This document shows, one piece after another, positions 1-64,000 of a stretch of DNA of 64,000 nucleotides. Position numbers and translations under genes: made by a program. How positions within the stretch are numbered: the stretch's first letter is position 1; every line of letters starts with the position of its first letter. The stretch lies in NCBI RefSeq assembly GCF_018141525.1, contig NZ_CP064655.1, positions 2,512,501 through 2,576,500 of the forward strand, given 5' to 3'. This stretch comes from Miltoncostaea marina (GTDB taxonomy: Bacteria > Actinomycetota > Thermoleophilia > Miltoncostaeales > Miltoncostaeaceae). The notes under the pieces were generated by a model. That model was given only the letters and a program-made list of their open reading frames with translations, was not told the origin of the DNA and did not search any database.

Positions 1-1133
1 TCCATGTCGGCCGGCCCGCTGCTGCCCTCCAGGCCGAGTGCGTCCACGCCGTGGGCGTACCGGAACACGAGCTCGTCGCCGTCGCGCAGGGCCACGCCGA
101 CGGTGTCGGCGCCGGTCAGGCGGCGCGCGCGGCGCGCGACCAGCGGCAGCAGCGCGTCGAGGTCGAGCGTCGAGAGCACCGCCCGGGCGACCTCGGTGAC
201 GCTCTCGATCTCGTCCGCCCGCCGCCGCTCCCGCTCGTAGCGGCGCACGTTGTCGACCGCCACCGCCGCCTGCGCCGCCAGCGTCAGGGCGATCGCCTCG
301 TCCTCCTCCGTGAACGGGCCGCCGGCCTTGTCGGTGAGGTAGAGGTTGCCGAACGCCTCGCCGCGCAGCGCGATCGGCACGCCGAGGAACGAGTCCATCG
401 GCGGGTGGTGCGGCGGGAAGCCCGACGAGCGCGGGTCGTCGCCGATGTGGTTCAGGCGCAGCGGGGCGGCGTCGCGGATCAGCACGCCGAGGATCCCCCG
501 GCCGCGCGGCAGCGCGCCGATGCGCTCGCGCTCCTCGTCGGAGAGGCCCGCGGTGACGAAGCGGGCGAGCTGCGTGCCGGTCGCGTCGAGCACGCCGAGG
601 GCCGCGTAGCGGGCGCCGACCAGCGTGCGCGCCGACGCCACGATGCGGGCGAGCAGGTCGTCCAGCGAGCTCTCCAGGCCCAGCCCGACGCCCGCCTCGA
701 CGAGGGCGGCCATGCGGGCGCGCGCCTCCTCGGCGCGGCGCTGGGCGGCCACGAGCCCCAGGCGCGACGCCAGCAGGCCGGCGAAGGCCTCCATCGCGTG
801 CGCCGCCGTCGCCGCCGGCACGCCGGCGCCGGGGTCGGCCGTGCCGATCAGCACCGCCTCGCCGCCGCCCTCGATCGCGGCCGCGGCCGACACGGCGCCG
901 GGGGTCCCGCGCGACGCCTCGGCCAGCAGCGCCCCTGCGTCGGGCGCCGGCGCCGCGGCGCCGCCCCGCCACCAGTGGCCGCGCAGGCGGGGGCCCTCCT
1001 CGCCGGTCACCACGAGGGCCACCGCCGCCAGCCCGGCCACCTCCGCCACGAGGCCGAGCAGGTCGGCCTCGACGGCCCGCTCGGGGGGCGCGCCCGGCCG
1101 GCGCGCAGGTGACGGGTCGGCGGATCCGCGCAC
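1..1133 (-). CDS. Multi-GAF-domain sensor protein, probably a histidine kinase (C-terminus cut by window edge)
   Basis: The reverse strand is open from a GTG at 1133 to the window edge (377 codons seen, no stop). Residues about 244-270 read HPPMDSFLGVPI then GNLYLTDK, the signature of the GAF domain in DevS/DosS-type and related actinobacterial sensor kinases. The N-terminal 120 residues look like a diverged GAF, and a third GAF-like unit begins near residue 310 and runs off the window. In this family GAF tandems sense small molecules, haem or redox state and feed a HisKA_3/HATPase module, or sometimes a GGDEF or SpoIIE output; that output is not visible, so 'kinase' is inference. It is divergent from the FAD oxidoreductase at 1243. 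The overlapping plus-strand reading is an arginine/alanine-rich shadow. Confidence 0.75.
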   Translation of the reverse strand, partial: MRGSADPSPARRPGAPPERAVEADLLGLVAEVAGLAAVALVVTGEEGPRLRGHWWRGGAAAPAPDAGALLAEASRGTPGAVSAAAAIEGGGEAVLIGTADPGAGVPAATAAHAMEAFAGLLASRLGLVAAQRRAEEARARMAALVEAGVGLGLESSLDDLLARIVASARTLVGARYAALGVLDATGTQLARFVTAGLSDEERERIGALPRGRGILGVLIRDAAPLRLNHIGDDPRSSGFPPHHPPMDSFLGVPIALRGEAFGNLYLTDKAGGPFTEEDEAIALTLAAQAAVAVDNVRRYERERRRADEIESVTEVARAVLSTLDLDALLPLVARRARRLTGADTVGVALRDGDELVFRYAHGVDALGLEGSSGPADM

Positions 1134-1242
1134 CCGTCGAGCGTACGCCACCGGGCGGACGGGTCGCGACACGCCGCCCTACGGCGAATCCGCAGGGGGC
1201 GCCGCGCGGGCCCGGATGGCCCGGCGCCCCCGGCCGGGGAGC

Positions 1243-2388
1243 ATGGCTGCCATGGTGGACGACGGCGCGACGGACGGCGGGCGGGGGGCGAGCGGGCGGG
1301 TCCAGGTGCTCGTGGCCGGCGCCGGCGTCGCCGGCGTGGAGACCGCGCTGGCCCTGCGGGCCTTCGCCGGCCCGGCCGTCCGGGTGCGGCTCGTCGACCC
1401 CGGGCGCTGGTTCCGCATCCCCGCCACCGCGACGGCGCGCGCCTTCGGCCCCGGCGGCCCCGTCGAGCACCCCCTCGTCGACGTGGCCGCGCGGGCGGGG
1501 GCCGAGCTGGTCGCGGCGCGGATCGAGGCGGTCGACCCCGCCCGGCGCCTCGTGCTGCTGGCCGGCGGCGCCCCCCTGGCCTACGACGCGCTCATCGTCG
1601 CCGTGGGCGCCCGCGCCGAGCCGTCGGTGCCCGGCGCCCTCAGCTTCCGCGGTCACGCCGACGCGGCGGCGGCGCGCGGCATGGTGGACGACATCGCCCA
1701 GGCGGCCGAGCGCGGGCGGTCGACCCGCATGGCGGTCGTCGTCCCCGAGGGGGGCGCCTGGGCGCTGGCCGGCTACGAGCTGGCCCTGATGGCCCGCGAG
1801 CACCTCGTCGCGGCCGGCGCCGCCGACCGCGTCGAGGTCACGGTCGTGACCGCCGAGGCGATCCCGCTGGCGCCGTTCGGCGCGCGGGCCGCGGCCACCG
1901 TGGCCCGGATGCTCGCGCGCGCCGACGTGCGCGTCAGCGCGGCCACGGCCGTGCGCGGGTGGCGCTGGGGCGCGCTCCAGCTCGCGGACGGCCGCGAGCT
2001 GCCCGCCGACCGCGTCATCGCGCTGCCCACCCTGCGCGGGCCGGCGATCGAGGGGCTGCCCTGCGACGAGCGGGGCTTCGTGCGCGTCGCCGCCGACAAC
2101 TCGGTACCCGGCGCGCGCGACGTGTGGGCGGTCGGCGACGGGAGCACGTCACCGATGAAGCACGGCGGCGTCGCCTGCCGGCAGGCCGACGCGGTGGCCG
2201 CCGCGATCGCGGGGCGGGTGGGCGGGGACCCGGCCGGCGCGGACGCGGAGGGCGCCCGGGTGGCGCCGGCGGCGCCGCTCTGGCCCGTCCCCAAGGTCGC
2301 CGGCCGCTTCCTGACCCCGTTCCTGCAGCGCTGGCCGGAGCCGGCACCGGCCGGCGCCGTGTCCACGGGGGCGGCCGACCGGCGCTGA
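1243..2388 (+). CDS. FAD/NAD(P)-dependent pyridine nucleotide-disulfide oxidoreductase (NDH-2/SQR-like)
   Basis: This is a 381-residue flavoprotein. A Rossmann GAGVAG motif sits at residues 26-31, an internal NAD-binding half follows, and the C-terminal FAD signature AVGDGS lies near residue 300. The family moves electrons from NAD(P)H or sulfide to quinones or other acceptors at the membrane face. No CxxC redox-active disulfide is visible, so a type-II NADH dehydrogenase or sulfide:quinone-reductase-like role is likelier than disulfide reduction. I chose ATG 1243 because a GGGGA stretch precedes it; in-frame ATGs at 1216 and 1252 are alternatives. The substrate is not predictable from sequence alone. 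Confidence 0.8.
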   Translation: MAAMVDDGATDGGRGASGRVQVLVAGAGVAGVETALALRAFAGPAVRVRLVDPGRWFRIPATATARAFGPGGPVEHPLVDVAARAGAELVAARIEAVDPARRLVLLAGGAPLAYDALIVAVGARAEPSVPGALSFRGHADAAAARGMVDDIAQAAERGRSTRMAVVVPEGGAWALAGYELALMAREHLVAAGAADRVEVTVVTAEAIPLAPFGARAAATVARMLARADVRVSAATAVRGWRWGALQLADGRELPADRVIALPTLRGPAIEGLPCDERGFVRVAADNSVPGARDVWAVGDGSTSPMKHGGVACRQADAVAAAIAGRVGGDPAGADAEGARVAPAAPLWPVPKVAGRFLTPFLQRWPEPAPAGAVSTGAADRR

Positions 2389-2493
2389 GCGGCGGGCGGC
2401 CGGCATGCGGCATTGCCGCAGGGCCGCCGCACGCGCTCCCGATGCGCCGCGGCCGCCCCCCGGCGATGCTCGGCGGGACAGGGGAGGAACGCG

Positions 2494-3429
2494 ATGACCA
2501 CGGCCCACGGGACGACCACGGCGCGCCGCACGGCGGGCCGGGTCGCGCGCGAGGTGGTCCTGGTGGCGAACGCCAACGCGAGCGGCGCGTCCGGCGGGCG
2601 CTCGCCGGACCGGGTGGCCGCCGAGCTCAGGGCGCTGGGCGCCCGGGTCGAGCTGCTGCGCACCCGCTCGCCCGGCGAGATGGCCGACGCGTGGCGACGC
2701 GAGCCGGGCCGGCTCGTGGTGCTGCTGGGCGGCGACGGCACGCTGCACGCCGCCGTCAACCTGCCCGGCCCCGCGCCCGAGGTCGCGCTCATCCCGGCGG
2801 GCCGCGCCAACAACGTCGCCCGCTGCCTCGGCATCCCGGTCAGCCCGCCGCAGGCGGCCCGCACCGCGCTCGAGGGGCGGGCACGCCCGGTGGACCTCAT
2901 CGAGTGCCGCGCCGGGGCGAGCCGGATCGTGGCGGTCGAGGGCCTCAGCGTCGGCTTCCTCGCGCTGGCCCGCCACCGCTACCACTCGCGCAACTCGGCC
3001 GACGTCACGGCCGCCGTCGCCGCCGGCGCCGCGGCGCTCGTCCACTTCCACCCCCTCGACGTGCGGCTCACCGAGCACGGGCGCCCGGGCATGGTGCACG
3101 TCGGCCAGCTCTTCGTGGCGAACATGCAGTGCTTCGGCACGGGGCTGCGGGTGGCGCCGCACGCCGACCCCCGCGACGGCCTGCTCGACGTGGTGGCGAT
3201 CGACATCCCGGGGCGGCGGGCCATCCCGGCCATGCTCCTGCGGCTGCGCCGCGGCACGCACCTGCGGCACCGCGGCGTGCGCCGGTGGCGCGCGACGGAG
3301 ATCACCATCGAGACCCGCGGCACCTCGCCGGTCATGGCCGACGCCGAGGAGCTGGGCAGCGGGCCGGTGGAGGTGCGCGCCCTGCGCGGCGCCCTCGACG
3401 TCGTGGTGCCGGCCCAGCCATGCGACTGA
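2494..3429 (+). CDS. Diacylglycerol kinase-family lipid kinase (DagK/YegS-like)
   Basis: The protein has 311 residues. GGDGT at residues 79-83, preceded by a hydrophobic strand and followed by PAGRANNVAR, is the nucleotide-binding core of the DAGK catalytic domain (NAD-kinase/DAGK superfamily). The C-terminal half holds the beta-sandwich with the usual Asp/Glu-containing segment (DPRDGLLDVV). Such enzymes phosphorylate diacylglycerol or related lipids on the cytoplasmic membrane face. ATG 2494 has a strong GGGGAGGAA ribosome site 4-13 nt upstream. The stop overlaps the next start by 10 nt. The next gene is a PAP2 phosphatase fusion, so kinase and phosphatase could act on the same lipid phosphates. 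Confidence 0.85.
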   Translation: MTTAHGTTTARRTAGRVAREVVLVANANASGASGGRSPDRVAAELRALGARVELLRTRSPGEMADAWRREPGRLVVLLGGDGTLHAAVNLPGPAPEVALIPAGRANNVARCLGIPVSPPQAARTALEGRARPVDLIECRAGASRIVAVEGLSVGFLALARHRYHSRNSADVTAAVAAGAAALVHFHPLDVRLTEHGRPGMVHVGQLFVANMQCFGTGLRVAPHADPRDGLLDVVAIDIPGRRAIPAMLLRLRRGTHLRHRGVRRWRATEITIETRGTSPVMADAEELGSGPVEVRALRGALDVVVPAQPCD

Positions 3430-5319
3430 CCGGCGGCATGCCGCGCGCCGCCCGGTTCGGGCTGGCGACCTTCAGCGCCGCCGCGCTCGCCGCCGGCGTC
3501 GGCCGCGCCGCGGTCACCACCTACCTTCCCGTGGCGCTCGAGCGCATCGACGACGCCCCGGGGCTGATCGGGGCCGTGATGCTCGTCAACGTGGCGGCCG
3601 GCTTCGCCGTGCCGCTGTGGGTGGGCGTCTGGAGCGACCGGCTGCGCGCGCGGCCTGGGCCGCACCGGCCCCTTCATCCTCGGCGGCAGCCTGGTCACGT
3701 CGGCCGGCCTCGTGGCGATCGCGGCCGGCGCGGGGACCGGCTACCTGGTCCTCGCGTCCGCGGCGCTCGTGGCCTACGTGGGCCTCAACGCGGTCACCAC
3801 CGCCCACCGGGCGCTCATCCCGGAGACCTACGTCGAGGAGGACCGCGCCGCCGCGACCGGCGCCGAGGAGCTGGCGATGCTCGCCGGCACCACGGTCGGC
3901 GTGGCCGCCGGCGGCCTGCTCGTGGAGTGGCGCACCTGGGCGCCGTTCGCGGCGGCGGCCCTCGCGGTGCCGCTGCTGGCGGCCCCCACCGTGCGCCGCA
4001 TGCGCGGGCGCGAGCGCCCCGGCGACCCCATCGGGGCGGCCGAGGCCCGCGCGCCCCTGCGCTACTACGCGCGCCTCGTGGCCCGGCACGACGGCGTCCG
4101 CCGGGTGCTCGCCGCCCAGGCGCTCTGGGTGCTCGGCTACGCGGCGCTGCCGTCGTTCTTCGTGCTCTACGCCGACCACGTGCTCGGCCTGGGCCCCGCC
4201 CCCGCGGGCGGCCTGCTGGTGGCCTTCGGCCTGCTGACCGGCGCCGCCATGCTGCTCGCCGGCCTGGAGCGGCGGGCGGAGCGCCACCTGCCGCTGCTCG
4301 CGCTCGGGGTCGTGCTGATGGGCGGCGGCCTGCTGGCGATGACGCCCGCCGACCGGGTCGTCGAAGCGGCGCCCGGCCTCGTGGCCGCCGCGGTCGGCTT
4401 CGGGCTGCTGTCGACGCTCGGCTTCCCGGTCATGAGCCGCTTCATCCCGCCGGGCGAGGCCGGCGCCTACACCGCGGCCTACTTCAGCGCGCGCGCGGTG
4501 GCCGGGGCGGTCGCCCTGCCGGCGGCGGGCGGCGCGATCGCCGCCACGGGCAGCTACCGGGCGCTGGTCGCGTGCGGCGGCGTGGCGACCCTGTCGGCGC
4601 TCGTGCCGCTCGCGCCCATGCTGGCCGGGCACCGGCTGCGCCGGCCGCGGCGGCCGGCCCGCACGCCCGCGCGCCGGCTGGCCGGGCTCGCCGCCGTGGC
4701 GGCGGCGTGCCTCGGCGCCGGGCTGCTGGTGGCCGGAACGCCGCTGCGGCGGGCCGACCACGCGCTCTTCCGGCTGCTCAACGACCTCGGGCCGGGCCCG
4801 GCGCTGGTCGACGACATCCTGGTGGGCCCCGACTTCCGCAACTACGTCCTGCTCACCGTCGTCGCGACCGCCGCGGCCGTCGCGTGGCGCCGCGACCGGG
4901 CCCTGCGGCTCGCGGCGACGCTCGCCGCGACGGGCGTGGCGACGTGGCTGGTGGTGCGCCTGATGTGGCTGACCTGGGACCGCCCCCGCCCGCAGCTGAC
5001 GCTGGACGGCGTCGAGGTGGGCGCGCACGACTGGTCGGGCTACGCGTCCTTCCCGTCGGGCCACGTGGCCGTCTGGCTGGCGATGTCGATCGCCGTGTGG
5101 ACCGTCTTCCCGCGGGCCCGCGCGCCGCTGCTCGTCCTCGTCGCGGCGGTCGCCGTGACCCGCGTCGTCGGCGGCGCCCACTTCCCGTCCGACGTGCTGA
5201 GCGCGGTCGCGGTGGGCTGGGCCGCCGCGCGGGCCGTCGAGGCCCTCGCCCTGAGCGCCGCCAGCGCGATCCGCGCCGAGTCGCGCAGCGGCCGGAATGA
5301 GCTGACCTCGTCCCCGTAG
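3420..5319 (+). pseudogene. MFS transporter fused to a PAP2-type phosphatase, interrupted by a +1 frameshift
   Basis: ATG 3420 opens an MFS N-terminus (first helices, then WSDRLRAR) in one frame. At 3654-3658 the reading must jump by one base to continue as GRTGPFILGGSL and the rest of a 12-helix transporter to about 4680. Removing one C near 3654 gives RLGRTGPF, the usual MFS loop 2-3 motif, so an extra base is the simplest explanation. From about 4690 a PAP2 domain follows: DRPRPQL, FPSGHVAVW and the SR-like TRVVGGAHFPSD, the three phosphatase motifs. The repaired protein would be 632 residues, pairing lipid flipping or transport with phosphatidate-type phosphatase activity. The 3' end overlaps the convergent GT2 gene. 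It may be a true mutation or a sequencing error. Confidence 0.8.
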
Positions 5320-5936
5320 CGGGCCGGGATCGGCACCCACACAACCGGCACCCCCGCCCGCAGGCAGCGGGCCAGGTGGCCGGTCTCGGCCTCGAAGCCG
5401 CCCGGGGCGAACGGCACCTCGCGCAGCGCCCGCCCGTGCAGCAGGCGCATGCCGCACTGGCTGTCGCGCACGGGGCGCCTGGTCGTCACCCGCAGCAGGG
5501 CGCTCGCCGCCAGGTTCGCCATCCGCCGGTCGACGGGCATGCGCCGCAGGTCGCCGAAGCGGTCGCCGACCACCAGCTCGCCGCGCGCGGTGGCCGCGAT
5601 CATGGCCGGCGCCGCGGCCGGCGGGTGCTGGCCGTCGGCGTCGGCCACCAGCACGCCGTCGGGCGGGCGCGGCCCCGCCAGCAGCGCGGCGATGCCGGCC
5701 GCCAGCGCGTGGCCCTTGCCGCGGTTGCGCGGCAGCCGCAGCACGTCGGCGCCGCAGCCGCCGGCCAGCGCGTCCAGGCGCGCGGCGGCGGCGGGCGGCA
5801 TCCCGTCGTCCACCACCAGCAGCCCGCCCACGTGCGCGCGCAGCGCGCGCAGCAGCGCGGGCTCCGGCGGGACGAGGTGGCACGGCACCACGGCCGTCAC
5901 CGCCTCCGGCGCCAGCGGCCGGCCGGGGGTCGTCAC
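5040..5936 (-). CDS. Glycosyltransferase family 2 (dolichol-phosphate mannosyltransferase-like)
   Basis: The first 230 residues form a GT-A fold: AVVPCH, LVVDDG, the nucleotide-sugar segment NRGKGHALAAG, and the metal-binding DADGQH in place of DxD. The family transfers a sugar from a nucleotide donor to a polyprenyl or lipid acceptor at the cytoplasmic membrane. The start is GTG 5936, whose GTGA overlaps the stop of the PhoD-like gene, so the two are translationally coupled. The last ~70 codons (5040-5260) lie antisense to the PAP2 domain and lose family character, so the true C-terminus may be nearer 5250. This gives an unusually long convergent overlap of up to 280 bp. Confidence 0.82.
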   Translation of the reverse strand: MTTPGRPLAPEAVTAVVPCHLVPPEPALLRALRAHVGGLLVVDDGMPPAAAARLDALAGGCGADVLRLPRNRGKGHALAAGIAALLAGPRPPDGVLVADADGQHPPAAAPAMIAATARGELVVGDRFGDLRRMPVDRRMANLAASALLRVTTRRPVRDSQCGMRLLHGRALREVPFAPGGFEAETGHLARCLRAGVPVVWVPIPARYGDEVSSFRPLRDSARIALAALRARASTARAAAQPTATALSTSDGKWAPPTTRVTATAATRTSSGARARGKTVHTAIDIASQTATWPDGKDA

Positions 5937-7624
5937 AGGGCGAAGGCGTACGTGCCCTGCACCAGGGTCCGGCCCCGCCAGTCCATCCCGCTCAGGGTCA
6001 CCACGATGCGCCTCCCGTCGTCCCGCACCCGCATCGTGCCGAACTGGCCGCTCCCCAGGGCGACGCCCTCGCTGAAGGGGCCGCCCTTCTCGCTCGCGTG
6101 GCGGTCGAGCGGCGCGCCGTGCAGCACGGGGAAGCCGCCCCGCCCGGTGCCCGAGTAGTCGGCGTTGCTCCCGTCGTCGAGCGCCACCATGTGGGCGTCG
6201 CCGGCCAGCATCACCGCCTGGATCCCATGGCGCGCGACGAACGACGAGATCCGCGCGCGCTGGGTCGCGTAGCCGGCCCAGTCGTCGGCGCCCGCGCGGG
6301 CCGCGTCGATCCACGGCACCGGGCTGACGAGGGCCACGAGCTGCCCGCGCCTGCGCGCCCGGAGCATCTCGCGCTCGAGCCACTGCAGCTGGGCGTCGCC
6401 GATCAGGCGCTTGCGGGCGTCGTCGGGCGCGGTCGCCGGGCTGCGCTCCGAGCGGCCGTCCATCATCAGGACGCGCACCCGGCCCAGCGTGAAGGCCTGG
6501 TAGATCGGCCCCGTGGCCGCGCCGCCGGGCAGCGGGCCGTGCGGGACGTACTCGCGGTAGACCGACTGGGCGGCCGCGCGCGTCGGCGACGATGCCCCGG
6601 CGCCGTCCGGCCCGTAGTCGTGGTCGTCCCAGACGTACGCGATGCGGGTCGACAGGTGGAGCGCCTGCTGCCCGGGCCGCGAGAGCGTGTTCTCGAACTC
6701 GTCGCGGAAGCGGTCGGGGTCCCCCACGCCGATGTCCGCGTAGAACATGTCGCCGATGACCATGTAGACGTCCGGCCGCTGGGCCCGGATGGCGTCGAAG
6801 ACGGCGCCGTTCGACCCGCGCCGGGCGCAGGAGGCGAACGCCAGCGTGACGTCGGCCGGGCCGTCCGGGACGGTGGTGAACCGCCCGCGCCGGGTGCGGT
6901 CCACGCGCCCGCCGAGCTCGAGCGCGTAATGGTAGGTGCGGCCGGGTCGCAGGCCGGCGAGCCTGAAGCGCACGATCGCGCCCTCGTCCGCGCGCGACGA
7001 GGGCGCGACGCGCCGCACGGCACCGGCGGGGCCGGCCGCGGTGCCGACGACCAGGCGCACGTCCGCGACGGGCTCGTCCAGCCGCGCCACGACGACGGCC
7101 CCGTCCGGGGCGGGCGCGCCGGACCAGATCCAGTCGACCGGCCCGTCGGCCAGCCGCGCCGCCGACTCGGGGTGGGTCGGCCCGAAGGCGTACTCGTACA
7201 CCCGGTCGGCCGCGTAGCCCGCGCCCGCGCACACCAGCAGCACGCCGGCCGTGGCCACGGCCACCCGGCCGGCCCGGCCGCCGCGCACGCCGTCGCCGAT
7301 CAGCAGCGCCCCGGGGATGACGAGGGCGAGGAAGGGCGCCAGGGCGGCGTACGGGTGGTACTCGAAGGCCGCGAACACGCCGACGCCGGCGGCGGCGACC
7401 ACGATGACGACGCCGCCGGCCACCGGCCAGCGCAGCGCGGCGAGCAGGCCGGCGGCCGCGAGGGCCAGCAGGCCGATCTGGATGCGCACCTGCAGGACGC
7501 CGGCGATGAGGGCCCCCTCCGGGCCCTGCGGCACGCCCGTCGTCAGCGCCAGCACGGCGAAGGCGGCGAGGGCCGCCGCGCACCAGGCGAGGGCGACGCG
7601 CCGGATGATCGCGTGCGACGGCAT
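5933..7624 (-). CDS. Membrane-anchored PhoD-like alkaline phosphatase / phosphodiesterase
   Basis: The protein has 563 residues. The first ~170 contain about five hydrophobic segments (a small membrane domain), then a fibronectin-like N-terminal PhoD domain and the PhoD catalytic core: FASCARRG, MVIGDMFYAD, WDDHDYG, MDGRSERSP and LAGDAHM, which carry the metal ligands. PhoD enzymes hydrolyse phosphomono- or diesters (teichoic acid, phospholipid head groups) outside the cell with Ca/Fe. Instead of a Tat signal it has multiple membrane spans, placing the catalytic domain outside. The downstream GT2 overlaps it in a GTGA. The start is ATG 7624, with a weak GAGG upstream. Confidence 0.85.
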   Translation of the reverse strand: MPSHAIIRRVALAWCAAALAAFAVLALTTGVPQGPEGALIAGVLQVRIQIGLLALAAAGLLAALRWPVAGGVVIVVAAAGVGVFAAFEYHPYAALAPFLALVIPGALLIGDGVRGGRAGRVAVATAGVLLVCAGAGYAADRVYEYAFGPTHPESAARLADGPVDWIWSGAPAPDGAVVVARLDEPVADVRLVVGTAAGPAGAVRRVAPSSRADEGAIVRFRLAGLRPGRTYHYALELGGRVDRTRRGRFTTVPDGPADVTLAFASCARRGSNGAVFDAIRAQRPDVYMVIGDMFYADIGVGDPDRFRDEFENTLSRPGQQALHLSTRIAYVWDDHDYGPDGAGASSPTRAAAQSVYREYVPHGPLPGGAATGPIYQAFTLGRVRVLMMDGRSERSPATAPDDARKRLIGDAQLQWLEREMLRARRRGQLVALVSPVPWIDAARAGADDWAGYATQRARISSFVARHGIQAVMLAGDAHMVALDDGSNADYSGTGRGGFPVLHGAPLDRHASEKGGPFSEGVALGSGQFGTMRVRDDGRRIVVTLSGMDWRGRTLVQGTYAFAL

Positions 7625-7725
7625 GGGCCCAGCCTCGCGCGCGGCCCGGCCCGCGTCAGCGGCGTCGACCCGCGCCGCGCTGCGGCCGTTCCCCGCGGGC
7701 CGCTGCGGCCCGTCCGAAGGCGGTC

Positions 7726-8565
7726 CTACACGCCGTGCAGGATGCCGGCCAGCACCTCCACGCCCGCCGCCACGGCGGGCGACGGCCGCGAGAACAGGGC
7801 GTTCGCGTCGACGGGCACGGCGCGGGCGGCCAGCGCCGGCGGCACGGCGCCCGCCGCGCATGCCCGCGCCCACTCCGCCGCGGCGCCGGCGCGGTCGTAC
7901 CCGCAGGGCGCCACGATGACGACCTCGGGGTCGGCGGCCAGCACATCGTCCCAGGACGTCGCGCGCGAGGGCTCGCCCGGGCGCCCGAGCGGGTCGTGCC
8001 CGCCGGCCGCCGCCACCTGCTCGGGCACCCAGTGCCCGGCGGCGAAGGGCGGGTCGTGCCACTCCGCCACGAACACCCGCCACACCGGCCGGCCGGCGAC
8101 CCGGCGCCGCACGGCGGCCACGCGCGCGGCCATCTCGCCGGCCAGCCGCCGGCCCGCCTCCGGCACGCCGAGCTCCGCGCCGAGCGCCCGGCAGCTCTCG
8201 GCGATGCCGGCGAGCGAGCGCGGGTCGAGCGACACCACACGCGCGCCCGTCGCGCACACCTCGCGGCTCGACACCGCGCACACCCGGCACAGGTCCTGCG
8301 TCACCACGACGTCCGGGCGCAGCGCCTCGAGCTGGGCGGCGTCGACCGCGTAGAGCGACCGGCCGTCGGCCACCGCCCGCCGCACCTCCCGGTCGATCTG
8401 CGCGCCGGTGAGCGCCGCCGGGTCGATGCGGCTGGCCGAGACCACCGGCAGCGCGCGGACCCGCGGCGGCGTGTCGCACTCGTGCGAGCGGCCCACCAGC
8501 GCATCCGCCAGGCCGAGCGCGGCGACGATCTCGGTGGCGCTCGGCAGCAGCGAGACGATCCGCAC
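7726..8565 (-). CDS. BtuF/FhuD-type cobalamin- or metal-chelate-binding protein without signal peptide
   Basis: The 279-residue protein starts MRIVSLLPSATEIVAALG, the conserved first strand of periplasmic-binding-protein domain PF01497 (BtuF, FhuD). It has the two-lobe pattern (VVTQDLCRVCAVS; VIVAPCGYD) joined by a long helix. No signal peptide or lipobox is seen, and no permease or ATPase lies beside it. Homologues like this are often called cobalamin-binding proteins, but a cytoplasmic ligand-sensing role is equally possible. It lies 29 nt downstream of the P-loop kinase gene and probably shares its transcript. The B12 link fits the two B12 riboswitches and B12-dependent mutase in the window, but the ligand is inferred. 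Confidence 0.72.
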   Translation of the reverse strand: MRIVSLLPSATEIVAALGLADALVGRSHECDTPPRVRALPVVSASRIDPAALTGAQIDREVRRAVADGRSLYAVDAAQLEALRPDVVVTQDLCRVCAVSSREVCATGARVVSLDPRSLAGIAESCRALGAELGVPEAGRRLAGEMAARVAAVRRRVAGRPVWRVFVAEWHDPPFAAGHWVPEQVAAAGGHDPLGRPGEPSRATSWDDVLAADPEVVIVAPCGYDRAGAAAEWARACAAGAVPPALAARAVPVDANALFSRPSPAVAAGVEVLAGILHGV

Positions 8566-8594
8566 GGGGCGACCCTAGCCTCCCCGGAGCGACG

Positions 8595-10070
8595 CTAGCC
8601 CGGCCGGGGCGCGCCCTCCAGCAGCGCGTGCGCCGCGGCGAGCGCCGCGCCGGGGGGACCGGCGGTGTCGACGACCGCCGCCTCGGGCCAGGGGTCGGCC
8701 GCGGCCGCCAGGCGCTCCGCGATCGCCGGCGTCGCGTCGGAGGGGCCCTCCGCCCGGGCCCGCCGCAGCCGGACGCGCTCGGCCGCGACGCCGGGCGGGA
8801 CGGCGCACCGCAGCTCGGCCAGGCCGGCGCCGGCCCGGCGCGCGAGGCGCCGCGCCGCCTCGCGCCGCGCCGCCGACGACCAGGAGGCGTCGAGCACCAC
8901 GGACTCCCCGAGCGCGAGCGCGTCGGCCGCCGCCCGCAGCATCAACCCGTACACCCGCTCCGTGGCCGCGGGCGCGTAGCGGCCCTCACCGAACGGCACG
9001 GCGTCGGCCGGCGCGTGGGGCAGCCCCTCGGCGTCCTTGCGCACGACGTCCGAGCGCACCACCGTCCAGCCGCCCGCTGCGGCCAGGCCCGCGGCGAGCG
9101 TCGACTTGCCGGTCCCCGGCGCGCCGCCCACGAGCACCAGGCGCACCTGCGCCCGCTCGAGCCGGGCGAGCGCCAGCGCGTGCAGGCGGCGCGCGCGGGC
9201 GGCGGCGGCGGGGTCGCCCTGGCCGGCCCGCAGCGCGGCCACCTTGGCCCGCACGTGCGCCCGGTAGGCGACGTAGTGGTGCTCGAGCGAGGCCGGGTGG
9301 CGCTCGCCGAGGGCCGCGCGCCACCCGGACACCAGGAGCGCCGCCAGGTCGGCGCGGCCGCGCGCCTCGAGGTCCATCGCGAGGAACGCCACGTCGGCGA
9401 GCACGTCGCCGTGGCGCAGGCGATCGTCGAACGCCAGGCAGTCGAGCACGCGGGGGCCGTCCTCCAGCAGGAACACGTCGTCGGCCAGCAGGTCGCCGTG
9501 CCCGTCGCGCACCCAGCCGTCGGCGATGCGCCGCTCGAGCAGCGGCCCGCGACCGTCCAGGTAGCGGCGCGCGAGCGCGCCGCAGCGCTCGACCTCGCCT
9601 GGCGCGAGCACGCCGGCGGCCGCGTCCGCGAGCTGGCCGAGCCCCTCCTCCCACAGGCCGAGCACCGCCTCCGGGCGGCCGGCGGCCGCGATCGCCGCCG
9701 ACCGGGGGGCCGCGCGGTGGAGGGCCGCGACGTGGCGGGCGACCGCGCGGACGGCCTCCGCCGCGCCGGGGTCGCCGAGCAGGGACGACAGGCGCCGCGA
9801 CGCCGGCATGCGTCGCATGGCCACGAGGTGGTCCACCGGCGCGCCGTGCTCGTCGATCACGTCCAGCACGCCGAGGTAGACGTCGGGGGCGAAGCGGCGG
9901 TTGACCTCCGTCTCGCGCCGGCAGGCGGCCAGGCGCGCCTCGCGGGTGCGGTGGTCGAGGAAGCCGAGCGCCACCGGCTTCAGCAGCTTGTAGGCGCGGT
10001 CGCCGACCATGGCGACCACCGAGATGTGCGTCTCGGCGATCTCGGCCGGCGGGCCCGGCGAGGCCTCCAT
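8595..10070 (-). CDS. Two-domain kinase: APH-like N-domain plus P-loop (Zeta/gluconokinase-like) C-domain
   Basis: The protein has 491 residues. The first ~300 resemble the COG2187 aminoglycoside-phosphotransferase-like fold, with the catalytic-loop motif DGHGDLLADD near residue 193 and LDCLAFDDR after it. From about residue 313, GGAPGTGKST is a Walker A of the COG0645 kinase family, followed by a lid-type C-terminal region. This arrangement is widespread in actinobacteria, but its substrate is unknown. ATG 10070 is preceded by GGGGGAGGAG at good spacing. It is divergent from the CBS-domain gene and leads the minus-strand run that continues to 5040. Confidence 0.78.
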   Translation of the reverse strand: MEASPGPPAEIAETHISVVAMVGDRAYKLLKPVALGFLDHRTREARLAACRRETEVNRRFAPDVYLGVLDVIDEHGAPVDHLVAMRRMPASRRLSSLLGDPGAAEAVRAVARHVAALHRAAPRSAAIAAAGRPEAVLGLWEEGLGQLADAAAGVLAPGEVERCGALARRYLDGRGPLLERRIADGWVRDGHGDLLADDVFLLEDGPRVLDCLAFDDRLRHGDVLADVAFLAMDLEARGRADLAALLVSGWRAALGERHPASLEHHYVAYRAHVRAKVAALRAGQGDPAAAARARRLHALALARLERAQVRLVLVGGAPGTGKSTLAAGLAAAGGWTVVRSDVVRKDAEGLPHAPADAVPFGEGRYAPAATERVYGLMLRAAADALALGESVVLDASWSSAARREAARRLARRAGAGLAELRCAVPPGVAAERVRLRRARAEGPSDATPAIAERLAAAADPWPEAAVVDTAGPPGAALAAAHALLEGAPRPG

Positions 10071-10265
10071 CCGCTCCTCCCCCGTCGCACCTCCACCGAT
10101 CCTGCCCGGCGGCGCCGGCGCGCGCCACCGCGGGCGACGCCGTGCGGGGTGCGGGTTTCCACGGCCCGTCGCACCGCGCGGGCACCGATTCGCCGCGCCG
10201 CGCCGTCGGCGACGCTGCTGTGCGCACCCGCCCGCCGGGCGGGACGACACCAGGAGGAACCGGCG

Positions 10266-10916
10266 ATGCGTGATCCCGAGACCCGGCCCGCCGGCGGGGC
10301 GACCCTCGCCGACGCGCGCGTGGCGGACGTCATGGGGTCGCCGGTGGTGACGTGCGATCCGGACCTGCCGCTGGCCGACGTGGCGGCGCTGATGGCCGGC
10401 CACCGCATCCACGCCGTGGTCGTGCTCGGCGACGAGGCGCCCGGCGGCCGCCTGCGCGTGATCTCCGAGATGGACCTGGTGCGCGCCGCCACGCTCGACG
10501 ATGCCGCGGTCCCGGCCGGCCGCGTCGCCGCCACCCCGCCGGTGACGGTGGGTCGCGACGCGCCGCTGGAGGCCGCCGCGCGCCTGATGGCGCAGCACGA
10601 CACGGCCCACGTGGTGGTGGTCGACGAGGGGCACCCGGTGGGCGTCGTGTCGGCGCTCGACGTGGCGGCCCGGCTGGCGCCCGAGGCGCCGCCGCCGCCG
10701 GAGCCGCCGGCGCCCGCCGGCCTACGCGGCGCGCCGGGCGACCGCCTGGTCATCCACGGCCACCGGCTCGGCGAGCCGTCGCGCGACGCCGAGGTGCTGG
10801 AGGCCCGCGGGCCGGAGGGCACCGCGCCCTTCCTCGTCCGCTGGGAGGACAGCGGCCACGTGACGCTCCTGTACCCGGGCTCCGACGCCCGCATCGAGCG
10901 CATCACCGGGGGATAG
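10266..10916 (+). CDS. Tandem CBS-domain protein with C-terminal DUF1918 domain
   Basis: The protein has 216 residues. Two CBS repeats (about 18-75 and 85-135) form a Bateman module of the kind that binds adenine nucleotides; RVADVMGSPVVTC is the typical CBS opening. After a proline-rich linker (about 138-152), residues 155-212 match DUF1918 (GDRLVIHG, then RWEDSGHVTLLYPG), a small barrel common in mycobacterial dormancy-type regulons. There is no catalytic domain, so a regulatory or nucleotide-sensing role is inferred. CAGGAGGAA precedes ATG 10266. It is followed by the BON gene after 43 nt. Confidence 0.85.
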   Translation: MRDPETRPAGGATLADARVADVMGSPVVTCDPDLPLADVAALMAGHRIHAVVVLGDEAPGGRLRVISEMDLVRAATLDDAAVPAGRVAATPPVTVGRDAPLEAAARLMAQHDTAHVVVVDEGHPVGVVSALDVAARLAPEAPPPPEPPAPAGLRGAPGDRLVIHGHRLGEPSRDAEVLEARGPEGTAPFLVRWEDSGHVTLLYPGSDARIERITGG

Positions 10917-10959
10917 CCGGCCCGTTTGGACGGCGCGCGGCCGGGGGACCCCCTGGGGC

Positions 10960-11211
10960 ATGGAGGAGCCGCCCGAGTACCTGGAGGAGCGCGTGCGACG
11001 GCGCCTGGCCGAGGACGGGCGCGTCAACGCGCTCGGCATCGAGGTCGTCGTGGAGGGCCGCACCGTGCGCCTCGGCGGGGCGGTCGCGACGGAGGATCGG
11101 CGGCGCGCCGCGGCGGAGGTGGCCGAGGAGGAGCTGCCGGGCCTCACGATCGACAACCGCCTGACGGTCACGGAGCTGTCGGGCCCGCACGACGCCGAGC
11201 GGGTGGGCTGA
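10960..11211 (+). CDS. Small BON-domain protein
   Basis: The 83-residue protein is essentially one BON domain: an amphipathic helix ending VRRRLAEDGRVNALGIEV, then VVEGRTVRLGGAV and a second helix leading to IDNRLTV. BON domains bind phospholipid or act as stress-associated adaptors. There is no signal peptide, so it is probably cytoplasmic here. Its TGA overlaps the next ATG (TGATG), showing tight coupling to the metallophosphoesterase gene. Its position after the CBS-DUF1918 gene resembles stress/dormancy clusters of other actinobacteria, which is an inference. Confidence 0.8.
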   Translation: MEEPPEYLEERVRRRLAEDGRVNALGIEVVVEGRTVRLGGAVATEDRRRAAAEVAEEELPGLTIDNRLTVTELSGPHDAERVG

Positions 11212-11948
11212 TGCGGGTCGCCGCGATGGCCGACGTCCACTTCGGCCGCGACTCGGCGGGCACGCTGCGGCCGCACCTGCGCGACATCGGGCACGAGGCC
11301 GACGTCCTGCTGATCGCGGGCGATCTCACGACCTGCGGCCACCCCGACGAGGCCCGCGTGCTGGCGCACGAGCTGGAGGGGCTGCCCGTCCCCGTGGTCG
11401 CCGTCCTCGGCAACCACGACCACCACGCCGACCGCGCCGCGGAGCTGCGGGCCGTGATGGAGGCGGGCGGCGTCACCGTGCTCGAGGGCCAGGCGACGGT
11501 CGTCGAGCTGGACGGCGGTCGCCTCGGCGTGGCCGGCGCGAAGGGCTTCGGGGGCGGGTTCGTGGGCGCGTGCGCGGCCGACTTCGGGGAGGCCGAGATG
11601 AAGGCCTTCGTGCGCCACACGAAGGAGGTCGCCGGCCGGCTCCGCGCGACGCTCGAGGGCCTCGACACCCCGGCCCGGGTCGCGCTGCTGCACTACTCGC
11701 CGGTCGAGGCGACGCTGCACGGCGAGCGGCCCGAGATCTTCCCCTTCCTCGGCAGCTACCTGCTCGCGGAGGCGGTCGACCACGCGGGCGCCGACCTGGT
11801 GCTGCACGGCCACGCCCACGCCGGCTCGCCACAGGGCGCGACCCCCGGCGGGGTGCCGGTGCGCAACGTGGCCCAGCCGGTGATCGGCTCGGCCTACCAG
11901 GTGTTCACCCTGCTCGAGACGCCCGCGGGGGCCGCCCGTGCCGATTGA
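11211..11948 (+). CDS. Calcineurin-like metallophosphoesterase
   Basis: The 245-residue protein carries the full metallophosphatase set: ADVHFG (D, H), LIAGDLT (D), LGNHDHH (N, H), a later LLHYSP and HGHAHAG (H, H). Such enzymes hydrolyse phosphoesters or cyclic nucleotides using two metals; no signal peptide is seen, so it is cytoplasmic. It is coupled to the upstream BON gene (TGATG) and overlaps the next gene by 11 nt, so the three genes look like one transcript. The substrate cannot be told from sequence. Confidence 0.87.
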   Translation: MRVAAMADVHFGRDSAGTLRPHLRDIGHEADVLLIAGDLTTCGHPDEARVLAHELEGLPVPVVAVLGNHDHHADRAAELRAVMEAGGVTVLEGQATVVELDGGRLGVAGAKGFGGGFVGACAADFGEAEMKAFVRHTKEVAGRLRATLEGLDTPARVALLHYSPVEATLHGERPEIFPFLGSYLLAEAVDHAGADLVLHGHAHAGSPQGATPGGVPVRNVAQPVIGSAYQVFTLLETPAGAARAD

Positions 11949-12612
11949 GCCCGTGCGGCGGCTGGCCGCCGCGCTGCAGCGGCGCATGAACGAGGCCGCG
12001 CGGCCCGCCTCCGACAAGCCGGAGGGGCCGCGTCCCTTCCCCGACATGGCGCCCACGCTCAAGCACGCCTGCGCGGCGCTGCGCGCGGCCCACGTGCCGC
12101 ACGCGCTGACCGGCGCGCCGGCCTGCTGGGTCTACGGGGCCCCCGAGCTCGGCATCGACTGGGACCTCGTGCTGCCCCCGGAGCACCGCGACCGCGCCGC
12201 CGAGGCGCTGGAGGCCGCCGGGCTGCGGGTGGAGCGGCCGCCAGAGGGCTGGCTGATGAAGGCGTGGGACGGCGACGTGCTCGTGGACCTCATCACCGAG
12301 CCGCTGGGCGCGCCGGTGGCCGACTGCCTCACCCGCGCCACCGAGGAGCGGGTGCTCGGCATGCCGCTGCTCGTGCTCGACCCGACCGACATCCTCGTGT
12401 CGATGCTGCTCGCCCGCAGCGAGCTGTTCCTGGACTACGAGCGCCTGCTGCAGATCGCGCGTCCCATCCGCGAGCGGGTCGACTGGGAGCGCGTGCGGCG
12501 GGCCACCGCCGGGTCGCCCTACGCCGTCGGCTTCCTCGCGCTGCTCGACGCCCTCGGCGTGACCGCCCGGGCGCCGCTCGGCTCGGGCCTCAGCCCCTCG
12601 CTGACCGGCTGA
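11938..12612 (+). CDS. Nucleotidyltransferase-fold protein of unknown substrate
   Basis: The protein has 224 residues from GTG 11938. Residues 58-80 (ALTGAPACWVYGAPELGID, then WDLVLP) resemble the G-x-n-DxD core of the minimal nucleotidyltransferase fold, with DWD as metal-binding aspartates. LVDLIT further on could supply the third carboxylate. Many such proteins are antitoxin-like or tRNA/lipid-modifying; none of these is demonstrated here. The ATG at 11986 is an alternative start. The start overlaps the metallophosphoesterase and the 3' end overlaps the convergent TetR gene by 23 bp. Confidence 0.65.
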   Translation: MPIEPVRRLAAALQRRMNEAARPASDKPEGPRPFPDMAPTLKHACAALRAAHVPHALTGAPACWVYGAPELGIDWDLVLPPEHRDRAAEALEAAGLRVERPPEGWLMKAWDGDVLVDLITEPLGAPVADCLTRATEERVLGMPLLVLDPTDILVSMLLARSELFLDYERLLQIARPIRERVDWERVRRATAGSPYAVGFLALLDALGVTARAPLGSGLSPSLTG

Positions 12613-13276
12613 CCGGCGCGGCGCCGAGGCGCCGCTCCACCGCCGCGCGCGCCCGGTCGAGCGGCGCGGGGGCCCCGCCGGCCACGAACTGCTGGTTGGC
12701 GAGCAGCAGGAACGCGACGAGCTCGAACGCCACCTGGTCGGGGTCGTCCCCCGGGTCGAGGGCGCCCTCCGCCTGGGCGTCGGCCACCGCGGCGCGCACC
12801 GTGGCGAACCACTCGCCGACGAACGCGAGCGCCCGGTCGCGCACGGGGCCCGGCTGGGTGTCGACCTCGGCCGCGACCGACGCGAAGAAGCAGCCGCCCG
12901 GGAAGATCGCGTCCTCCACGTGGCCCAGGAAGCGGTCGGCGAGCGCCCGCAGGCGCGCGGCGCCGGTCGGCTCGGCGAGCGCCGGCTCCACGACCACGTC
13001 CGTATAGATGCGGCAGGCGGTCTCGACCGTCGCCAGCTGCAGCTCCTCCTTCGAGCCGAAGTGCGCGAAGAGGCCGCTCTTGCTCATCCCCACCGCGTCC
13101 GCCAGCCGGCCGAGCGACAGCCCCGTGATGCCCTCCACGGTCGCGAGGCTCGCCGCGGTGCGCAGGATCGCCTCGCGGCTCCGCTCGCCGTCGGCGCGCC
13201 GGCGCCGGCCGGCGCGGCCGGCCATGGGCGCCCGGTCGCCGCCGCCCGATCCGCCCCCTGGCTCGTCCGAGGTCAT
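12590..13276 (-). CDS. TetR-family transcriptional repressor
   Basis: The 228-residue protein has an N-terminal TetR helix-turn-helix (REAILRTAASLATVEGITG, then LADAVGMSKSGLFAHFGSKE) and a C-terminal ligand-binding domain of the YcdC/AcrR-like C-terminal type (IFPGGCFFASVAAEVD). The start ATG 13276 fits a leaderless mRNA: on the minus strand TAAGTT (13289-13284) lies 7 nt from the ATG. An upstream in-frame start exists at 13405 but would run through the operators. It is divergent from the methyltransferase gene, with two copies of the same palindrome between them, so it probably represses itself and its neighbour. Confidence 0.88.
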   Translation of the reverse strand: MTSDEPGGGSGGGDRAPMAGRAGRRRRADGERSREAILRTAASLATVEGITGLSLGRLADAVGMSKSGLFAHFGSKEELQLATVETACRIYTDVVVEPALAEPTGAARLRALADRFLGHVEDAIFPGGCFFASVAAEVDTQPGPVRDRALAFVGEWFATVRAAVADAQAEGALDPGDDPDQVAFELVAFLLLANQQFVAGGAPAPLDRARAAVERRLGAAPVSRSARG

Positions 13277-13289
13277 GGTTGACAACTTA

Positions 13290-13339
13290 GCACGATCGGT
13301 CGTACGTTCGCCCTCCCGATACAGCACGACCGTTCGTGC
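13290..13339. promoter_or_regulatory. Twin TetR operators between divergent promoters
   Basis: Two copies of the same inverted repeat lie in the 82-bp divergent gap. Site 1 (13290-13305) is GCACGA-TCGG-TCGTAC, with 5 of 6 arm pairs. Site 2 (13324-13339) is GCACGA-CCGT-TCGTGC, with perfect arms. Their centres are 34 bp apart, about three helical turns. Site 1 abuts the likely -10 of the TetR gene; site 2 lies just upstream of the ribosome site of the methyltransferase gene. TTGACA at 13279-13284 is a possible -35 for the plus strand. Binding by the TetR protein is inferred from position. Confidence 0.75.
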
Positions 13340-13358
13340 CGAATGTGAGGAGGACCGG

Positions 13359-14186
13359 ATGAGCACCACCCCCGCCGCGCCCGCGGTCGACCTGGCCGCC
13401 GTCAAGCGGCGCCAGCGGACCGTCTGGGCCAGCGGCGACTACGCCGCCATCGCGACCCTGATCGTCCCGATCTCCGAGCGGCTCGCCGACGCCGCCGACC
13501 TCCGCGCCGGCAGCCGGGTGCTCGACGTCGCCACCGGCAGCGGCAACGCCGCCATCGCCGCCGCGCGCATGGGGTGCGAGGTGACCGGCGTGGACTACGT
13601 CCCGGCGCTGCTCGAGCGCGGCCGCGAGCGCGCCGCGGCCGAGCGGCTCGCGATCACGTTCACCGAGGGCGACGTCGAGGACCTGCCCGTCGCCGACGCG
13701 TCCTACGACGCGGTCACCTCGGTGGTCGGCGCCATGTTCGCGCCCGACCAGCGGCGCGCCGCCGCGGAGATGGCGCGGGTCGTCCGGCCCGGCGGGTGCG
13801 TCGCGCTCGCGAGCTGGACGCCCGAGGGCTTCCTCGGCGACATGTTCCGCACGATGGCCGCCCACGTGCCGCCGCCGGCCGGCGTCGCGTCGCCGCTCAT
13901 GTGGGGCTCGGAGGACCACGTCGCCTCGTTGTTCGGCGACGCGGTGCGCTGGCGCCACCGGCGCCGGCACTTCACCTTCCGCTTCGCCTCGCCGGAGCGC
14001 TACGTGGAGATGTTCGCGACCACCTACGGGCCCACCCTGGCGGCGATGGAGTCGCTCGACGAGGAGGGGCGGGCGGGCCTCGCCCACGACCTGGCCGCGC
14101 TCGCGCGCCGCCACGATCGGCTGGGCGGCGGCGGCGCGATCGCCATCCCGGCCGAGTACCTCGAGTCCGTCGGCCTGCGCCGCTGA
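13359..14186 (+). CDS. Class I SAM-dependent methyltransferase (UbiE/MenG-like)
   Basis: The 275-residue protein has the Rossmann motif I VLDVATGSGNAAIAAA, acidic motif II VTGVDY, then EGDVEDLPV and a post-motif VVGAMFAPD. The C-terminal segment is variable. Members methylate quinones, small natural products or drugs; the paired TetR regulator suggests an inducible detoxification or tailoring role, which is inference. GAGGAGGACC precedes ATG 13359 at ideal spacing. Operator 2 lies 20 bp upstream of the start, so the gene is probably under the adjacent repressor. Confidence 0.86.
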   Translation: MSTTPAAPAVDLAAVKRRQRTVWASGDYAAIATLIVPISERLADAADLRAGSRVLDVATGSGNAAIAAARMGCEVTGVDYVPALLERGRERAAAERLAITFTEGDVEDLPVADASYDAVTSVVGAMFAPDQRRAAAEMARVVRPGGCVALASWTPEGFLGDMFRTMAAHVPPPAGVASPLMWGSEDHVASLFGDAVRWRHRRRHFTFRFASPERYVEMFATTYGPTLAAMESLDEEGRAGLAHDLAALARRHDRLGGGGAIAIPAEYLESVGLRR

Positions 14187-14271
14187 CGGGCGCTTGCCCT
14201 CCGGTGCCGGGCGGTCGTAGGGTCGTGCCGCCCGGCGCGCGGGGTCGCGACGGGGGCTCCCGGGAGGGCTG

Positions 14272-15846
14272 ATGGAGGACCGCGAGCGCCACGGCCGCGA
14301 GTCGTACTTCGTCGTCGGCGAGGGGCTGCTCGGCGTCGGCGACGACGCGCGGCCCGCCTTCACCTCCATGTCGGCCGACCTGCGGGCCTTCCGCTTCTCG
14401 CGCCTCGGGCCCACGGGGCGCCAGCCCGGCGAGCCCGCCCGGCGGCGCATCGCCGCCGCCATGACCCGCGACGCGCGCAAGCGCGACTCGGCGATCCCGG
14501 CCGGCTACACCTACCTCGGCCAGTTCGTCGACCACGACCTGACCTTCGACCGCAGCCGGCTGGGCGACGACCGCACCGTCCCGATCGCCGACCTGGTGCA
14601 GGGCCGCTCGCCCTCCCTTGACCTCGACGCCCTCTACGGGCTGGGGCCGTCCCTGAGCCCCGGGTTCTACGCCGACGACGGCGTCCACCTGCGGCGCGGG
14701 ACCACGATCCCGGTCCCCGGCGACCCGGGCACGGGCCGCGCCCACCCGGGCTTCGACGTCCCGCGGCGGGCGGGCGGCGCCCCCCGCATCCCGGACCCGC
14801 GCAACGACGAGAACCTGGCCGTCGCCCAGATCCACGCCGCGTTCATCCGCTTCCACAACCGGGTGGTGGACGTCCTCGCGGCCGACGGGGTCCCCGAGGC
14901 GGCCCGCTTCGAGGCCGCCCGCACGGCGGTCGTCAAGCACTACCAGTGGATGTTGCGCACCGACTTCCTGCCGCGCATCGTGCGGCCCGGCATCGTCGAC
15001 GCCGTGTTCGGCGGCGGGCGCAAGGTGTTCGAGGTCGCCCCGCCGCCGGGCGACCCGCCCACGATGCCCGTGGAGTTCTCGGTGGCGGCCTACCGGGCCG
15101 GCCACTCGATGGTGCGCTCGGCCTACGACTGGAACCGGATCTTCGACGACGGCTCCGGCACGCTCGACCTGCTGTTCACCTTCTCCGGGACCGGCGGCGA
15201 CCTGGGCGGCGAGGCCCGGCTCATCTCGTCGTGGATCGCCGACCTGCGCCGGCTGTTCGACTTCGACGAGCACGGCGAGCACCCGGAGCTGCGGCCGGTC
15301 GTGCGCGGCCGCAGCCGGCTGAACATGGCCCGGCGCATCGACACGCTCCTGGCCGACCCGCTCGCCCACCTGCCGGCCGGCTCGACCGGCGGCCCGGAGG
15401 CCCGCCCCGCGCGGCGCAACCTCGCCTTCCGCAACCTGACGCGCGCCCGCATGCTGCGGCTCGCCACCGGCCAGCAGATGGCGGCGCTCATGCGCAGCCG
15501 GGGCGTCGACGTGCGCACGCTCACGGCCGAGCGCATCCTGGAGGGCAACGGCGGGGCGCGCCTGGACGCCCTCAACGCGGCCCAGCGCGCGGCGCTCGCG
15601 CGGGACACGCCGCTCTGGTTCTACGTGCTGCGCGAGGCGGAGCTGGCGGGCGGGCGGCTGAGCGGCGTGGGCGGGCGCCTGGTCGCGGAGACCTTCCATC
15701 GCGCGATGGAGGGCAGCGCCATCTCGATCCTTGGCGACCCCGGCTTCACCCCGGCCCTCGGCGTCGTCCCGGGGCGGTTCGGGATGACCGACCTGCTGCT
15801 GTTCGCCGCCGAGGGGCGGGAGGAGCTGCTCAACCCGCTCGGCTGA
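14272..15846 (+). CDS. Animal-type haem peroxidase (bacterial An_peroxidase family)
   Basis: The 524-residue protein has the distal-haem signature YLGQFVDHDLTFD (distal His at 88), DENLAVAQIHAAFIRFHN in mid-protein, and the proximal-His segment AYRAGHSMVRSAYDWN (His near 278). These define the peroxidase-cyclooxygenase superfamily, whose bacterial members oxidise halides or organic substrates with H2O2. No Sec or Tat signal is visible, so it appears cytoplasmic. It lies alone, followed by a strong hairpin and a convergent OsmC gene; both neighbours could act on peroxides. Confidence 0.88.
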   Translation: MEDRERHGRESYFVVGEGLLGVGDDARPAFTSMSADLRAFRFSRLGPTGRQPGEPARRRIAAAMTRDARKRDSAIPAGYTYLGQFVDHDLTFDRSRLGDDRTVPIADLVQGRSPSLDLDALYGLGPSLSPGFYADDGVHLRRGTTIPVPGDPGTGRAHPGFDVPRRAGGAPRIPDPRNDENLAVAQIHAAFIRFHNRVVDVLAADGVPEAARFEAARTAVVKHYQWMLRTDFLPRIVRPGIVDAVFGGGRKVFEVAPPPGDPPTMPVEFSVAAYRAGHSMVRSAYDWNRIFDDGSGTLDLLFTFSGTGGDLGGEARLISSWIADLRRLFDFDEHGEHPELRPVVRGRSRLNMARRIDTLLADPLAHLPAGSTGGPEARPARRNLAFRNLTRARMLRLATGQQMAALMRSRGVDVRTLTAERILEGNGGARLDALNAAQRAALARDTPLWFYVLREAELAGGRLSGVGGRLVAETFHRAMEGSAISILGDPGFTPALGVVPGRFGMTDLLLFAAEGREELLNPLG

Positions 15847-15847
15847 G

Positions 15848-15873
15848 CCCGGGGCCCCGGCGGGGACCCCGGG
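15848..15873. terminator. Hairpin between convergent peroxidase and OsmC genes
   Basis: CCCGGGGCCCC pairs with GGGG-A-CCCCGGG around a GGC loop, an 11-bp stem with one bulged A. It begins 1 nt after the peroxidase stop and ends 8 nt before the OsmC stop. There is no U-tract, as usual in this genome. Confidence 0.55.
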
Positions 15874-15881
15874 CGCCGGCC

Positions 15882-16382
15882 TCAGGCCCCCGCGCCGGCC
15901 GTCTCGCGCTCGGCCACGAAGTCGAGCTCGGTGGTGATGGCGATGGCGGCCGCCACCGACCGGGCGTTGGGGCAGTGCGCCGCGTGGTGCTCGTTGGCCC
16001 GCTCGGCGGCCGCGCGCATGCCCTCCGGGGCGCGCAGCGTGTACCGCACGAGGATCGACCGCAGGCGCAGCACGCCGTCGGGGTCGACCACGACCTCGCC
16101 GGTCGCCTCGGCGGTCAGCCGGTCGCCGGCGCTGTCGATCCCCCGGGCCTTCAGCGCGCCGCCGAAGGTCCCGATCAGGCAGCCCGCCACGGAGGCCACC
16201 AGGTAGTCGAGCGTGCCCGGGTGCTCGGGCAGCGTGCTCGGGTCGAAGCCGTAGTGCTCGCCCTGCCAGCCGGGCGTCCCGAACACGACCTCGTCGCCGG
16301 TCATCTCGAGCACGGCCTTGCGGATGGGCGGCCGCTCGCGGGTGAGGCGCACGCGCACCTCGTGGGTGGTCTCGTCTGCCAT
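15882..16382 (-). CDS. OsmC/Ohr-family thiol peroxidase
   Basis: The 166-residue protein has the OsmC fold with both redox cysteines in place: Cys68 in VASVAGCLIGTF on the long core helix and Cys137 in EHHAAHCPNARS. The family reduces organic hydroperoxides, usually recycled through lipoyl or other thiols, in the cytoplasm. The start ATG 16382 is preceded by GCGAGGAT. It is divergent from the ArsR/SRPBCC operon; no shared operator is evident on its side. Confidence 0.85.
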   Translation of the reverse strand: MADETTHEVRVRLTRERPPIRKAVLEMTGDEVVFGTPGWQGEHYGFDPSTLPEHPGTLDYLVASVAGCLIGTFGGALKARGIDSAGDRLTAEATGEVVVDPDGVLRLRSILVRYTLRAPEGMRAAAERANEHHAAHCPNARSVAAAIAITTELDFVAERETAGAGA

Positions 16383-16462
16383 CGGATCCTCGCGTGGGAG
16401 TGGGGCGGGGTTCGCCGCAGAACCTACCCGCGACCGGGCGTCGGCCACCCCGCCGACGTCGC

Positions 16463-16492
16463 TTGACTCATATTCCGATATGGGAATACATT
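16463..16492 (+). promoter_or_regulatory. ArsR operator within a leaderless promoter
   Basis: TTGACT (-35, 16463-16468) is followed after 18 bp by TACATT (-10, 16487-16492); the predicted transcript start falls at or next to ATG 16500. A perfect inverted repeat TATTCC-GATATG-GGAATA (16471-16488) fills the spacer and touches the -10, so a bound dimer would block RNA polymerase. The sequence type matches operators commonly found before ArsR-SRPBCC pairs, so autoregulation is likely. Confidence 0.72.
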
Positions 16493-16499
16493 GACCGCC

Positions 16500-16844
16500 A
16501 TGGCCCGCACGCCGACCACCGCCGACGCCTTCTCCGCCCTCGCGGAGGCGCGCCGCCGCGACCTCATGGCCGCGCTCGGCGACGGCGAGGCGACGGTCGG
16601 CGAGCTGGTCGAGCGCGTGGGCCTCAGCCAGCCGCAGGTGTCGAAGCACCTGGGCGTGCTGCGCGCCGTGGGCCTGGTGGACGTGCGCGCCGAGGGGCGC
16701 CGGCGCGTCTACCGGGTCAACGGGGAGGCGCTGCGGCCCGTCCACGACTGGGTGCGCGCCTTCGAGCGCACCTGGAACGCCCGTCTCGACCGGCTCGACG
16801 ACGTGCTCGCCGAGCTCCAGCACCCCGAGGAGGAACAGCCATGA
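16500..16844 (+). CDS. ArsR-family winged-helix repressor
   Basis: The 114-residue protein is a compact winged helix: FSALAEARRRDLMAALGDGE, then the recognition helix LSQPQVSKHLGVLRAVGLV and wing RRRVYRVN. There is no CxC metal site, so it is not a classical metalloid sensor but the SRPBCC-linked subtype. I chose ATG 16500 over TTG 16491 because the -10 box places the transcript start at this codon. It overlaps the next gene by ATGA, so both are co-translated. Confidence 0.87.
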   Translation: MARTPTTADAFSALAEARRRDLMAALGDGEATVGELVERVGLSQPQVSKHLGVLRAVGLVDVRAEGRRRVYRVNGEALRPVHDWVRAFERTWNARLDRLDDVLAELQHPEEEQP

Positions 16845-17347
16845 CCCGCACCGCCGACCGCCACGGATCGGCCACCGTCGAGCTCGTGGGCGACCGCGAG
16901 CTGATCATCACCCGCCGCTTCGACGCCCCGGCCCGGCTCGTCGTCCGCGCGCTCACCGAGCCGGACCTGGTGCGCCGCTGGTGGGGCTTCGAGGGCTCGG
17001 AGTGGCTCGCCTGCGAGATCGACCCGCGCGTCGGCGGCCGCTGGCGCTTCGTGACCCGCGACGGCGGCGTCGAGGTGGCATTCCGCGGGGAGTTCCTCGA
17101 GCTGGAGCCCCCGCACCGCATCGTGCAGACCGAGCTCTACGAGGGCATCCCCGGGGCGACCGACGCCGACGCCGCGGTCAACACGACGACGCTCGAGGAG
17201 CGCGAGGGCGTCACCACGATGACCGTCCACTGCCGCTACGCGAGGCCCGAGCACCGCGACGGCCTCGTCCGGTCGGGCATGGAGGGCGGCATGCAGGTCT
17301 CCTACGATCGCATGGAGGACCTGCTCGCCGGCCTCGCCGCCGGGTGA
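16841..17347 (+). CDS. SRPBCC / AHSA1-like (START-fold) protein
   Basis: The 168-residue protein has the AHSA1-type core: ITRRFDAPARLVVRALTEP, then RWWGFEG, IDPRVGGRWRF, and a C-terminal helix with YDRMEDLLAGL. The fold encloses a hydrophobic cavity for small lipophilic ligands. Pairing with an upstream ArsR regulator by a 4-nt overlap is a frequent arrangement in actinobacteria. The ligand is unknown. A long perfect hairpin follows the stop. Confidence 0.85.
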   Translation: MTRTADRHGSATVELVGDRELIITRRFDAPARLVVRALTEPDLVRRWWGFEGSEWLACEIDPRVGGRWRFVTRDGGVEVAFRGEFLELEPPHRIVQTELYEGIPGATDADAAVNTTTLEEREGVTTMTVHCRYARPEHRDGLVRSGMEGGMQVSYDRMEDLLAGLAAG

Positions 17348-17357
17348 GCGGCGCGGC

Positions 17358-17395
17358 CGGGCCCGCCGGCGCCCGCCCGGGCGGCGGCGGGCCCG
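17358..17395. terminator. Bidirectional hairpin
   Basis: CGGGCCCGCCG (17358-17368) and CGGCGGGCCCG (17385-17395) form a perfect 11-bp stem between two converging transcripts (SRPBCC and the mutase small subunit). Confidence 0.65.
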
Positions 17396-17397
17396 GG

Positions 17398-17798
17398 TCA
17401 TCTCCGGGCGGCCACCGCCCCGCGCACGGCCTCGACGACCTCCCGGGCGGACGCGCCGGGCCCCAGCACGGCGGCCACGCCCGCCGCGCGCAGCTCGTCG
17501 GCGTCGCGCTCGGGGATGATCCCGCCGACCACCACGGGCGCGTCCAGGCCCAGCGCGCGCAGGGCCTCCACCATGGCCGGCGCCAGCGTCAAGTGGCTCG
17601 CGTTGTGCATCGAGATGCCGACGGCGTCGGCGTCCTCCTGCTCCACCACGCTCGCGACGGCCTCGGGCGTCTGGCGCAGGCCGAGGTAGACGACCTCCAT
17701 GCCGGCGTCGCGGAGCGTGCGGGCCACCACCTTCAGGCCGCGGTCGTGGCCGTCGAAGCCGAGCTTGGCCAGCACGATGCGGGGCCGCTCGGGGGCCA

Positions 17799-17799
<1 letters not shown>
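17398..17799 (-). CDS. Methylmalonyl-CoA mutase small subunit (B12-binding domain)
   Basis: This 133-residue stand-alone cobalamin-binding domain has AKLGFDGHDRG with the base-off/His-on DxHxxG motif (Asp16, His18, Gly21), GISMHNASHLTL as the Ser/His segment near the nucleotide tail, and VVVGGIIPERD. It docks on the catalytic subunit to hold adenosylcobalamin. The start overlaps the large-subunit stop (TGATG), so the subunits are translated together. The split-subunit form is usual in archaea and some actinobacteria. Confidence 0.9.
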
Positions 17800-19463
<1,664 letters not shown>

Positions 19464-19468
19464 TGATG

Positions 19469-19509
19469 TCCAACCGTTGGATGACAAAGCATAGGTCGCC
19501 GCCTAGCAT
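19469..19509. promoter_or_regulatory. Divergent MarR/mutase promoter with 13-bp palindrome
   Basis: TCCAAC-C-GTTGGA (19469-19481) is a perfect palindrome 6 bp upstream of the mutase ATG. On the plus strand it touches ATGACA (-35, 19481-19486), followed after 17 bp by TAGCAT (-10, 19504-19509). Six bases further is the ATC codon proposed as the MarR start. On the minus strand TATGCT (19493-19488) is a plausible -10 for the mutase operon. The site could let one MarR dimer control both directions. Confidence 0.65.
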
Positions 19510-19515
19510 CGGTCC

Positions 19516-20013
19516 ATCGCCACCCTCGACCACGACCCCCTCGCCGACGCCCGCCGCAACTGGGAGGCCCACGGCTGGGGCGCCCCCGAGGCCATGGTGG
19601 CGGCCACGTCCATCGCGCGGGCGCAGCAGATCGTGCTCGGGCGCATCGACGCCGCGCTCGCGCCCCACGGGCTGACCTTCTCGCGCTTCGAGGCGCTTGC
19701 GCTGCTGCACTTCTCGCGCGCCGGCGCGCTGCCCATGGGCAAGATCGGCGAGCGCCTGCAGGTGCACCCCACGAGCGTCACCAACACCGTCACCCGCCTG
19801 GAGCGCGACGGCCTCGTGCGGCGGGTGCCCTCCGAGCGCGACCGGCGCACCGTGCTCGCCGAGATCACCCCGCTGGGCCGGCGCACCGTCGATGCGGCCG
19901 CGGCGGCGCTCGTGGACGCCGGCTTCGGCCTCGACGGCCTGCCCGACGACGCGGTGCGGCGCGTGCACGAGGCGATCCTGCCGCTGCGCCGCGCCGCCGG
20001 CGACTTCGGGTAG
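19516..20013 (+). CDS. MarR-family regulator, probably starting at a non-canonical ATC
   Basis: The core from ATG 19594 gives 139 residues with a MarR winged helix (GKIGERLQVHPTSVTNTVTR, then RDRRTVLAEITPLGR). Upstream, codons from 19516 read IATLDHDPLADARRNWEAHG without a stop; that segment is the usual N-terminal helix of this subfamily. The only codon placed to start it is ATC 19516, exactly 6 nt after a good -10 box, as in the other leaderless genes here. From ATC the protein has 165 residues. If ATC is not used, the protein starts at 19594 and lacks its dimerisation helix. Confidence 0.78.
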   Translation: MATLDHDPLADARRNWEAHGWGAPEAMVAATSIARAQQIVLGRIDAALAPHGLTFSRFEALALLHFSRAGALPMGKIGERLQVHPTSVTNTVTRLERDGLVRRVPSERDRRTVLAEITPLGRRTVDAAAAALVDAGFGLDGLPDDAVRRVHEAILPLRRAAGDFG

Positions 20014-20030
20014 CGGCCGCGGGCGCGCCC

Positions 20031-20058
20031 CCCGGCCCCGCTCACGCACGGGGCCGGG
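20031..20058. terminator. Hairpin after the MarR gene
   Basis: CCCGGCCCCG (20031-20040) and CGGGGCCGGG (20049-20058) form a perfect 10-bp stem with an 8-nt loop between converging genes. Confidence 0.6.
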
Positions 20059-20064
20059 AGACGG

Positions 20065-20445
20065 TCAGGCCTCGGCGAGCCCCGTCCTGGGGATCGCCTG
20101 TGGCCCCGCCTCGAGGACACGGGCGAACGCCGACCGGCGGCTGACCGCCGGCCGGCGCCCGTCCTCCTCCCGCGCCTCGAGGCCGAACAGCCACCGGGCG
20201 TCCTCGACGCAGTCGCCCGCCCGCAGGCGGGCGGTCGGCTCGTCGAGCAACGCGTCCACGAGGTCCTGGGTGAGGATCTCGAGGCGGCGGCGGTCACGCG
20301 GGCCGAGCCCGGCCCAGCATCCCTGCGCGCGGGCGAGCTCCGCCCGGCGGACGTCCTCGGCCAGCGAGTGCAGCGCCACGATCAGCGCCGCCGCCTCCCG
20401 TCCGCGGTCGGGACGGGTGCCGGGCTGGTGCCGCTCGGCCGACAT
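20065..20445 (-). CDS. Stand-alone protein resembling the glutamyl-tRNA reductase dimerisation domain
   Basis: The 126-residue protein contains LAEDVRRAELARAQGCWAGL, then RDRRRLEILTQDLVDALLDE and PTARLRAG. This order and spacing match the C-terminal helical dimerisation domain of HemA (PF00745: an I/VRRxEL helix, then LTxxLVxxLLxxPTxxL). No catalytic or NADPH domain is present, and no other haem gene is adjacent. It could modulate HemA by hetero-dimerising, or be a repurposed helical domain. ATG 20445 is chosen because GAGGAGGT lies 7 nt upstream. A strong hairpin separates it from the propeller gene above. Confidence 0.6.
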   Translation of the reverse strand: MSAERHQPGTRPDRGREAAALIVALHSLAEDVRRAELARAQGCWAGLGPRDRRRLEILTQDLVDALLDEPTARLRAGDCVEDARWLFGLEAREEDGRRPAVSRRSAFARVLEAGPQAIPRTGLAEA

Positions 20446-20484
20446 CGGGTGCACCTCCTCGGCTGACGGATCGGGGTGACGCCG

Positions 20485-20518
20485 GTCCCCCGCCCTCCAT
20501 GACCGGAGGGCGGGGGAC
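20485..20518. terminator. Strong hairpin downstream of the haem/beta-propeller gene
   Basis: GTCCCCCGCCCTCC (20485-20498) and GGAGGGCGGGGGAC (20505-20518) pair perfectly over 14 bp with a 6-nt loop, just after the propeller stop on the minus strand. Confidence 0.75.
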
Positions 20519-20526
20519 CCGCGGTG

Positions 20527-22626
20527 CTACTTGGCGGTGGGCGTCGGCCGCAGCTGCGCGTGGCCGAGCCAGCCGTGCTGGACCTCGTTGTGGATCACGG
20601 GGTCCAGGCCGTCGTTGAACCAGAGCCCGCGGCCCTTCCAGCCGGCCTTCGGGTCGTCGATGCGACCGTCGAGCCCGCGCTGGTAGGCGTTGAGCGGATA
20701 CGGCACCCGCAGGGTGACCCACTTCTTCGTCTTCTGGTTGAAGAGCTGCAGCGAGTCGGAGTTGGTGCCGTTGAGGATGACCGTGTCCTTGCCCATACCG
20801 AACGTGTTGAACCGGTCCACGAACAGGTAGTAGTGCAGGTCGGCGGTCGTGCCCTCACCGGGGGTGGACTGCGACATCATCGGGCCCGGGGGCTTGTAGA
20901 AGGTCCAGCCCTCGGCGCACTGGGCGCCGGTGCCCCAGGTCTGGGCGCACTTGGAGCGGTCGAACCGGCCGAGGTGGCCGGAGCCGCCCATGGCCGCCCA
21001 GATGATGCCCTTCGAGTCCACGTCCACCCCGCGCGGGCCCTTGCCCGGGACCGGCGGCGTGTAGGCCTCGAACGTGTTGGTGGACGGCTGGTAGCGCACG
21101 ATGCGCCCCGGGGTGCTCGGCTGCGCGGACCACACGCTGCCGTCCACGTGGTTCGGGACGACGCCGTAGTTGAAGCCCACCAGCGGGGTGTCGGCGACGC
21201 CGTCGCCGTTCCCGTCGACCTTGACCTCGGCCCAGCCCTGGGCCTGCGCCTCGGTCTCCGGGCGGTTCGGGTCGTACTTCTTCGGGTCGAACCAGCCGAA
21301 CACGCGCGAGTCACCGCTCGTCCACAGCACCCCGTTCTTGTCGAACTGGAGGTGGTGCGTGCCGAAGCAGGTGTCGATCAGGTTGAACTTCTTCGCCTTC
21401 GGGTCGTAGTAGCCCAGCTGGCGGTGGCCGCCTCGGGCCTGGCCGTACTGCGGGCTGTTGCACCACGCCGGCAGGTCCTGCGCCCACTCGCGACGGATCT
21501 GGGTCGTCATCCAGACGTTGCCCTTGGCGTCCATCATCGGGTTGTGGGGGTTCGCGGGGTTGTGGTACTTGCCCTCGTAGGCGCTCACGCCGCCGGCGGC
21601 CTTCGCCGGGCAGCCGAGGGTCTGGAACCCGCCGGAGCCGGGCGCGGCGCCGGGGCCGCTCGTCGCCTCACACCACGAGGTGTTGAACCCGTTGCGGGTC
21701 GGCACCTTGATCTCGCCGGCCTTGTTGGTCGTGGGATCGACCCACAGCAGCCGGTCGTTGCCGATGTCCACGCCCCACACCTTGCCGTCGGCGTTGCGGC
21801 GCGGGTTGTTCTTGTCGGTCGAGATCTCGTCGTGGGCGTAGGCCCACTTGTCGCCCCAGTTCCACTGGGTGATGACGATGTTGCGCTCGAGCCCCTTCGG
21901 GCGCGCCGGGGCGCTCTTCGGCACCTCGCCCTTGGCGATGCGGCCGCCCCAGTCGGCGAGCGAGTCGAGCAGCGCCTCGCGGCCCAGCCCGACGCTCGTC
22001 GCGTACATCGTGCCGGCCTTCTTCGTGCCGTGGTCGAACGCCTCGCGCGTCGGCAGGCGGGTCGCCTTGATGCCGATCTGGTGGCACAGCATGCAGCCGA
22101 GCTTGAAGCCGCTCATCCCGGCCGGGGTGGCGACGTTCGTCGGCAGGTTGAGCATCGAGAGCCAGTAGTTGGCCGGGTAGACCTGCGCGGCCTGGACCCG
22201 CGACGACGCCTTCTTGACCTTCAGCGCCAGCGTGGCGCCCGGCCGGGCCGGGGTCTTGCCGGAGTCCTGCAGGCCGTAGCCGCGCACCCAGACCTGCCAC
22301 TTGCCCTTCGGCATCTCCGGCAGCACGAACCGGCCCTTGCGGTCGGTCACCACGATCTTGCGCATGAGCTTGTTGCCGGGCTTGCCCGTGGCGATCACCC
22401 ACACGCCGGCCTCGGGCCGGTTGCGGCCCGAGGTGACCGTCCCCTCGATGTAGTCGACGGCGGGGGCCTTCGGCTTGGCCTTCGCCCGCTGCGTGGCCGA
22501 TTGGTCGGCGGCCGGCCGCTCAGGTGCCCGTTGCCCGGGCGACCCGTCGGTCGCTGCCACCGCCAACGCCACTCCTCCGGCCGCCAGCCCTACGGCTGCG
22601 GCCAGCGTGGCCCATCTCCGATACAC
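20527..22626 (-). CDS. Secreted protein: carboxypeptidase-like regulatory domain, haem-c motif and Vgb-type beta-propeller
   Basis: The 699-residue protein begins with a signal-type segment (MYRRWATLAAAVGLAAGG, then VALAVAA). Residues 60-135 form a transthyretin-like carboxypeptidase regulatory domain (EGTVTSGRNRPEAGVWV). C178-M-L-C181-H182 is a single CxxCH covalent-haem site. Residues 260-640 hold repeated strand motifs (GKVWGVDIGNDRLLWVDP, GNVWMTTQ, NGVLWTSGDSR, GIIWAAMGG) typical of virginiamycin B lyase-like propellers. It is probably an extracellular redox or binding protein, substrate unknown. GTG 22626 has GGGAGGGGGT upstream. It is divergent from a multicopper oxidase-cupredoxin pair. 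Confidence 0.8.
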   Translation of the reverse strand: MYRRWATLAAAVGLAAGGVALAVAATDGSPGQRAPERPAADQSATQRAKAKPKAPAVDYIEGTVTSGRNRPEAGVWVIATGKPGNKLMRKIVVTDRKGRFVLPEMPKGKWQVWVRGYGLQDSGKTPARPGATLALKVKKASSRVQAAQVYPANYWLSMLNLPTNVATPAGMSGFKLGCMLCHQIGIKATRLPTREAFDHGTKKAGTMYATSVGLGREALLDSLADWGGRIAKGEVPKSAPARPKGLERNIVITQWNWGDKWAYAHDEISTDKNNPRRNADGKVWGVDIGNDRLLWVDPTTNKAGEIKVPTRNGFNTSWCEATSGPGAAPGSGGFQTLGCPAKAAGGVSAYEGKYHNPANPHNPMMDAKGNVWMTTQIRREWAQDLPAWCNSPQYGQARGGHRQLGYYDPKAKKFNLIDTCFGTHHLQFDKNGVLWTSGDSRVFGWFDPKKYDPNRPETEAQAQGWAEVKVDGNGDGVADTPLVGFNYGVVPNHVDGSVWSAQPSTPGRIVRYQPSTNTFEAYTPPVPGKGPRGVDVDSKGIIWAAMGGSGHLGRFDRSKCAQTWGTGAQCAEGWTFYKPPGPMMSQSTPGEGTTADLHYYLFVDRFNTFGMGKDTVILNGTNSDSLQLFNQKTKKWVTLRVPYPLNAYQRGLDGRIDDPKAGWKGRGLWFNDGLDPVIHNEVQHGWLGHAQLRPTPTAK

Positions 22627-22748
22627 GGCACCCCCTCCCGTTTGTACGCAACTGCACGAACTGCGCGGTGACGCTACCCCGCGGCTGTGGCGCCGGACAA
22701 CGGCTCGCGGCCACTTTCTTGGACGGATCCCTTAACTTCCGCACAACA

Positions 22749-22768
22749 TTCGGGTTTCTCCGATCGTT
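22749..22768 (+). repeat. Direct repeat copy 1 (18/20 identical to copy 2)
   Basis: TTCGGGTTT-CT-CCGATCGTT; the second copy differs only at the two central bases. It lies in the divergent promoter region and may be a regulator-binding site. Confidence 0.6.
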
Positions 22769-22846
22769 CGGCGAGCGGGGGATCGGGGGGCCGTAGGGCG
22801 GTCGACCGCGGGGCCGAGGCGCGTTGCGCCGCGCGTCCCGCGATCG

Positions 22847-22866
22847 TTCGGGTTTGCCCGATCGTT
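22847..22866 (+). repeat. Direct repeat copy 2
   Basis: TTCGGGTTT-GC-CCGATCGTT, 98 bp from copy 1. In this copy CGGG-TTTG-CCCG also forms a small inverted repeat. Confidence 0.6.
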
Positions 22867-23171
22867 GCGCCGCCCCCGCCCCCGGCCCGCGGCGAGAACC
22901 GCGTCGCCATGGGGTTCGCGCGCGCCCCGCCGCCAGTTTTTCGGGCGGCCGCCTCTTGACGCTCGCACGGCGCCTCCCAATGATCCCCGGCAGCACGTCA
23001 CATCCGTGACGAACCGCGGGGGCCCCGGCGTCCGCGCACCAATGTCGAACCAACAGGTCCCGGAGCCATGCCCCTGACCAGCACACGCACACGTCCATGC
23101 GGGCCCGCCGCGCCCGGCGCAGCCCGCCCCCGCCCCGCCGCCCCGCGCCACGCCACGGCGCGACGCGCCCG

Positions 23172-24272
23172 ATGACGCGCCGCGCGGCGGTCGTCGCGGG
23201 CATCGCCACGGCGGCCGCCGTGGCGGCCGCCGCCCCGCTCGTCGGCCAGACGAGCGGCGGCGCGGTCGAGCCGGCCGCGGCGGCGACGCTGCACGAGCAG
23301 CACTCGCCGATGACCTTCACGCCCGCCGACCCGGCCGCGCTCGACGCGGCCCGCAAGGAGGCGTTCGCGCCCGCCGCGACCCCGCCCCCGCAGCAGTTCA
23401 CCTCCATGGCGACGAACGGCACGCGGATCCGCCACTACTGGATCAAGGCCGTCAACGTGAAGTGGGACGTCGCGCCGAACGGCCAGGACGTGCTCACGGC
23501 GCGGCGGGTCGACCCGGTCGAGCGGCAGCTCGACGCCGTGGTCTACCGCGCGTACACGCCGGGGTGGAAGAAGCCCCTGCCCAACCGCGCGGTGGCCGGC
23601 GACAACGACGGGGTCCCCGGCCCGGTCATCGAGGCCCGCGTCGGCGACACGATCCACGTGCACTTCAAGAACGAGGACCGGGTGCACAAGCTGCCGCACT
23701 CGATGCACTTCCACGCGTTCTCGTACGCCCCCGGCAGCGACGGCGCCTACATCCCGCAGATCAGCGGGCGCGGCGGCAACGTGCCGGTCGGCAAGTCGTT
23801 CACCTACAAGCTCACGGCGGGGCCGCAGAGCCACGGCGCGTGGCCGTACCACGACCACTCGTCGAGCATGCACGAGAGCATCCCCCAGGGGCTCTACGGC
23901 GTCGTCGCGGTCTACCGCAAGAACGAGAAGCCGCCGGACCGCCGCTTCGTGGTGGCGTTCGCCGAGCACAAGGGCTTCAACACGATCAACGGCCGGGCCT
24001 TCATCGGCAACACGCCGACGTTCCAGGCCAGGGTCGGCGAGACCGTGGAGTGGAACGTCATCTCCATGGGCGAGCTGTTCCACACGTTCCACACGCACGG
24101 GCACCGCTGGCTGAACCACGCGGGCGTGCCCATCGACAACCAGGAGATCGGCCCCGGCGGCTCCTTCAGGATGCGCTGGAGGGAGGACGCGCCGGGCACG
24201 TGGTACTACCACTGCCACGTCGAGTCCCACCAGATGAACGGAATGATCGGCCTCTACAAGGTGACCAGATGA
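23172..24272 (+). CDS. Secreted multicopper oxidase
   Basis: The 366-residue protein has an N-terminal signal-like segment (MTRRAAVVAGIATAAAVAAA). All copper-binding blocks are present: MHFHAF, WPYHDHSSSMH, HTFHTHGHRW and YYHCHVESHQMNGM, which give the type 1 Cys/His/Met site and the trinuclear centre. The size fits a two-cupredoxin-domain oxidase, usually trimeric. The family oxidises metals or phenolics while reducing O2. ATG 23172 is taken as the start because it begins the signal. It overlaps the cupredoxin start by ATGA, so the pair is an operon. Confidence 0.87.
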   Translation: MTRRAAVVAGIATAAAVAAAAPLVGQTSGGAVEPAAAATLHEQHSPMTFTPADPAALDAARKEAFAPAATPPPQQFTSMATNGTRIRHYWIKAVNVKWDVAPNGQDVLTARRVDPVERQLDAVVYRAYTPGWKKPLPNRAVAGDNDGVPGPVIEARVGDTIHVHFKNEDRVHKLPHSMHFHAFSYAPGSDGAYIPQISGRGGNVPVGKSFTYKLTAGPQSHGAWPYHDHSSSMHESIPQGLYGVVAVYRKNEKPPDRRFVVAFAEHKGFNTINGRAFIGNTPTFQARVGETVEWNVISMGELFHTFHTHGHRWLNHAGVPIDNQEIGPGGSFRMRWREDAPGTWYYHCHVESHQMNGMIGLYKVTR

Positions 24273-25120
24273 CCACACGCACAGCAGTCGCCGGAACGAT
24301 CGTGGCCGCGGCGGCGCTCGCCGCCGCCGGCCCCATCGCCGGCCAGATGACGCACCCGGGCGGCGGGTCCACCGGGCACGAGGTGACCATCAACGACGCC
24401 GGCTACCGGCCGGCCGAGATGGTCGTGGCGCCGGGTCAGCAGGTCACGTGGACGAACACCGGGGTGCAGCCCCACACGGTGACCGCCGACGCCGGCGCGT
24501 TCGACTCGGGCACGATGGACGCCAAGGCGAAGTTCACCATCACCGCGCCCGCGGCGAGCGGCACCTTCACCTACCACTGCACCTTCCACACCTACATGCG
24601 CGGCAGCCTGGTGGTGTCGTCGCTGACCCTGCAGGGGCCGAAGTCGGTCGCGGCGGGCAAGGCGGCGACGGTGCGCGGCACGGCCCCCGGCATGGCGCCC
24701 GGGACCCCGGTGGCGCTCGAGTCGCTCACGCGCGGGGCGTGGACCCAGGTGGCGGCCGGCGCGCTGGCCGGCGACGCGACGTACCGCCTGCGGACGCCCG
24801 CCCTCACGGCCAGCGCCCAGCTGCGGGCGCGGATCGGCGCGGAGGTGAGCCCCACCCTCGCCGTCCCGGTCGCCCCCAAGGTCGTCGTGACGCGGGCCAA
24901 GAAGGTGCTGAAGATCAAGGTGACGCCCGCCCGGGCCGGCAGGGCGCGGCTCGAGCGGCTCAACACCAACACCTTCCGCTGGACGGTCGCCCGCAACGTC
25001 CGCATCGCGGCCAACGGCCGGGCGAAGGTCACGGTGACGAAGGCCGGCTCCTACCGGGTCACGGTGCTCCCGGCCAAGGGCATGGCGGCCGGCACCTCGC
25101 GGACCCTGAAGTTCCGCTAG
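24269..25120 (+). CDS. Secreted plastocyanin-like cupredoxin with C-terminal extension
   Basis: The 283-residue protein starts with a signal peptide (TAVAGTIVAAAALAAAGP). Residues 35-115 form a cupredoxin: VTINDAGYRPAEMVV, then VTWTNTGVQPHTVTAD with the first His ligand and YHCTFHTYM with Cys, His and Met. The remaining ~165 residues are two beta-rich, lysine/alanine-rich repeats without motif. It is probably the electron partner of the multicopper oxidase. Its TAG shares a CTAG tetranucleotide with the stop of the convergent XRE gene. Confidence 0.85.
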   Translation: MTTRTAVAGTIVAAAALAAAGPIAGQMTHPGGGSTGHEVTINDAGYRPAEMVVAPGQQVTWTNTGVQPHTVTADAGAFDSGTMDAKAKFTITAPAASGTFTYHCTFHTYMRGSLVVSSLTLQGPKSVAAGKAATVRGTAPGMAPGTPVALESLTRGAWTQVAAGALAGDATYRLRTPALTASAQLRARIGAEVSPTLAVPVAPKVVVTRAKKVLKIKVTPARAGRARLERLNTNTFRWTVARNVRIAANGRAKVTVTKAGSYRVTVLPAKGMAAGTSRTLKFR

Positions 25121-25728
25121 CCGGTGGCGGGCCCGGGCAGCAGCGTCGCCCGGGCCCGCGCCGTCACCGGCGGGCTGGACACCCAGACGGCGACGGAGCG
25201 CCGGTCGGCCAGGTTGCGGACGCTGCCGGCGGCGAGCGAGCGGATGTACGCGGAGTCGCCCGCCCCGAGCGCCACCGGCCCGCCCTGGGCCAGGGCGATC
25301 TCGATCCGGCCGTCCGTCACGAACACGAAGTGCTCGGCGCCCTCCATCGCGGGCAGGTCCGCCACGTGCGCGCCGACGTCGTACTCGCAGACCGTGGCGG
25401 CCATGCTGGCCGCCTCGGCGCCGTCGACGAGCGGCACCACGCTGAGGCCGCCGGCGTACGCCTCCGCCGGCCGCCGGTCCTGCGCCCGCACCACCGTCAG
25501 GCCGGGCGGCTCCTCCTCGAGCAGCTCGGCGATCCCCACCCCGAGGAACCTCGCCACCCGCAGGAGGCGGCCGGTGCTGATGTCGCTGCGGCCGTTCTCC
25601 ACGAGCGACAGGAACGAGCTCGACAGCCCGGTCTCCTGCGCCATCTCCCCGAGTGACGCGCCGCGGTCGGCACGCAGCGCTCGCAGGCGCTCGCCGAGGG
25701 CCCGGAGGTCGATGTCGCCGTCGTCCAC
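25117..25728 (-). CDS. XRE-family regulator with C-terminal cupin sensor domain
   Basis: The 203-residue protein has an N-terminal helix-turn-helix (LGERLRALRADRGASLGEMA, then GLSSSFLSLVENGRSDIS) and a C-terminal cupin (EGAEHFVFVTDGRIEIAL, then LGAGDSAYI). Such HTH-cupin proteins sense small metabolites. I chose GTG 25728, 5 nt after GAGGAGG; GTG 25734 is in frame but overlaps the ribosome site. It is convergent with the cupredoxin gene and may control that cluster, but this is only proximity. Confidence 0.85.
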   Translation of the reverse strand: MDDGDIDLRALGERLRALRADRGASLGEMAQETGLSSSFLSLVENGRSDISTGRLLRVARFLGVGIAELLEEEPPGLTVVRAQDRRPAEAYAGGLSVVPLVDGAEAASMAATVCEYDVGAHVADLPAMEGAEHFVFVTDGRIEIALAQGGPVALGAGDSAYIRSLAAGSVRNLADRRSVAVWVSSPPVTARARATLLPGPATG

Positions 25729-25812
25729 ACACACCTCCTCGCGATGCGCGCGCCGGCGCGCGGGGGGTCCGGGCGCCGGTTGTATCAGACGCGCCGGCGC
25801 GGACGTGGGCGG

Positions 25813-26523
25813 GTGAGGGCCGGCCCCGGGGCGACGGCGCCGCGGCGCCGTCGCCGCCCGTCGCCGCGCCACCTCGCGGCCGTCGCGGCGGTGTGGGTCG
25901 CCGTCGTGGGGGCCGCGCTGCTGACGGCGCGGGCGCTCGACGCGCCGGTCGCCGCAGGGGCGCGCGACGCGGCGCAGCCGGCCGTCCCGGACGCTGTGGC
26001 GGGCGGCACGGGCGAGCGGCCGGTCGGCACGCTGCCCCCGTTCGCCATGGTGCTCGACCGCCCCCTGCCGCCCGGCGTCGCGGGCCTCGATCCGGCCGCC
26101 CAGGCCGGGGAGCTTCGCGCGCGCGCCGCGCGCACGCGCGACCCCGACCGCCTCGTCGAGCTCGGCGCGGTGATGCAGACGCTCGGCGACGCCGGGAGCG
26201 CGGCGAGCGCGTACCGGTCCGCGTTCGCAATCGCACCCGGCGCGCTCGCGCCCCGGGTGGGGCTCGCCGTCGTGGACGGCCACGAGGGCCAGGAGGCGCT
26301 CGCCCGTGGCGCCGGGCGCCTGGCGGCGCTCGTCGCCGATCACCCGCGCGACCAGCTCGTGGCCTTCAACCGGGCCTGGGTCGAGATCTATCGCGAGCGC
26401 CGCGCGGCGGCGCGGGCGCTGCTGCGGCGGTCGCGTGCGCTCGGCGCCGGCACCCGCCTGGGGCGCACGTCGGGAGCCCTGCTCGTCGCGCTCGACACCA
26501 CACGGCTGCGCCCCGGCCCCTGA
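25813..26523 (+). CDS. Single-span membrane protein with TPR-like helices
   Basis: From GTG 25813 the protein has 236 residues: a basic N-terminus, one membrane helix (LAAVAAVWVAVVGAALLTA), a proline/alanine linker, then amphipathic helices with TPR-like spacing (LVELGAVMQTLGDAGSAASA; AFNRAWVEIYRERRAAARAL). It is probably anchored with the helices outside. ATG 25744 is an alternative start but would begin inside the ribosome site of the divergent XRE gene. No specific function is recognised. The metE riboswitch follows directly. Confidence 0.6.
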   Translation: MRAGPGATAPRRRRRPSPRHLAAVAAVWVAVVGAALLTARALDAPVAAGARDAAQPAVPDAVAGGTGERPVGTLPPFAMVLDRPLPPGVAGLDPAAQAGELRARAARTRDPDRLVELGAVMQTLGDAGSAASAYRSAFAIAPGALAPRVGLAVVDGHEGQEALARGAGRLAALVADHPRDQLVAFNRAWVEIYRERRAAARALLRRSRALGAGTRLGRTSGALLVALDTTRLRPGP

Positions 26524-26530
26524 GCCGCCC

Positions 26531-26707
26531 CGGGGTATGGTGTCCCCGGAGTCGATCGCGCCCCGCATGCCGGGGCCAGGGAATCCGGTTCAGAATCCGG
26601 AGCTGACGCGCAGCGGTGGGGATGTGCGGGATGGCTGGAGCGCCACTGGGCCCGAGCGCCTGGGAAGGCGGCCGTCTCGATCGCATCCGAGCCCGAAGAC
26701 CTGTCGC
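26531..26707 (+). ncRNA. Cobalamin riboswitch upstream of metE
   Basis: Conserved elements occur in the canonical order: GGGAATCCGG, AATCCGGAGCTGACGC (the G/T-CCnnnGC block), GCCACTG at 26642-26648, GGGAAGGC, and the terminal CCCGAAGACCTG (26691-26702). A GCGCCGC-CTC-GCGGCGC hairpin (26712-26728) follows as a possible expression-platform element; there is no U-tract, so translational control is likelier. B12 would switch off the B12-independent methionine synthase. Confidence 0.88.
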
Positions 26708-26782
26708 CTCCGCGCCGCCTCGCGGCGCATCGCCCATCGCGGTCCCGCGTCACGGGCCGCCGCATGACACGGAGTAGGCCAC

Positions 26783-29044
26783 ATGGCACGCACCGCCGTT
26801 CTCGGGCTCCCCCGCATGGGGCCCGACCGCGAGCTCAAGTTCGCCCTGGAGTCGTACTGGGCCGGCCGCATCGCCGAGCCCGAGCTGCAGGAGACCGCCG
26901 CCGCGCTGCGCGCGGCGTCCTGGCGCAGGGCCGCCTCGGCCGGGATCGACGTGATTCCCGCTGACCACAGCCTCTACGACCACGTCCTCGACGTCGCGAT
27001 GGCGCTCGACGCCATCCCGGAGCGCTTCGGCGGCCCCGGCGCCGGCGGCCTGGACGTGCGCTTCGCGATGGCCCGGGGCGGCCCCGGGGCGCGGCCGCTG
27101 GAGATGACCAAGTGGTTCGACACCAACTACCACTACCTCGTCCCCGAGCTCGCCGACGGGCAGCGCTTCCGCGCCCGCCCGGACCATTGGGTCGCCCAGA
27201 TCGATCAGGCACGCGCCCTCGGCGTGGCGGTGCGGCCGGTGCTGCTCGGGCCGTACAGCTTCGTGCGGCTCGCGAAGGGGCTGCGCCGGCCGCTCGACGC
27301 GCTCGCCGCGCTCACGCCGGTCTACGCGGAGCTGCTCGCCGCCCTCGCCGACGCGGGCGCCAGCGAGGTGCAGATCGACGAACCGTGCCTGGCGCTCGAC
27401 GTCGCCGACGAGGAGCGCGACGCCGCCGCGGCGGCCGTGGCGGCGCTCGCCGGCGTCGCGCCCGTCTGCCTGACGACCTACTTCGCCCAGCCCGACGCGG
27501 AGACCGTCCGCCGCCTGGCGGAGGCGGGGGTGGCCGAGCTGCACCTCGACCTGGTGCGGGGCCCCGGCGCGCTCGAGCCGGCCCTCGCCGCGCTCGCGGA
27601 CGGCGGGACGCGGGTGTCGCTCGGGGTCCTCGACGGTCGCAACGTGTGGGCGGCCGATCTCGACCGGGCCCTCGCCCCGATCGACGCCGCGGTCGCGGCG
27701 GTCGGCGACGACCGGGTCACGATCGCGACATCGTGCTCGCTGATGCACGTGCCCTGGGAGGCGGCGCGCGAGCGCGCCATCCCGCCCGAGGTGCGCGACT
27801 GGCTCGCCTTCGCCGCCGAGCGCATGGACGAGCTGGCGACGCTGGCGCGGGCCGTCGCGGCGCCGGACGGCAGGGACGCGCTGCTCGAGCCCTCGCGGGC
27901 GCGATGCGCGGCGCGCCGCGCATCGCCGCGCGCCAACGATCCCGGGGTGCGGGCGCGGGCCGCCGCCGTCGGGGTCGCCGACCACGACCGGCCGGCGACG
28001 CTCGAGCGCCGCCGCGCGGTGCAGCGCGCGCGGCTGCGGCTGCCGGAGCTGCCGACCACGACGATCGGCTCGTTCCCCCAGACCGACGAGATCCGCGCCG
28101 CCCGGCGCGATCTGCGCGCGGGGCGCCTCGACCCCGCGAGGTACGAGGCCTTCCTGCGCGAGCGGGTGGCGGAGGTCGTGGCCGCCCAGGAGGAGCTCGG
28201 GCTCGACGTGCTGGTGCACGGGGAGCCCGAGCGCGGCGACATGGTCGAGTACTTCGGAGCGCAGATGGGCGGCTTCGCCTTCTCCGACCACGGATGGGTG
28301 CAGTCCTACGGCAGCCGGTGCGTCAAGCCGCCGATCCTCTACGGCGACGTCTCGCGGCCGGCGCCCATGACCGTGGACTGGTGGCGGTTCGCCCAGTCGC
28401 TCACCGCGCGCCCGGTGAAGGGGATGCTGACGGGTCCGGTCACGATCCTGCAGTGGTCGTTCGTGCGCGACGACCAGCCGCGCGCCGAGACGTGCCGTCA
28501 GATCGCCCTCGCCGTGCAGGACGAGGCGCGCGACCTCGAGGCGGCCGGCGCGGCGGTCATCCAGGTGGACGAGGCCGCCCTGCGCGAGGGCCTGCCCCTG
28601 CGCGCCGCCGAGCAGGACGACTACCTGCGGTGGGCGGTCGACTGCTTCCGCCTCACCACCGCCCCGCTGCGCCCGGAGACCCAGGTGCACACGCACATGT
28701 GCTACTCGGAGTTCAACGGGATCATGGAGCACGTCGCGCGACTCGACGCCGACGTGGTCTCGATCGAGGCCTCGCGCTCGGCGATGGAGGTGCTCGACGC
28801 GTTCGCCGAGGTGGACCACCCGGGCGACGTGGGACCGGGCGTCTACGACATCCACTCCCCGCGGGTGCCCTCCCGCGACGAGATCGAGGCGCTCCTGGAG
28901 CGCGCGGAGGCCCGTATCGGCCGCGACCGCCTCTGGGTCAATCCCGACTGCGGCCTGAAGACCCGCCGCTGGGAGGAGGCGCGGGAGGCGCTCGCCGGCA
29001 TGGTGGCCGCAGCGGCCCGGCGGCGGACGGCCGCGCGGGCCTGA
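26783..29044 (+). CDS. metE: Cobalamin-independent methionine synthase
   Basis: The 753-residue protein has the two MetE barrels: the N-terminal one ([35 protein letters not shown]) and the C-terminal catalytic one ([29 protein letters not shown]). The zinc ligands are visible as His and Cys in [10 protein letters not shown], Glu in SIEASRS and Cys in NPDCGLKTR. It transfers a methyl group from methyltetrahydrofolate-glutamate to homocysteine. GGAG lies 8 nt before ATG 26783. A B12 riboswitch precedes it, and a long hairpin ends the transcript. Confidence 0.95.
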
Positions 29045-29046
29045 CC

Positions 29047-29084
29047 AGAGAGGCCCCCGGGCGCGGCCGTCCGGGGGCCTCTCT
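29047..29084. terminator. metE terminator hairpin
   Basis: AGAGAGGCCCCCGG (29047-29060) pairs perfectly with CCGGGGGCCTCTCT (29071-29084) over 14 bp around a 10-nt loop. It starts 3 nt after the metE stop and separates metE from the next riboswitch. Confidence 0.8.
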
Positions 29085-29088
29085 AGGG

Positions 29089-29236
29089 TTCCCCCACCCC
29101 CGATGAGGGGGGCGTGGAATGCGAGCGAAGTCCGGTGCGATCCCGGCGCTGTCCCGCAACGGTGATGCCTCCGCCCCGCGGATGGACGAGCCCGGTCGAC
29201 CCTTCCGCGCGACCGGTCATGCTCTCGGAGGAAGGG
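29089..29236 (+). ncRNA. Cobalamin riboswitch upstream of ribonucleotide reductase genes
   Basis: GGCGTGGAATGCGAGCGAAG, then TCCGGTGCGATCCCGGCGCT, GTCCCGCAACGGTGATG and GAGCCCGGTCGACC (29189-29202) match the B12-box order of the compact AdoCbl riboswitch found before nrd operons in Streptomyces. The GGAGGAAGGG ribosome site at 29227-29236 lies just after the aptamer, suggesting translational control of the R2 gene. The promoter is not obvious because the metE hairpin ends 4 bp upstream. Confidence 0.85.
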
Positions 29237-29243
29237 CACCGCT

Positions 29244-30329
29244 GTGAAGAACACGTATGTCGTCGGTCCGCGCACGTTCGTGCTGGACCGGGGCCGCGCC
29301 GAAGCCGCGCTCGCCGCCAAGCGGGTGGTCGGCGGCCGCAGGACCATGACGTTCAACCTGCTCCCGCTCCGCTACGGGTGGGCGTACGAGCTGTACCGCA
29401 CGATGAAGGCCAACCACTGGGAGCCCGAGGACGTCCCGATGGGCCGGGACGTCGAGCAGTGGCGCTCCGACGGCGCGCTGTCGGACATCGACCGCTGGAT
29501 CGTGCGGATGGGCGTCGGCTACTTCTCGGCCGCCGAGGGGATCGTGGGCGACAACGTCATCCACGTGGTCCGCGAGCTGGTCACCGCCTCGGAGCTGAAG
29601 CTCGTGCTGGGCCGCCATGCGCACGAGGAGAACATCCACGCCGACTCGCTGCTGTACATGATCTCCTCGCTGGGGATCGACCCGCACGAGTGCGAGGCCA
29701 TGTTCGACGACGTGCCGTCGATCGCCGCCAAGAACGCCTGGGTCACCGGCATCTCGGCGGCGCTCCGCCGCGACCTGGACATGGACGACCCCGAGGCCCG
29801 CCGGCTGCTCGCCACCAACGTGTTCGTGTTCGGCCAGTGCATGGAGGGCACGCAGTTCTACGGCCTCTTCGGGATGATCCTGTCGCTGTACCGTCAGGGG
29901 AAGCTGCCCGGCATCGGCACGATGTTCCGCTACACCCTGCGCGACGAGTCGAACCACATCGAGCTGTTCCGCCGCCTGCTGCTCGAGATCGCGGCCGAGA
30001 ACCCCGAGCTGTGGACCGCCGCCTACCGTGCCGAGCTGCGCGGGCTCATGGCCGAGGCCGTCGCCCTCGAGAAGCGCTTCATCGCCGACTGCCTGCCGGT
30101 CGAGGCCGTGGGGCTGTCGCGCGAGGAGTTCGAGGGCTACATCGACCACGTCGCCGACCGGCGCCTCGCCGGCTGCGGCCTCGAGCCGCTGAACCCGGGC
30201 GCACCGAATCCCCTGCCCTGGCTCGCCGAGCTGATGGACGTGCGCAAGGAGCAGAACTTCTTCGAGGGGCGGGTCACCGAGTACCGGCGGGCGTCCTCGC
30301 TCGCGCTGGTCGGGGACGACGAGCTGTGA
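29244..30329 (+). CDS. nrdB: Class I ribonucleotide reductase small subunit (R2c-like, Leu at radical Tyr site)
   Basis: The 361-residue ferritin-like protein has all six metal ligands: Glu98 (FSAAEGIVGDN), Glu129 and His132 (EENIHADSLLY), Glu201 (QCMEGTQFY), Glu235 and His238 (DESNHIE). The first ligand is Glu rather than Asp, and His132+4, which is Tyr122 in E. coli R2, is Leu136. Both features mark the R2c subclass (Chlamydia-type Mn/Fe radical generator), where Phe, Leu or Val replaces Tyr. It would make the radical needed by NrdA. GTG 29244 follows GGAGGAAGGG. It overlaps nrdA by GTGA and is under a B12 riboswitch. Confidence 0.9.
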   Translation: MKNTYVVGPRTFVLDRGRAEAALAAKRVVGGRRTMTFNLLPLRYGWAYELYRTMKANHWEPEDVPMGRDVEQWRSDGALSDIDRWIVRMGVGYFSAAEGIVGDNVIHVVRELVTASELKLVLGRHAHEENIHADSLLYMISSLGIDPHECEAMFDDVPSIAAKNAWVTGISAALRRDLDMDDPEARRLLATNVFVFGQCMEGTQFYGLFGMILSLYRQGKLPGIGTMFRYTLRDESNHIELFRRLLLEIAAENPELWTAAYRAELRGLMAEAVALEKRFIADCLPVEAVGLSREEFEGYIDHVADRRLAGCGLEPLNPGAPNPLPWLAELMDVRKEQNFFEGRVTEYRRASSLALVGDDEL

Positions 30330-33300
30330 GCGCGCCGATGATCGACGTCCGGGAGCTCTTCGAGGACCTCGAGCTGAAGCGCGCGGCCGCGCTCGGCGCA
30401 GACGAGCTCGCGCCGCTGGATCCGGCCGCCGCGCTGGAGGGGCTGCCCACCGCCGGGATCGACGCCGTGGTGCGCGACGCGCCCGGCGCCGGGCGGGGGG
30501 CCGCCGAGCTCGTCGCGCGGATGGCCGCCGAGGCGGTCGCCGTCGCCGCGGCCGCGCGCGGCGAGGCGGACGGCGGCGACGCCCGGGACGCCGTGCGCGC
30601 CGCCGTGGCCGACGCGCTCGGCCGGCTGGCCGGGTCGGCGCCCGGCGGCGAGGTGTCGCTGCACGACCTCTCGGCGCTCGTCGAGGCCGCCTTCATCCGC
30701 GTGGGCCGGCCGGCGGCGGCCAAGGCGCTCGTGATGCGCCGCGCGATGTCGTCGTCCGGCGCCGCGCCGGCCGCGGGCGGCGTGCGCCTCATCCGCCGGT
30801 CCGGCCACGTGGTGGCCTGGCGGACGGCCAAGATCGAGGCGGCGGTGCGCCGGGCGTTCCTGTCGCTCGGAGCCGACCCGGCTCCGGCGTCGCGCGTGGC
30901 CGCGCGCGTCACCGAGCGGGCGATCGCGCGGGGCTCGTCCTACGTCCACATCGAGGACGTCCAGGACATCGTGCAGGAGGAGCTGGTGCTCGAGGGCCAC
31001 ATGCGGGTGGCCGAGCGCTACATCCTCTACCGCGCCGAGCGGGCCGTGCTGCGGGCCCGGCAGGCGGCGGGCGCGCCGGAGCCGGCCGGCGACATCGCCG
31101 TCGTCGAGGCGGACGGACGGGCGGGGACCTGGGACGGGGAGGATCTGCGCGAGCGCATCCGCTTCGCGTCGATCGGCCTCGACCTGACGCTCGACGCGGT
31201 GCGCATCGAGGCCGAGCTGCGGCGCTCGATCCGGCCGGGCGTGCGGCGCGACGAGATCGGCCGTGTGGTCGTGCTCAACGCGAAGGCGCTCGTCGAGCGC
31301 GACGCCGAGTTCTCGTCCTTCGCCGGCCGCATCCTGCTGACCTACGTCTACGAGGAGACGCTCGGCTGGGACATCCTCCGCGACGGCGTCGGCGGCCTAC
31401 GCGAGGCCCACCGGCGCGGGCTGCGGGCGGCGCTCGAGCGCGGCGTCGCGATCGGCCGCATCGACCCGGCGCTGCTCGGCTACGACCTCGACCGGCTCGC
31501 CGCCGCCATCGACCCGACGGCCGACCTCGACGCCCAGTTCCTCGGCGTCCAGACGCTCTACGACCGCTACCTCGTCACCGACAAGACCGGCCCCACCCCC
31601 GTGCGGATCGAGGCGCCGCAGGTGTTCTGGATGCGCGTGGCGATGGGCGTCTGCCTGGCCGAGCGCGAGGACCGCGAGCGGCGCGTGCTCGACCTCTACG
31701 GCGCCTACAAGGAGCGGCGCTTCTGCTCGTCGACGCCGACGCTGTTCAACGCCGGCACGCAGCACCCCCAGCTCTCGTCCTGCTACCTCTACGTCGTCGA
31801 CGACTCGCTCGAGTCGATCATGCGGCGGGGCATCGCCGAGAACGCGATGTGCTCGAAGTGGGCGGGCGGCCTGGGCGGCTCGTGGACGCGCGTGCGCGGC
31901 ACGGGCTCGCACATCCGGGGCACCGACGGCGAGAGCCAGGGCGTCGTGCCGTTCCTGAAGCTCCACAACGATCAGCTCGTGGCCGTGAACCAGGGCGGCA
32001 AGCGGGCGGGCTCGGGGTGCGCCTACCTCGAGGTGTGGCACAACGACATCCGCGACTTCCTCGAGCTGCGCCGCGGCACCGGCGACGAGCGCCGGCGCAC
32101 GCACGACATGAACACCGCCTGTTGGATCCCCGACCTCTTCATGAAGCGGGTCGAGGCGCGCGAAGGGTGGACGCTCTTCCGCTCGTCGGACGTCCCCGAC
32201 CTGCACGACCTGCACGGGCGCGCCTTCGAGGAGCGCTACGCCCGATACGAGGCGATGGCCGCCGAGGGGCGCATCCACGGCGAGACGATCCCGGCGATCG
32301 AGCTCTGGAAGGCCATGCTGAGGATGCTCTTCGAGACCGGTCACCCATGGATCACGTTCAAGGACCCGTGCAACGTGCGCAGCCCGCAGGACCACGCGGG
32401 CGTGGTGCACAGCAGCAACCTCTGCACCGAGATCACGCTCAACACGAGCGACGAGGAGACCGCGGTCTGCAACCTGGGCTCGATCGTCATCGACCGCCAC
32501 CTCGACGCGGAGGGCCGCATCGACCACGCGCGGCTGCGCGAGACGGTCCGGGTGGCCGTGCGGGCGCTCGACGACGTGATCGACGTCAACTTCCACCCGA
32601 CCGAGGCGGCGGCGAGGGCGAACGCGCGCCACCGCCCGGTGGGGCTCGGCGTGATGGGCCTCCAGTACGCCCTCTACCGCAGGGGGGCGCCGTTCGCCTC
32701 GCCCGAGGCCGTCGAGTTCAGCGACGAGATGATGGAGGCGATCGCCTTCTACGCCTACGAGGCGTCGAGCGACCTGGCCGCCGAGCGGGGCCGCTATCCG
32801 TCGTACGAGGGCTCGAAGTGGGACCGCGGGATCCTGCCGCAGGACACGCTCGACCTTCTGGAGGCCGAGCGCGGGCTCCCGGTGGACGCGCCCCGCGGCG
32901 GCCGCATGGACTGGGGGCCGCTGCGCGAGCGGATCGCCCGGCAGGGCATGCGCAACTCCAACGTGCTCGCGATCGCGCCCACGGCCACGATCGCCAACAT
33001 CATGGGCACGTCGCCGTGCGTCGAGCCGCTCTACCGGAACCTGTTCGCCAAGTCGAACCTGTCCGGCGACTTCACGGTCCTCAACCCGTTCCTGGTGCGC
33101 GACCTGAAGGCGGCCGGCGCGTGGAGCGAGCGCGTCGCCGACGAGATCAAGTACTTCGATGGCGACCTGCGCGAGGTCGAGGGCATCCCGCAGGAGATCC
33201 GCGACCGGTACCCGACCGCGTTCGACATCGACCCGGCCTGGCTCATCGACGCCGCCGCCCGCCGGGCGAAGTGGATCGACCAGTCGCAGTCGCTCAACCT

Positions 33301-33493
33301 GTTCCTCGGCGCCCCGGACATGAGGGCGATGAGCCACATGTACCGGCGGGCCTGGCACGCCGGGCTCAAGACGACCTACTACCTCCGCACCCTGGGCGCC
33401 TCGGGCATCGACAAGAGCACCGTGGCCGCGCGCCCGGAGGCCGCGCCGGCCTGCCCGGTCGACGCGGGGCCGGACTGCGAGGCCTGCCAGTAG
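30326..33493 (+). CDS. nrdA: Class I ribonucleoside-diphosphate reductase large subunit
   Basis: The ~1055-residue protein has an ATP-cone at about 150-240 (VRLIRRSGHVVAWRTAKIEA, then EELVLEGHMRVAERYILYRA), the barrel with active-site Cys in LSSCYLYVV (~485), NLCTEIT (~698) and AVCNLGS, the radical-transfer Tyr pair in KTTYYLRT (~1018), and the C-terminal CEAC shuttle. An upstream segment (LVEAAFIRVGRPAAAKALVM) looks like half of a second, degraded cone. It reduces NDPs to dNDPs with O2-dependent NrdB. GTG 30326 overlaps the nrdB stop; ATG 30338 is an alternative. A 14-bp hairpin follows. Confidence 0.93.
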   Translation: MSAPMIDVRELFEDLELKRAAALGADELAPLDPAAALEGLPTAGIDAVVRDAPGAGRGAAELVARMAAEAVAVAAAARGEADGGDARDAVRAAVADALGRLAGSAPGGEVSLHDLSALVEAAFIRVGRPAAAKALVMRRAMSSSGAAPAAGGVRLIRRSGHVVAWRTAKIEAAVRRAFLSLGADPAPASRVAARVTERAIARGSSYVHIEDVQDIVQEELVLEGHMRVAERYILYRAERAVLRARQAAGAPEPAGDIAVVEADGRAGTWDGEDLRERIRFASIGLDLTLDAVRIEAELRRSIRPGVRRDEIGRVVVLNAKALVERDAEFSSFAGRILLTYVYEETLGWDILRDGVGGLREAHRRGLRAALERGVAIGRIDPALLGYDLDRLAAAIDPTADLDAQFLGVQTLYDRYLVTDKTGPTPVRIEAPQVFWMRVAMGVCLAEREDRERRVLDLYGAYKERRFCSSTPTLFNAGTQHPQLSSCYLYVVDDSLESIMRRGIAENAMCSKWAGGLGGSWTRVRGTGSHIRGTDGESQGVVPFLKLHNDQLVAVNQGGKRAGSGCAYLEVWHNDIRDFLELRRGTGDERRRTHDMNTACWIPDLFMKRVEAREGWTLFRSSDVPDLHDLHGRAFEERYARYEAMAAEGRIHGETIPAIELWKAMLRMLFETGHPWITFKDPCNVRSPQDHAGVVHSSNLCTEITLNTSDEETAVCNLGSIVIDRHLDAEGRIDHARLRETVRVAVRALDDVIDVNFHPTEAAARANARHRPVGLGVMGLQYALYRRGAPFASPEAVEFSDEMMEAIAFYAYEASSDLAAERGRYPSYEGSKWDRGILPQDTLDLLEAERGLPVDAPRGGRMDWGPLRERIARQGMRNSNVLAIAPTATIANIMGTSPCVEPLYRNLFAKSNLSGDFTVLNPFLVRDLKAAGAWSERVADEIKYFDGDLREVEGIPQEIRDRYPTAFDIDPAWLIDAAARRAKWIDQSQSLNLFLGAPDMRAMSHMYRRAWHAGLKTTYYLRTLGASGIDKSTVAARPEAAPACPVDAGPDCEACQ

Positions 33494-33499
33494 GGGCGC

Positions 33500-33535
33500 G
33501 GCGCCGGCGCGGGGAGCGCCTCCCGCGCCGGCGCC
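33500..33535. terminator. Bidirectional hairpin after nrdA
   Basis: GGCGCCGGCGCGGG (33500-33513) and CCCGCGCCGGCGCC (33522-33535) form a perfect 14-bp stem with an 8-nt loop, ending 1 nt before the stop of the convergent gene. Confidence 0.75.
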
Positions 33536-34192
33536 TCAGACCGCGTCCACCCAGCCCATCGCCGCGGCCACGGCGAGACGCTCCATGTCCTCGACGTCCA
33601 GCGGCTCGCGCGAGGCCGCCACGTCCAGCTCGCGCGCCCCGCCCAGCCGCACGCGGGTCCCGTCCTCCAGCGCGTAATCGCCTGCCGGGCCGACCCCGGC
33701 GCAGGCGCCCCCGCCACCCGGCAGGCGCCACCCCCGGCACTCCGCCACCCGCACCCGGCGCCCCAGGCCCAGCAGGCCGCCGCGCGCCCGCACGACCGGC
33801 AGCTCCTCGGCCGGCGGCAGCCGCGCCGACAGCCAGCCGAGCAGGGCGTGGGCGTCGGGGCGCCAGCCCGCCGGGTCGGGCCCGCCGAGGCGCTCGAAGA
33901 GCCCGTCCGAGGGCGGCTCCGGGTAGAGGTCCCCGAAGGTCGTGTCGAGCATCTGGCGGTAGTTCTCGGCGAGCACCGCGCGGTCGCGCTCCGGCATGCG
34001 CCCGAGCAGCGGGGTGGGGCCGCCGGTCACCAGCGGGGGCGCCCCGCGCAGACGGGGCCGCAGCACCACCCCGGCGAGCGCGCGCTCGGCCGGATCGTCG
34101 ATCGCGGCGAGGACGCGCTTCAGCCGGGCCAGCTCCTCCATCCAGCAGTCCCAGATCGCGTCGCCCAGCGCCCGCGGGTCCTCCGTGTGCAC
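33536..34192 (-). CDS. Conserved-looking hypothetical protein
   Basis: The protein has 218 residues from GTG 34192, with codon use matching the host. The N-terminal half is helical (AIWDCWMEELARLKRVLAAI), the middle has VLAENYRQMLDTTFGDLYPEP, and the last 80 residues are beta-like with glycine-rich turns. No signal, membrane segment or known motif is seen. The long reading frame in the correct GC-rich codon phase supports a real gene. The overlapping frames are shadows. Confidence 0.6.
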   Translation of the reverse strand: MHTEDPRALGDAIWDCWMEELARLKRVLAAIDDPAERALAGVVLRPRLRGAPPLVTGGPTPLLGRMPERDRAVLAENYRQMLDTTFGDLYPEPPSDGLFERLGGPDPAGWRPDAHALLGWLSARLPPAEELPVVRARGGLLGLGRRVRVAECRGWRLPGGGGACAGVGPAGDYALEDGTRVRLGGARELDVAASREPLDVEDMERLAVAAAMGWVDAV

Positions 34193-34256
34193 CGTGGGCG
34201 CCAGGCCTCCCCTCGACCGCCGATCCTTCGTAGGTCGCCGCCGACGATACCAGCGG

Positions 34257-34910
34257 TCATCGCCGTATCCGCTTGTGAACGGGAGGACGAAATGGCGGCG
34301 CGCCGCGCACGAGGGTGACGATGCGGACCAGCGACGGCGCCGCCGGCGTGGAGCCGAAGCCGAAGCGCACCGGCGGGTCGACGGGCGCCAGCGCGCCCTG
34401 GTCCGCCCCCTCCCAGCGCACCCCGGCCGCCGCGATGCGGCGCAGGTCGAGCGCGCCGTAGAACTCGCGGCGCCCGCCCCCCGCCGTGCCGTGGGTCCGC
34501 ACGCCCGGCAGCGCCAGCCGGGCGGCCGGTCCCGCGGCGCGGATCCACCCGGCGCGGGTGGCGAGCGACGGCGGCACCGTTCGCAGCAGGACCCCGAGGG
34601 CGGTGCGCCCTCCCACGAGGAAGCGCAGGTCGAGCGGCCCGGCGTCGACCCGCCACCACGCCCCGTCGACCGCCACCGTGACCGGCACGATCCGCACCTC
34701 GTCGAACCGGTACGTCGCCGCCACGTACCCGGCGACCCGCTCCGAGGGGGCCAGCAACAGGCGGTGCCCGTCCGCCCGCTCCACCATCACGTCGGCGAAG
34801 GGCCCGAGCGGCGACCGCGGCCAGCGGCCCACCACGGCGCGCAGGCCCGACGCCGTGCCGACGCCGGCGATCCACCCGTCGAAGCGGTCCGTCACCCGGG
34901 CGACCGCCAC
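34257..34910 (-). CDS. Hypothetical protein, beta-rich
   Basis: The protein has 217 residues from GTG 34910 (GTG 34895 is an alternative). It contains TDRFDGWIAGVGTASGLRAV, ADGHRLLLAPSERVAGYVAA, WWRVDAGPLDLRFLVGGR and a final EFYGALDLRRI segment. I do not recognise the family. The start lies inside the 3' end of the YjlB-like cupin gene (19-bp overlap), indicating co-transcription with it and ilvA. No membrane segment or signal is seen. Confidence 0.6.
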   Translation of the reverse strand: MAVARVTDRFDGWIAGVGTASGLRAVVGRWPRSPLGPFADVMVERADGHRLLLAPSERVAGYVAATYRFDEVRIVPVTVAVDGAWWRVDAGPLDLRFLVGGRTALGVLLRTVPPSLATRAGWIRAAGPAARLALPGVRTHGTAGGGRREFYGALDLRRIAAAGVRWEGADQGALAPVDPPVRFGFGSTPAAPSLVRIVTLVRGAPPFRPPVHKRIRR

Positions 34911-35392
34911 GCCGCCGGCAGCGGGCCGGCGGCCCCGCCCACCGGGTCGAGGCCGGGCAGCGGCACCGCCGCGACGTTCGCCAGCACCTCGTCGCGCTCG
35001 GCGGGGTCGCCGCGGCGCAGGTCCCACCCCATGCCGCCGGCGTAGGCGCCCACCACGAGCAGGTCGGCGCTCGCGCCGGCGTTGCAGTGGCCGGTGCCGG
35101 CCGGCAGCACCAGCACGTCGCCCCGCGCCACCTCGACGACCCGGCCGGCCGGCCCGCCCAGCAGCAGGGTCGCGGCCCCGGCCACCACGCCGAGCACCTC
35201 GTGGGCGGTGGAATGGAAGTGATGGAACGGATGGACGCCGTCCGCCCAGGCGCCGCGCCAGCCGTGGCGGGCGAGCATGGCGGCGCACCCCCCGGCCGAG
35301 CGCGCCTCCGGCACGCCGCGGTGCACGATCACCGGCAGCGGCGAGTTGGGGATGGCCCCCGCGTCGGCGAGGCGCAGCTCCTCGTGCGCCAT
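34892..35392 (-). CDS. YjlB-like cupin-domain protein
   Basis: The 166-residue protein closely follows the COG4297/YjlB pattern: IPNSPLPVIVHRGV, then WADGVHPFHHFHSTAHEVLG, GDVLVLPAGTGHCN and VVGAYAGGMGWDLRRGDP. The HHFHSTAHE cluster supplies likely metal ligands of the cupin barrel. The biochemical role of the family is not established. Its ATG overlaps the ilvA stop (TGATG), placing it second in the ilvA transcript. Confidence 0.82.
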   Translation of the reverse strand: MAHEELRLADAGAIPNSPLPVIVHRGVPEARSAGGCAAMLARHGWRGAWADGVHPFHHFHSTAHEVLGVVAGAATLLLGGPAGRVVEVARGDVLVLPAGTGHCNAGASADLLVVGAYAGGMGWDLRRGDPAERDEVLANVAAVPLPGLDPVGGAAGPLPAAWRSPG

Positions 35393-36906
35393 CAGCCGCG
35401 CAGGAACAGGTGGTAGGCCGGGTTGCCGGTCTCGTCGCGGTACGGGTACCCGAGGGTGGCGAGGAAGGCGCGGAAGTCGTCCATGTCGGCGGGCGGCACC
35501 TGGATGCCCACCAGCACGTGCCCGTAGCCGGCGCCCTCGTAGCGGTAGTGGAACAGCGACACGTTCCACGCCGGGCTCAGCGCGGAGAGGAACCGCAGCA
35601 GCGCACCCGGGCGCTCGGGGAACTCGAACCGGTACAGCAGCTCGTCGCGCGCGCGGGCCGACCGCCCGCCGATCGTGTGGCGCAGGTGCTGCTTGGCGAG
35701 CTCGTCGTCGGTCAGGTCGAGCGTGGGGAAGCCCTGGCCGCGCAGGCGTTCCGCCATGCGGGTGGCGTCGTCGCGGCCGCTGATCTGCAGGCCCACGAAC
35801 AGGTGGGCGCTGCGGCCATCGGCCATGCGGTAGTTGAACTCGGTCACCGAGTGGCCGCCGAGGTTGGCGCAGAAGCGCAGGAAGGCGCCGCGCTCCTCGG
35901 GCACGGTGACGGCGAACACCGCCTCGCGCGCCTCGCCCACCTGGGCCCGCTCGGCCACCACGCGCAGGCGGTCGAAGTTCATGTTGGCGCCGCCGGTCAC
36001 GGCGATCAGCGCGCCCGGCCCGTCACCCGCCCACGCCTTCAGGCCGGCCACCGGCAGGGCGCCGGCCGGCTCGAGCACGCTGCGGGTGTCGGCGTAGACG
36101 TCCTTGATCGCGGCGCACACGGCGTCGATGTCCACGCGCACCATCGCGTCGACGTGCTCGCGGCACAGCCGGAACGTCTCCTCGCCCACCCGCCTGACCG
36201 CGGTGCCGTCCGAGAACAGGCCCACGTCGCCGAGCGTGACCCGCTCGCCGGCCTCCAGCGACCGGGCCATTGCGTCCGAGTCCTCGGTCTGCACGCCCAC
36301 GACCCGCACCTCGGGGCGCAGCGCCTTCACGTAGGCGGCGACGCCGCCCGCGAGCCCGCCGCCGCCCACCGCCACGAAGATCGCGTCGATCGGGCCGGGG
36401 TGCTGGCGCAGGATCTCCATCGCGATCGTGCCCTGCCCGGCGATCACGTCCGGGTCGTCGAAGGGGTGCACGAAGGCCAGGCCGCGCTCCGCGGCGAGCG
36501 CGTCGGCGTGCTGCTGGGCGTCCGAGTACGAGTCGCCCACCTGCACCACCTCCGCGTGCCGGCCCCCGAAGGCGCGCACCGCGTCGACCTTCACCGCCGG
36601 CGTGGTGACCGGCATCACGATGACCGCGGGGCAGCCCAGGCGCGCCGCCGCCAGCGCCACGCCCTGCGCGTGGTTGCCGGCCGACGCGGTCACCACCCCG
36701 CGGGCGCGGGCGGCGGCGCCGAGGTTGGCCATGTGGTTGTAGGCGCCGCGCAGCTTGAACGAGAACACCGGCTGGGCGTCCTCGCGCTTCAGCAGCACCC
36801 GGCGTCCCAGGCGCGCCGACAGGCCCGGCGCCTCGCTGAGCTCGGTCTCGCGCGCCACCTCGTAGACGCGGGCGGTGAGGATGCGCCGCAGGTAGTCGGG
36901 CCCCAT
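35392..36906 (-). CDS. ilvA: Threonine ammonia-lyase, biosynthetic, with two ACT-like domains
   Basis: The 504-residue PLP fold-type II enzyme has the lysine in VFSFKLRGAYNH (Lys51), SAGNHAQGVA and the glycine loop VGGGGLAGG. The C-terminal ~180 residues hold two ACT-like repeats (VPEERGAFLRFCANLGG; FPERPGALLRFLSALSP), the feedback-inhibition module of the long biosynthetic form. It deaminates threonine to 2-oxobutanoate for isoleucine synthesis. The start ATG 36906 lies back to back with the EamA transporter gene. Confidence 0.93.
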   Translation of the reverse strand: MGPDYLRRILTARVYEVARETELSEAPGLSARLGRRVLLKREDAQPVFSFKLRGAYNHMANLGAAARARGVVTASAGNHAQGVALAAARLGCPAVIVMPVTTPAVKVDAVRAFGGRHAEVVQVGDSYSDAQQHADALAAERGLAFVHPFDDPDVIAGQGTIAMEILRQHPGPIDAIFVAVGGGGLAGGVAAYVKALRPEVRVVGVQTEDSDAMARSLEAGERVTLGDVGLFSDGTAVRRVGEETFRLCREHVDAMVRVDIDAVCAAIKDVYADTRSVLEPAGALPVAGLKAWAGDGPGALIAVTGGANMNFDRLRVVAERAQVGEAREAVFAVTVPEERGAFLRFCANLGGHSVTEFNYRMADGRSAHLFVGLQISGRDDATRMAERLRGQGFPTLDLTDDELAKQHLRHTIGGRSARARDELLYRFEFPERPGALLRFLSALSPAWNVSLFHYRYEGAGYGHVLVGIQVPPADMDDFRAFLATLGYPYRDETGNPAYHLFLRG

Positions 36907-36967
36907 GGGCGGAGTATGGCGGCCTCGGGCATCATCGCCGGGTGCCGCCGCCCCCGCCCACCGCGTG

Positions 36968-37942
36968 ATGGCCGGGGTCGCCCTCGGGGCCGCCGCCGGC
37001 GCGCTCTGGGCGCTCACCTTCATCGCGCCGGAGCTCGTGGAGCCATGGGGCCCGCTGGAGCTCACCGCCGCCCGGTACCTGGTGTTCGGCCTCTGCTCGG
37101 CGGCCGGCCTCGCCCTGCTGCGCTTCAACCCGCTGCGCCGGCTGGGCCCCGCCGACTGGGGCCGGGTCTGCCTGCTGGGGCTGCTCGCCAACGTCCTCTA
37201 CTACCTGGCCGCCGGCCAGGCGATCCAGATGACCGGCCCCACGCCGGTGGCGCTCGTGGTGGGCACGCTGCCGGTGGGCGTCGCCGTGGCCGCCAACCTG
37301 CGCCGGCGCGCGGTGGCCTGGCGCCGGCTGCTGCCGCCGCTCGCCGTGATCTCGGCCGGCCTCGCCGTGGTGACGCTCGGCACGCCCGACGCGCAGGCCG
37401 CCGACGCGGGCGCCGCCGCGGCCGGCGTCGGCGTCGCGCTGGCCGTGGTCGGCCTCGTCTCGTGGCTGGCCTACGCGGTGCTGAACGCGGGGTGGCTCAC
37501 CGGGCGCGACGACATGACGCCGCTCGTGTGGACCTGCCTCACCGGCGTCGGCACGCTGGTCGTGCTGGTCCCGGTCGTGACGGTGGCGCTCGCCGTGCGC
37601 CCCGGCCTGGCGTCGGCCCCCGAGGGCGCCTCGGCGGCGGGGCTCGTCGCCTGGGGCCTCACGCTCGGGCTCGCCGCCAGCTACGTCGCGACCTGGTTGT
37701 GGAACGGCGCCGGCACCCGCCTGCCGGCCGCGCTGCTCGGCTACGTGATCGTCTCCGAGACGCTGTTCGCGATGGCCTACGACTGCGTCGTCGCGGCGCG
37801 CCCGCCGTCGCCGGCCGAGGGCGTCGCCGCCGTGCTGATCCTGGGCGGGGTGGCCTGGGGCCTCGCGGCGGCCGGGGCCCGCGCTCGCGGGCCGGCGCCG
37901 GCCCGCGCGGCGGACCCCGCGCCTGGCAGGCTGCGCGCGTGA
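36968..37942 (+). CDS. EamA/DMT-family transporter
   Basis: The 324-residue protein has about ten hydrophobic helices in two EamA repeats (first GALWALTFIAPELV, second ASYVATWLWNGAGTRLPAAL), the layout of drug/metabolite exporters such as RhtA or YdcZ-like permeases. It sits in the inner membrane. The first helix starts right after ATG 36968; an ATG at 36905 in frame would add 21 residues but overlaps the ilvA start. Its stop overlaps the next GTG (GTGA), so it is coupled to the FAD monooxygenase. The substrate is unknown. Confidence 0.83.
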   Translation: MAGVALGAAAGALWALTFIAPELVEPWGPLELTAARYLVFGLCSAAGLALLRFNPLRRLGPADWGRVCLLGLLANVLYYLAAGQAIQMTGPTPVALVVGTLPVGVAVAANLRRRAVAWRRLLPPLAVISAGLAVVTLGTPDAQAADAGAAAAGVGVALAVVGLVSWLAYAVLNAGWLTGRDDMTPLVWTCLTGVGTLVVLVPVVTVALAVRPGLASAPEGASAAGLVAWGLTLGLAASYVATWLWNGAGTRLPAALLGYVIVSETLFAMAYDCVVAARPPSPAEGVAAVLILGGVAWGLAAAGARARGPAPARAADPAPGRLRA

Positions 37943-38961
37943 TCCGCACCGTGATCGTCGGCGGGGGGATGGTGGGCCTCACGCTGGCGCGGCTGCTCCG
38001 CGCGCGCGGCCAGGACCCGCTCGTGCTGGAGCGGGGGCCGGCGGGCGCGTACCAGCCGCGTGGGTTCATGCTCGGCTACCAGGGCTTCGACGCGTTCGAG
38101 GAGCTCGGCCTGCTGGCGCGCATGCGGGCCGCGGGCCGCGACGTCGGCAAGGGCCCCGACGGCCGGCCGGTCGGCATCGCGGTCGACGTGGGCGAGGTCA
38201 TGCGGGCCCTCGCGGAGGGCGTGCCGGTCGCCTACGGGCGCTCGGTCGTGGCGCTGCTCCGCGAGGGCGACCGGGTCACGGGCGTCGTCACCGAGGGGCC
38301 CGGCGGCCGCGCGGCGATCGGGGCCGACATCGTGGTGGCGTGCGACGGGCGCGCCTCGCCGGTGCGGGCGATGGCGGGCCTCGAGGCCGAGGTGCACCCG
38401 CTCGACGACGCGTACCTCACCTACCTGAGCGACGTCCCGACCCGGCAGCTCTTCGGCTTCCGCTACATGAGCGACGGCGGGATGATCACGATGCTCGGGT
38501 GGCCGCAGGGCGGCACGGCGTCCCGGCGCATCGACAGGGTCGGCCGCGAGGCCGCGACCGCGCCCGACCTCGAGCGCTTCCGCGCCGGGTTCATCGAGCT
38601 GCTGCCCGAGGCCGAGGAGGTGGTGCGGCGCATCCGCTCCTGGGACGAGGTGCGCTACGTGGAGCCGGCGCTGCTGCGCTGCCCGCGCTGGTGGACGCCC
38701 GGGGTGGTGGTGATCGGCGACTCGGCCCACGTCTTCGGGCCCGACACCGGCGTGGGCGCCGGGATCGGCCTGCAGGACGCCCACGCGCTGGCCGAGGCGA
38801 TCGCGCGGGAGGCCGACGCCGACGCCGCCTGCGAGCGCTACGTCACCTGGCGCGAGCCCGCGGTGCGCCCGTACGAGCGTCTCGACCCCGGCTGGAGCCG
38901 CATCGGGCCCGTCGCCGCGCCGCCCGGCCGGCCCGCCGCCGAGGTCTGGCCGCCGCGCTGA
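37939..38961 (+). CDS. FAD-dependent monooxygenase (PHBH-fold)
   Basis: The 340-residue protein has a dinucleotide-binding GGGMVGLTLARLLRARG at the N-terminus, the middle DG-type motif VACDGRASPVR, and the FAD-ribityl motif IGDSAHVFGPDTGVGAGIG near residue 258. This is the group A flavin hydroxylase architecture. It is coupled to the upstream transporter by GTGA, hinting at modification and export of one small molecule, which is inference. The substrate is unknown. A 20-bp self-complementary hairpin follows. Confidence 0.84.
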   Translation: MIRTVIVGGGMVGLTLARLLRARGQDPLVLERGPAGAYQPRGFMLGYQGFDAFEELGLLARMRAAGRDVGKGPDGRPVGIAVDVGEVMRALAEGVPVAYGRSVVALLREGDRVTGVVTEGPGGRAAIGADIVVACDGRASPVRAMAGLEAEVHPLDDAYLTYLSDVPTRQLFGFRYMSDGGMITMLGWPQGGTASRRIDRVGREAATAPDLERFRAGFIELLPEAEEVVRRIRSWDEVRYVEPALLRCPRWWTPGVVVIGDSAHVFGPDTGVGAGIGLQDAHALAEAIAREADADAACERYVTWREPAVRPYERLDPGWSRIGPVAAPPGRPAAEVWPPR

Positions 38962-38976
38962 GCCCGGCGCCCCGGG

Positions 38977-38996
38977 GGCCGGCCGCGCGGCCGGCC
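38977..38996. terminator. Bidirectional hairpin
   Basis: A fully self-complementary 20-mer with arms GGCCGGCCGC and GCGGCCGGCC lies between two converging genes. Confidence 0.5.
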
Positions 38997-38997
38997 G

Positions 38998-39375
38998 TCA
39001 GTCGACGATCTTCCAGAAGGAGTCCTTGCGGCTGATCCGGCCGTCCGCGAACTCGAACAGGTCGCACCCGCGCACCTCGATCCGTTCGCCCGAGCGCGCC
39101 GTGCCGCGGATCGTCCACTCCGAGACGCCGCGGTCGCCGCAGACCCAGTGGCGGTCGTCGCCGTAGCGGACGTCCGGGATCCCCTCCAGGCGCGAGCGGA
39201 TCCCCTCCCGCACCTGGTCCCGGCCCTCCAGCCGCCGTCCGCCCGGCGCCGGCCCGCGCGGCATCTCGAACACGCAGTCGTCGGCGAAGAACGCCATGAT
39301 CGCGTCGAGGTCGTGGGCGTTGAAGGCGTCGAGGAAGGCGCGGAGCATCGCGCGATCCACCCGCTCGCCGGACAT
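38998..39375 (-). CDS. SnoaL-like (NTF2-fold) protein
   Basis: The 125-residue protein begins MLRAFLDAFNAHDLDAIMAF after a short leader and has CVFEMPRGPAPGGRRLEGRD, VREGIRSRLEGIPDVRY, and ends DLFEFADGRISRKDSFWKIV: the cone-shaped NTF2/SnoaL fold. These proteins are ketosteroid-isomerase-like enzymes or ligand carriers. It lies between two flavin monooxygenase genes facing different ways and may share their pathway, but this rests on proximity. Confidence 0.82.
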   Translation of the reverse strand: MSGERVDRAMLRAFLDAFNAHDLDAIMAFFADDCVFEMPRGPAPGGRRLEGRDQVREGIRSRLEGIPDVRYGDDRHWVCGDRGVSEWTIRGTARSGERIEVRGCDLFEFADGRISRKDSFWKIVD

Positions 39376-39424
39376 GCCAGCCTCCTCGTCGGGCCCTGAG
39401 CTTCGCGCAGCGGGCGGGCTGGCC

Positions 39425-40939
39425 TCAACCCGGGCGGGGCGACGCGGGCGCGGGCGCGCCGCACCAGGTGCCGAGCGCCTCGCGCAGCCCTTCGTCCGAG
39501 CCCTCGCCCACCCAGGCGACGTGGCCGTCCGGGCGCACCAGCACGGCGCCTGGCGCGACCACCTCGCCGAGCGCCGGCAGCTCCCACCGGCCGTCGTACC
39601 GAGCCTCCACCAGCCGCACCCGCCCGGCCCACGGCCCGACGCCCGGCGCCCCGGCCCGTCCCAGGTCGATCAGCACCGGCCGAGCCTCGTGCAGCAGCGA
39701 CAGCGCGCGCACCGGGCCGTCGCCGGTCTCCAGCTCGAGGTCGGGCATGCGCCGCCCCAGCAGCGGGTGGCCCTCGCCGAGGTCGTAGCGGAGGTCCAGC
39801 CCGGACATCCGCGCGCCGAACCGCCGGCGCGGCTCGTCCATGGCCAGCAGCTCGGCCACCGTCGCGCGCAGGGCCTCCAGCCGCGCGTCGCCCGGGCGGA
39901 TGAGCGCAATCTGGGCCATCGTGTCGCGCAGCGCGCGGGCGGCGACCGGGTGGCGTTCGGCGTGGTACGTGTCGAGCAGGGCGTCCGGCGACCAGCCGCG
40001 CACCACCTGCGCCAGCTTCCAGCCCAGGTTGACCGCGTCCTGCACGCCGATGTTGAGGCCCTGCCCGCCCACCGGCGAGTGCACGTGCGCCGCGTCGCCG
40101 GCCAGCAGCACCCTCCCCGCCCGGTAGGCGGCCGCCTGGCGGGTGGCGTCGGTGAAGCGCGAGATCCAGGTGGGGCTGTGGATGCCGTAGTCGGTGCCGT
40201 ACGCGGCCACGAGCGCCCGGCGCACGTCGTCGAGGGTCGGCTCCCCCGACCGCACCTCCGGCTCGGTCAGCATCACCTTCACGGGCCCCTCCTCGGCGAG
40301 AACGACCTCGCCGTCGCGCACCTCGTACTCGAGCCGGCCGATCGCCTGCACGCCGTTCGCGTCGTGGCGCACGCCGATCTCCGGCCGCTCGGCCATCTCC
40401 GCCTCGGCGATCAGCGAGCTGGTCGTCGCCTCCCACCCGGGGAAGTCGATGCCGGCGAGGCGGCGCACGCGGCTCCGGCCCCCGTCGCAGCCGACCAGGT
40501 ACCGCGCCCGCAGCGGCCCGCCCTCCGACAGCTCGACGTCCACGCCGGCGTCGTCCTGGGCGAAGCCGGTCACCTCGCGGCCGCGCAGGACCGGCACGCC
40601 GAGCTCGCCGATCCAGCCGGCCAGGATGCGCTCGATGTGGTTCTGCCACAGGCCCAGCCCGTGGTTGCGGCGGGCCGGGAGGTCGTCGATGTCGAGCCGG
40701 TTGTGGCCGAAGCCCGCCACCTGGGCGACCTGGCCCTCCGCGAGGAAGCGCTCCGCGATGCCGCGCTGGTCGAACACCTCAATGGTGCGCGCCTGCAGTC
40801 CGCCCGCGCGCGAGCCGGGCAGCTCCGGGCTCGCGCGCCGCTCCACCACGACCACGTCGACCCCGGCCAGCGCCAGCTCCCCGGCCAGCATCGTGCCGGT
40901 CGGCCCCCCTCCCGCGATCACCACGGCGTGCTCCGTCAT
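39425..40939 (-). CDS. FAD-dependent aromatic monooxygenase (PheA/TfdB, rifampicin monooxygenase-like)
   Basis: The 504-residue protein has GGGPTGTMLAGELALAG at the N-terminus, VGCDGGRSRVRRLAGI in the middle, and AGDAAHVHSPVGGQGLNIG, the long C-terminal FAD motif of phenol and antibiotic hydroxylases. A C-terminal thioredoxin-like domain (about 390-504, ending with GHVAWVGEG) fits the same family. The substrate is probably an aromatic compound. It is divergent from the MalT-like LuxR regulator, with a 17-bp palindrome between them; CATAAT on the minus strand is a plausible -10. Confidence 0.88.
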   Translation of the reverse strand: MTEHAVVIAGGGPTGTMLAGELALAGVDVVVVERRASPELPGSRAGGLQARTIEVFDQRGIAERFLAEGQVAQVAGFGHNRLDIDDLPARRNHGLGLWQNHIERILAGWIGELGVPVLRGREVTGFAQDDAGVDVELSEGGPLRARYLVGCDGGRSRVRRLAGIDFPGWEATTSSLIAEAEMAERPEIGVRHDANGVQAIGRLEYEVRDGEVVLAEEGPVKVMLTEPEVRSGEPTLDDVRRALVAAYGTDYGIHSPTWISRFTDATRQAAAYRAGRVLLAGDAAHVHSPVGGQGLNIGVQDAVNLGWKLAQVVRGWSPDALLDTYHAERHPVAARALRDTMAQIALIRPGDARLEALRATVAELLAMDEPRRRFGARMSGLDLRYDLGEGHPLLGRRMPDLELETGDGPVRALSLLHEARPVLIDLGRAGAPGVGPWAGRVRLVEARYDGRWELPALGEVVAPGAVLVRPDGHVAWVGEGSDEGLREALGTWCGAPAPASPRPG

Positions 40940-40993
40940 CCGCCCCCCTCCGTCCGCTCGCCTGTGCGGCGGGCGATTATGCGGCAGCCCCCC

Positions 40994-41010
40994 GGGCTTG
41001 CGGCAAGCCC
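40994..41010. promoter_or_regulatory. 17-bp palindrome between monooxygenase and LuxR genes
   Basis: GGGCTTGC-G-GCAAGCCC has perfect 8-bp arms around one central base, in the 149-bp divergent gap. It is a candidate operator for the adjacent LuxR-type regulator. Confidence 0.5.
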
Positions 41011-41088
41011 CCCCATGGGTCGTAATGTGAGGGTGGCGGGAGGGGCGGCGCGTTGCCGCCGCGCGCCGCGCCGTGGTGAGCTGGCGCG

Positions 41089-43743
41089 GTGGACGCCCCC
41101 GCGACGCCCCTCCTGCGCACCAAGCTGCGCGCGCCGGCGCCGCGCCCCGGCGCCGTGGCCCGGCCGCGCCTGGCGGCCCGCGTCGCGGGTGACGACGCGG
41201 CCGCGCTCACCCTCGTGTCGGCGCCCGCCGGCTTCGGCAAGACCACCCTGGTCGCCGACGCCCTCGCCGGGCGCCCCGGCGTGGCCTGGCTGTCGCTCGA
41301 CCCCCGCGACGACGACCCGGCCACGTTCTGGCGCTACGTGGTCGCGGCCCTCGAGACCGTCCGGCCTGGCGCCGGCGACGGCGCCCGCGCGCTGCTCGAC
41401 TCCTCGCGCCCGTCGTCCGAGGTGCTCGTGGCGAGCCTGCTCAACGCGCTCGACGCGCCCGGCGACGAGGTCGTGCTGGTGCTCGACGACTACCACACCG
41501 TCGCCTCGCCGGAGATCCACGACGCGGTCGGCATGCTCGTCGAGCGCCGCCCCCCGGGCGTGCGCCTGGTGATCACGACCCGGGCCGACCCGCCGCTGCC
41601 GCTCGCGGCCCTGCGCGCCCGCGGCGCGCTCGCCGAGCTGCGGGCGTCGGACCTGCGCTTCACCGCCGACGAGGCGGCCGCCTACCTCACCGGCACGATG
41701 GGCCTGGCGCTGGGCGCCGGCGACGTCGCGGCCCTCGGCGAGCGCACCGAGGGCTGGATCGCGGCGCTGCAGCTGGCCGCGCTGTCGATGCGGGGCCGCG
41801 ACGACCCCTCCGCCTTCGTCGCCGACTTCGCGGGCGACGACCGCTTCGTGCTCGACTACCTGGCCGGCGAGGTGCTGGAGCGCCAGCCGGACGACGTCCG
41901 CGGCTTCCTGCTGCGCACCTCGATCCTGGCCCGGCTCACGGGCCCGCTCTGCGACGCGGTGACCGGTGGCGGAGGCGGCGCCGCGATGCTCGCGCGCCTG
42001 GAGCGGGCGAACCTGTTCCTCGTGCCGCTCGATGACCGCCGCCGCTGGTACCGCTACCACCACCTGTTCGCCGACGTGCTCCAGGTGCGGCTGCTCGACG
42101 AGCTGCCCGGCGAGGTGGCGGCGCTGCACCGGCGGGCCGGCGCGTGGGCCGAGGCCGCCGGCGACCTGCCGGAGGCGATCCGCCACGCCCTGGCCGCGGG
42201 CGACGCCGGGCGGGCGGCCGCCCTGGTGGAGCGCGCCGCGCCCGCGATGCGCCGGGCGCGGCGGGAGGCGACGCTGGGTCGGTGGATCGACGCCCTGCCG
42301 GCGGAGCTGCTGCGGACGCGGCCGGTGCTGGCGACCGCGCTCGTCGGCACCCGCATGGCCACCGGGCGCTTCGACGGGGTCGCGGCGCTGCTCGACGCGG
42401 TCGAGCAGCGCCTCGCCGGCCCCCCGGAGGCGCTGGTCGCCGACGACGAGGAGGAGCTCCGGCTGCTGCCGGCGCAGGTCGCGATCTTCCGCGCCGCGCT
42501 GGCCCTGGTGGCCGGCGAGGGCGCCGCCACCCTCGGGCACGCGGCCCGGGCGCTCGAGCTGGCGGGGCCCGCCGACCACCTGCCGCGCGGCAGCGCGGCC
42601 GCGCTCGCCGGGCTGGCGCACTGGGCGGCGGGCGACCTGGTGCCGGCCCACGAGCGCTACGCCGAGGCGATCGGCCACCTCGAGCGGGCCGGGCACGTCT
42701 CGGACGCGCTCGGCTGCTCGCTCGCGCTGGCGGACATCCAGACGGCGCAGGGGCGCCTCGGCGCCGCCCTCGCGACCCTCGAGGCCGGCCTGGCCATGGC
42801 CGCGCCGCACGGCGCGATCCGGGGGGTCGCCGACATGCACACCGGGATCGCCGAGGTGCTCGTGGCGCGGGGCGACCCGGCCGGCGCGGCGGGCCGCCTC
42901 ACGGCGGCCGAGGCGCTCGGCGAGCACGCCGGCCTGCCCCAGCATCCGTACCGCTCGCGCGTGGCGGCGGCGCGGCTGCGCGAGCTGGAGGGCGACCACG
43001 CCGCGGCGCTCGCCCTGCTGGAGGAGGCCGGGCGCCGCTTCGACACCGACTTCTCGCCGGTCGTGCGGCCGGTGCCGGCGATCGCCGCCCGGGTGCGGCT
43101 GCGGGCCGGCGACCTCGCGGGCGCCGCGCGCTGGGCCCGAGAGCGCGGCCTGGGCACGGACGAGGAGCCGGCCGACGCGACCGAGTACGAGCGCGTCACG
43201 CTCGCCCGCCTGCTGGTGCGCCGCGGCGACGAGGGCGCCCTCCCGCTCGTCGCCCGCCTGCTGGCCGCCGCGGAGCGGGGCGGCCGCGAGGGGACGGTCG
43301 TGGAGCTGCTCGCGCTGCGGGCGCTCGCCGAGCTGGCCGGCGGCGACGAGCGCGCGGCGCGCGCGTCGCTCGAGGAGGCACTCGTGCGCGCCGAGCCCGA
43401 GGGCTGGGCGCGCCCCATCCTGGACGCGGGGCCGGGCGTGGCGGACATCCTGCGCGCGATCGCCGCCGCCGGACGGGCACGCGAGCCCGCCCGGCGCGTG
43501 CTCGCCGCCCTCACCGCCGAGGACCGGCGCCCGCCGGCGGCCGCCGGTCCCGCCGAGGGCCTCAGCGAGCGCGAGCGCGAGGTGCTGCGGCTGCTCGGCA
43601 GCGACCTGAGCGGGCCCGACATCGCGCGCGAGCTGGTGGTGTCGCTGAACACGCTGCGCACCCACACGAAGCACATCTACGCCAAGCTCGGCGTCACCAG
43701 CCGGCGCGCCGCGGTGCGGCGCGCGGCCGAGCTCGACCTGTAG
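41089..43743 (+). CDS. MalT/LAL-type LuxR transcriptional activator
   Basis: The 884-residue protein has an N-terminal STAND-type ATPase (SAPAGFGKTTL Walker A at 45-53; VLVLDDYHTV Walker B), a long helical TPR-like middle (about 330-800) and a C-terminal LuxR helix-turn-helix (LSEREREVLRLLGSDLSGPD, then LNTLRTHTKHIYAKLG). Such regulators oligomerise with ATP and an inducer. GTG 41089 is the only start matching the N-terminal PLLRTKLRAP segment usual in this family. It probably activates the divergent monooxygenase; the palindrome at 40994 may be its site. Confidence 0.9.
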   Translation: MDAPATPLLRTKLRAPAPRPGAVARPRLAARVAGDDAAALTLVSAPAGFGKTTLVADALAGRPGVAWLSLDPRDDDPATFWRYVVAALETVRPGAGDGARALLDSSRPSSEVLVASLLNALDAPGDEVVLVLDDYHTVASPEIHDAVGMLVERRPPGVRLVITTRADPPLPLAALRARGALAELRASDLRFTADEAAAYLTGTMGLALGAGDVAALGERTEGWIAALQLAALSMRGRDDPSAFVADFAGDDRFVLDYLAGEVLERQPDDVRGFLLRTSILARLTGPLCDAVTGGGGGAAMLARLERANLFLVPLDDRRRWYRYHHLFADVLQVRLLDELPGEVAALHRRAGAWAEAAGDLPEAIRHALAAGDAGRAAALVERAAPAMRRARREATLGRWIDALPAELLRTRPVLATALVGTRMATGRFDGVAALLDAVEQRLAGPPEALVADDEEELRLLPAQVAIFRAALALVAGEGAATLGHAARALELAGPADHLPRGSAAALAGLAHWAAGDLVPAHERYAEAIGHLERAGHVSDALGCSLALADIQTAQGRLGAALATLEAGLAMAAPHGAIRGVADMHTGIAEVLVARGDPAGAAGRLTAAEALGEHAGLPQHPYRSRVAAARLRELEGDHAAALALLEEAGRRFDTDFSPVVRPVPAIAARVRLRAGDLAGAARWARERGLGTDEEPADATEYERVTLARLLVRRGDEGALPLVARLLAAAERGGREGTVVELLALRALAELAGGDERAARASLEEALVRAEPEGWARPILDAGPGVADILRAIAAAGRAREPARRVLAALTAEDRRPPAAAGPAEGLSEREREVLRLLGSDLSGPDIARELVVSLNTLRTHTKHIYAKLGVTSRRAAVRRAAELDL

Positions 43744-43800
43744 CGGCGCGCCGGGGACCGCCCCGGGGCGTCGCGGGGCGCCGCGGATCACCACGCAGGA

Positions 43801-43851
43801 TCACCAGGTGATGTGACGCGGGCTCACCAGGTCGGCCCCTACGGTCGTCCC
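43801..43851 (+). promoter_or_regulatory. Candidate leaderless promoter with TCACC-A-GGTGA palindrome
   Basis: An 11-bp palindrome at 43801-43811 lies upstream of TACGGT (43840-43845), a -10-like box exactly 6 nt before ATG 43852. A clear -35 is not seen. Another CTCACCAGG at 43823-43831 repeats half of the palindrome. Confidence 0.45.
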
Positions 43852-44091
43852 ATGGCCGCCGCCGACCACCGCCCGCACTACGAGATCCGCGTCGCCGGGC
43901 GCCTGCCCGACCGCTGGGCGGCGTGGTTCGACGGCCTCAGCGTGTCCGCCGAGGCCGACGGCACCACCGCCATCCGCGGCCCGGTGGCCGACCAGGCCGC
44001 CCTGCACGGCCTGCTCGACCGCGTGCGCGACCTCGGCCTGCCGCTCGTCGCGCTCACCCCCATCCCCGATCCCAGGAGGACCCCACGATGA
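43852..44091 (+). CDS. Small conserved protein preceding DUF4386 genes
   Basis: The 79-residue protein reads HYEIRVAGRLPDRWAAWFDG, then GTTAIRGPVADQAALHGLLD and RVRDLGLPLVALTPI. It is a small alpha/beta protein that I recognise as often standing before DUF4386 or transporter genes in actinobacteria; its function is unknown. ATG 43852 is chosen over ATG 43813 because of the -10 box 6 nt upstream. Its stop overlaps the DUF4386 start (ATGA). Confidence 0.7.
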   Translation: MAAADHRPHYEIRVAGRLPDRWAAWFDGLSVSAEADGTTAIRGPVADQAALHGLLDRVRDLGLPLVALTPIPDPRRTPR

Positions 44092-44843
44092 CCGCCGTCG
44101 TCGCCCGCATCCGCGCCATGACGCCCCTGCGCAGGACCGCCCTCGTCGCGGGCCTGCTCTACCTGGTCACCTTCGCCGCCTCGATCCCGGCCCTCGCCCT
44201 CTACGACGGCGTGCTCAACGACCCCGCCTTCGTCCACGGCGCCGGCAGCGAGGACGCCGTCGCCTGGGGCGCGGCGCTCGAAATCATCCTCGGCGTCGCG
44301 TGCGTCGGCACCGCCGTGGTGCTCTACCCCGTCCTGCGCCGCTGGAGCCGCGCCCTCGCCCTCGGCTTCGTCGCCGCGCGCACCCTCGAGGCCGCGATGA
44401 TCTTCGCCGGCGTCCTCAGCCTGCTGTCGGTGCTGACCCTCCGCCAGGACGCGACGGCCGGCGCCGACGCCGCCGCGCTCGACACCAGCGCCCAGGCGCT
44501 CGTCGCCCTGCACGACTGGAGCTTCCTGCTCGGCCCCGGCCTCATGGCCGTCGTCAACGCCCTCTGCTTCGGCACGATCATGTACCGCTCGGGCCTGGTG
44601 CCGCGCATCATCCCGGCCGTCGGGCTGGTCGGCGCCCCGATCCTGCTGGCCTCCGGCGCCGCGACCCTGTTCGGCCTCTACGACCAGGTGTCGGCCCCGG
44701 CGATGCTCGCCGCCCTGCCGATCGCCGCCTGGGAGCTCTCCGTCGGCGTCTGGATGATCGTGAAGGGCTTCCGCGACATCGCCCCCGCGCAGGCCGCCGC
44801 CGAGCCCGCGCCGGCCCCGTCGCTGCAGGGCGCCGCCGCCTGA
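44088..44843 (+). CDS. DUF4386 membrane protein
   Basis: The 251-residue protein has six hydrophobic helices, with the DUF4386 opening TPLRRTALVAGLLYLVTFAA and later LYPVLRRWSRALALGFVAAR. CAGGAGGACC precedes ATG 44088. The family is predicted integral membrane with no known activity. It is coupled to the small upstream protein by ATGA and ended by a strong hairpin. Confidence 0.82.
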   Translation: MTAVVARIRAMTPLRRTALVAGLLYLVTFAASIPALALYDGVLNDPAFVHGAGSEDAVAWGAALEIILGVACVGTAVVLYPVLRRWSRALALGFVAARTLEAAMIFAGVLSLLSVLTLRQDATAGADAAALDTSAQALVALHDWSFLLGPGLMAVVNALCFGTIMYRSGLVPRIIPAVGLVGAPILLASGAATLFGLYDQVSAPAMLAALPIAAWELSVGVWMIVKGFRDIAPAQAAAEPAPAPSLQGAAA

Positions 44844-44866
44844 CCACCGGCGCCGCCGGCGGGACC

Positions 44867-44896
44867 GGAGGGCCCCTCCATCCGGAGGGGCCCTCC
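44867..44896. terminator. Bidirectional terminator hairpin
   Basis: GGAGGGCCCCTCC (44867-44879) and GGAGGGGCCCTCC (44884-44896) pair perfectly over 13 bp with a tight ATCC loop, between the converging DUF4386 and reductase genes. Confidence 0.8.
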
Positions 44897-44901
44897 GCAC
44901 G

Positions 44902-45558
44902 TCACCGGCGGGTGAAGGTCAGGTGCGTGACGCCGCTCGGCGAGGCGACCGTCTCGACCGAGTGCCGCGACTCCAGGCCCTCAAGGCCGTCCCACAGGCG
45001 CACGCCGCGGCCGAGCAGGATCGGCACCTGCACCACGTGCAGCACGTCGATCAGGCCGGCGGCGAGGAAGTCGCGCAGCATCGAGGGGCCGCCGCCGATC
45101 CGCACGTCGAGGTCGCCGGCCGCCTCCCGGGCCACGTCGAGCGCCTCCTGCGGCGAGGCGTCGATGAAGTGGAAGACGTTCCCGCCCTCCAGCTCGAACG
45201 ACGGGCGCGGGTGGTGCGTCAGCACGAACACCGGCGTATGGAACGGCGGGTTCGCGCCCCACCAGCCGCGCCACTCCTCGTCGGTGCCCACGTCGGTCCA
45301 GGGGCCGGTCTGCGGTGTGAACTTGCCCCGGCCCATGATCTCCGCGCCGAAGCCGACGCCGTGACGCTCGGCGAACGCGTCGTCCACCCCCATCCCCCCG
45401 CCCGGCTGCCCGAACAGGGCGCGCCCGAAGCGTGTGGCGAACATCCACTCGTGCAGCCGGTGCCCGGCGTGCCCGAACGGCTCCTCGAACGACAGCCCCT
45501 CGCCGGTGCCGAAACCGTCCAGCGAGATCGTGAAGTTGAGGGCGCGGACGAGGGGCAT
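44902..45558 (-). CDS. Dihydrofolate reductase-like (RibD C-terminal) protein
   Basis: The 218-residue protein starts with VRALNFTISLDGFGTG and has EIMGRGKFTPQTGPW, FVLTHHPRP and LDVRIGGGPSMLRDFLAAG, matching the COG0262/RibD_C reductase fold with an NADPH pocket. The substrate is not folate-specific in this family and is unknown. ATG 45558 follows GGGAG; an in-frame start at 45597 would overlap the operator-like repeat. It is divergent from an HxlR regulator that probably controls it. Confidence 0.83.
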   Translation of the reverse strand: MPLVRALNFTISLDGFGTGEGLSFEEPFGHAGHRLHEWMFATRFGRALFGQPGGGMGVDDAFAERHGVGFGAEIMGRGKFTPQTGPWTDVGTDEEWRGWWGANPPFHTPVFVLTHHPRPSFELEGGNVFHFIDASPQEALDVAREAAGDLDVRIGGGPSMLRDFLAAGLIDVLHVVQVPILLGRGVRLWDGLEGLESRHSVETVASPSGVTHLTFTRR

Positions 45559-45582
45559 GACGGGCTCCCGGGGCGGTAGAGT

Positions 45583-45599
45583 GATTGCGTTCTGCAACC
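45583..45599. promoter_or_regulatory. Candidate HxlR operator
   Basis: GATTGC-GTTCT-GCAACC is an inverted repeat with 5 of 6 arm pairs in the 99-bp divergent gap between the reductase and HxlR genes. Confidence 0.4.
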
Positions 45600-45657
45600 G
45601 GTCGCCGCGACCCTACGCCACACCGGTGGCAGATCGCAAGCACTCCCGGAGGAGCGC

Positions 45658-46161
45658 ATGGACACCGCCCCACGCTCGGGCTGCCCCATCAACGCCGCCG
45701 TCGAGGTGCTCGGCGACCCCTGGGCCATGCTCGTGCTGCGCGACATCATGTTCGGCGGCCGCCGCCACTTCCGCGAGCTGATCGCCGGCTCCGAGGAGGG
45801 CATCGCCACCAACGTCCTCTCGAGCCGCCTCAGGCGCCTCGTCGCCGCCGGCCTGCTCACCCGCGACGACGCCCGCCGCGGCCAGCGGGCCGCCTACTCG
45901 CTCACCGAGGCCGGCATCCAGGTGCTCCCGGTGATGGTCGCCCTCGCCGAGTGGGGGCTCGCCCACCGCGAGGGCGAGCGCCGCCTCCGCGTCCGCGCCG
46001 AGCTCCTGCGCGACGGCGGCCCCGAGCTGATGGCCGCGATGATGGACGAGCTGCGCGAGGTCCACCTCGGGGTCCCCCGCCCCGACCCCGGCGCGCCGCG
46101 GCCGAGCGAGCGCCCGCGGAGGGCCTACGAGGCGGCGCTCACGGACGCGGCTCCCCCCTAG
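45658..46161 (+). CDS. HxlR-family transcriptional regulator
   Basis: The 167-residue winged-helix protein has the family start SGCPINAAVEVLGDPWAMLV, then LRDIMFGGRRHFRELIAG and NVLSSRLRRLVAAGLLTR. Cys9 in the GCP motif is the usual redox/electrophile-sensing position of HxlR proteins. GGAGGAGCGC precedes ATG 45658. It is divergent from the DHFR-like gene and shares a CTAG stop overlap with the convergent PKD gene. Confidence 0.88.
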   Translation: MDTAPRSGCPINAAVEVLGDPWAMLVLRDIMFGGRRHFRELIAGSEEGIATNVLSSRLRRLVAAGLLTRDDARRGQRAAYSLTEAGIQVLPVMVALAEWGLAHREGERRLRVRAELLRDGGPELMAAMMDELREVHLGVPRPDPGAPRPSERPRRAYEAALTDAAPP

Positions 46162-47810
46162 CCGACCCGGGCCACGACCTGGGTCACCCGGACCCCGCCC
46201 GCGGTCAGGACGGCCCGCCAGCGGCCGGGCGGCAGCGCGCGGCCCGAGCTGACGAACGAGGTGAGCGCACGCGACCGCGGCTTGCGCACGGGGTGCCCGG
46301 CGACGTCGCCGTTGGGCTGGAACCAGGTCACCGTCAGCGGCCGGCCCGGCGCGGGGAGGCTCGCCAGGGCGAAGCGGGCGAAGAGGACGCGCGTCGAGGC
46401 GGGCGCGCGGGTGAGCGGCGCGCCCCGGCGCGCGCCCGCGACGAACGCCGTCCGGGCGACGCCCTCGGCCGGCGCGGGCACCCGGACGCGCAGCTCGGCG
46501 ACGACGCGCGACCCGCTCGCCATCTCGACCCGCAGGGGGCCGGGGAGGACGCCGGCGGGGAGGGCGATGCGGCGCCTGAAGGGGCCACCGCCGGACGGGA
46601 GGGCTCCCAGATCGACGGGCGCCAGGCCCGCGGCGCGCAGCCGCAGCCGCAGCCGCGGTTGCGGCCCCGCGCCCTCGGCGATCGCGCCGCGCAGGGTCAT
46701 CGAGCCCTGCAGCCGGCTCGCACGCCAGGCGGCCCGCAGCACGGGCGGGCGCATGCCGACGCCCAGCGCCTCGAGGGCCGCGGCCCCGCGGAGGCGGGCG
46801 CGAGCGCCGACGCGCGTCGTCGTCGCCCGGCCCTTCGGGGTGGATGCCGCGGCGACCCCGTCGGTCCGCACGGGGCTCACCTTGACTGCGAACGCGCGCT
46901 GCACCGCGTTGCCCACCCGGTCGCGCACGGCGACCGCGCCGACGAAGGTGCCCGCCGCGGCGTAGCGGTGCTCGACGGCGCGGCCCGTGGCGGTCGTGCC
47001 GTCGCCGAAGTCCCAGACGTGGTCCGCCGCCTCGACGCCGCTGCCGGGCGCCGGCCCGCTCGGCGGGTCGACCGACTCGGCGTCGAACCGCACCGGCTCC
47101 CCGGCGCCGACGTGGGTCGCGCTCTGCTGCACCGACAGCGACGGCGCCGCCGCGTCGATCCGGAACTCGCCCCCCGTCGCCGGCCCGTCCGGGCGGTTCG
47201 GGTCGAACGGCTGCACGATCTCCGGGGCGATCGGCTGCTGCGGCACCAGCACCGGCGGACGGAACAGCGTCGGGTCGAGCGGCTCCAGCGGCGTCGGCAG
47301 GCGCGGCCGCAGCAGCCCCATGGCGATCCGGGGCTGAATCGTCGGCACCACCGGGCGCAGGTCGGGAAGGGCCCAGATCCGGTCGGGCACGAGGACGTCG
47401 CGCGGGATCTCCAGCGTGAGGTCGGGGATCGAGAGCTTCGTCTCGCGCCCGAACACCTTGAAGCGGAACAGCCGCCCGTCCGCGGGCGCCGGTACCTGCA
47501 GCGTGACCAGGTTGCCGCCCGTCTCGAGCGCCCCGGACAGGCCGGCGTCGCCGGCCAGGGGCTCCAGCACGTAGCGCCGGTGCAGCAGGGAGCCCTGGCT
47601 CCAGCTCGCCGGGTCCCACCCGACCGTGACCGTCGGCGCGCACGGCGCCGGGCTCCCGCACGGGTCGAGGGCCGCGTATCCGGAGGGGATCACCGCCCCC
47701 GGCGGCCCCGGGGTGCCCTCCGCCGCCGCCGCCGCCCAGCCCAGCCCGGCGAGCGATGCGGCCGCCGCCGCCAGGGCGGTGCGACGGCGCCGTTCCGTCC
47801 GGCCGGTCAC
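46158..47810 (-). CDS. Secreted or anchored PKD-domain protein
   Basis: From GTG 47810 (GGAGGG upstream) the 550-residue protein has a basic/hydrophobic signal (TERRRRTALAAAAASLAGLG). A proline-rich middle follows, then a PKD domain at about 220-300 (VRFDAESVDP, HVWDFGDGTTATGRAVEHRY). The C-terminal 250 residues are repeated beta-sandwich-like segments rich in Arg/Ala. PKD proteins are extracellular scaffolds or adhesion modules. A longer start at GTG 47873 would put 21 residues before the signal. No enzymatic domain is visible. Confidence 0.78.
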   Translation of the reverse strand: MTGRTERRRRTALAAAAASLAGLGWAAAAAEGTPGPPGAVIPSGYAALDPCGSPAPCAPTVTVGWDPASWSQGSLLHRRYVLEPLAGDAGLSGALETGGNLVTLQVPAPADGRLFRFKVFGRETKLSIPDLTLEIPRDVLVPDRIWALPDLRPVVPTIQPRIAMGLLRPRLPTPLEPLDPTLFRPPVLVPQQPIAPEIVQPFDPNRPDGPATGGEFRIDAAAPSLSVQQSATHVGAGEPVRFDAESVDPPSGPAPGSGVEAADHVWDFGDGTTATGRAVEHRYAAAGTFVGAVAVRDRVGNAVQRAFAVKVSPVRTDGVAAASTPKGRATTTRVGARARLRGAAALEALGVGMRPPVLRAAWRASRLQGSMTLRGAIAEGAGPQPRLRLRLRAAGLAPVDLGALPSGGGPFRRRIALPAGVLPGPLRVEMASGSRVVAELRVRVPAPAEGVARTAFVAGARRGAPLTRAPASTRVLFARFALASLPAPGRPLTVTWFQPNGDVAGHPVRKPRSRALTSFVSSGRALPPGRWRAVLTAGGVRVTQVVARVG

Positions 47811-48141
47811 GGGCGCCCTCCGTCGCCCGCCACCACGACTGCTTGCGACGTCTGCGTTCACCACGGGCCTCACTACGAGCTACGACGCGCATCGGGCGCG
47901 CAGGCCGTCACGCGTCGGGATCGAGCCCTTCGACCGGAAGCCGCCCGGCCCCGGCAGGGCAGGTTGAGGACGGAGCAGCGGGAACTACTGGAAGCGCAAC
48001 CACACTCCGACAGCGCAGCGAACCGCGTCAACGCGCGTTTCGTCACCCGAGACGGATCGTCGAAGGCAGGGAGGCGGGCCCTCCCCGCCGGCGGGGCGAC
48101 GCGTTCGCCTGAGCGGACAATGTCGCAGAGGGACCCCGGGT
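47811..48141. other. Intergenic region on the chromosomal side of the island
   Basis: These 331 bp lie between the PKD start and the left att repeat. I see the PKD ribosome site at its left end and no convincing gene; the open frames here lack family character. Confidence 0.5.
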
Positions 48142-48186
48142 GAGTGGGCGCGGCAGGACTCGAACCTGCGACCCAGGGATTATGAG
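48142..48186. repeat. attL: 45-bp direct repeat, displaced 3' half of tRNA-Met
   Basis: Identical to 60593-60637. It covers the tRNA from the anticodon loop (nt 33) to the discriminator base plus 3 bp. The 5' half of the tRNA is absent here, so it is not a functional tRNA. Confidence 0.92.
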
Positions 48187-48245
48187 AGGCAGTCGAGCGT
48201 CTCTGCGGGGCTCGGATAGACGACTGTTTTCCCTGCTAAGAAGGG

Positions 48246-48318
48246 CTGTCCGGACTGTCCGGACACCTCCCCGTTTCGGCCGTTCTCGGCCCCTCATGTT
48301 CACACCTTGTTCACACCC
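48246..48318 (+). repeat. Short tandem repeats next to attL (possible integrase arm sites)
   Basis: CTGTCCGGA occurs twice in tandem (48246-48263), and TGTTCACACC twice with an 11-bp period (48298-48307, 48309-48318). A related GTCACACC lies near the other att site (about 60529-60536). This arrangement is typical of arm-type integrase sites, but the assignment is inference. Confidence 0.4.
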
Positions 48319-48338
48319 CGACGGCTCGAAGCCGCGAG

Positions 48339-48629
48339 TCAGCGCTCGTACGCCCGCCCACGAGGCAGCACGCGAAGCACCGTAATCGTCCGGGCGCCGG
48401 CGTCCCGGACGAAGCGGACGCGCCAGTCGCCGATGCGGAGCCGATACTGGGGCGGACTGACGCCGCGGAGGCGGGCGACGTCGCCCTGACCCGTCGCCGC
48501 GAGCAGCTCGAGCGCCTCCCGCAACCGAAGTCGAACCGGCGGATCGAGTCGCTGAAGATCGCGCTGGGCCGACCGCGCAACGAGAAGACGGTCGGCTCCC
48601 TCAGCGCTCGCCCCAGACCTCCTCGGCGC
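48339..48629 (-). pseudogene. RelE/ParE-type toxin lacking a usable start codon
   Basis: The open frame (48629 down to 48339) encodes DRLLVARSAQRDLQRLDPPV, then LRGVSPPQYRLRIGDWRVRF and TITVLRVLPRGRAYER: a complete RelE/ParE fold of ribosome-dependent mRNA interferases or gyrase toxins. After the in-frame TGA at 48630-48632 there is no ATG, GTG, TTG or CTG before the conserved N-terminus. The codon at the expected start is GGA (GGA-GCC-GAC-CGT). The first possible start is TTG 48524, which would give a 61-residue C-terminal fragment. The toxin is therefore probably inactivated or uses an unknown start. It lies directly after the antitoxin. Confidence 0.7.
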
Positions 48630-48837
48630 TCAGCACGTCGCCTCGTCGGACCTCGTCGCGAGCGTGCTCGACGGCCGCGCGCTCCTCGTCCGTCTCGGGC
48701 TCGTCGTCGAACGGTGCCGAGGCGAGCGCCAAGGCGACTGGGTCATCGCGCCAGTGCTCGACGGCCCGGAGGACTCGCGCCGCCTCGGGCTCGGGCAGTT
48801 GATCGACGAGCTGGTGAAGGCGCTGGCGTGCGGTCAC
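48601..48837 (-). CDS. Type II antitoxin of the RelE/ParE-like pair
   Basis: The 78-residue acidic protein begins with a helical region (RQRLHQLVDQLPEPEAARVL, then RAVEHW) and continues ALASAPFDDEPETDEERAAV with a C-terminal DVLSAEEVWGER tail. This organisation is common for actinobacterial antitoxins standing before RelE/ParE toxins. GTG 48837 lies 6 nt after TACACT on the minus strand, a leaderless -10 arrangement. Its 3' end overlaps the toxin frame by 29 nt. It probably neutralises the toxin and represses the operon. Confidence 0.72.
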   Translation of the reverse strand: MTARQRLHQLVDQLPEPEAARVLRAVEHWRDDPVALALASAPFDDEPETDEERAAVEHARDEVRRGDVLSAEEVWGER

Positions 48838-49069
48838 ACCGACAGTGTACGAGGGAGGACACGCGAGCAGCTAGCGCGCGGCTCCGCATTGGGCTGGGCA
48901 CTAGTTGTTCTCGTGGACGACGAGCCCGGCGTGCACGCCCGACATCGTGCCGCTCCACCAGGCAGCGCACTCCATCGGTGCCCCAGCCGCGGTCAGCGCA
49001 CCGGCGTCCGCCGGAGAAGCGAGCAGGGCGGCTCCACTGCGAGTCATCGACTGCCATCAGCGCGATCAT

Positions 49070-49345
49070 TTTCAAGCGCCTCTTGCGGGTACCGCCCCTC
49101 GCAGCAGCTCCGCCGCTCTTCGAGCGGCCGCCAACTCGAATCGAGCGGCGCGATCCGCCGGCGGGCTGCGACGAGCTCCGCGTCGTCGCTGCTACTCAGC
49201 CCAGCCGCAGGCCGGCGTCAATCTCTGTCTGGCGGCGCCAGTTGCAGATCGCCTGGTTGCTCGCAGCGAGGTCGGCGGCGACCTCGGTGACCGACCTTTC
49301 CCCCTTCACCAGCTCCAGGACGCGGCGGCGGAACCGGGGCGGGTC
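49070..49345 (-). pseudogene. Decayed IS3-type transposase OrfA relic
   Basis: On the minus strand PPRFRRRVLELVKGERSVTE, then VAADLAASNQAICNWRRQTE and IDAGLRLG reproduce the OrfA helix-turn-helix of IS3-like elements, then hit TGA at 49196-49198. Homology resumes as SSDDAELVAARRRIAPL and, in another frame, as FELAAARRAAELLRG. So one premature stop and at least one frameshift are present. No OrfB or terminal repeats are found. It is a scar of an old insertion, immediately upstream of the 439-residue membrane protein gene. Confidence 0.68.
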
Positions 49346-49397
49346 CTCGTTGGGCTCTAACTCGCCGAGGATCTCGACCGGGGTTACGCTTGGGTCA

Positions 49398-50717
49398 ATG
49401 TTTCCTGCATTGATCGTCGCGATCGCCATCGCGCTGCTTGTCACCGCCTGGCTGCTCTGGCAATCCTCGCGAGAATCGAACGTTCCGCGAGCACAAGTGC
49501 CGTCGAGCACCGAGGCGCGGATCGATGTTCCGCCCGAGTTTCCTCCCGCGGGTCTTCTGGTCCCCGAGGGCGTTCTTCGATCCGCTGGCTCAACCTCTGC
49601 CGCGATCTGGGATGCGCTGGAGACCGCAGCAATGCCAGTAGCCGTTGAGTACCACCCGGTCACCGCGTCGGAGATCGCGAAGTTCCGGTCCATCCCTGTG
49701 AACGCATCGGCTCAGCAGGCGATGGTCAACATCGTCAAGGCTCTCAACCCGAAGAACCCGACATTGTACCGGGTCGTGCTCCCGAAAGGCAAGGCACTCG
49801 TCAAGGCTCTCGGGCAACCGGGGTTCAGGGGGTTCTCTCGCACCGGCGACAAGACAGCACATGCCATTCTGATCCCGGTCACTGCTGGTGGAGTAGTCGC
49901 GGCAGGCTGGCCCGTGATCGCTGTCGCCGGAACAGTGATGGCCGTCGACATGGTCTCTCAACGCCAACAGCTCGCCCACCAGCGCCGGGTCGAGGCGATT
50001 CTGGGGCGGCAAGAGGAACGTCACTACATCGAGAGGATCAAAGATCAGCGGTCCGCGGACGCACAGTTGTCCCGTGCGATCAGCAAGATGCTCGACGACT
50101 GCAATCCGCACATGGAACTAGCACTCAAGAGCGCGGACGACGAGTTCCACCGCTCCACGCAGTTCTTGGACCGCTTCCAGGGTGTCACGGACCGGCTGAG
50201 AGACGAGGACGGCAGGGTTGACTACCGCCGATTGGAAGAGACGCTTGGCGGCAAAACGAAGGACGTGGACTACTTCGTTCGAGAACTTAATCTGTCGCGG
50301 TCTGCGATCGCGATTAAGCGCAAAGCACTCGTCGCTGACGCGGCGTCCCACGCCCTCGCCGACCCCAGCAACCCATACACAGCACTGCGGCAGTTCTTGG
50401 ACGCGGAAGCGCACCAATTGGAGCAGGCCGAGACCGCTGTAGCAGAGCTAACGGAACAGCTCTCCGCTATCGAACTGAAGGGGCGCTGGCACAACCGGGG
50501 CAAGTCCTTGACCGAGCGCCAGGCCAAGCTCCGAGCCCAGATCGCTCCGCCGAGCGTCGACGACACCGCGGAGATTCTCTTCTTTGCGACCGGCTCCGGC
50601 GAGATTCTTCAGCTGCTTCCGCCCGACGCCGACGAAGCCACACAGCCAGCGCTGGACGCGAATACGGACGACGCTGAGAGAGTGAGAGGAGGGACGTTCC
50701 CAGAAGCGGGTCTCTGA
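49398..50717 (+). CDS. Unknown membrane protein with long helical domain (island cassette gene 1)
   Basis: The protein has 439 residues. An N-terminal membrane helix (residues 3-22, LIVAIAIALLVTAWLLW) leads to a soluble region (60-150; NPTLYRVVLPKGKALVKAL). A second, glycine-rich hydrophobic stretch spans 154-184 (PVTAGGVVAAGWPVIAVAGT), followed by a long charged helical region (186-400) likely to form coiled coils. The tail is acidic. I do not recognise the family. Codon use is less GC-biased than the chromosome, pointing to transfer. TACGCT (49385-49390) lies 7 nt before ATG 49398, suggesting leaderless expression. The layout would suit a membrane-acting effector or a sensor, but no function is shown. 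Confidence 0.7.
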   Translation: MFPALIVAIAIALLVTAWLLWQSSRESNVPRAQVPSSTEARIDVPPEFPPAGLLVPEGVLRSAGSTSAAIWDALETAAMPVAVEYHPVTASEIAKFRSIPVNASAQQAMVNIVKALNPKNPTLYRVVLPKGKALVKALGQPGFRGFSRTGDKTAHAILIPVTAGGVVAAGWPVIAVAGTVMAVDMVSQRQQLAHQRRVEAILGRQEERHYIERIKDQRSADAQLSRAISKMLDDCNPHMELALKSADDEFHRSTQFLDRFQGVTDRLRDEDGRVDYRRLEETLGGKTKDVDYFVRELNLSRSAIAIKRKALVADAASHALADPSNPYTALRQFLDAEAHQLEQAETAVAELTEQLSAIELKGRWHNRGKSLTERQAKLRAQIAPPSVDDTAEILFFATGSGEILQLLPPDADEATQPALDANTDDAERVRGGTFPEAGL

Positions 50718-50919
50718 GGGGTGAGCCCTGCACTGTCGCTTGTGGAAATACCACTGCTCCTACAGTCGGCCTCGAGACTTGCGAATCCGCAGTCTCAGAC
50801 ATCCGCGACTGCTGCTGAGCGCAGAGCGACTGCTTGACGCGCCTGACTGCGCGGGGCGCTGCGGGCGCCGTACGCTTGACTCGCCGACCCCTGGGATGGC
50901 CCTTCTGATTCCCGGCGTG

Positions 50920-50954
50920 TTGACTTCGAGCATCACGGGCGGTTTGCTCTGCAG
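50920..50954 (+). promoter_or_regulatory. Leaderless promoter of island cassette gene 2
   Basis: TTGACT (50920-50925), a 17-bp spacer and TTTGCT (50943-50948) are followed by 6 nt and GTG 50955, so the transcript should begin at the start codon. The spacing equals that of the ATC-started MarR promoter. Confidence 0.55.
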
Positions 50955-51563
50955 GTGCCCCCGCTTCTTCACGAGAAGCTCGAGCGCGTTCTTCGCCTAG
51001 CGGCCGAGGACCCGGCTGGCGCTTTTCGCTTAGCAGCGAAGATCGACACCGCTCCAGCAGAGCGCGCGTACGCCGAGGGTCTTCTCGCGTATCCCCTTCC
51101 GTTTCCTGCGGGATGGATTGGCGACTCTGTTGCACGCTTTGATCGCGCGTTTCGGTACGCCATGCGCTCTGTGGAGCGCCGCGAGTCAGTGGCTGCGCTG
51201 TATGGACGTCGCGCACGTCTTCCCTCGCTGCGCGACGGCTTTGTGATTGAGAGTCTTGAGGCGGGATCGATCCGACTTCGTGGGAGCCCCTCCGACGGAA
51301 TTCACCGCGCTCTTCAGTCTAAGCCTATCGTCTTCATCAGCGGCCTAATCACCGCCCTCGGGTTACTTCAACTAGAGCCCCGCATTCACTTCGGTGACGA
51401 GTCGCCCCCTGCGCCACCCGCTCCGCTGTCGCTTCAGGTGATTCAGGCACCCGAGTTCAACATCATTGTCAACGTAGATGGGCAGTACCTGCAAATCCAC
51501 TGCGATCCATGGCTGGTCGAGCGTCGCAATCGTGGTTCTGAACGCCCGCGATCAACTGGCTGA
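50955..51563 (+). CDS. Unknown protein with one membrane helix (island cassette gene 2)
   Basis: The protein has 202 residues from GTG 50955. A helical N-terminus (LLHEKLERVLRLAAEDPAGA), then SLRDGFVIESLEAGSIRLRG, leads into one hydrophobic helix at 123-141 (KPIVFISGLITALGLLQL). A proline-rich linker and a beta-like C-terminus (SLQVIQAPEFNIIVNVDGQY) follow. I recognise no family. Island-type codon use and position between two other cassette genes suggest it belongs with them. A 237-bp gap to gene 1 contains its own promoter. Confidence 0.6.
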   Translation: MPPLLHEKLERVLRLAAEDPAGAFRLAAKIDTAPAERAYAEGLLAYPLPFPAGWIGDSVARFDRAFRYAMRSVERRESVAALYGRRARLPSLRDGFVIESLEAGSIRLRGSPSDGIHRALQSKPIVFISGLITALGLLQLEPRIHFGDESPPAPPAPLSLQVIQAPEFNIIVNVDGQYLQIHCDPWLVERRNRGSERPRSTG

Positions 51564-51707
51564 GCAAAGGCACCAAGGGTCACGATCCGTGCTCGGCTGC
51601 GCGGACACTGGGAGGCGTCTGCGAGCCGCGGATGCCGACGCCGGCGTTTGGGTCTCAGCGGTAGACTTACGTACCACAAGTGACCCCGGTCGTTCTGGCT
51701 CCCGAAT

Positions 51708-53021
51708 ATGACAACACGACGCGAGATTCAGCGGATTCTCGACGCCGGCACGTTCGACGCCTTGGTAGGCCTGGAGGAAGGGCAGGAGCTCGACTTCAAG
51801 GCAAGGCCATACAACCTTGGCTCGCGGAACGGGCGACGAGGCCTTGTGGCTGACGTTGCGGCGTTCGCAAACAGCCGCGGAGGCATCATTGTCGTCGGCG
51901 TCGAGACCCAGCGAGACGCGACGACAAGGATGGAAGCCGCCTCAGGAATCGCCAGTGTGCGACCCACCTCCGTCGAGGAGACCCGATACCGTGACCTCGT
52001 CAAAGCTCACGTGTTTCCTATCGTCAGGGATTTTGGGGTAGTCCGGCATCCGGGTGAAGCTGATGGCGAGGAGGTTCTACTCGTCGCGCTCTACGTTGCG
52101 GCGCAGGATGAGCGAGACCGGCCATTTGTGGTCGATAGATTCCCTAGCGACGACGAGGCCGACGACGTTCCGCATGGCGTTGGTTGGCCAACTCGTTGGG
52201 GAGACCAGACGCATTGGGAGCGACCCGAGGTCATACAGATGCACCTCGCTCGTGGGCGGTCCGGGGGCGCGCCTTCGGCTGCCACCGACGAGGGGCTCTC
52301 CTTAGAGACCGAGGCATCTGAGGACCTTGAGTTCTTGGAGAGTCAGCCGGAGTGGGAAGATTGGGGCTGGTATGCGGTTCAAGCGGTTCCGACAGGCAGG
52401 CCAGGCGTTCAGGACTTCCACGGGGAATTTCGAGAGCAAGCGCGTCGCTGGCGCGGGCTCCGCCCCGACGGGTTCGATCTCAACTTGGACTGGGACCTGA
52501 ACCCCCTCGGACCCAGACTCGCGTCGCTCCTCACACGACAAGGCACGATTATCCGTGGCTCGGGTGTCACGACCGCCGGCGCGCTGGCCTATCCGGATTT
52601 CTTGGGATGGGCTCAGAGCCCGATGGGTGCCAAGAGAGCCGAACTCGACACAGTCATCCTGAACCCCTGGGCGCTTGTTGAGTTTACGTTCGAGGCTCTA
52701 CGCTTTGTGTATGAGTGCGTCGCACCCGCCATGGCCCGCCACCCTCCGCTGGGCTGGCATGTCCGCGCCGAAGTGCGCCATTTTCGCGAGCGAGTCCCAG
52801 TCTCGCTGCGTTTGAATTTGGGCCGCGGCCCAGCGCTTGACACTGTGTCGGCCACGATCGACCAGCACACCGTCAGGGTCCAGGGTACGGGCGATCCAGG
52901 GAGGGACGCGTTCAGTCTCCTCGCGCGCGTGTACGGCGATGTCTTCGGCCGAGGGGAGCGCGAAGTGCCGTTTGCGCAGGCTGGCAGGATCGATCCCGAG
53001 CTCTTTGCTCCGTCGCGATAG
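51708..53021 (+). CDS. AlbA_2/Schlafen-type domain protein (island cassette gene 3)
   Basis: The protein has 437 residues. Residues about 22-140 (LEEGQELDFKARPYN, then LVADVAAFANSRGGIIVVGV, and LLVALYVAAQDERDRPFVV) match the AlbA_2/Schlafen-core domain (PF04326). The EE-GQE-LDFK glutamates and the Asp of VADVAAFANSRGG fall where Schlafen tRNA/RNA nucleases keep their acidic triad, so nuclease activity is possible. The remaining 290 residues are unassigned. It ends near the IS110 remnant. Bacterial AlbA_2 proteins occur in regulators and defence islands; which applies here is unknown. Confidence 0.72.
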   Translation: MTTRREIQRILDAGTFDALVGLEEGQELDFKARPYNLGSRNGRRGLVADVAAFANSRGGIIVVGVETQRDATTRMEAASGIASVRPTSVEETRYRDLVKAHVFPIVRDFGVVRHPGEADGEEVLLVALYVAAQDERDRPFVVDRFPSDDEADDVPHGVGWPTRWGDQTHWERPEVIQMHLARGRSGGAPSAATDEGLSLETEASEDLEFLESQPEWEDWGWYAVQAVPTGRPGVQDFHGEFREQARRWRGLRPDGFDLNLDWDLNPLGPRLASLLTRQGTIIRGSGVTTAGALAYPDFLGWAQSPMGAKRAELDTVILNPWALVEFTFEALRFVYECVAPAMARHPPLGWHVRAEVRHFRERVPVSLRLNLGRGPALDTVSATIDQHTVRVQGTGDPGRDAFSLLARVYGDVFGRGEREVPFAQAGRIDPELFAPSR

Positions 53022-53124
53022 TCCGACGGAACGCCGGCGCGCATTGGTGCGCTCGCGCGCACCGACCACACCCCGGCGGGCGTCGATGCGGAACCGCGCT
53101 CAGCCGCGCACGTCGCCTTGGAGT

Positions 53125-53142
53125 TGTCCGGACGTCCGGACA
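53125..53142. repeat. 18-bp perfect palindrome near the 3' end of IS110 copy 1
   Basis: TGTCCGGAC-GTCCGGACA is fully self-complementary, 60 bp beyond the transposase stop. A related 10-bp palindrome TGTCCGGACA lies beside attL (48256-48265). Confidence 0.55.
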
Positions 53143-53201
53143 CATGGGCACTGCATCGCGGATGTACTCCTATGTTTGTCAAGCCGCCGGCACGCGGCTC
53201 C

Positions 53202-54253
53202 TCAGGCCGCGGCCGGACGTGCGGGCAGAAGCACCCTGGCGTCGGCCTGCAGCTGACGCCACACGACGTCGGAGAGGCGTCGCTTCAGCGCCCGTAGTCC
53301 GTCGCGCCCGGTGCGGCCTTCGGCGCGGCGGCGATCGAGGTAGGCGCGGGCGCGCGGGTCCCTGCCGGCCTGGGTGAGCGCCATCACGTGCAGGGCATGG
53401 TTGAGGCGGCGGTTCCCGCCGCGGTTGAGGCGATGGCGGGTGCGGGCGCCACTCGATGCCGGGATCGGCGCGGTGCCGTTGGCGCGGGCGAACTGATCCG
53501 GGGTGGCGTAGCGGCGCGGGTCGCGCACCTCGCCGATGATCTGGCCGGCGTGATCGGCCCGATCCCGACCAGGGCGACCAGGCCCGTTCCGATCTGGCGC
53601 ACGCGCTCTGCGATCTCGCGACCGAGATCGCGGATCTCCGCATCCAGCTCGACCAGGCGCTCGAGGCGCCGCGTGGCCAGCCGCGCGTGGACGTCCGGAC
53701 GTCCGGCAAGGAGCTCGCCGGCGCGCCGCAGCTGGTAGCGGGCGCGCAGCGCGCCGCAGTGGCGCTCGTAGCCCGGACAGATCACGACCAGGTCCGCGTG
53801 CAGGCGGTTCGCCGTGCGGGTGCGCTCGCCGATCAGCTGGCGGCGGTAGTCGCCGAGCAGCTTCAGCTCGCGCGCGCCGGGAAGCTCGGGCCCGATCGGC
53901 ACCAGGCGATCGCCCTCGCGAAGGGCCACCCGGGCGGCGGCCAGGGCGTCGCGCGCGTCGCTCTTTCCCTGCCCCGCCATGCGCGCGCGCTGGGTGTCGG
54001 TGAGCTTGGTCGGCACCTCCACGACGCGCTCGCCGGCCTCGATCAGCGCCAGCGCCAGGGCACGCCCGAAGCTGCCGGCGCCCTCGATGCCGAAGCGCCG
54101 ATCCCCGGGCGCCTCATCTCGCGCCCAGGCGAGCAGCGCCTGGTGGCCCTCCGGGTCGTTCGAGAACGTGTCGGCGCACAGCTGGCGCCCGACCGCGTCG
54201 ATCCCCGCGATGGCGAAGCTGGCCTTGTGGGCGTCGACACCGAAGACCACCAT
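53202..54253 (-). pseudogene. IS110-family transposase, copy 1, frameshifted
   Basis: From ATG 54253 the DEDD catalytic half is intact: VVFGVDAHKASF (Asp), FGIEGAGSFG (Glu), SDARDALAAARVA (Asp, Asp). After LVALVGIGPIT (about 53550) the frame must shift by one base to continue as GQIIGEVRDPRRYATPDQFA, then ANGTAPIPASSGARTRHRLN and RGGNRRLNHALHVM, the Transposase_20 half with the catalytic Ser region. A 1-nt deletion at about 53549-53552 explains it. IS110 enzymes recombine DNA using an element-encoded bridge RNA. The copy is presumably inactive unless the shift is programmed or is a sequencing error. Confidence 0.8.
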
Positions 54254-54734
54254 GACCGCCTCCTCGAGCTGACCTAGGATGCGGATGGGACGGCGCGCAG
54301 GCACCCGTCGGGTTGCTGGCTCCTATCAAGCGACGCCGACCCACCCCGGAGGCCCCGGGGGGCACTCATCGAGTGCTGGCCACGGCGTTGGCGCGCCGGG
54401 CACAAGTGTGTCGAGCCACCCGCGGGGCCTCCGCATCCTCCCGCGGACAGCGTTCGGATGTGTCCGGCACCGTACGGGTGCAAGTGTGTGGGCATATGAA
54501 TGGCGTCACGGAGCTCGCGCGTCCGGCCCGACGGGGATAGCGTCGTCGGCACCGGGCCGGGGGCTTCCGGGAGGACCAGGCTGGGCAGGCCGTTAACCCA
54601 CTGAGCCGCGAGCTCGCTAGTTGTGTGTGGCCGCCCCTGCGACCTGCCCGGGTGTGCCGCGAGCACGGATCCGTGTCTGTCGTTCGCCCGCTGGGTCCTC
54701 CGCGTCGAGCAAACGCTGACGAAGGAGGTGTTCC
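54254..54734. other. Non-coding divergent region between two IS110 elements; candidate bridge-RNA locus
   Basis: These 481 bp contain no supported gene. They form the upstream flanks of both IS110 transposases, where IS110-group elements encode their guide (bridge) RNA. Visible structure includes the direct repeat CAAGTGTGT (near 54401 and 54480) and an inverted repeat GGACA...TGTCC (about 54449-54469). The exact element ends are not visible because IS110 elements lack terminal inverted repeats. The ribosome site AAGGAGGTG precedes copy 2. Confidence 0.45.
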
Positions 54735-55521
54735 ATGCGCCACATCGCCCTCGACGTCCACCGCGACTTCTGCGAGGTGGCCGTCTGCGAGGACGGGGCG
54801 ATCCGCCGCGCCCCGCGCCTCGGCACCAGCCCGGCCGCGCTTTCGGCCTTCGTCGCCGCCCTGCGCCCCGACGACCAGGTGGTGCTCGAGGCGACCGGAT
54901 CGGCCTGGGCGATCGCCGAGCTCCTGGCCCCGCACGCCGGTCGGGTGGTGCTCGCCCACCCGCGCGCGCTGCGCGCGATCGCCCACGCCCGCGCCAAGAC
55001 CGACGCGCTGGATGCGCGCACCCTCTGCCGCCTGTCGGCGGCGGGCTTCCTGCCCGAGACCTGGGTCGCCGACCCGGCCACGATCGCCCTGCGCCGCCAG
55101 GTGGCGCGCCGGCGCCAGCTGGTCGTCCAGCGGGTGCGGGCCAAGAACCAGGTCCACGCGATCCTCGCCCGCAACCTGGCCGGCCGCCCTCCGGGGGCGG
55201 CGCCCTTCGGCCCCTCGGGCCGGCGCTGGCTGGCCGAGGTGTCGGCGTCTCTGCCGGCCCACGAGCGGCGCACCCTCGAAGGCCTCCTGCGCGAGATCGA
55301 CTTCGTCTCAGCCGAGCTTCGGGCGATCGAGGCCGACCTGGCGCGCGCGGTGGTCGCCGACCCGCGCGTGCGGCGCCTGATGACGATCCCGGGGGTGAAC
55401 GCGACCACCGCCGTCACCCTGGTGGCGGCGATCGGCGACGTGCGCCGCTTCGAGAACCCGCGCCAGCTGGCCGCCTACCTGGGCCTCGGTCCGCGGGGGC
55501 GCCAGTCGGGCACCGAGCCAA
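54735..55521 (+). pseudogene. IS110-family transposase, copy 2, C-terminally truncated
   Basis: The frame begins MRHIALDVHRDFCEVAV with DEDD residues Asp7, Glu52, Asp90 and Asp93 (AKTDALDARTL). It continues into Transposase_20 (MTIPGVNATTAVTLVAAIGD, then NPRQLAAYLGLGPRGRQSGT). Homology stops abruptly near residue 262 (about 55521), where the remaining ~60 residues with the catalytic Ser motif should follow. The open frame then runs on as unrelated sequence to 55817, inside the SIR2 gene. It is a different lineage from copy 1. The truncation point lies 76 bp upstream of the SIR2 ATG. Confidence 0.8.
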
Positions 55522-55597
55522 GACCCGTCGAGGCGCGCAACGACATGGCGGGACGGCGGCGGTATGCAGTCCGCCCTTGGAACTACTGTTGTCGGTC

Positions 55598-56782
55598 ATG
55601 TCCGCACATGACCCTGCCTCCTTTGTCCATTCGCTCGGCCAGAAGCTCGCAACGCGATCCCGACACGTATGCGCGTTCTTGGGGGCTGGCGCGTCGAGGG
55701 CATGCGGCCTGCCCGACGTTGACGGTCTCGAGAAGCTTGTTCTCGCCGATCTCCGAGACGCAGACGCGGCTGCCTTTCAGGCGCAGCTTGCGAGCCGAAA
55801 CCTCGAGGAGGCTCTGAGCAGGCTGCGCCGCATTGCGGCGCTGGTCGAGGGGGACGACAGGGTCGATGGCCTCAGCCGAAATGACGCAACCGCGCTCGAC
55901 GCCGAGGTTTGCCGGTTGATCGTCAATCACCTCGGGGTTGAACGAGCGAATCTCAAGCCGGCACTCAACTTCGCCGCGTGGACGGGCCGAGCGAGCTACC
56001 ACCTGCCCCTCGAGCTCTTCACGGTGAACTACGATCTCGTGCTCGAAACGGCCCTGGAAGCGCTTCGCGTTCCGTACTTCGACGGCTTCGTCGGATCGCT
56101 GCGCAGTCGCTTCCACACCGACCTGGTCGAATCGACGAGGAGCGATCAAGAGGCATGGCTTCCACGTTTCCTGGTTCGGCTGTGGAAGCTGCACGGCTCC
56201 GTGAACTGGGAGTGGGAGCAAACCGGCATCCCAGAGATTGTCCGTCTCGGAACACCGGTCCGCGGAGCCTCGCCTGCCGCAATCTTCCCATCCGACACCA
56301 AGTACCAGGAATCCCGTCGGGTGCCCTTCATGGTGCTGCAGGACCGCTTCCGAAGGGCCCTCTTGGAGAACGAAACCCTCGTACTAGTGACCGGCTACTC
56401 CTGGCAGGACGAGCACCTCAACGAGCTTCTCTTCGACTCGCTAAGACGCCGACCCCGCTCCGAGGTCATCGCGTTCTGCTATTCCGAGATCCCCGACGAA
56501 CTCGCCGCACACGCCGCTCGCACTCCGAACCTACAGGTAACGGCTCCGACGGAGGCGGTGCTCTCAGGCGTCAGAAGGGACTGGAAGGCCGAGAGGCCAG
56601 CACCGGATGACGTCTGGATCAGCGACCGCTTTGCACTTGGTGATTTTGCCGCACTGGCGACCTTCCTAGCCCGCAGCTCCCCTGTCGACGGAGAGCTTGA
56701 GCGACGACTGGACGGCGCGCTGCGCGCGCTTCTCGCTGATCAGTCAGCGCCTGAGACGGGGCCGGGAGACACGAATGAGTGA
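55598..56782 (+). CDS. SIR2-family NAD-dependent effector of a SIR2-HerA defence system
   Basis: The 394-residue protein has the SIR2-like Rossmann motif CAFLGAGASRACGLPD (residues 25-40), the FTVNYDLVLE motif (Asn144, Asp146) and KLHGSVNW with the catalytic His199. Bacterial SIR2 proteins of this type hydrolyse NAD+ during infection. The next gene, overlapping by 8 nt, is a HerA ATPase, the partner in SIR2-HerA (Nezha) anti-phage systems, where the two assemble into a large complex. Codon use is island-like. The gene starts right after a truncated IS110 copy, so its original promoter may have been replaced. Confidence 0.85.
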   Translation: MSAHDPASFVHSLGQKLATRSRHVCAFLGAGASRACGLPDVDGLEKLVLADLRDADAAAFQAQLASRNLEEALSRLRRIAALVEGDDRVDGLSRNDATALDAEVCRLIVNHLGVERANLKPALNFAAWTGRASYHLPLELFTVNYDLVLETALEALRVPYFDGFVGSLRSRFHTDLVESTRSDQEAWLPRFLVRLWKLHGSVNWEWEQTGIPEIVRLGTPVRGASPAAIFPSDTKYQESRRVPFMVLQDRFRRALLENETLVLVTGYSWQDEHLNELLFDSLRRRPRSEVIAFCYSEIPDELAAHAARTPNLQVTAPTEAVLSGVRRDWKAERPAPDDVWISDRFALGDFAALATFLARSSPVDGELERRLDGALRALLADQSAPETGPGDTNE

Positions 56783-58541
56783 AAGCGAGCCGACATGCAT
56801 TGGACGCGTCCGTCACGTCTTGGGCGCACAGGTCACTGTTGCCCTGAACCCCGATCTCGCGGGCGTCGCTCCGATCTACCGAGGACGCCTTCAGCCGATC
56901 GGTCAGATTGGATCTCTCGTGCGGATCCCGCAAGGCCTCATCGACCTGGTGGCCACAGTAACCCTTCTAGGGATCTCAGAGTTGGCTGGCGCGCCGGCGC
57001 CTGCAGATGCCGTTCAGACTGGCGAGCGATGGCTCCAGGTGCAATTGCTCGGGGAGATTGACCACGGCACGAAGCGGTTCCAACGCGGAGTTGGCTCCTA
57101 CCCTGGTTTGGACGACCCAGTCCACTTCGCGACGGCAGCCGACTTGGCGTCCGTCTTCCCGCCCCCAGGCAATGATCACCTCCGACTGGGAAGGCTCTCC
57201 GCAGCCGACGACGTCCCAGTCGCACTCGACATCGGCCGGTTCGTGGTCCGCCATGCGGCCGTCGTCGGCTCGACTGGCTCCGGCAAGACCAGCGCAGTCG
57301 CATCCCTTCTTCAGGGCCTCGCACGCGAGGGGTGGAAGGCAGCCAACATCGTCGTGATCGACCCGCATGGCGAGTACTCCCGGGCATTGGAATCGCACGC
57401 GAATGTCCGATCCGTCCTTGGGAGTGGCACCGGACGACTCAGGGTGCCCTACTGGGCTCTACCCGCCAGCGATGTCCTCCGCGTCTTCACCGGCTCCGCA
57501 GGAGGAGGAACGGCTGGGCGGCGGTTCGCCGAACTTGTTGCGGATGAGCGGCGCCGCTTTGTTGAGGCCGCCCAATGGCTCAATCTCAGCCCGGCGGCCG
57601 TCACCGCGGACACGCCTGTCCCCTTTGACGTGGGAAGAGTCTGGCATCGGCTCGACTGGGAAAACCGCGAGGTTCGCGACGTTAAGAACGACCCGGCGAC
57701 GGTGCGGCTCGTTGACGCCGGCGATCCCGAGGCCCTTACTCCTGCCGAGTTCGTGCCCTACGGCCCCGCCGGTCAAGCGCCCCACCAGAGCCCGATCTAT
57801 GGCACGTTCGGGAACACTCCCGAACTCCTGCGCTTCGGCCTCCGTGATCCGAGGCTCTCCTTCCTGAGAGAGCCACGAGGCGATGTCGAAGGGCCGGATC
57901 CGCTGGTGGCGACGATGCACGAATGGCTCGGCGGCCTGCACCCTGTTTCTGTCCTCGACTTCAGCGGCGTTCCGGATGAGGCCTCTGAGCTCGCGATCGG
58001 CGTCGTGCTCCATCTTCTCTTCGAAGTGGCGGTGCGGACTCCGCCCGCCGGACCGGGGCTTGGACGCCCCCTGCCGGTCCTTATCGTCCTCGAAGAAGCA
58101 CATCGCTATCTGAGCGACGAAGCCGCCGCTATGGCCAAGGAGTCGGCCAACCGCATCGCGCGGGAAGGCCGAAAGTACGGCGTCGGACTGCTGCTCGTAA
58201 CTCAGCGCCCGTCCGAACTCCCGGACACCGCCCTCGCGCAATGCGGGACCTTGCTTGCGCTTCGGCTGACGAACAGCGCGGATCAGAGCAAGATTCAGCA
58301 TGCGCTGCCCGACAGCGTCGCAGGCCTCGCCGCAGCACTCCCCGCGCTGCGTACCGGTGAGGCTGTCGTCAGCGGCGAGGCGGTGGTACTACCGGCACGG
58401 ATGGTCGTTGATTGCCCGAATCCTCTGCCACTCGCAGAAGATCCTCCGCTCACACCGTGGCGCCAGGAGCCTTCCCTACCCGATCTCGCGCCGGCTCTGG
58501 CCGCTTGGCGTGGTACCTACGAGGTGAACAATGGACCTTGA
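56775..58541 (+). CDS. herA: HerA-type hexameric DNA-translocase ATPase
   Basis: The 588-residue protein has an N-terminal HAS-barrel (CIGRVRHVLGAQVTVALNPD), Walker A VVGSTGSGKTSAVASLL (165-172 core), Walker B VLIVLEEAHRYL (~433-441), GVGLLLVTQRPSELP and an Arg-finger-like stretch TNSADQSKIQHALPDS. These are the HerA/FtsK-fold features. HerA ring ATPases pair with SIR2, NurA or DUF4297 nucleases/NADases. It overlaps SIR2 (8 nt) and the KTSC gene (11 nt), so all three are one operon. Confidence 0.9.
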   Translation: MSESEPTCIGRVRHVLGAQVTVALNPDLAGVAPIYRGRLQPIGQIGSLVRIPQGLIDLVATVTLLGISELAGAPAPADAVQTGERWLQVQLLGEIDHGTKRFQRGVGSYPGLDDPVHFATAADLASVFPPPGNDHLRLGRLSAADDVPVALDIGRFVVRHAAVVGSTGSGKTSAVASLLQGLAREGWKAANIVVIDPHGEYSRALESHANVRSVLGSGTGRLRVPYWALPASDVLRVFTGSAGGGTAGRRFAELVADERRRFVEAAQWLNLSPAAVTADTPVPFDVGRVWHRLDWENREVRDVKNDPATVRLVDAGDPEALTPAEFVPYGPAGQAPHQSPIYGTFGNTPELLRFGLRDPRLSFLREPRGDVEGPDPLVATMHEWLGGLHPVSVLDFSGVPDEASELAIGVVLHLLFEVAVRTPPAGPGLGRPLPVLIVLEEAHRYLSDEAAAMAKESANRIAREGRKYGVGLLLVTQRPSELPDTALAQCGTLLALRLTNSADQSKIQHALPDSVAGLAAALPALRTGEAVVSGEAVVLPARMVVDCPNPLPLAEDPPLTPWRQEPSLPDLAPALAAWRGTYEVNNGP

Positions 58542-58749
58542 GTGGCGGTTGGTCGATTCAAAGGCGATTGCCGCTGAGGCTTACGACCCTGAAGCAGAGG
58601 TAATTTATCTCCGCTTCCACGATGGCGCAGAGTGGGCCTACGAAGCCTGTCCCGCCGACGTCTGGGAGGCGATGACTGCTCCGGCGCAGTCCCGTGGCCA
58701 GTTCTTCCACAAACATCTGAAGGACAAGCCTCAGCACAGGGTCGCCTAA
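58531..58749 (+). CDS. KTSC-domain small protein, third gene of the SIR2-HerA operon
   Basis: The 72-residue protein is a single KTSC domain (PF13619): WRLVDSKAIAAEAYDPEAEV, then IYLRFHDGAEWAYEACPADV and a C-terminal GQFFHKHLKDKPQHRV. KTSC domains are found alone or fused to lysyl-tRNA-synthetase-like and phage proteins; their biochemical role is uncertain. The start lies within the last codons of herA (11-nt overlap), strong evidence for coupling. It may be an accessory, inhibitor or trigger component. Confidence 0.8.
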   Translation: MDLEWRLVDSKAIAAEAYDPEAEVIYLRFHDGAEWAYEACPADVWEAMTAPAQSRGQFFHKHLKDKPQHRVA

Positions 58750-58919
58750 CCCAACCTGTGCTGAGGCAGACGCGCGGTGGCTGGTCCCTGCTTTCAGCCC
58801 GCGCCCGTTCCTACACCAGTACTTGGGACGCGATCATCCTCGGAACGGGACGGCGCGACCAGTGGCGCGCGTTCCGGCTTGGTGGGGGGTGATTCTCTCC
58901 ATCCTCACCCCTCTAATTC

Positions 58920-59303
58920 GTGAACCGCGCCGTGGAGCGCGTCGTCGAGGATGGGGCTGGGGATGAAGACGTAGATCGCCGGGAAGGACAGATCACCGGG
59001 GACGGGGAGCTCTGTGTGCGGCTGCGACTCTCCGAGGACGACGTGGAGCGGGTTGCCCGGCGCGTCGTCGCGCTCCTCCGGGGAGAGCGGGACGAGGCTG
59101 CCCCACCCGAGTCGCCGTACCTGAGCGTGCCGGAGGCCGCCGCCTACCTGCGCTGCAAGCGCCAGCGCGTCGATGACCTGCTCTCCCAGCGCGTGCTGAC
59201 GCGGATCAAGGAAGGCGGGCGCACGCTCGTTGCCCGCGCCGAGGTCGAGGCGCACCTCCGCGGTGAACCGACCGGGCGCTTCGCGCGCCGGCGGGCGGCG
59301 TGA
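58920..59303 (+). CDS. Excisionase-like helix-turn-helix protein
   Basis: The protein has 127 residues from GTG 58920. The C-terminal part (YLSVPEAAAYLRCKRQRVDD, then LLSQRVLTRIKEGGRTLVAR and AEVEAHL) is the winged-helix of the MerR-like excisionase (Xis/AlpA) family. The acidic N-terminal 65 residues are unassigned. The gene is convergent with the integrase, 16 bp apart, as in many integrative elements. It likely bends att DNA to favour excision. A later start is possible. Confidence 0.78.
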   Translation: MNRAVERVVEDGAGDEDVDRREGQITGDGELCVRLRLSEDDVERVARRVVALLRGERDEAAPPESPYLSVPEAAAYLRCKRQRVDDLLSQRVLTRIKEGGRTLVARAEVEAHLRGEPTGRFARRRAA

Positions 59304-59319
59304 GACCGCCTGGAGGGCC

Positions 59320-60504
59320 TCAGGGCCGCTTCTGCGGCGCGGGCAGCCCCTCGATGGCCTCGGCGCTCTCCGCACCTGTGTCCGCCGTAGGCGGGGGCCC
59401 CGTGAGGACGTCGGGGAACTGCGGCTCGGGCAGGTCCTCGGAGATTAGGTGGACGTACGTCGCGAGCGTGAAGGCGGGCGAATGGTGACCCAGGACGACC
59501 TGGACCTGCTTTGCATTCCAGCCTGCCCGGAAGAGCATCGACGCGCAGGTGTGGCGGAGAGTGTGGAAGCCAGCCCACGGCACGCCCGCCCGGATCACCG
59601 CCGGCTTGAGGAAGCGGCCGAGCAGGTTCTCGCCGTTCAGATGCGTGCCGGTCTTGCTCGGGAAGAGCGGCGCCTCGTCGGCCGGGTTGCCGGAGGCCGC
59701 GCGCCAGCGCCAGAGATCCTGGGCGAGCGCGGTCGAGATCGGGATGTCGCGGATGCCGTAGCGGCTCTTCGGGACATCGACCTTCCCCTTGTAGATCCGC
59801 CGCCGCACCTTCACGCGCCGGGCGCCGAGGTCGACGTCGCCCCACCGGAGCGCGATCGCCTCGCCGATCCGGACTCCGGTCTGCGCCAGGAACCGGACGA
59901 ACAGGCGCCACTCCTCCGGCGTCTCCGCGATGATGCGGGCCAGCTCCTCCTCGGTGAGGGCGCGCCGGGTGTCGGGCAGCTCGTCGGTGACGACCGATCG
60001 CCGGCCGGCGAGGCGGATGCCGGCGCAGGGGTTGCTGCGGATGAGGCCTTCCTCCGCGGCGGTGGCGAAGAGGGCCCGGACGGGCGCCATGATCGTCCGG
60101 ACGGTGGCCGGCGCGACGCCGCGGTCGGCGATGTGCTTCGCGAGGGCCTTGATGTGGCGCGGCTCGATCTCGGCGAGGCGCGTGCGGCCGAAGAACGGGA
60201 TCGGGTCGAGCTCGAGGTCCCTGCGGTACTCCTCGAGCGTCGCCTCGCGGATGCCGCGGCCGGTGCGCCCCTGGTAGGTCCGCACCCACTCGCGGGCGTA
60301 CTCGTCGAAGCGCAGGTCGGACAGCTCGCGGTAGTCGCCGCGGGCGACGTCGGTCGCGAGCGAGGCCTTCAGCCGGCGCGCCTCGGCCATGGTCGCCGCA
60401 GAGCGCTTGCGCCGGCGTCCGGACGGGTCGGTGTAGCCGACCGAGTACCGGTTGCCGCGACGGTAGATCCCGGGAACGGAGGTGCGCTGGTAGGACGCTG
60501 CCAT
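59320..60504 (-). CDS. Tyrosine recombinase / integrase of the island
   Basis: The 394-residue phage-type integrase has an N-terminal AP2-like arm-binding part (IYRRGNRYSVGYTDPSGRRR), a SAM-like core-binding domain (~70-170) and the catalytic domain with TGVRIGEAIALRW (Arg), a Lys in the beta-hairpin, HTLRHTCASML (His, Arg), LGHHSPAFTLATYVH (His, Tyr). It recombines the 45-bp att core. The gene lies 89 bp from the att site in tRNA-Met, as is usual, and reads away from the tRNA into the island. Confidence 0.93.
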   Translation of the reverse strand: MAASYQRTSVPGIYRRGNRYSVGYTDPSGRRRKRSAATMAEARRLKASLATDVARGDYRELSDLRFDEYAREWVRTYQGRTGRGIREATLEEYRRDLELDPIPFFGRTRLAEIEPRHIKALAKHIADRGVAPATVRTIMAPVRALFATAAEEGLIRSNPCAGIRLAGRRSVVTDELPDTRRALTEEELARIIAETPEEWRLFVRFLAQTGVRIGEAIALRWGDVDLGARRVKVRRRIYKGKVDVPKSRYGIRDIPISTALAQDLWRWRAASGNPADEAPLFPSKTGTHLNGENLLGRFLKPAVIRAGVPWAGFHTLRHTCASMLFRAGWNAKQVQVVLGHHSPAFTLATYVHLISEDLPEPQFPDVLTGPPPTADTGAESAEAIEGLPAPQKRP

Positions 60505-60592
60505 CGCCAGCGATGATTACGCTTCGGGTCACACCCTGGCAAACCGGGCCGGCCCGGCCCGAACGCCGCATCTCTATTTACAGGGCCTTATC

Positions 60593-60637
60593 GAGTGGGC
60601 GCGGCAGGACTCGAACCTGCGACCCAGGGATTATGAG
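60593..60637. repeat. attR: 45-bp direct repeat within intact tRNA-Met
   Basis: Identical to 48142-48186. It spans the tRNA 3' half (nt 33-74) plus 3 bp, so integration restored a complete tRNA gene. Confidence 0.92.
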
Positions 60638-60669
60638 TCCCCTGCTCTGACCAGCTGAGCTACGCGCCC
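60596..60669 (-). tRNA. tRNA-Met (anticodon CAT)
   Basis: The 74-nt minus-strand cloverleaf has acceptor GGGCGCG/CGCGCCC, D-stem GCTC/GAGC, anticodon stem GGGGA/TCCCT around CTCATAA (anticodon CAT, 60633-60635), T-stem GCAGG/CCTGC with TTCGAGT, and discriminator A. The G1:C72 pair excludes an initiator tRNA. It could be elongator Met or the lysidine-modified Ile tRNA; sequence alone does not decide. CCA is not encoded. Its 3' half is the island attachment site. Confidence 0.93.
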
Positions 60670-60714
60670 GCGGGGTGGATCATGCCGCAGCCGGCCGCGG
60701 CGGCGGCGGTCCGC

Positions 60715-61296
60715 TCAGCCGAGGACGGGGCCGATCACCGGCCGGGCGGGGCCCAGCGTGAGCGAGCGGAAGGTCAGGTCGCGGACGCCGTGCTCGATGA
60801 CCATCGCGACCTCGAGCTCGCGGGGGCCCGGCGGCGGGACGGTGAGCTCGATGGTGTGCGGCGCGAGGGTCTGGCTGATGGCCGCCCGCACGGTGACCGC
60901 GTCGCGGAAGCCGATGGCGGTGACGTGACCGGTCACGCCCGGCCAGGAGCGGGCGACGATCTCGATGGTGACGGTGGCGGGGCCGTCGGGGGTGTCGGCG
61001 AAGACGGCGTCGAGGCCGAGGAGCGGCGAGCCCCGGTGGTCGTGATCGACCTCCCAGGAGATCGTGTCGTCGAACGGCAGGAAGACCTGGGCGTTCCAGG
61101 CGACGAGGTAGGCCTCGGGTGACGCCTGGTACGGCTGGCGGGCGGTGAGGCGGTAGGTGGGCCCGCCGAAGACCGGCGGGAGGAGGATGCCGGTGCGGCC
61201 GCCCGCGGCGCCGCGGGCGGCGCGGAGGGCCTCGAGCCGCCGGCGGGGCGGCGCGGTCGGGTCGTCGTCGGCGTCGTCGTGCTCGCGGTCGGCCAC
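60715..61296 (-). CDS. Hypothetical protein, beta-rich
   Basis: The protein has 193 residues from GTG 61296, which follows GGGGAGCGCAG. After a charged N-terminus it has FGGPTYRLTARQPYQASPEA, AWNAQVFLPFDDTISWEVDH and regular beta strands to the end (ATVTIEIVARSW; RELEVAMVIEHGVRDLTFRS). I recognise no family. Codon use is chromosomal. It ends 46 bp upstream of the tRNA-Met and lies 88 bp downstream of glsA. Confidence 0.6.
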   Translation of the reverse strand: MADREHDDADDDPTAPPRRRLEALRAARGAAGGRTGILLPPVFGGPTYRLTARQPYQASPEAYLVAWNAQVFLPFDDTISWEVDHDHRGSPLLGLDAVFADTPDGPATVTIEIVARSWPGVTGHVTAIGFRDAVTVRAAISQTLAPHTIELTVPPPGPRELEVAMVIEHGVRDLTFRSLTLGPARPVIGPVLG

Positions 61297-61384
61297 CTGC
61301 GCTCCCCCTGTGCGGTCGTGGGCCCAGTGAACCACCGCGGGCGGGCCGCGGGCCAGCGGCGGCGCGGCCGGGCTCCGGGGGGCG

Positions 61385-62383
61385 CTACCGCTCGGGCTCG
61401 GAGAGGAGCAGGTGCAGCCCGAGGCGCGTGGACAGGTGGCGGGTGGCGAGCTGCCCGCGCACGCTGTTGCCGGCGGCGTCGACGCGGGGCGAGAAGACGC
61501 CCATGCCGCCCTTGCCGGGCGAGACGGTGACGATGCCGCCGCCGACGCCACTCTTGGCGGGCAGGCCGACCTCGGAGAACCACTGGCCGGAGCGCTCGTA
61601 CATGCCTGCGGTGACCATCGCGGCGAGGGTCGAGTGGCAGACGCGGCCGTCGACCACGCGCCGGCCGGTGACGGGGTTGACCCCGCCGTCGGCGAGGGTG
61701 GCGCCCATGGTGGCGAGGTCGCGGGCGGTCACGCGCAGGCAGGACTGGCGGGTGTAGAGCTCGACCGTGCCGTGCGGGTCGCAGCCGAGGCGGCCGTAGC
61801 TCTGGAGCAGGCGCGCGATGGCGTGGTTGCGGGCGTTGCTGGCGAGGGCCGACTCGAGCACCTCCTCGTCGACCTCGAGCTCGCGGCCGGCGAACGCGGA
61901 GAGCCCCTCGTGGAGGAAGCGCCAGCGCTCGGCGGCGTCGCGGCCCGGGACCAGGCTGGTGGTGACGATGGCGCCCGGGTTGACCATGGGGTTGGTGACG
62001 CCGCCGCCGCGCTCGACGGCGGCGACCGAGTTGAACGGCAGGCCGGTGGCGTCGGCGCCGACGCGCTCGCGCATGGCGTCTGCCCCCAGGCGCTCGCAGA
62101 CGAGCGCGAAGACGAACGGCTTGGCCACGCTCTGGATGGTGAACGGGTGGTCGGCGTCGCCGGCCGCGGTCACGCGGCCGCTGGTGCCAACCACGCAGAG
62201 CCCGAAGAGGTCGGGCGGCACGCGCGTGAGCGCGGGGTAGACGTCGGAGGGGGCGCCCTCGGTGACGCCGGCGAAGCGGGCGTGGGCCTCGGCCAGCCGG
62301 CGGTCGACGTCGCCGGGCTCGGGCAGCCGCCCTGTGGAGACGAACTGGGGCGGCTCGGGGACGGGGGGCGTCGGCGCGGTCAG
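61385..62383 (-). CDS. glsA: Glutaminase, probably initiated at a CTG
   Basis: The protein has 332 residues. The beta-lactamase-like core shows FTIQSVAKPF (SxxK nucleophile), GADATGLPFNSV, TNPMVNPGAIVTT, ASNARNHAIARLL and SGVGGGIVTVSPGKGGMGVF, all diagnostic of GlsA, which hydrolyses glutamine to glutamate and ammonia. The N-terminal helix of the family needs codons upstream of the first GTG. The only fitting start is CTG 62383, which overlaps the DUF1385 stop as CTGA. The alternative ATG at 62593 would add 70 Arg-rich residues. Confidence 0.88.
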   Translation of the reverse strand: MTAPTPPVPEPPQFVSTGRLPEPGDVDRRLAEAHARFAGVTEGAPSDVYPALTRVPPDLFGLCVVGTSGRVTAAGDADHPFTIQSVAKPFVFALVCERLGADAMRERVGADATGLPFNSVAAVERGGGVTNPMVNPGAIVTTSLVPGRDAAERWRFLHEGLSAFAGRELEVDEEVLESALASNARNHAIARLLQSYGRLGCDPHGTVELYTRQSCLRVTARDLATMGATLADGGVNPVTGRRVVDGRVCHSTLAAMVTAGMYERSGQWFSEVGLPAKSGVGGGIVTVSPGKGGMGVFSPRVDAAGNSVRGQLATRHLSTRLGLHLLLSEPER

Positions 62384-63435
62384 GCCAGCGGCTGCGGCTG
62401 GACGGCCCCCGGGTCGCCGCCGCGCCGCTCGCGGCCGTCGGCGCGCTCGGCATCGACGCCGGCGCCGGCCTCGGCGACGGCGGGCTCGGCCTCGGGCGCC
62501 TCGAGCGCGGTGGCGAGGGCGGCGCAGGCGACCTCGAGCTCCGGCGGGTCGGGCGGCGCGGTCGTCAGGCCCTGGGCCCACATGCCGGGCCACGAGAGGA
62601 AGCGCAGGCGCCCCTCGGCGCGCATGGCGGCCTGCCGCTGCAGCTCGAAGGCGATGGCGGTGACGATGGGCGCGCCCAGCAGGCGGGTGGCGATGAGCGC
62701 CGGGTAGGTGAACACGCCCGTGATCGCCAGCACGGCGCCGTAGACCGCGATCGAGACGACCGCCGAGACCACGAGGAACGAGGTGCCGCAGCGGGGATGG
62801 AAGCGGCTGAACCCGGCGGCGGCCGCGGCGGTGAGCGGGGCGCGCGCCTCGTGGGCGGCGATCGCCTGGTGCTCGGCGCCGTGGTACTTGAGAATCTTGC
62901 GGAACGGCGGCAGCAGGCTCAGAAGCAGCAGCATCCCGAGCATCAGGACCAGCCGGATCGCGGCGTCGGCCACGATGAAGGCGGCGCCCTCGAGGCCCGC
63001 CTCCTTCGCGATGACGATCGGGCCGATGCGGAAGGCGGCGATCTGGACGCCCGCGCCGAGCAGCGCGCCCGCGCCGATCGCCACCTTGCCCCAGAAGCCG
63101 ATCGTGTCGTCGCGATCGTCCTCGGGGCCGGGCTCCTCGCCCTCCGGGACGACCTCCTCCCAGCGCAGGCGCTCGGAGATCGACATCGCCTTCTGGCCCG
63201 TGGTGAGCGCGGTGCGGATGGCGACCACGCCGCGCATGAAGGGCCAGCGGGCCCAGCGCCCGGACGGCGGCTCCACCGGGAAGCCCTCGGTCACGATCAC
63301 GCCGTCCTGCTCCCGCCGCACCGCGATGCCCACCCGGTCACGGGTGCGCATCATCACGCCGCCGGGAAGGGCGCTCCCCCCGACGGTGGCCGGGGCGTCA
63401 TCGGCTGGTTGGGCTGGGATAGCGGTCCTCCGCAT
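62380..63435 (-). CDS. DUF1385 (YqhQ-like) membrane protein
   Basis: The 351-residue protein has the DUF1385 features GGVMMRTRDRVGIAVRRE near the start, WPFMRGVVAIRTALTTGQKA, then KYHGAEHQAIAAHE and SRFHPRCGTSFLVVSAVVS with four to five membrane helices between 120 and 270. The family is conserved in Gram-positive bacteria but of unknown activity; the His/Cys/Glu motifs hint at an enzyme. The 75-residue acidic tail is extra. It overlaps glsA by 4 nt. Confidence 0.85.
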   Translation of the reverse strand: MRRTAIPAQPADDAPATVGGSALPGGVMMRTRDRVGIAVRREQDGVIVTEGFPVEPPSGRWARWPFMRGVVAIRTALTTGQKAMSISERLRWEEVVPEGEEPGPEDDRDDTIGFWGKVAIGAGALLGAGVQIAAFRIGPIVIAKEAGLEGAAFIVADAAIRLVLMLGMLLLLSLLPPFRKILKYHGAEHQAIAAHEARAPLTAAAAAGFSRFHPRCGTSFLVVSAVVSIAVYGAVLAITGVFTYPALIATRLLGAPIVTAIAFELQRQAAMRAEGRLRFLSWPGMWAQGLTTAPPDPPELEVACAALATALEAPEAEPAVAEAGAGVDAERADGRERRGGDPGAVQPQPLA

Positions 63436-63497
63436 CGGGTCGCCCGCCCTGCATCGGCGATCGACCCGCAGAGTGTAGGCGACCGGCCGAGCGGCCC

Positions 63498-63821
63498 CTA
63501 CGCGGGCGGCGCGCCGCCGTCGACCGACGCCGGTCGCTCGCCCATGGCGACCGAGAGCTCCACGAGCTGGGCCTCGCCCATGCCGGCCACCTTCAGCGCC
63601 TCCTTGGCGAGCCGGCTGCCGTCGCGCGCGGCGTCGGCCATGCCCAGCCGCACCTCGATCCAGAAGGCGGCGGTGACCCGCCTGCGGCGGCGGTCGTGGG
63701 CGGTGGCCTCGACGCCGTTCGCCCCGGGCATGCCGGCGAGCGCCGTGGCCAGGCGGTCGCGGGCGTCGGGCGCGATCGACGCGGAGGACGTGGCCGTGAA
63801 CTCAACGCGGTAGTCGGTCAT
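63498..63821 (-). CDS. Small hypothetical protein
   Basis: The 107-residue protein reads MTDYRVEFTATSSASIAPDA, then RDRLATALAGMPGANGVEAT, RVTAAFWIEVRLGMADAARD and ends VELSVAMGERPAS. It resembles a ferredoxin-like alpha/beta sandwich: a strand start, two helices and two more strands. No family is recognised. ATG 63821 follows CCGGAGAGCG, a weak ribosome site. Confidence 0.65.
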   Translation of the reverse strand: MTDYRVEFTATSSASIAPDARDRLATALAGMPGANGVEATAHDRRRRRVTAAFWIEVRLGMADAARDGSRLAKEALKVAGMGEAQLVELSVAMGERPASVDGGAPPA

Positions 63822-63855
63822 CGCCTGGCGCTCTCCGGAGGGTGCACCGGCCAGC

Positions 63856-64000
63856 CTAGCCGCGCCCCGAGACGGCCCAGCCCCGGGCCGCCTCCAGGTC
63901 GTCGCACGCCGCCAGGCCGTCGAGCGCCCCCACCCGTCCGTCCTCGCCCACGTGGGCGCTGGCGAGCCACCGCCACACCGCCCTGCCGGCCGGCCGCACG
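63856..64000 (-). CDS. C-terminal part of a hypothetical gene (cut by window edge)
   Basis: On the minus strand 47 codons read in from the edge (GRAVWRWLASAHVGEDGRVG, then ALDGLAACDDLEAARGWAVS) and end at TAG 63856-63858. GC-rich third positions support coding. The family cannot be judged from this fragment. Confidence 0.45.
   Translation of the reverse strand, partial: VRPAGRAVWRWLASAHVGEDGRVGALDGLAACDDLEAARGWAVSGRG

Follow-up and report, generated by a model that had tools for sequence, protein, structure and literature searches.

An AUC codon as the very probable start of a leaderless MarR gene in Miltoncostaea marina

The MarR gene and its upstream region

The MarR-type gene within the 64,000 nucleotides of Miltoncostaea marina DNA analysed here (the window, from a genome of one contig of 3,370,274 bases, G000) raises the question of where its translation begins. 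The frame is closed upstream by an in-frame TAG at 19504–19506 and its first ATG, GTG or TTG is ATG 19594. From that TAG to this ATG there is a sole codon that is one base away from ATG, which is the ATC at 19516–19518. A −10-like TAGCAT (19504–19509, forward strand), the first three bases of which are the in-frame stop, ends exactly 6 nt before the ATC, and is itself separated by a 17 nt spacer from a −35-like ATGACA (19481–19486, forward strand). Such a spacing fits the layout of a leaderless gene, where the start lies 6–8 nt past the −10 and there is no space for a leader or a Shine-Dalgarno (SD) sequence. The original prediction had named the TAG, both promoter-like hexamers, their spacer, the 6 nt interval, the ATC and the first ATG, and all of these are as claimed when the sequence is read again.

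Taking the ATC as the likely start codon and transcript 5' end, the coding sequence runs from 19516 to 20013 on the forward strand and encodes 165 amino acids plus the stop. The protein matches Pfam MarR (2.8e-13, matched region 54–113), passing the cut-offs of both PF01047 (50 bits, cut-off 24.6) and PF12802 (49.8 bits, cut-off 27). Divergent from it, on the complementary strand, are a methylmalonyl-CoA mutase-type large subunit (17799–19463; Pfam MM_CoA_mutase 1.5e-204, for the frame from 19487) and the B12-binding small subunit of this mutase (17398–17799; Pfam B12-binding 1.9e-29). The start of the large subunit is assumed to be ATG 19463, with TTG 19487 and GTG 19445 as in-frame alternatives. 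A short frame of 129 amino acids at 20065–20454, also on the complementary strand, has a glutamyl-tRNA reductase dimerisation domain as its sole match.

Coding potential before the first ATG

In a codon-usage screen of the 46 gene models of the window, the coding boundary of the MarR gene falls at exactly 19516. The coding score between the stop and the first canonical start is 12.6, the highest of the 46, with the runner-up at 1.8. By the score of the best-scoring part, the MarR gene again leads the window (15.6), and second to it (11.9) is a transporter-like gene that seems to be frameshifted. Over the 1.264 Mb screened, which is about 37.5% of the genome and holds 1009 models, the MarR gene ranks eighth.

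In an alignment of the window protein with 27 homologues, residues D7, P8, A12, W16 and W21, all of which are before Met27, are invariant in 28 of 28 sequences. They are also present in genome G018, which stands outside this alignment and whose codons 2–25 align with those of the window without a gap, GC3 being 1.0 and 0.96. The pN/pS values between the two for these codons (0.18/0.29) are laxer than those for codons 26–150 (0.15/0.41), on 24 codons only. In the AlphaFold2 model of the full protein, which has a mean pLDDT of 94.3, the first helix occupies codons 8–18 (19537–19569, forward strand), upstream of the first ATG. It had been predicted that a conserved helix lies there, and homologues without it had been named as evidence to the contrary; the five residues are invariant and the homologues in the alignment do have the stretch. 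By three signs, the boundary score, the invariant residues and the gapless codons of high GC3, the N-terminal stretch before Met27 is coding.

These results bear on the alternative that translation starts at ATG 19594 (19594–19596, Met27) and that, in both the window and G018, the frame ahead of it survives from a longer protein but is no longer translated. Met27 is itself present in all 28 aligned sequences, and the Pfam MarR match at 54–113 lies within the residues from Met27 on. The best PDB match of the MarR protein, and its nearest solved homologue, is Sco5413 (profile 3e-60; fold rmsd 1.4, 53% identity), to which a 2013 paper by Holley et al. is reportedly linked. The crystal chain of Sco5413 starts about 6 residues before the position of Met27, does not include the first helix, and folds; the first helix is therefore not needed for folding, and a protein started at Met27 could fold. 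Against this reading, the upstream stretch is stop-free as well as gapless and GC3-rich, with all five invariant residues in both genomes, and the GAGG upstream of ATG 19594 is a mere 2 nt from it. The ATC and its spacing from the −10 are also common to both genomes and, because of this and of the conserved upstream codons, a start at Met27 is considered improbable.

The ATC codon in homologues

The start regions of 128 homologous loci were read, including that of the window: 115 distinct loci, one source of which was the best 80 of 239 matches and another a search that listed 61 matches, 34 of which were read, and a further 13 drawn from 396 genomes across the phylum. In 126 of the 128 (a sample that includes the best 80 of 239), an in-frame ATG, GTG or TTG occurs after the upstream stop and before D7. 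For the 115 loci, with the same best 80 of 239 among them, a canonical start is found within codons −5 to +6 in 112, only farther away in one (L084), and not at all in two. Among the loci read, those with none are that of the window and L010, which belongs to G018, a genome from another genus of the same family.

The L010 protein is 76% identical to the window MarR. Its frame is likewise closed by an in-frame TAG; the matching codon is again ATC, and TAGTCT lies exactly 6 nt before it. In a tree built from 48 of the 115 rows, the two make up one clade (support 100/99), and the divergent neighbour in both, as in L041, is a methylmalonyl-CoA mutase-type large subunit. The upstream DNA of the two is otherwise unalike, with 12 of 60 positions equal in an ungapped comparison. 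None of the other three members of the genus gave a close MarR orthologue, the best identity there being 41%. This comparison supports the original prediction that the gene starts with ATC on a leaderless mRNA.

That the ATC is a sequencing error for a true ATG, or that the gene is a pseudogene, might be suggested by the single base that separates ATC from ATG and by the apparent frameshift in the transporter-like gene of the same window. The same ATC is found, however, in the independent genome G018 at a protein identity of 76%, the remaining MarR frame is open, and gyrB has an ATC in all four members of the genus, which leaves an error or a pseudogene barely credible.

Frequency of the leaderless layout

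TANNNT precedes a canonical start by 5–8 nt in 30 of the 115 homologous loci (best 80 of 239 included). Among these 30 are 11 of the 13 homologues of at least 60% identity other than G018, with TANNNT, then 6–7 nt, then GTG or ATG. The motif is rare in G000, with 763 occurrences among the 2,528,000 positions on the two strands of 1.264 Mb, and near gene starts it precedes 114 in-frame codons at 6 nt (1012 gene models, at most 31 codons each). A −10 at exactly 6 nt before the ATC in both the window and G018 is, on this sequence comparison, more than chance, as TANNNT is rare, yet the same 6 nt is kept in G018 despite unalike upstream DNA.

Within 15 codons of the coding boundaries in the G000 sample, ATG and GTG taken together have 59 occurrences at 6 nt after TANNNT, 47 at 7 nt and 26 at 8 nt, against a single one at 4 nt and another at 5 nt. 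At 6, 7 and 8 nt, TTG is seen 0, 0 and 1 times and ATC 2, 1 and 1 times, the MarR gene being among the ATC cases. Judged by spacing, leaderless-type starts would thus be common in G000, with ATG or GTG as the codon in nearly every case, and the ATC of the MarR gene is an exception.

In Mycobacterium smegmatis, according to Shell et al. 2015 (PMC4633059), only ATG and GTG are active in the leaderless position, where ATC was the negative control and non-RTG codons accounted for 547 of 343,242 reads; when an SD sequence was supplied, ATC retained 0.2% of the reads. The leaderless mRNAs of mycobacteria are like the predicted MarR transcript in that the start codon is at the 5' end, right behind the promoter. 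They differ in that ATG and GTG alone work (PMC4633059), a rule that the ATC of the window would break, as would that of G018. The original prediction had added that a leaderless position may allow odd codons. As a rule this does not hold, the leaderless-type sites of G000 being almost only ATG or GTG and M. smegmatis having rejected others (PMC4633059).

Translation might instead start at another odd codon of the stretch, or after a leader transcribed from an upstream promoter. Indeed, CTC at codon 4 is also common to G018, and some −10-like matches are not promoters. The ATC alone, however, is one base from ATG in the window stretch and is alone in being at the 6 nt leaderless spacing used by the nearest homologues, and TAG 19504 closes the frame. 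Both variants are considered highly improbable.

Initiator tRNA and proposed mechanism

ARAGORN called 46 of the 47 Rfam tRNA matches of G000, with a CAT anticodon at three loci and one tRNA-Ile with GAT. The CAT locus L188 has an unpaired first position and GGG/CCC in the anticodon stem, which are taken here to be the hallmarks of an initiator. A reassigned initiator tRNA is not favoured, as an initiator with a GAU anticodon was sought among the tRNA matches and not found, the initiator-like tRNA having CAU. A pattern search for the 3' tail of the 16S rRNA gave no match. A weak Rfam tRNA match (L240, G000 1508123–1508178; 29.8 bits) has no ARAGORN call.

On the evidence of the codon, its frame and spacing, its presence in G018, the coding character of the N-terminal stretch and the lack of a canonical start, a leaderless mRNA very probably begins with AUC 19516. 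In the explanation proposed, which as a whole is held with considerable confidence, the promoter at 19481–19509 would give an mRNA whose 5' end is at, or a base or two from, the A of AUC 19516. Translation from this AUC, presumably initiated with methionine, would give the 165-residue protein with its first helix ahead of the first AUG. The third base of AUC would be mismatched with the CAU anticodon of the standard initiator tRNA, and initiation is therefore probably weak.

A putative operator, the imperfect palindrome GTCCAACCGTTGGAT at 19468–19482, overlaps the −35. Stretches that look palindromic or similar are seen at a comparable position in G018 and in several Acidimicrobiia homologues. 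Weak initiation together with repression via this palindrome may keep the repressor scarce, and the scarce MarR protein would control its own gene and the divergent methylmalonyl-CoA mutase genes, presumably at both promoters.

By its codon, ATC 19516 is a start triplet without a 3'-G, so that, if initiation does take place there, it would be in the class discriminated against by IF3. A review (PMC4611024) includes AUC among the start triplets found in bacteria, and has IF3 discriminating against the triplets without a 3'-G (AUU, AUC, AUA) and antagonising leaderless translation; according to it, AUG on leaderless mRNAs is not replaceable by any other tested codon. The MarR gene would belong with gyrB and glmM, described below, among such IF3-discriminated starts, and would differ in having no leader and no SD sequence.

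Among the titles and abstract openings listed for AUC or ATC starts and for leaderless AUC, there is no bacterial leaderless AUC start, and absence from print is not claimed. A natural leaderless AUC start common to two genera would show that the AUG/GUG rule is not general, and the MarR locus would offer a convenient gene on which to study third-base discrimination by ribosomes and IF3.

Other candidate AUC and CTG starts in the lineage

Ten candidates from the codon-usage screen were sought in G001–G003, the other members of the genus, and segment L247 had no match there. The gyrB genes of the four genus members (L146, G000 4592–7009; L197, L198 and L199) share an ATC at a single codon position, 6 nt after AGGAGG. 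In G000 there is no in-frame canonical start ahead of the conserved core; in the other three the first canonical start is a GTG, at codon 21 for G001 and at codon 10 for both G002 and G003. When gyrB was sought in 42 genomes of the family and 30 loci were read, all 26 loci from other genera had GTG, TTG or ATG upstream. A DivIC-like gene (L151 near 11677; L287, L288, L294) also has ATC at the same codon in all four genomes, with an in-frame TGA two codons ahead of the ATC in G001.

In G055, from another family of the class, glmM has ATC in the start column (L311 7176). When 30 of 60 matches were read, 27 of 29 relatives had a canonical start (ATG, GTG, TTG) at one of codons 0 to 2, and the remaining two had only a GTG farther upstream.

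CTG is seen at the start of fabD (L279 near 9683) in all four members of the genus, G002 and G003 having a GTG ten codons upstream, and at that of an AEC transporter (L255, complement near 18102) in G000, with GTG or ATG in G001–G003. A tyrA-like gene (L158, complement near 11660) has ATG in G001–G003 and CCC in G000.

From these comparisons, the lineage seems to use AUC as a start in further genes. A broader reading, that it has relaxed third-base discrimination and that AUC is a regular, conserved start, SD-led in gyrB and glmM and leaderless at least once, is put forward tentatively, at somewhat less than even probability. If true, it would break the AUG/GUG leaderless rule known from mycobacteria. 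Gene finders that accept ATG, GTG and TTG only would mis-start or truncate such proteins, and the N-termini of important proteins such as those of gyrB and glmM would then be wrong. Several non-canonical start codons reportedly lie behind the annotation of the Deinococcus deserti genome (Baudet et al. 2010), which would be a similar case in a bacterial genome.

Upstream scores above 10 were reached by 18 of the 1012 models from G000, by 14 of the 334 from G001 and by 3 of the 308 from G055. The screen is not specific to AUC, since its high scorers include frameshifts, shadow frames and the CTG cases, and a genome-wide rate of AUC starts is therefore not claimed. Several candidates for an AUC start were set aside. 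In hemC (L242 17340) the ATC is absent in G001 and G002, whose upstream frame is open; for an SNase-like gene (L159) and an NlpC/P60 gene (L263) the G000 ATC candidate is not common to the relatives found; and in panE (L251) the ATC is present in G000 and G002 and missing in G001. A better start for L152 seems, by eye, to be downstream, and the high scorers L156, L248, L272 and window 3652 look, also by eye, like frameshifts or shadow frames.

The hemC frame has an in-frame TAG ahead in G000 and is open far upstream in G001 and G002 (756 and 446 amino acids), where it might be a fusion with the preceding gene. A metallophosphatase-like frame of G001 (L338, complement 4071–4796) may start at ATC GCC ATC CTC. 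The transporter-like gene of the window is at 3420–5319 on the forward strand, its apparent frameshift being near 3645.
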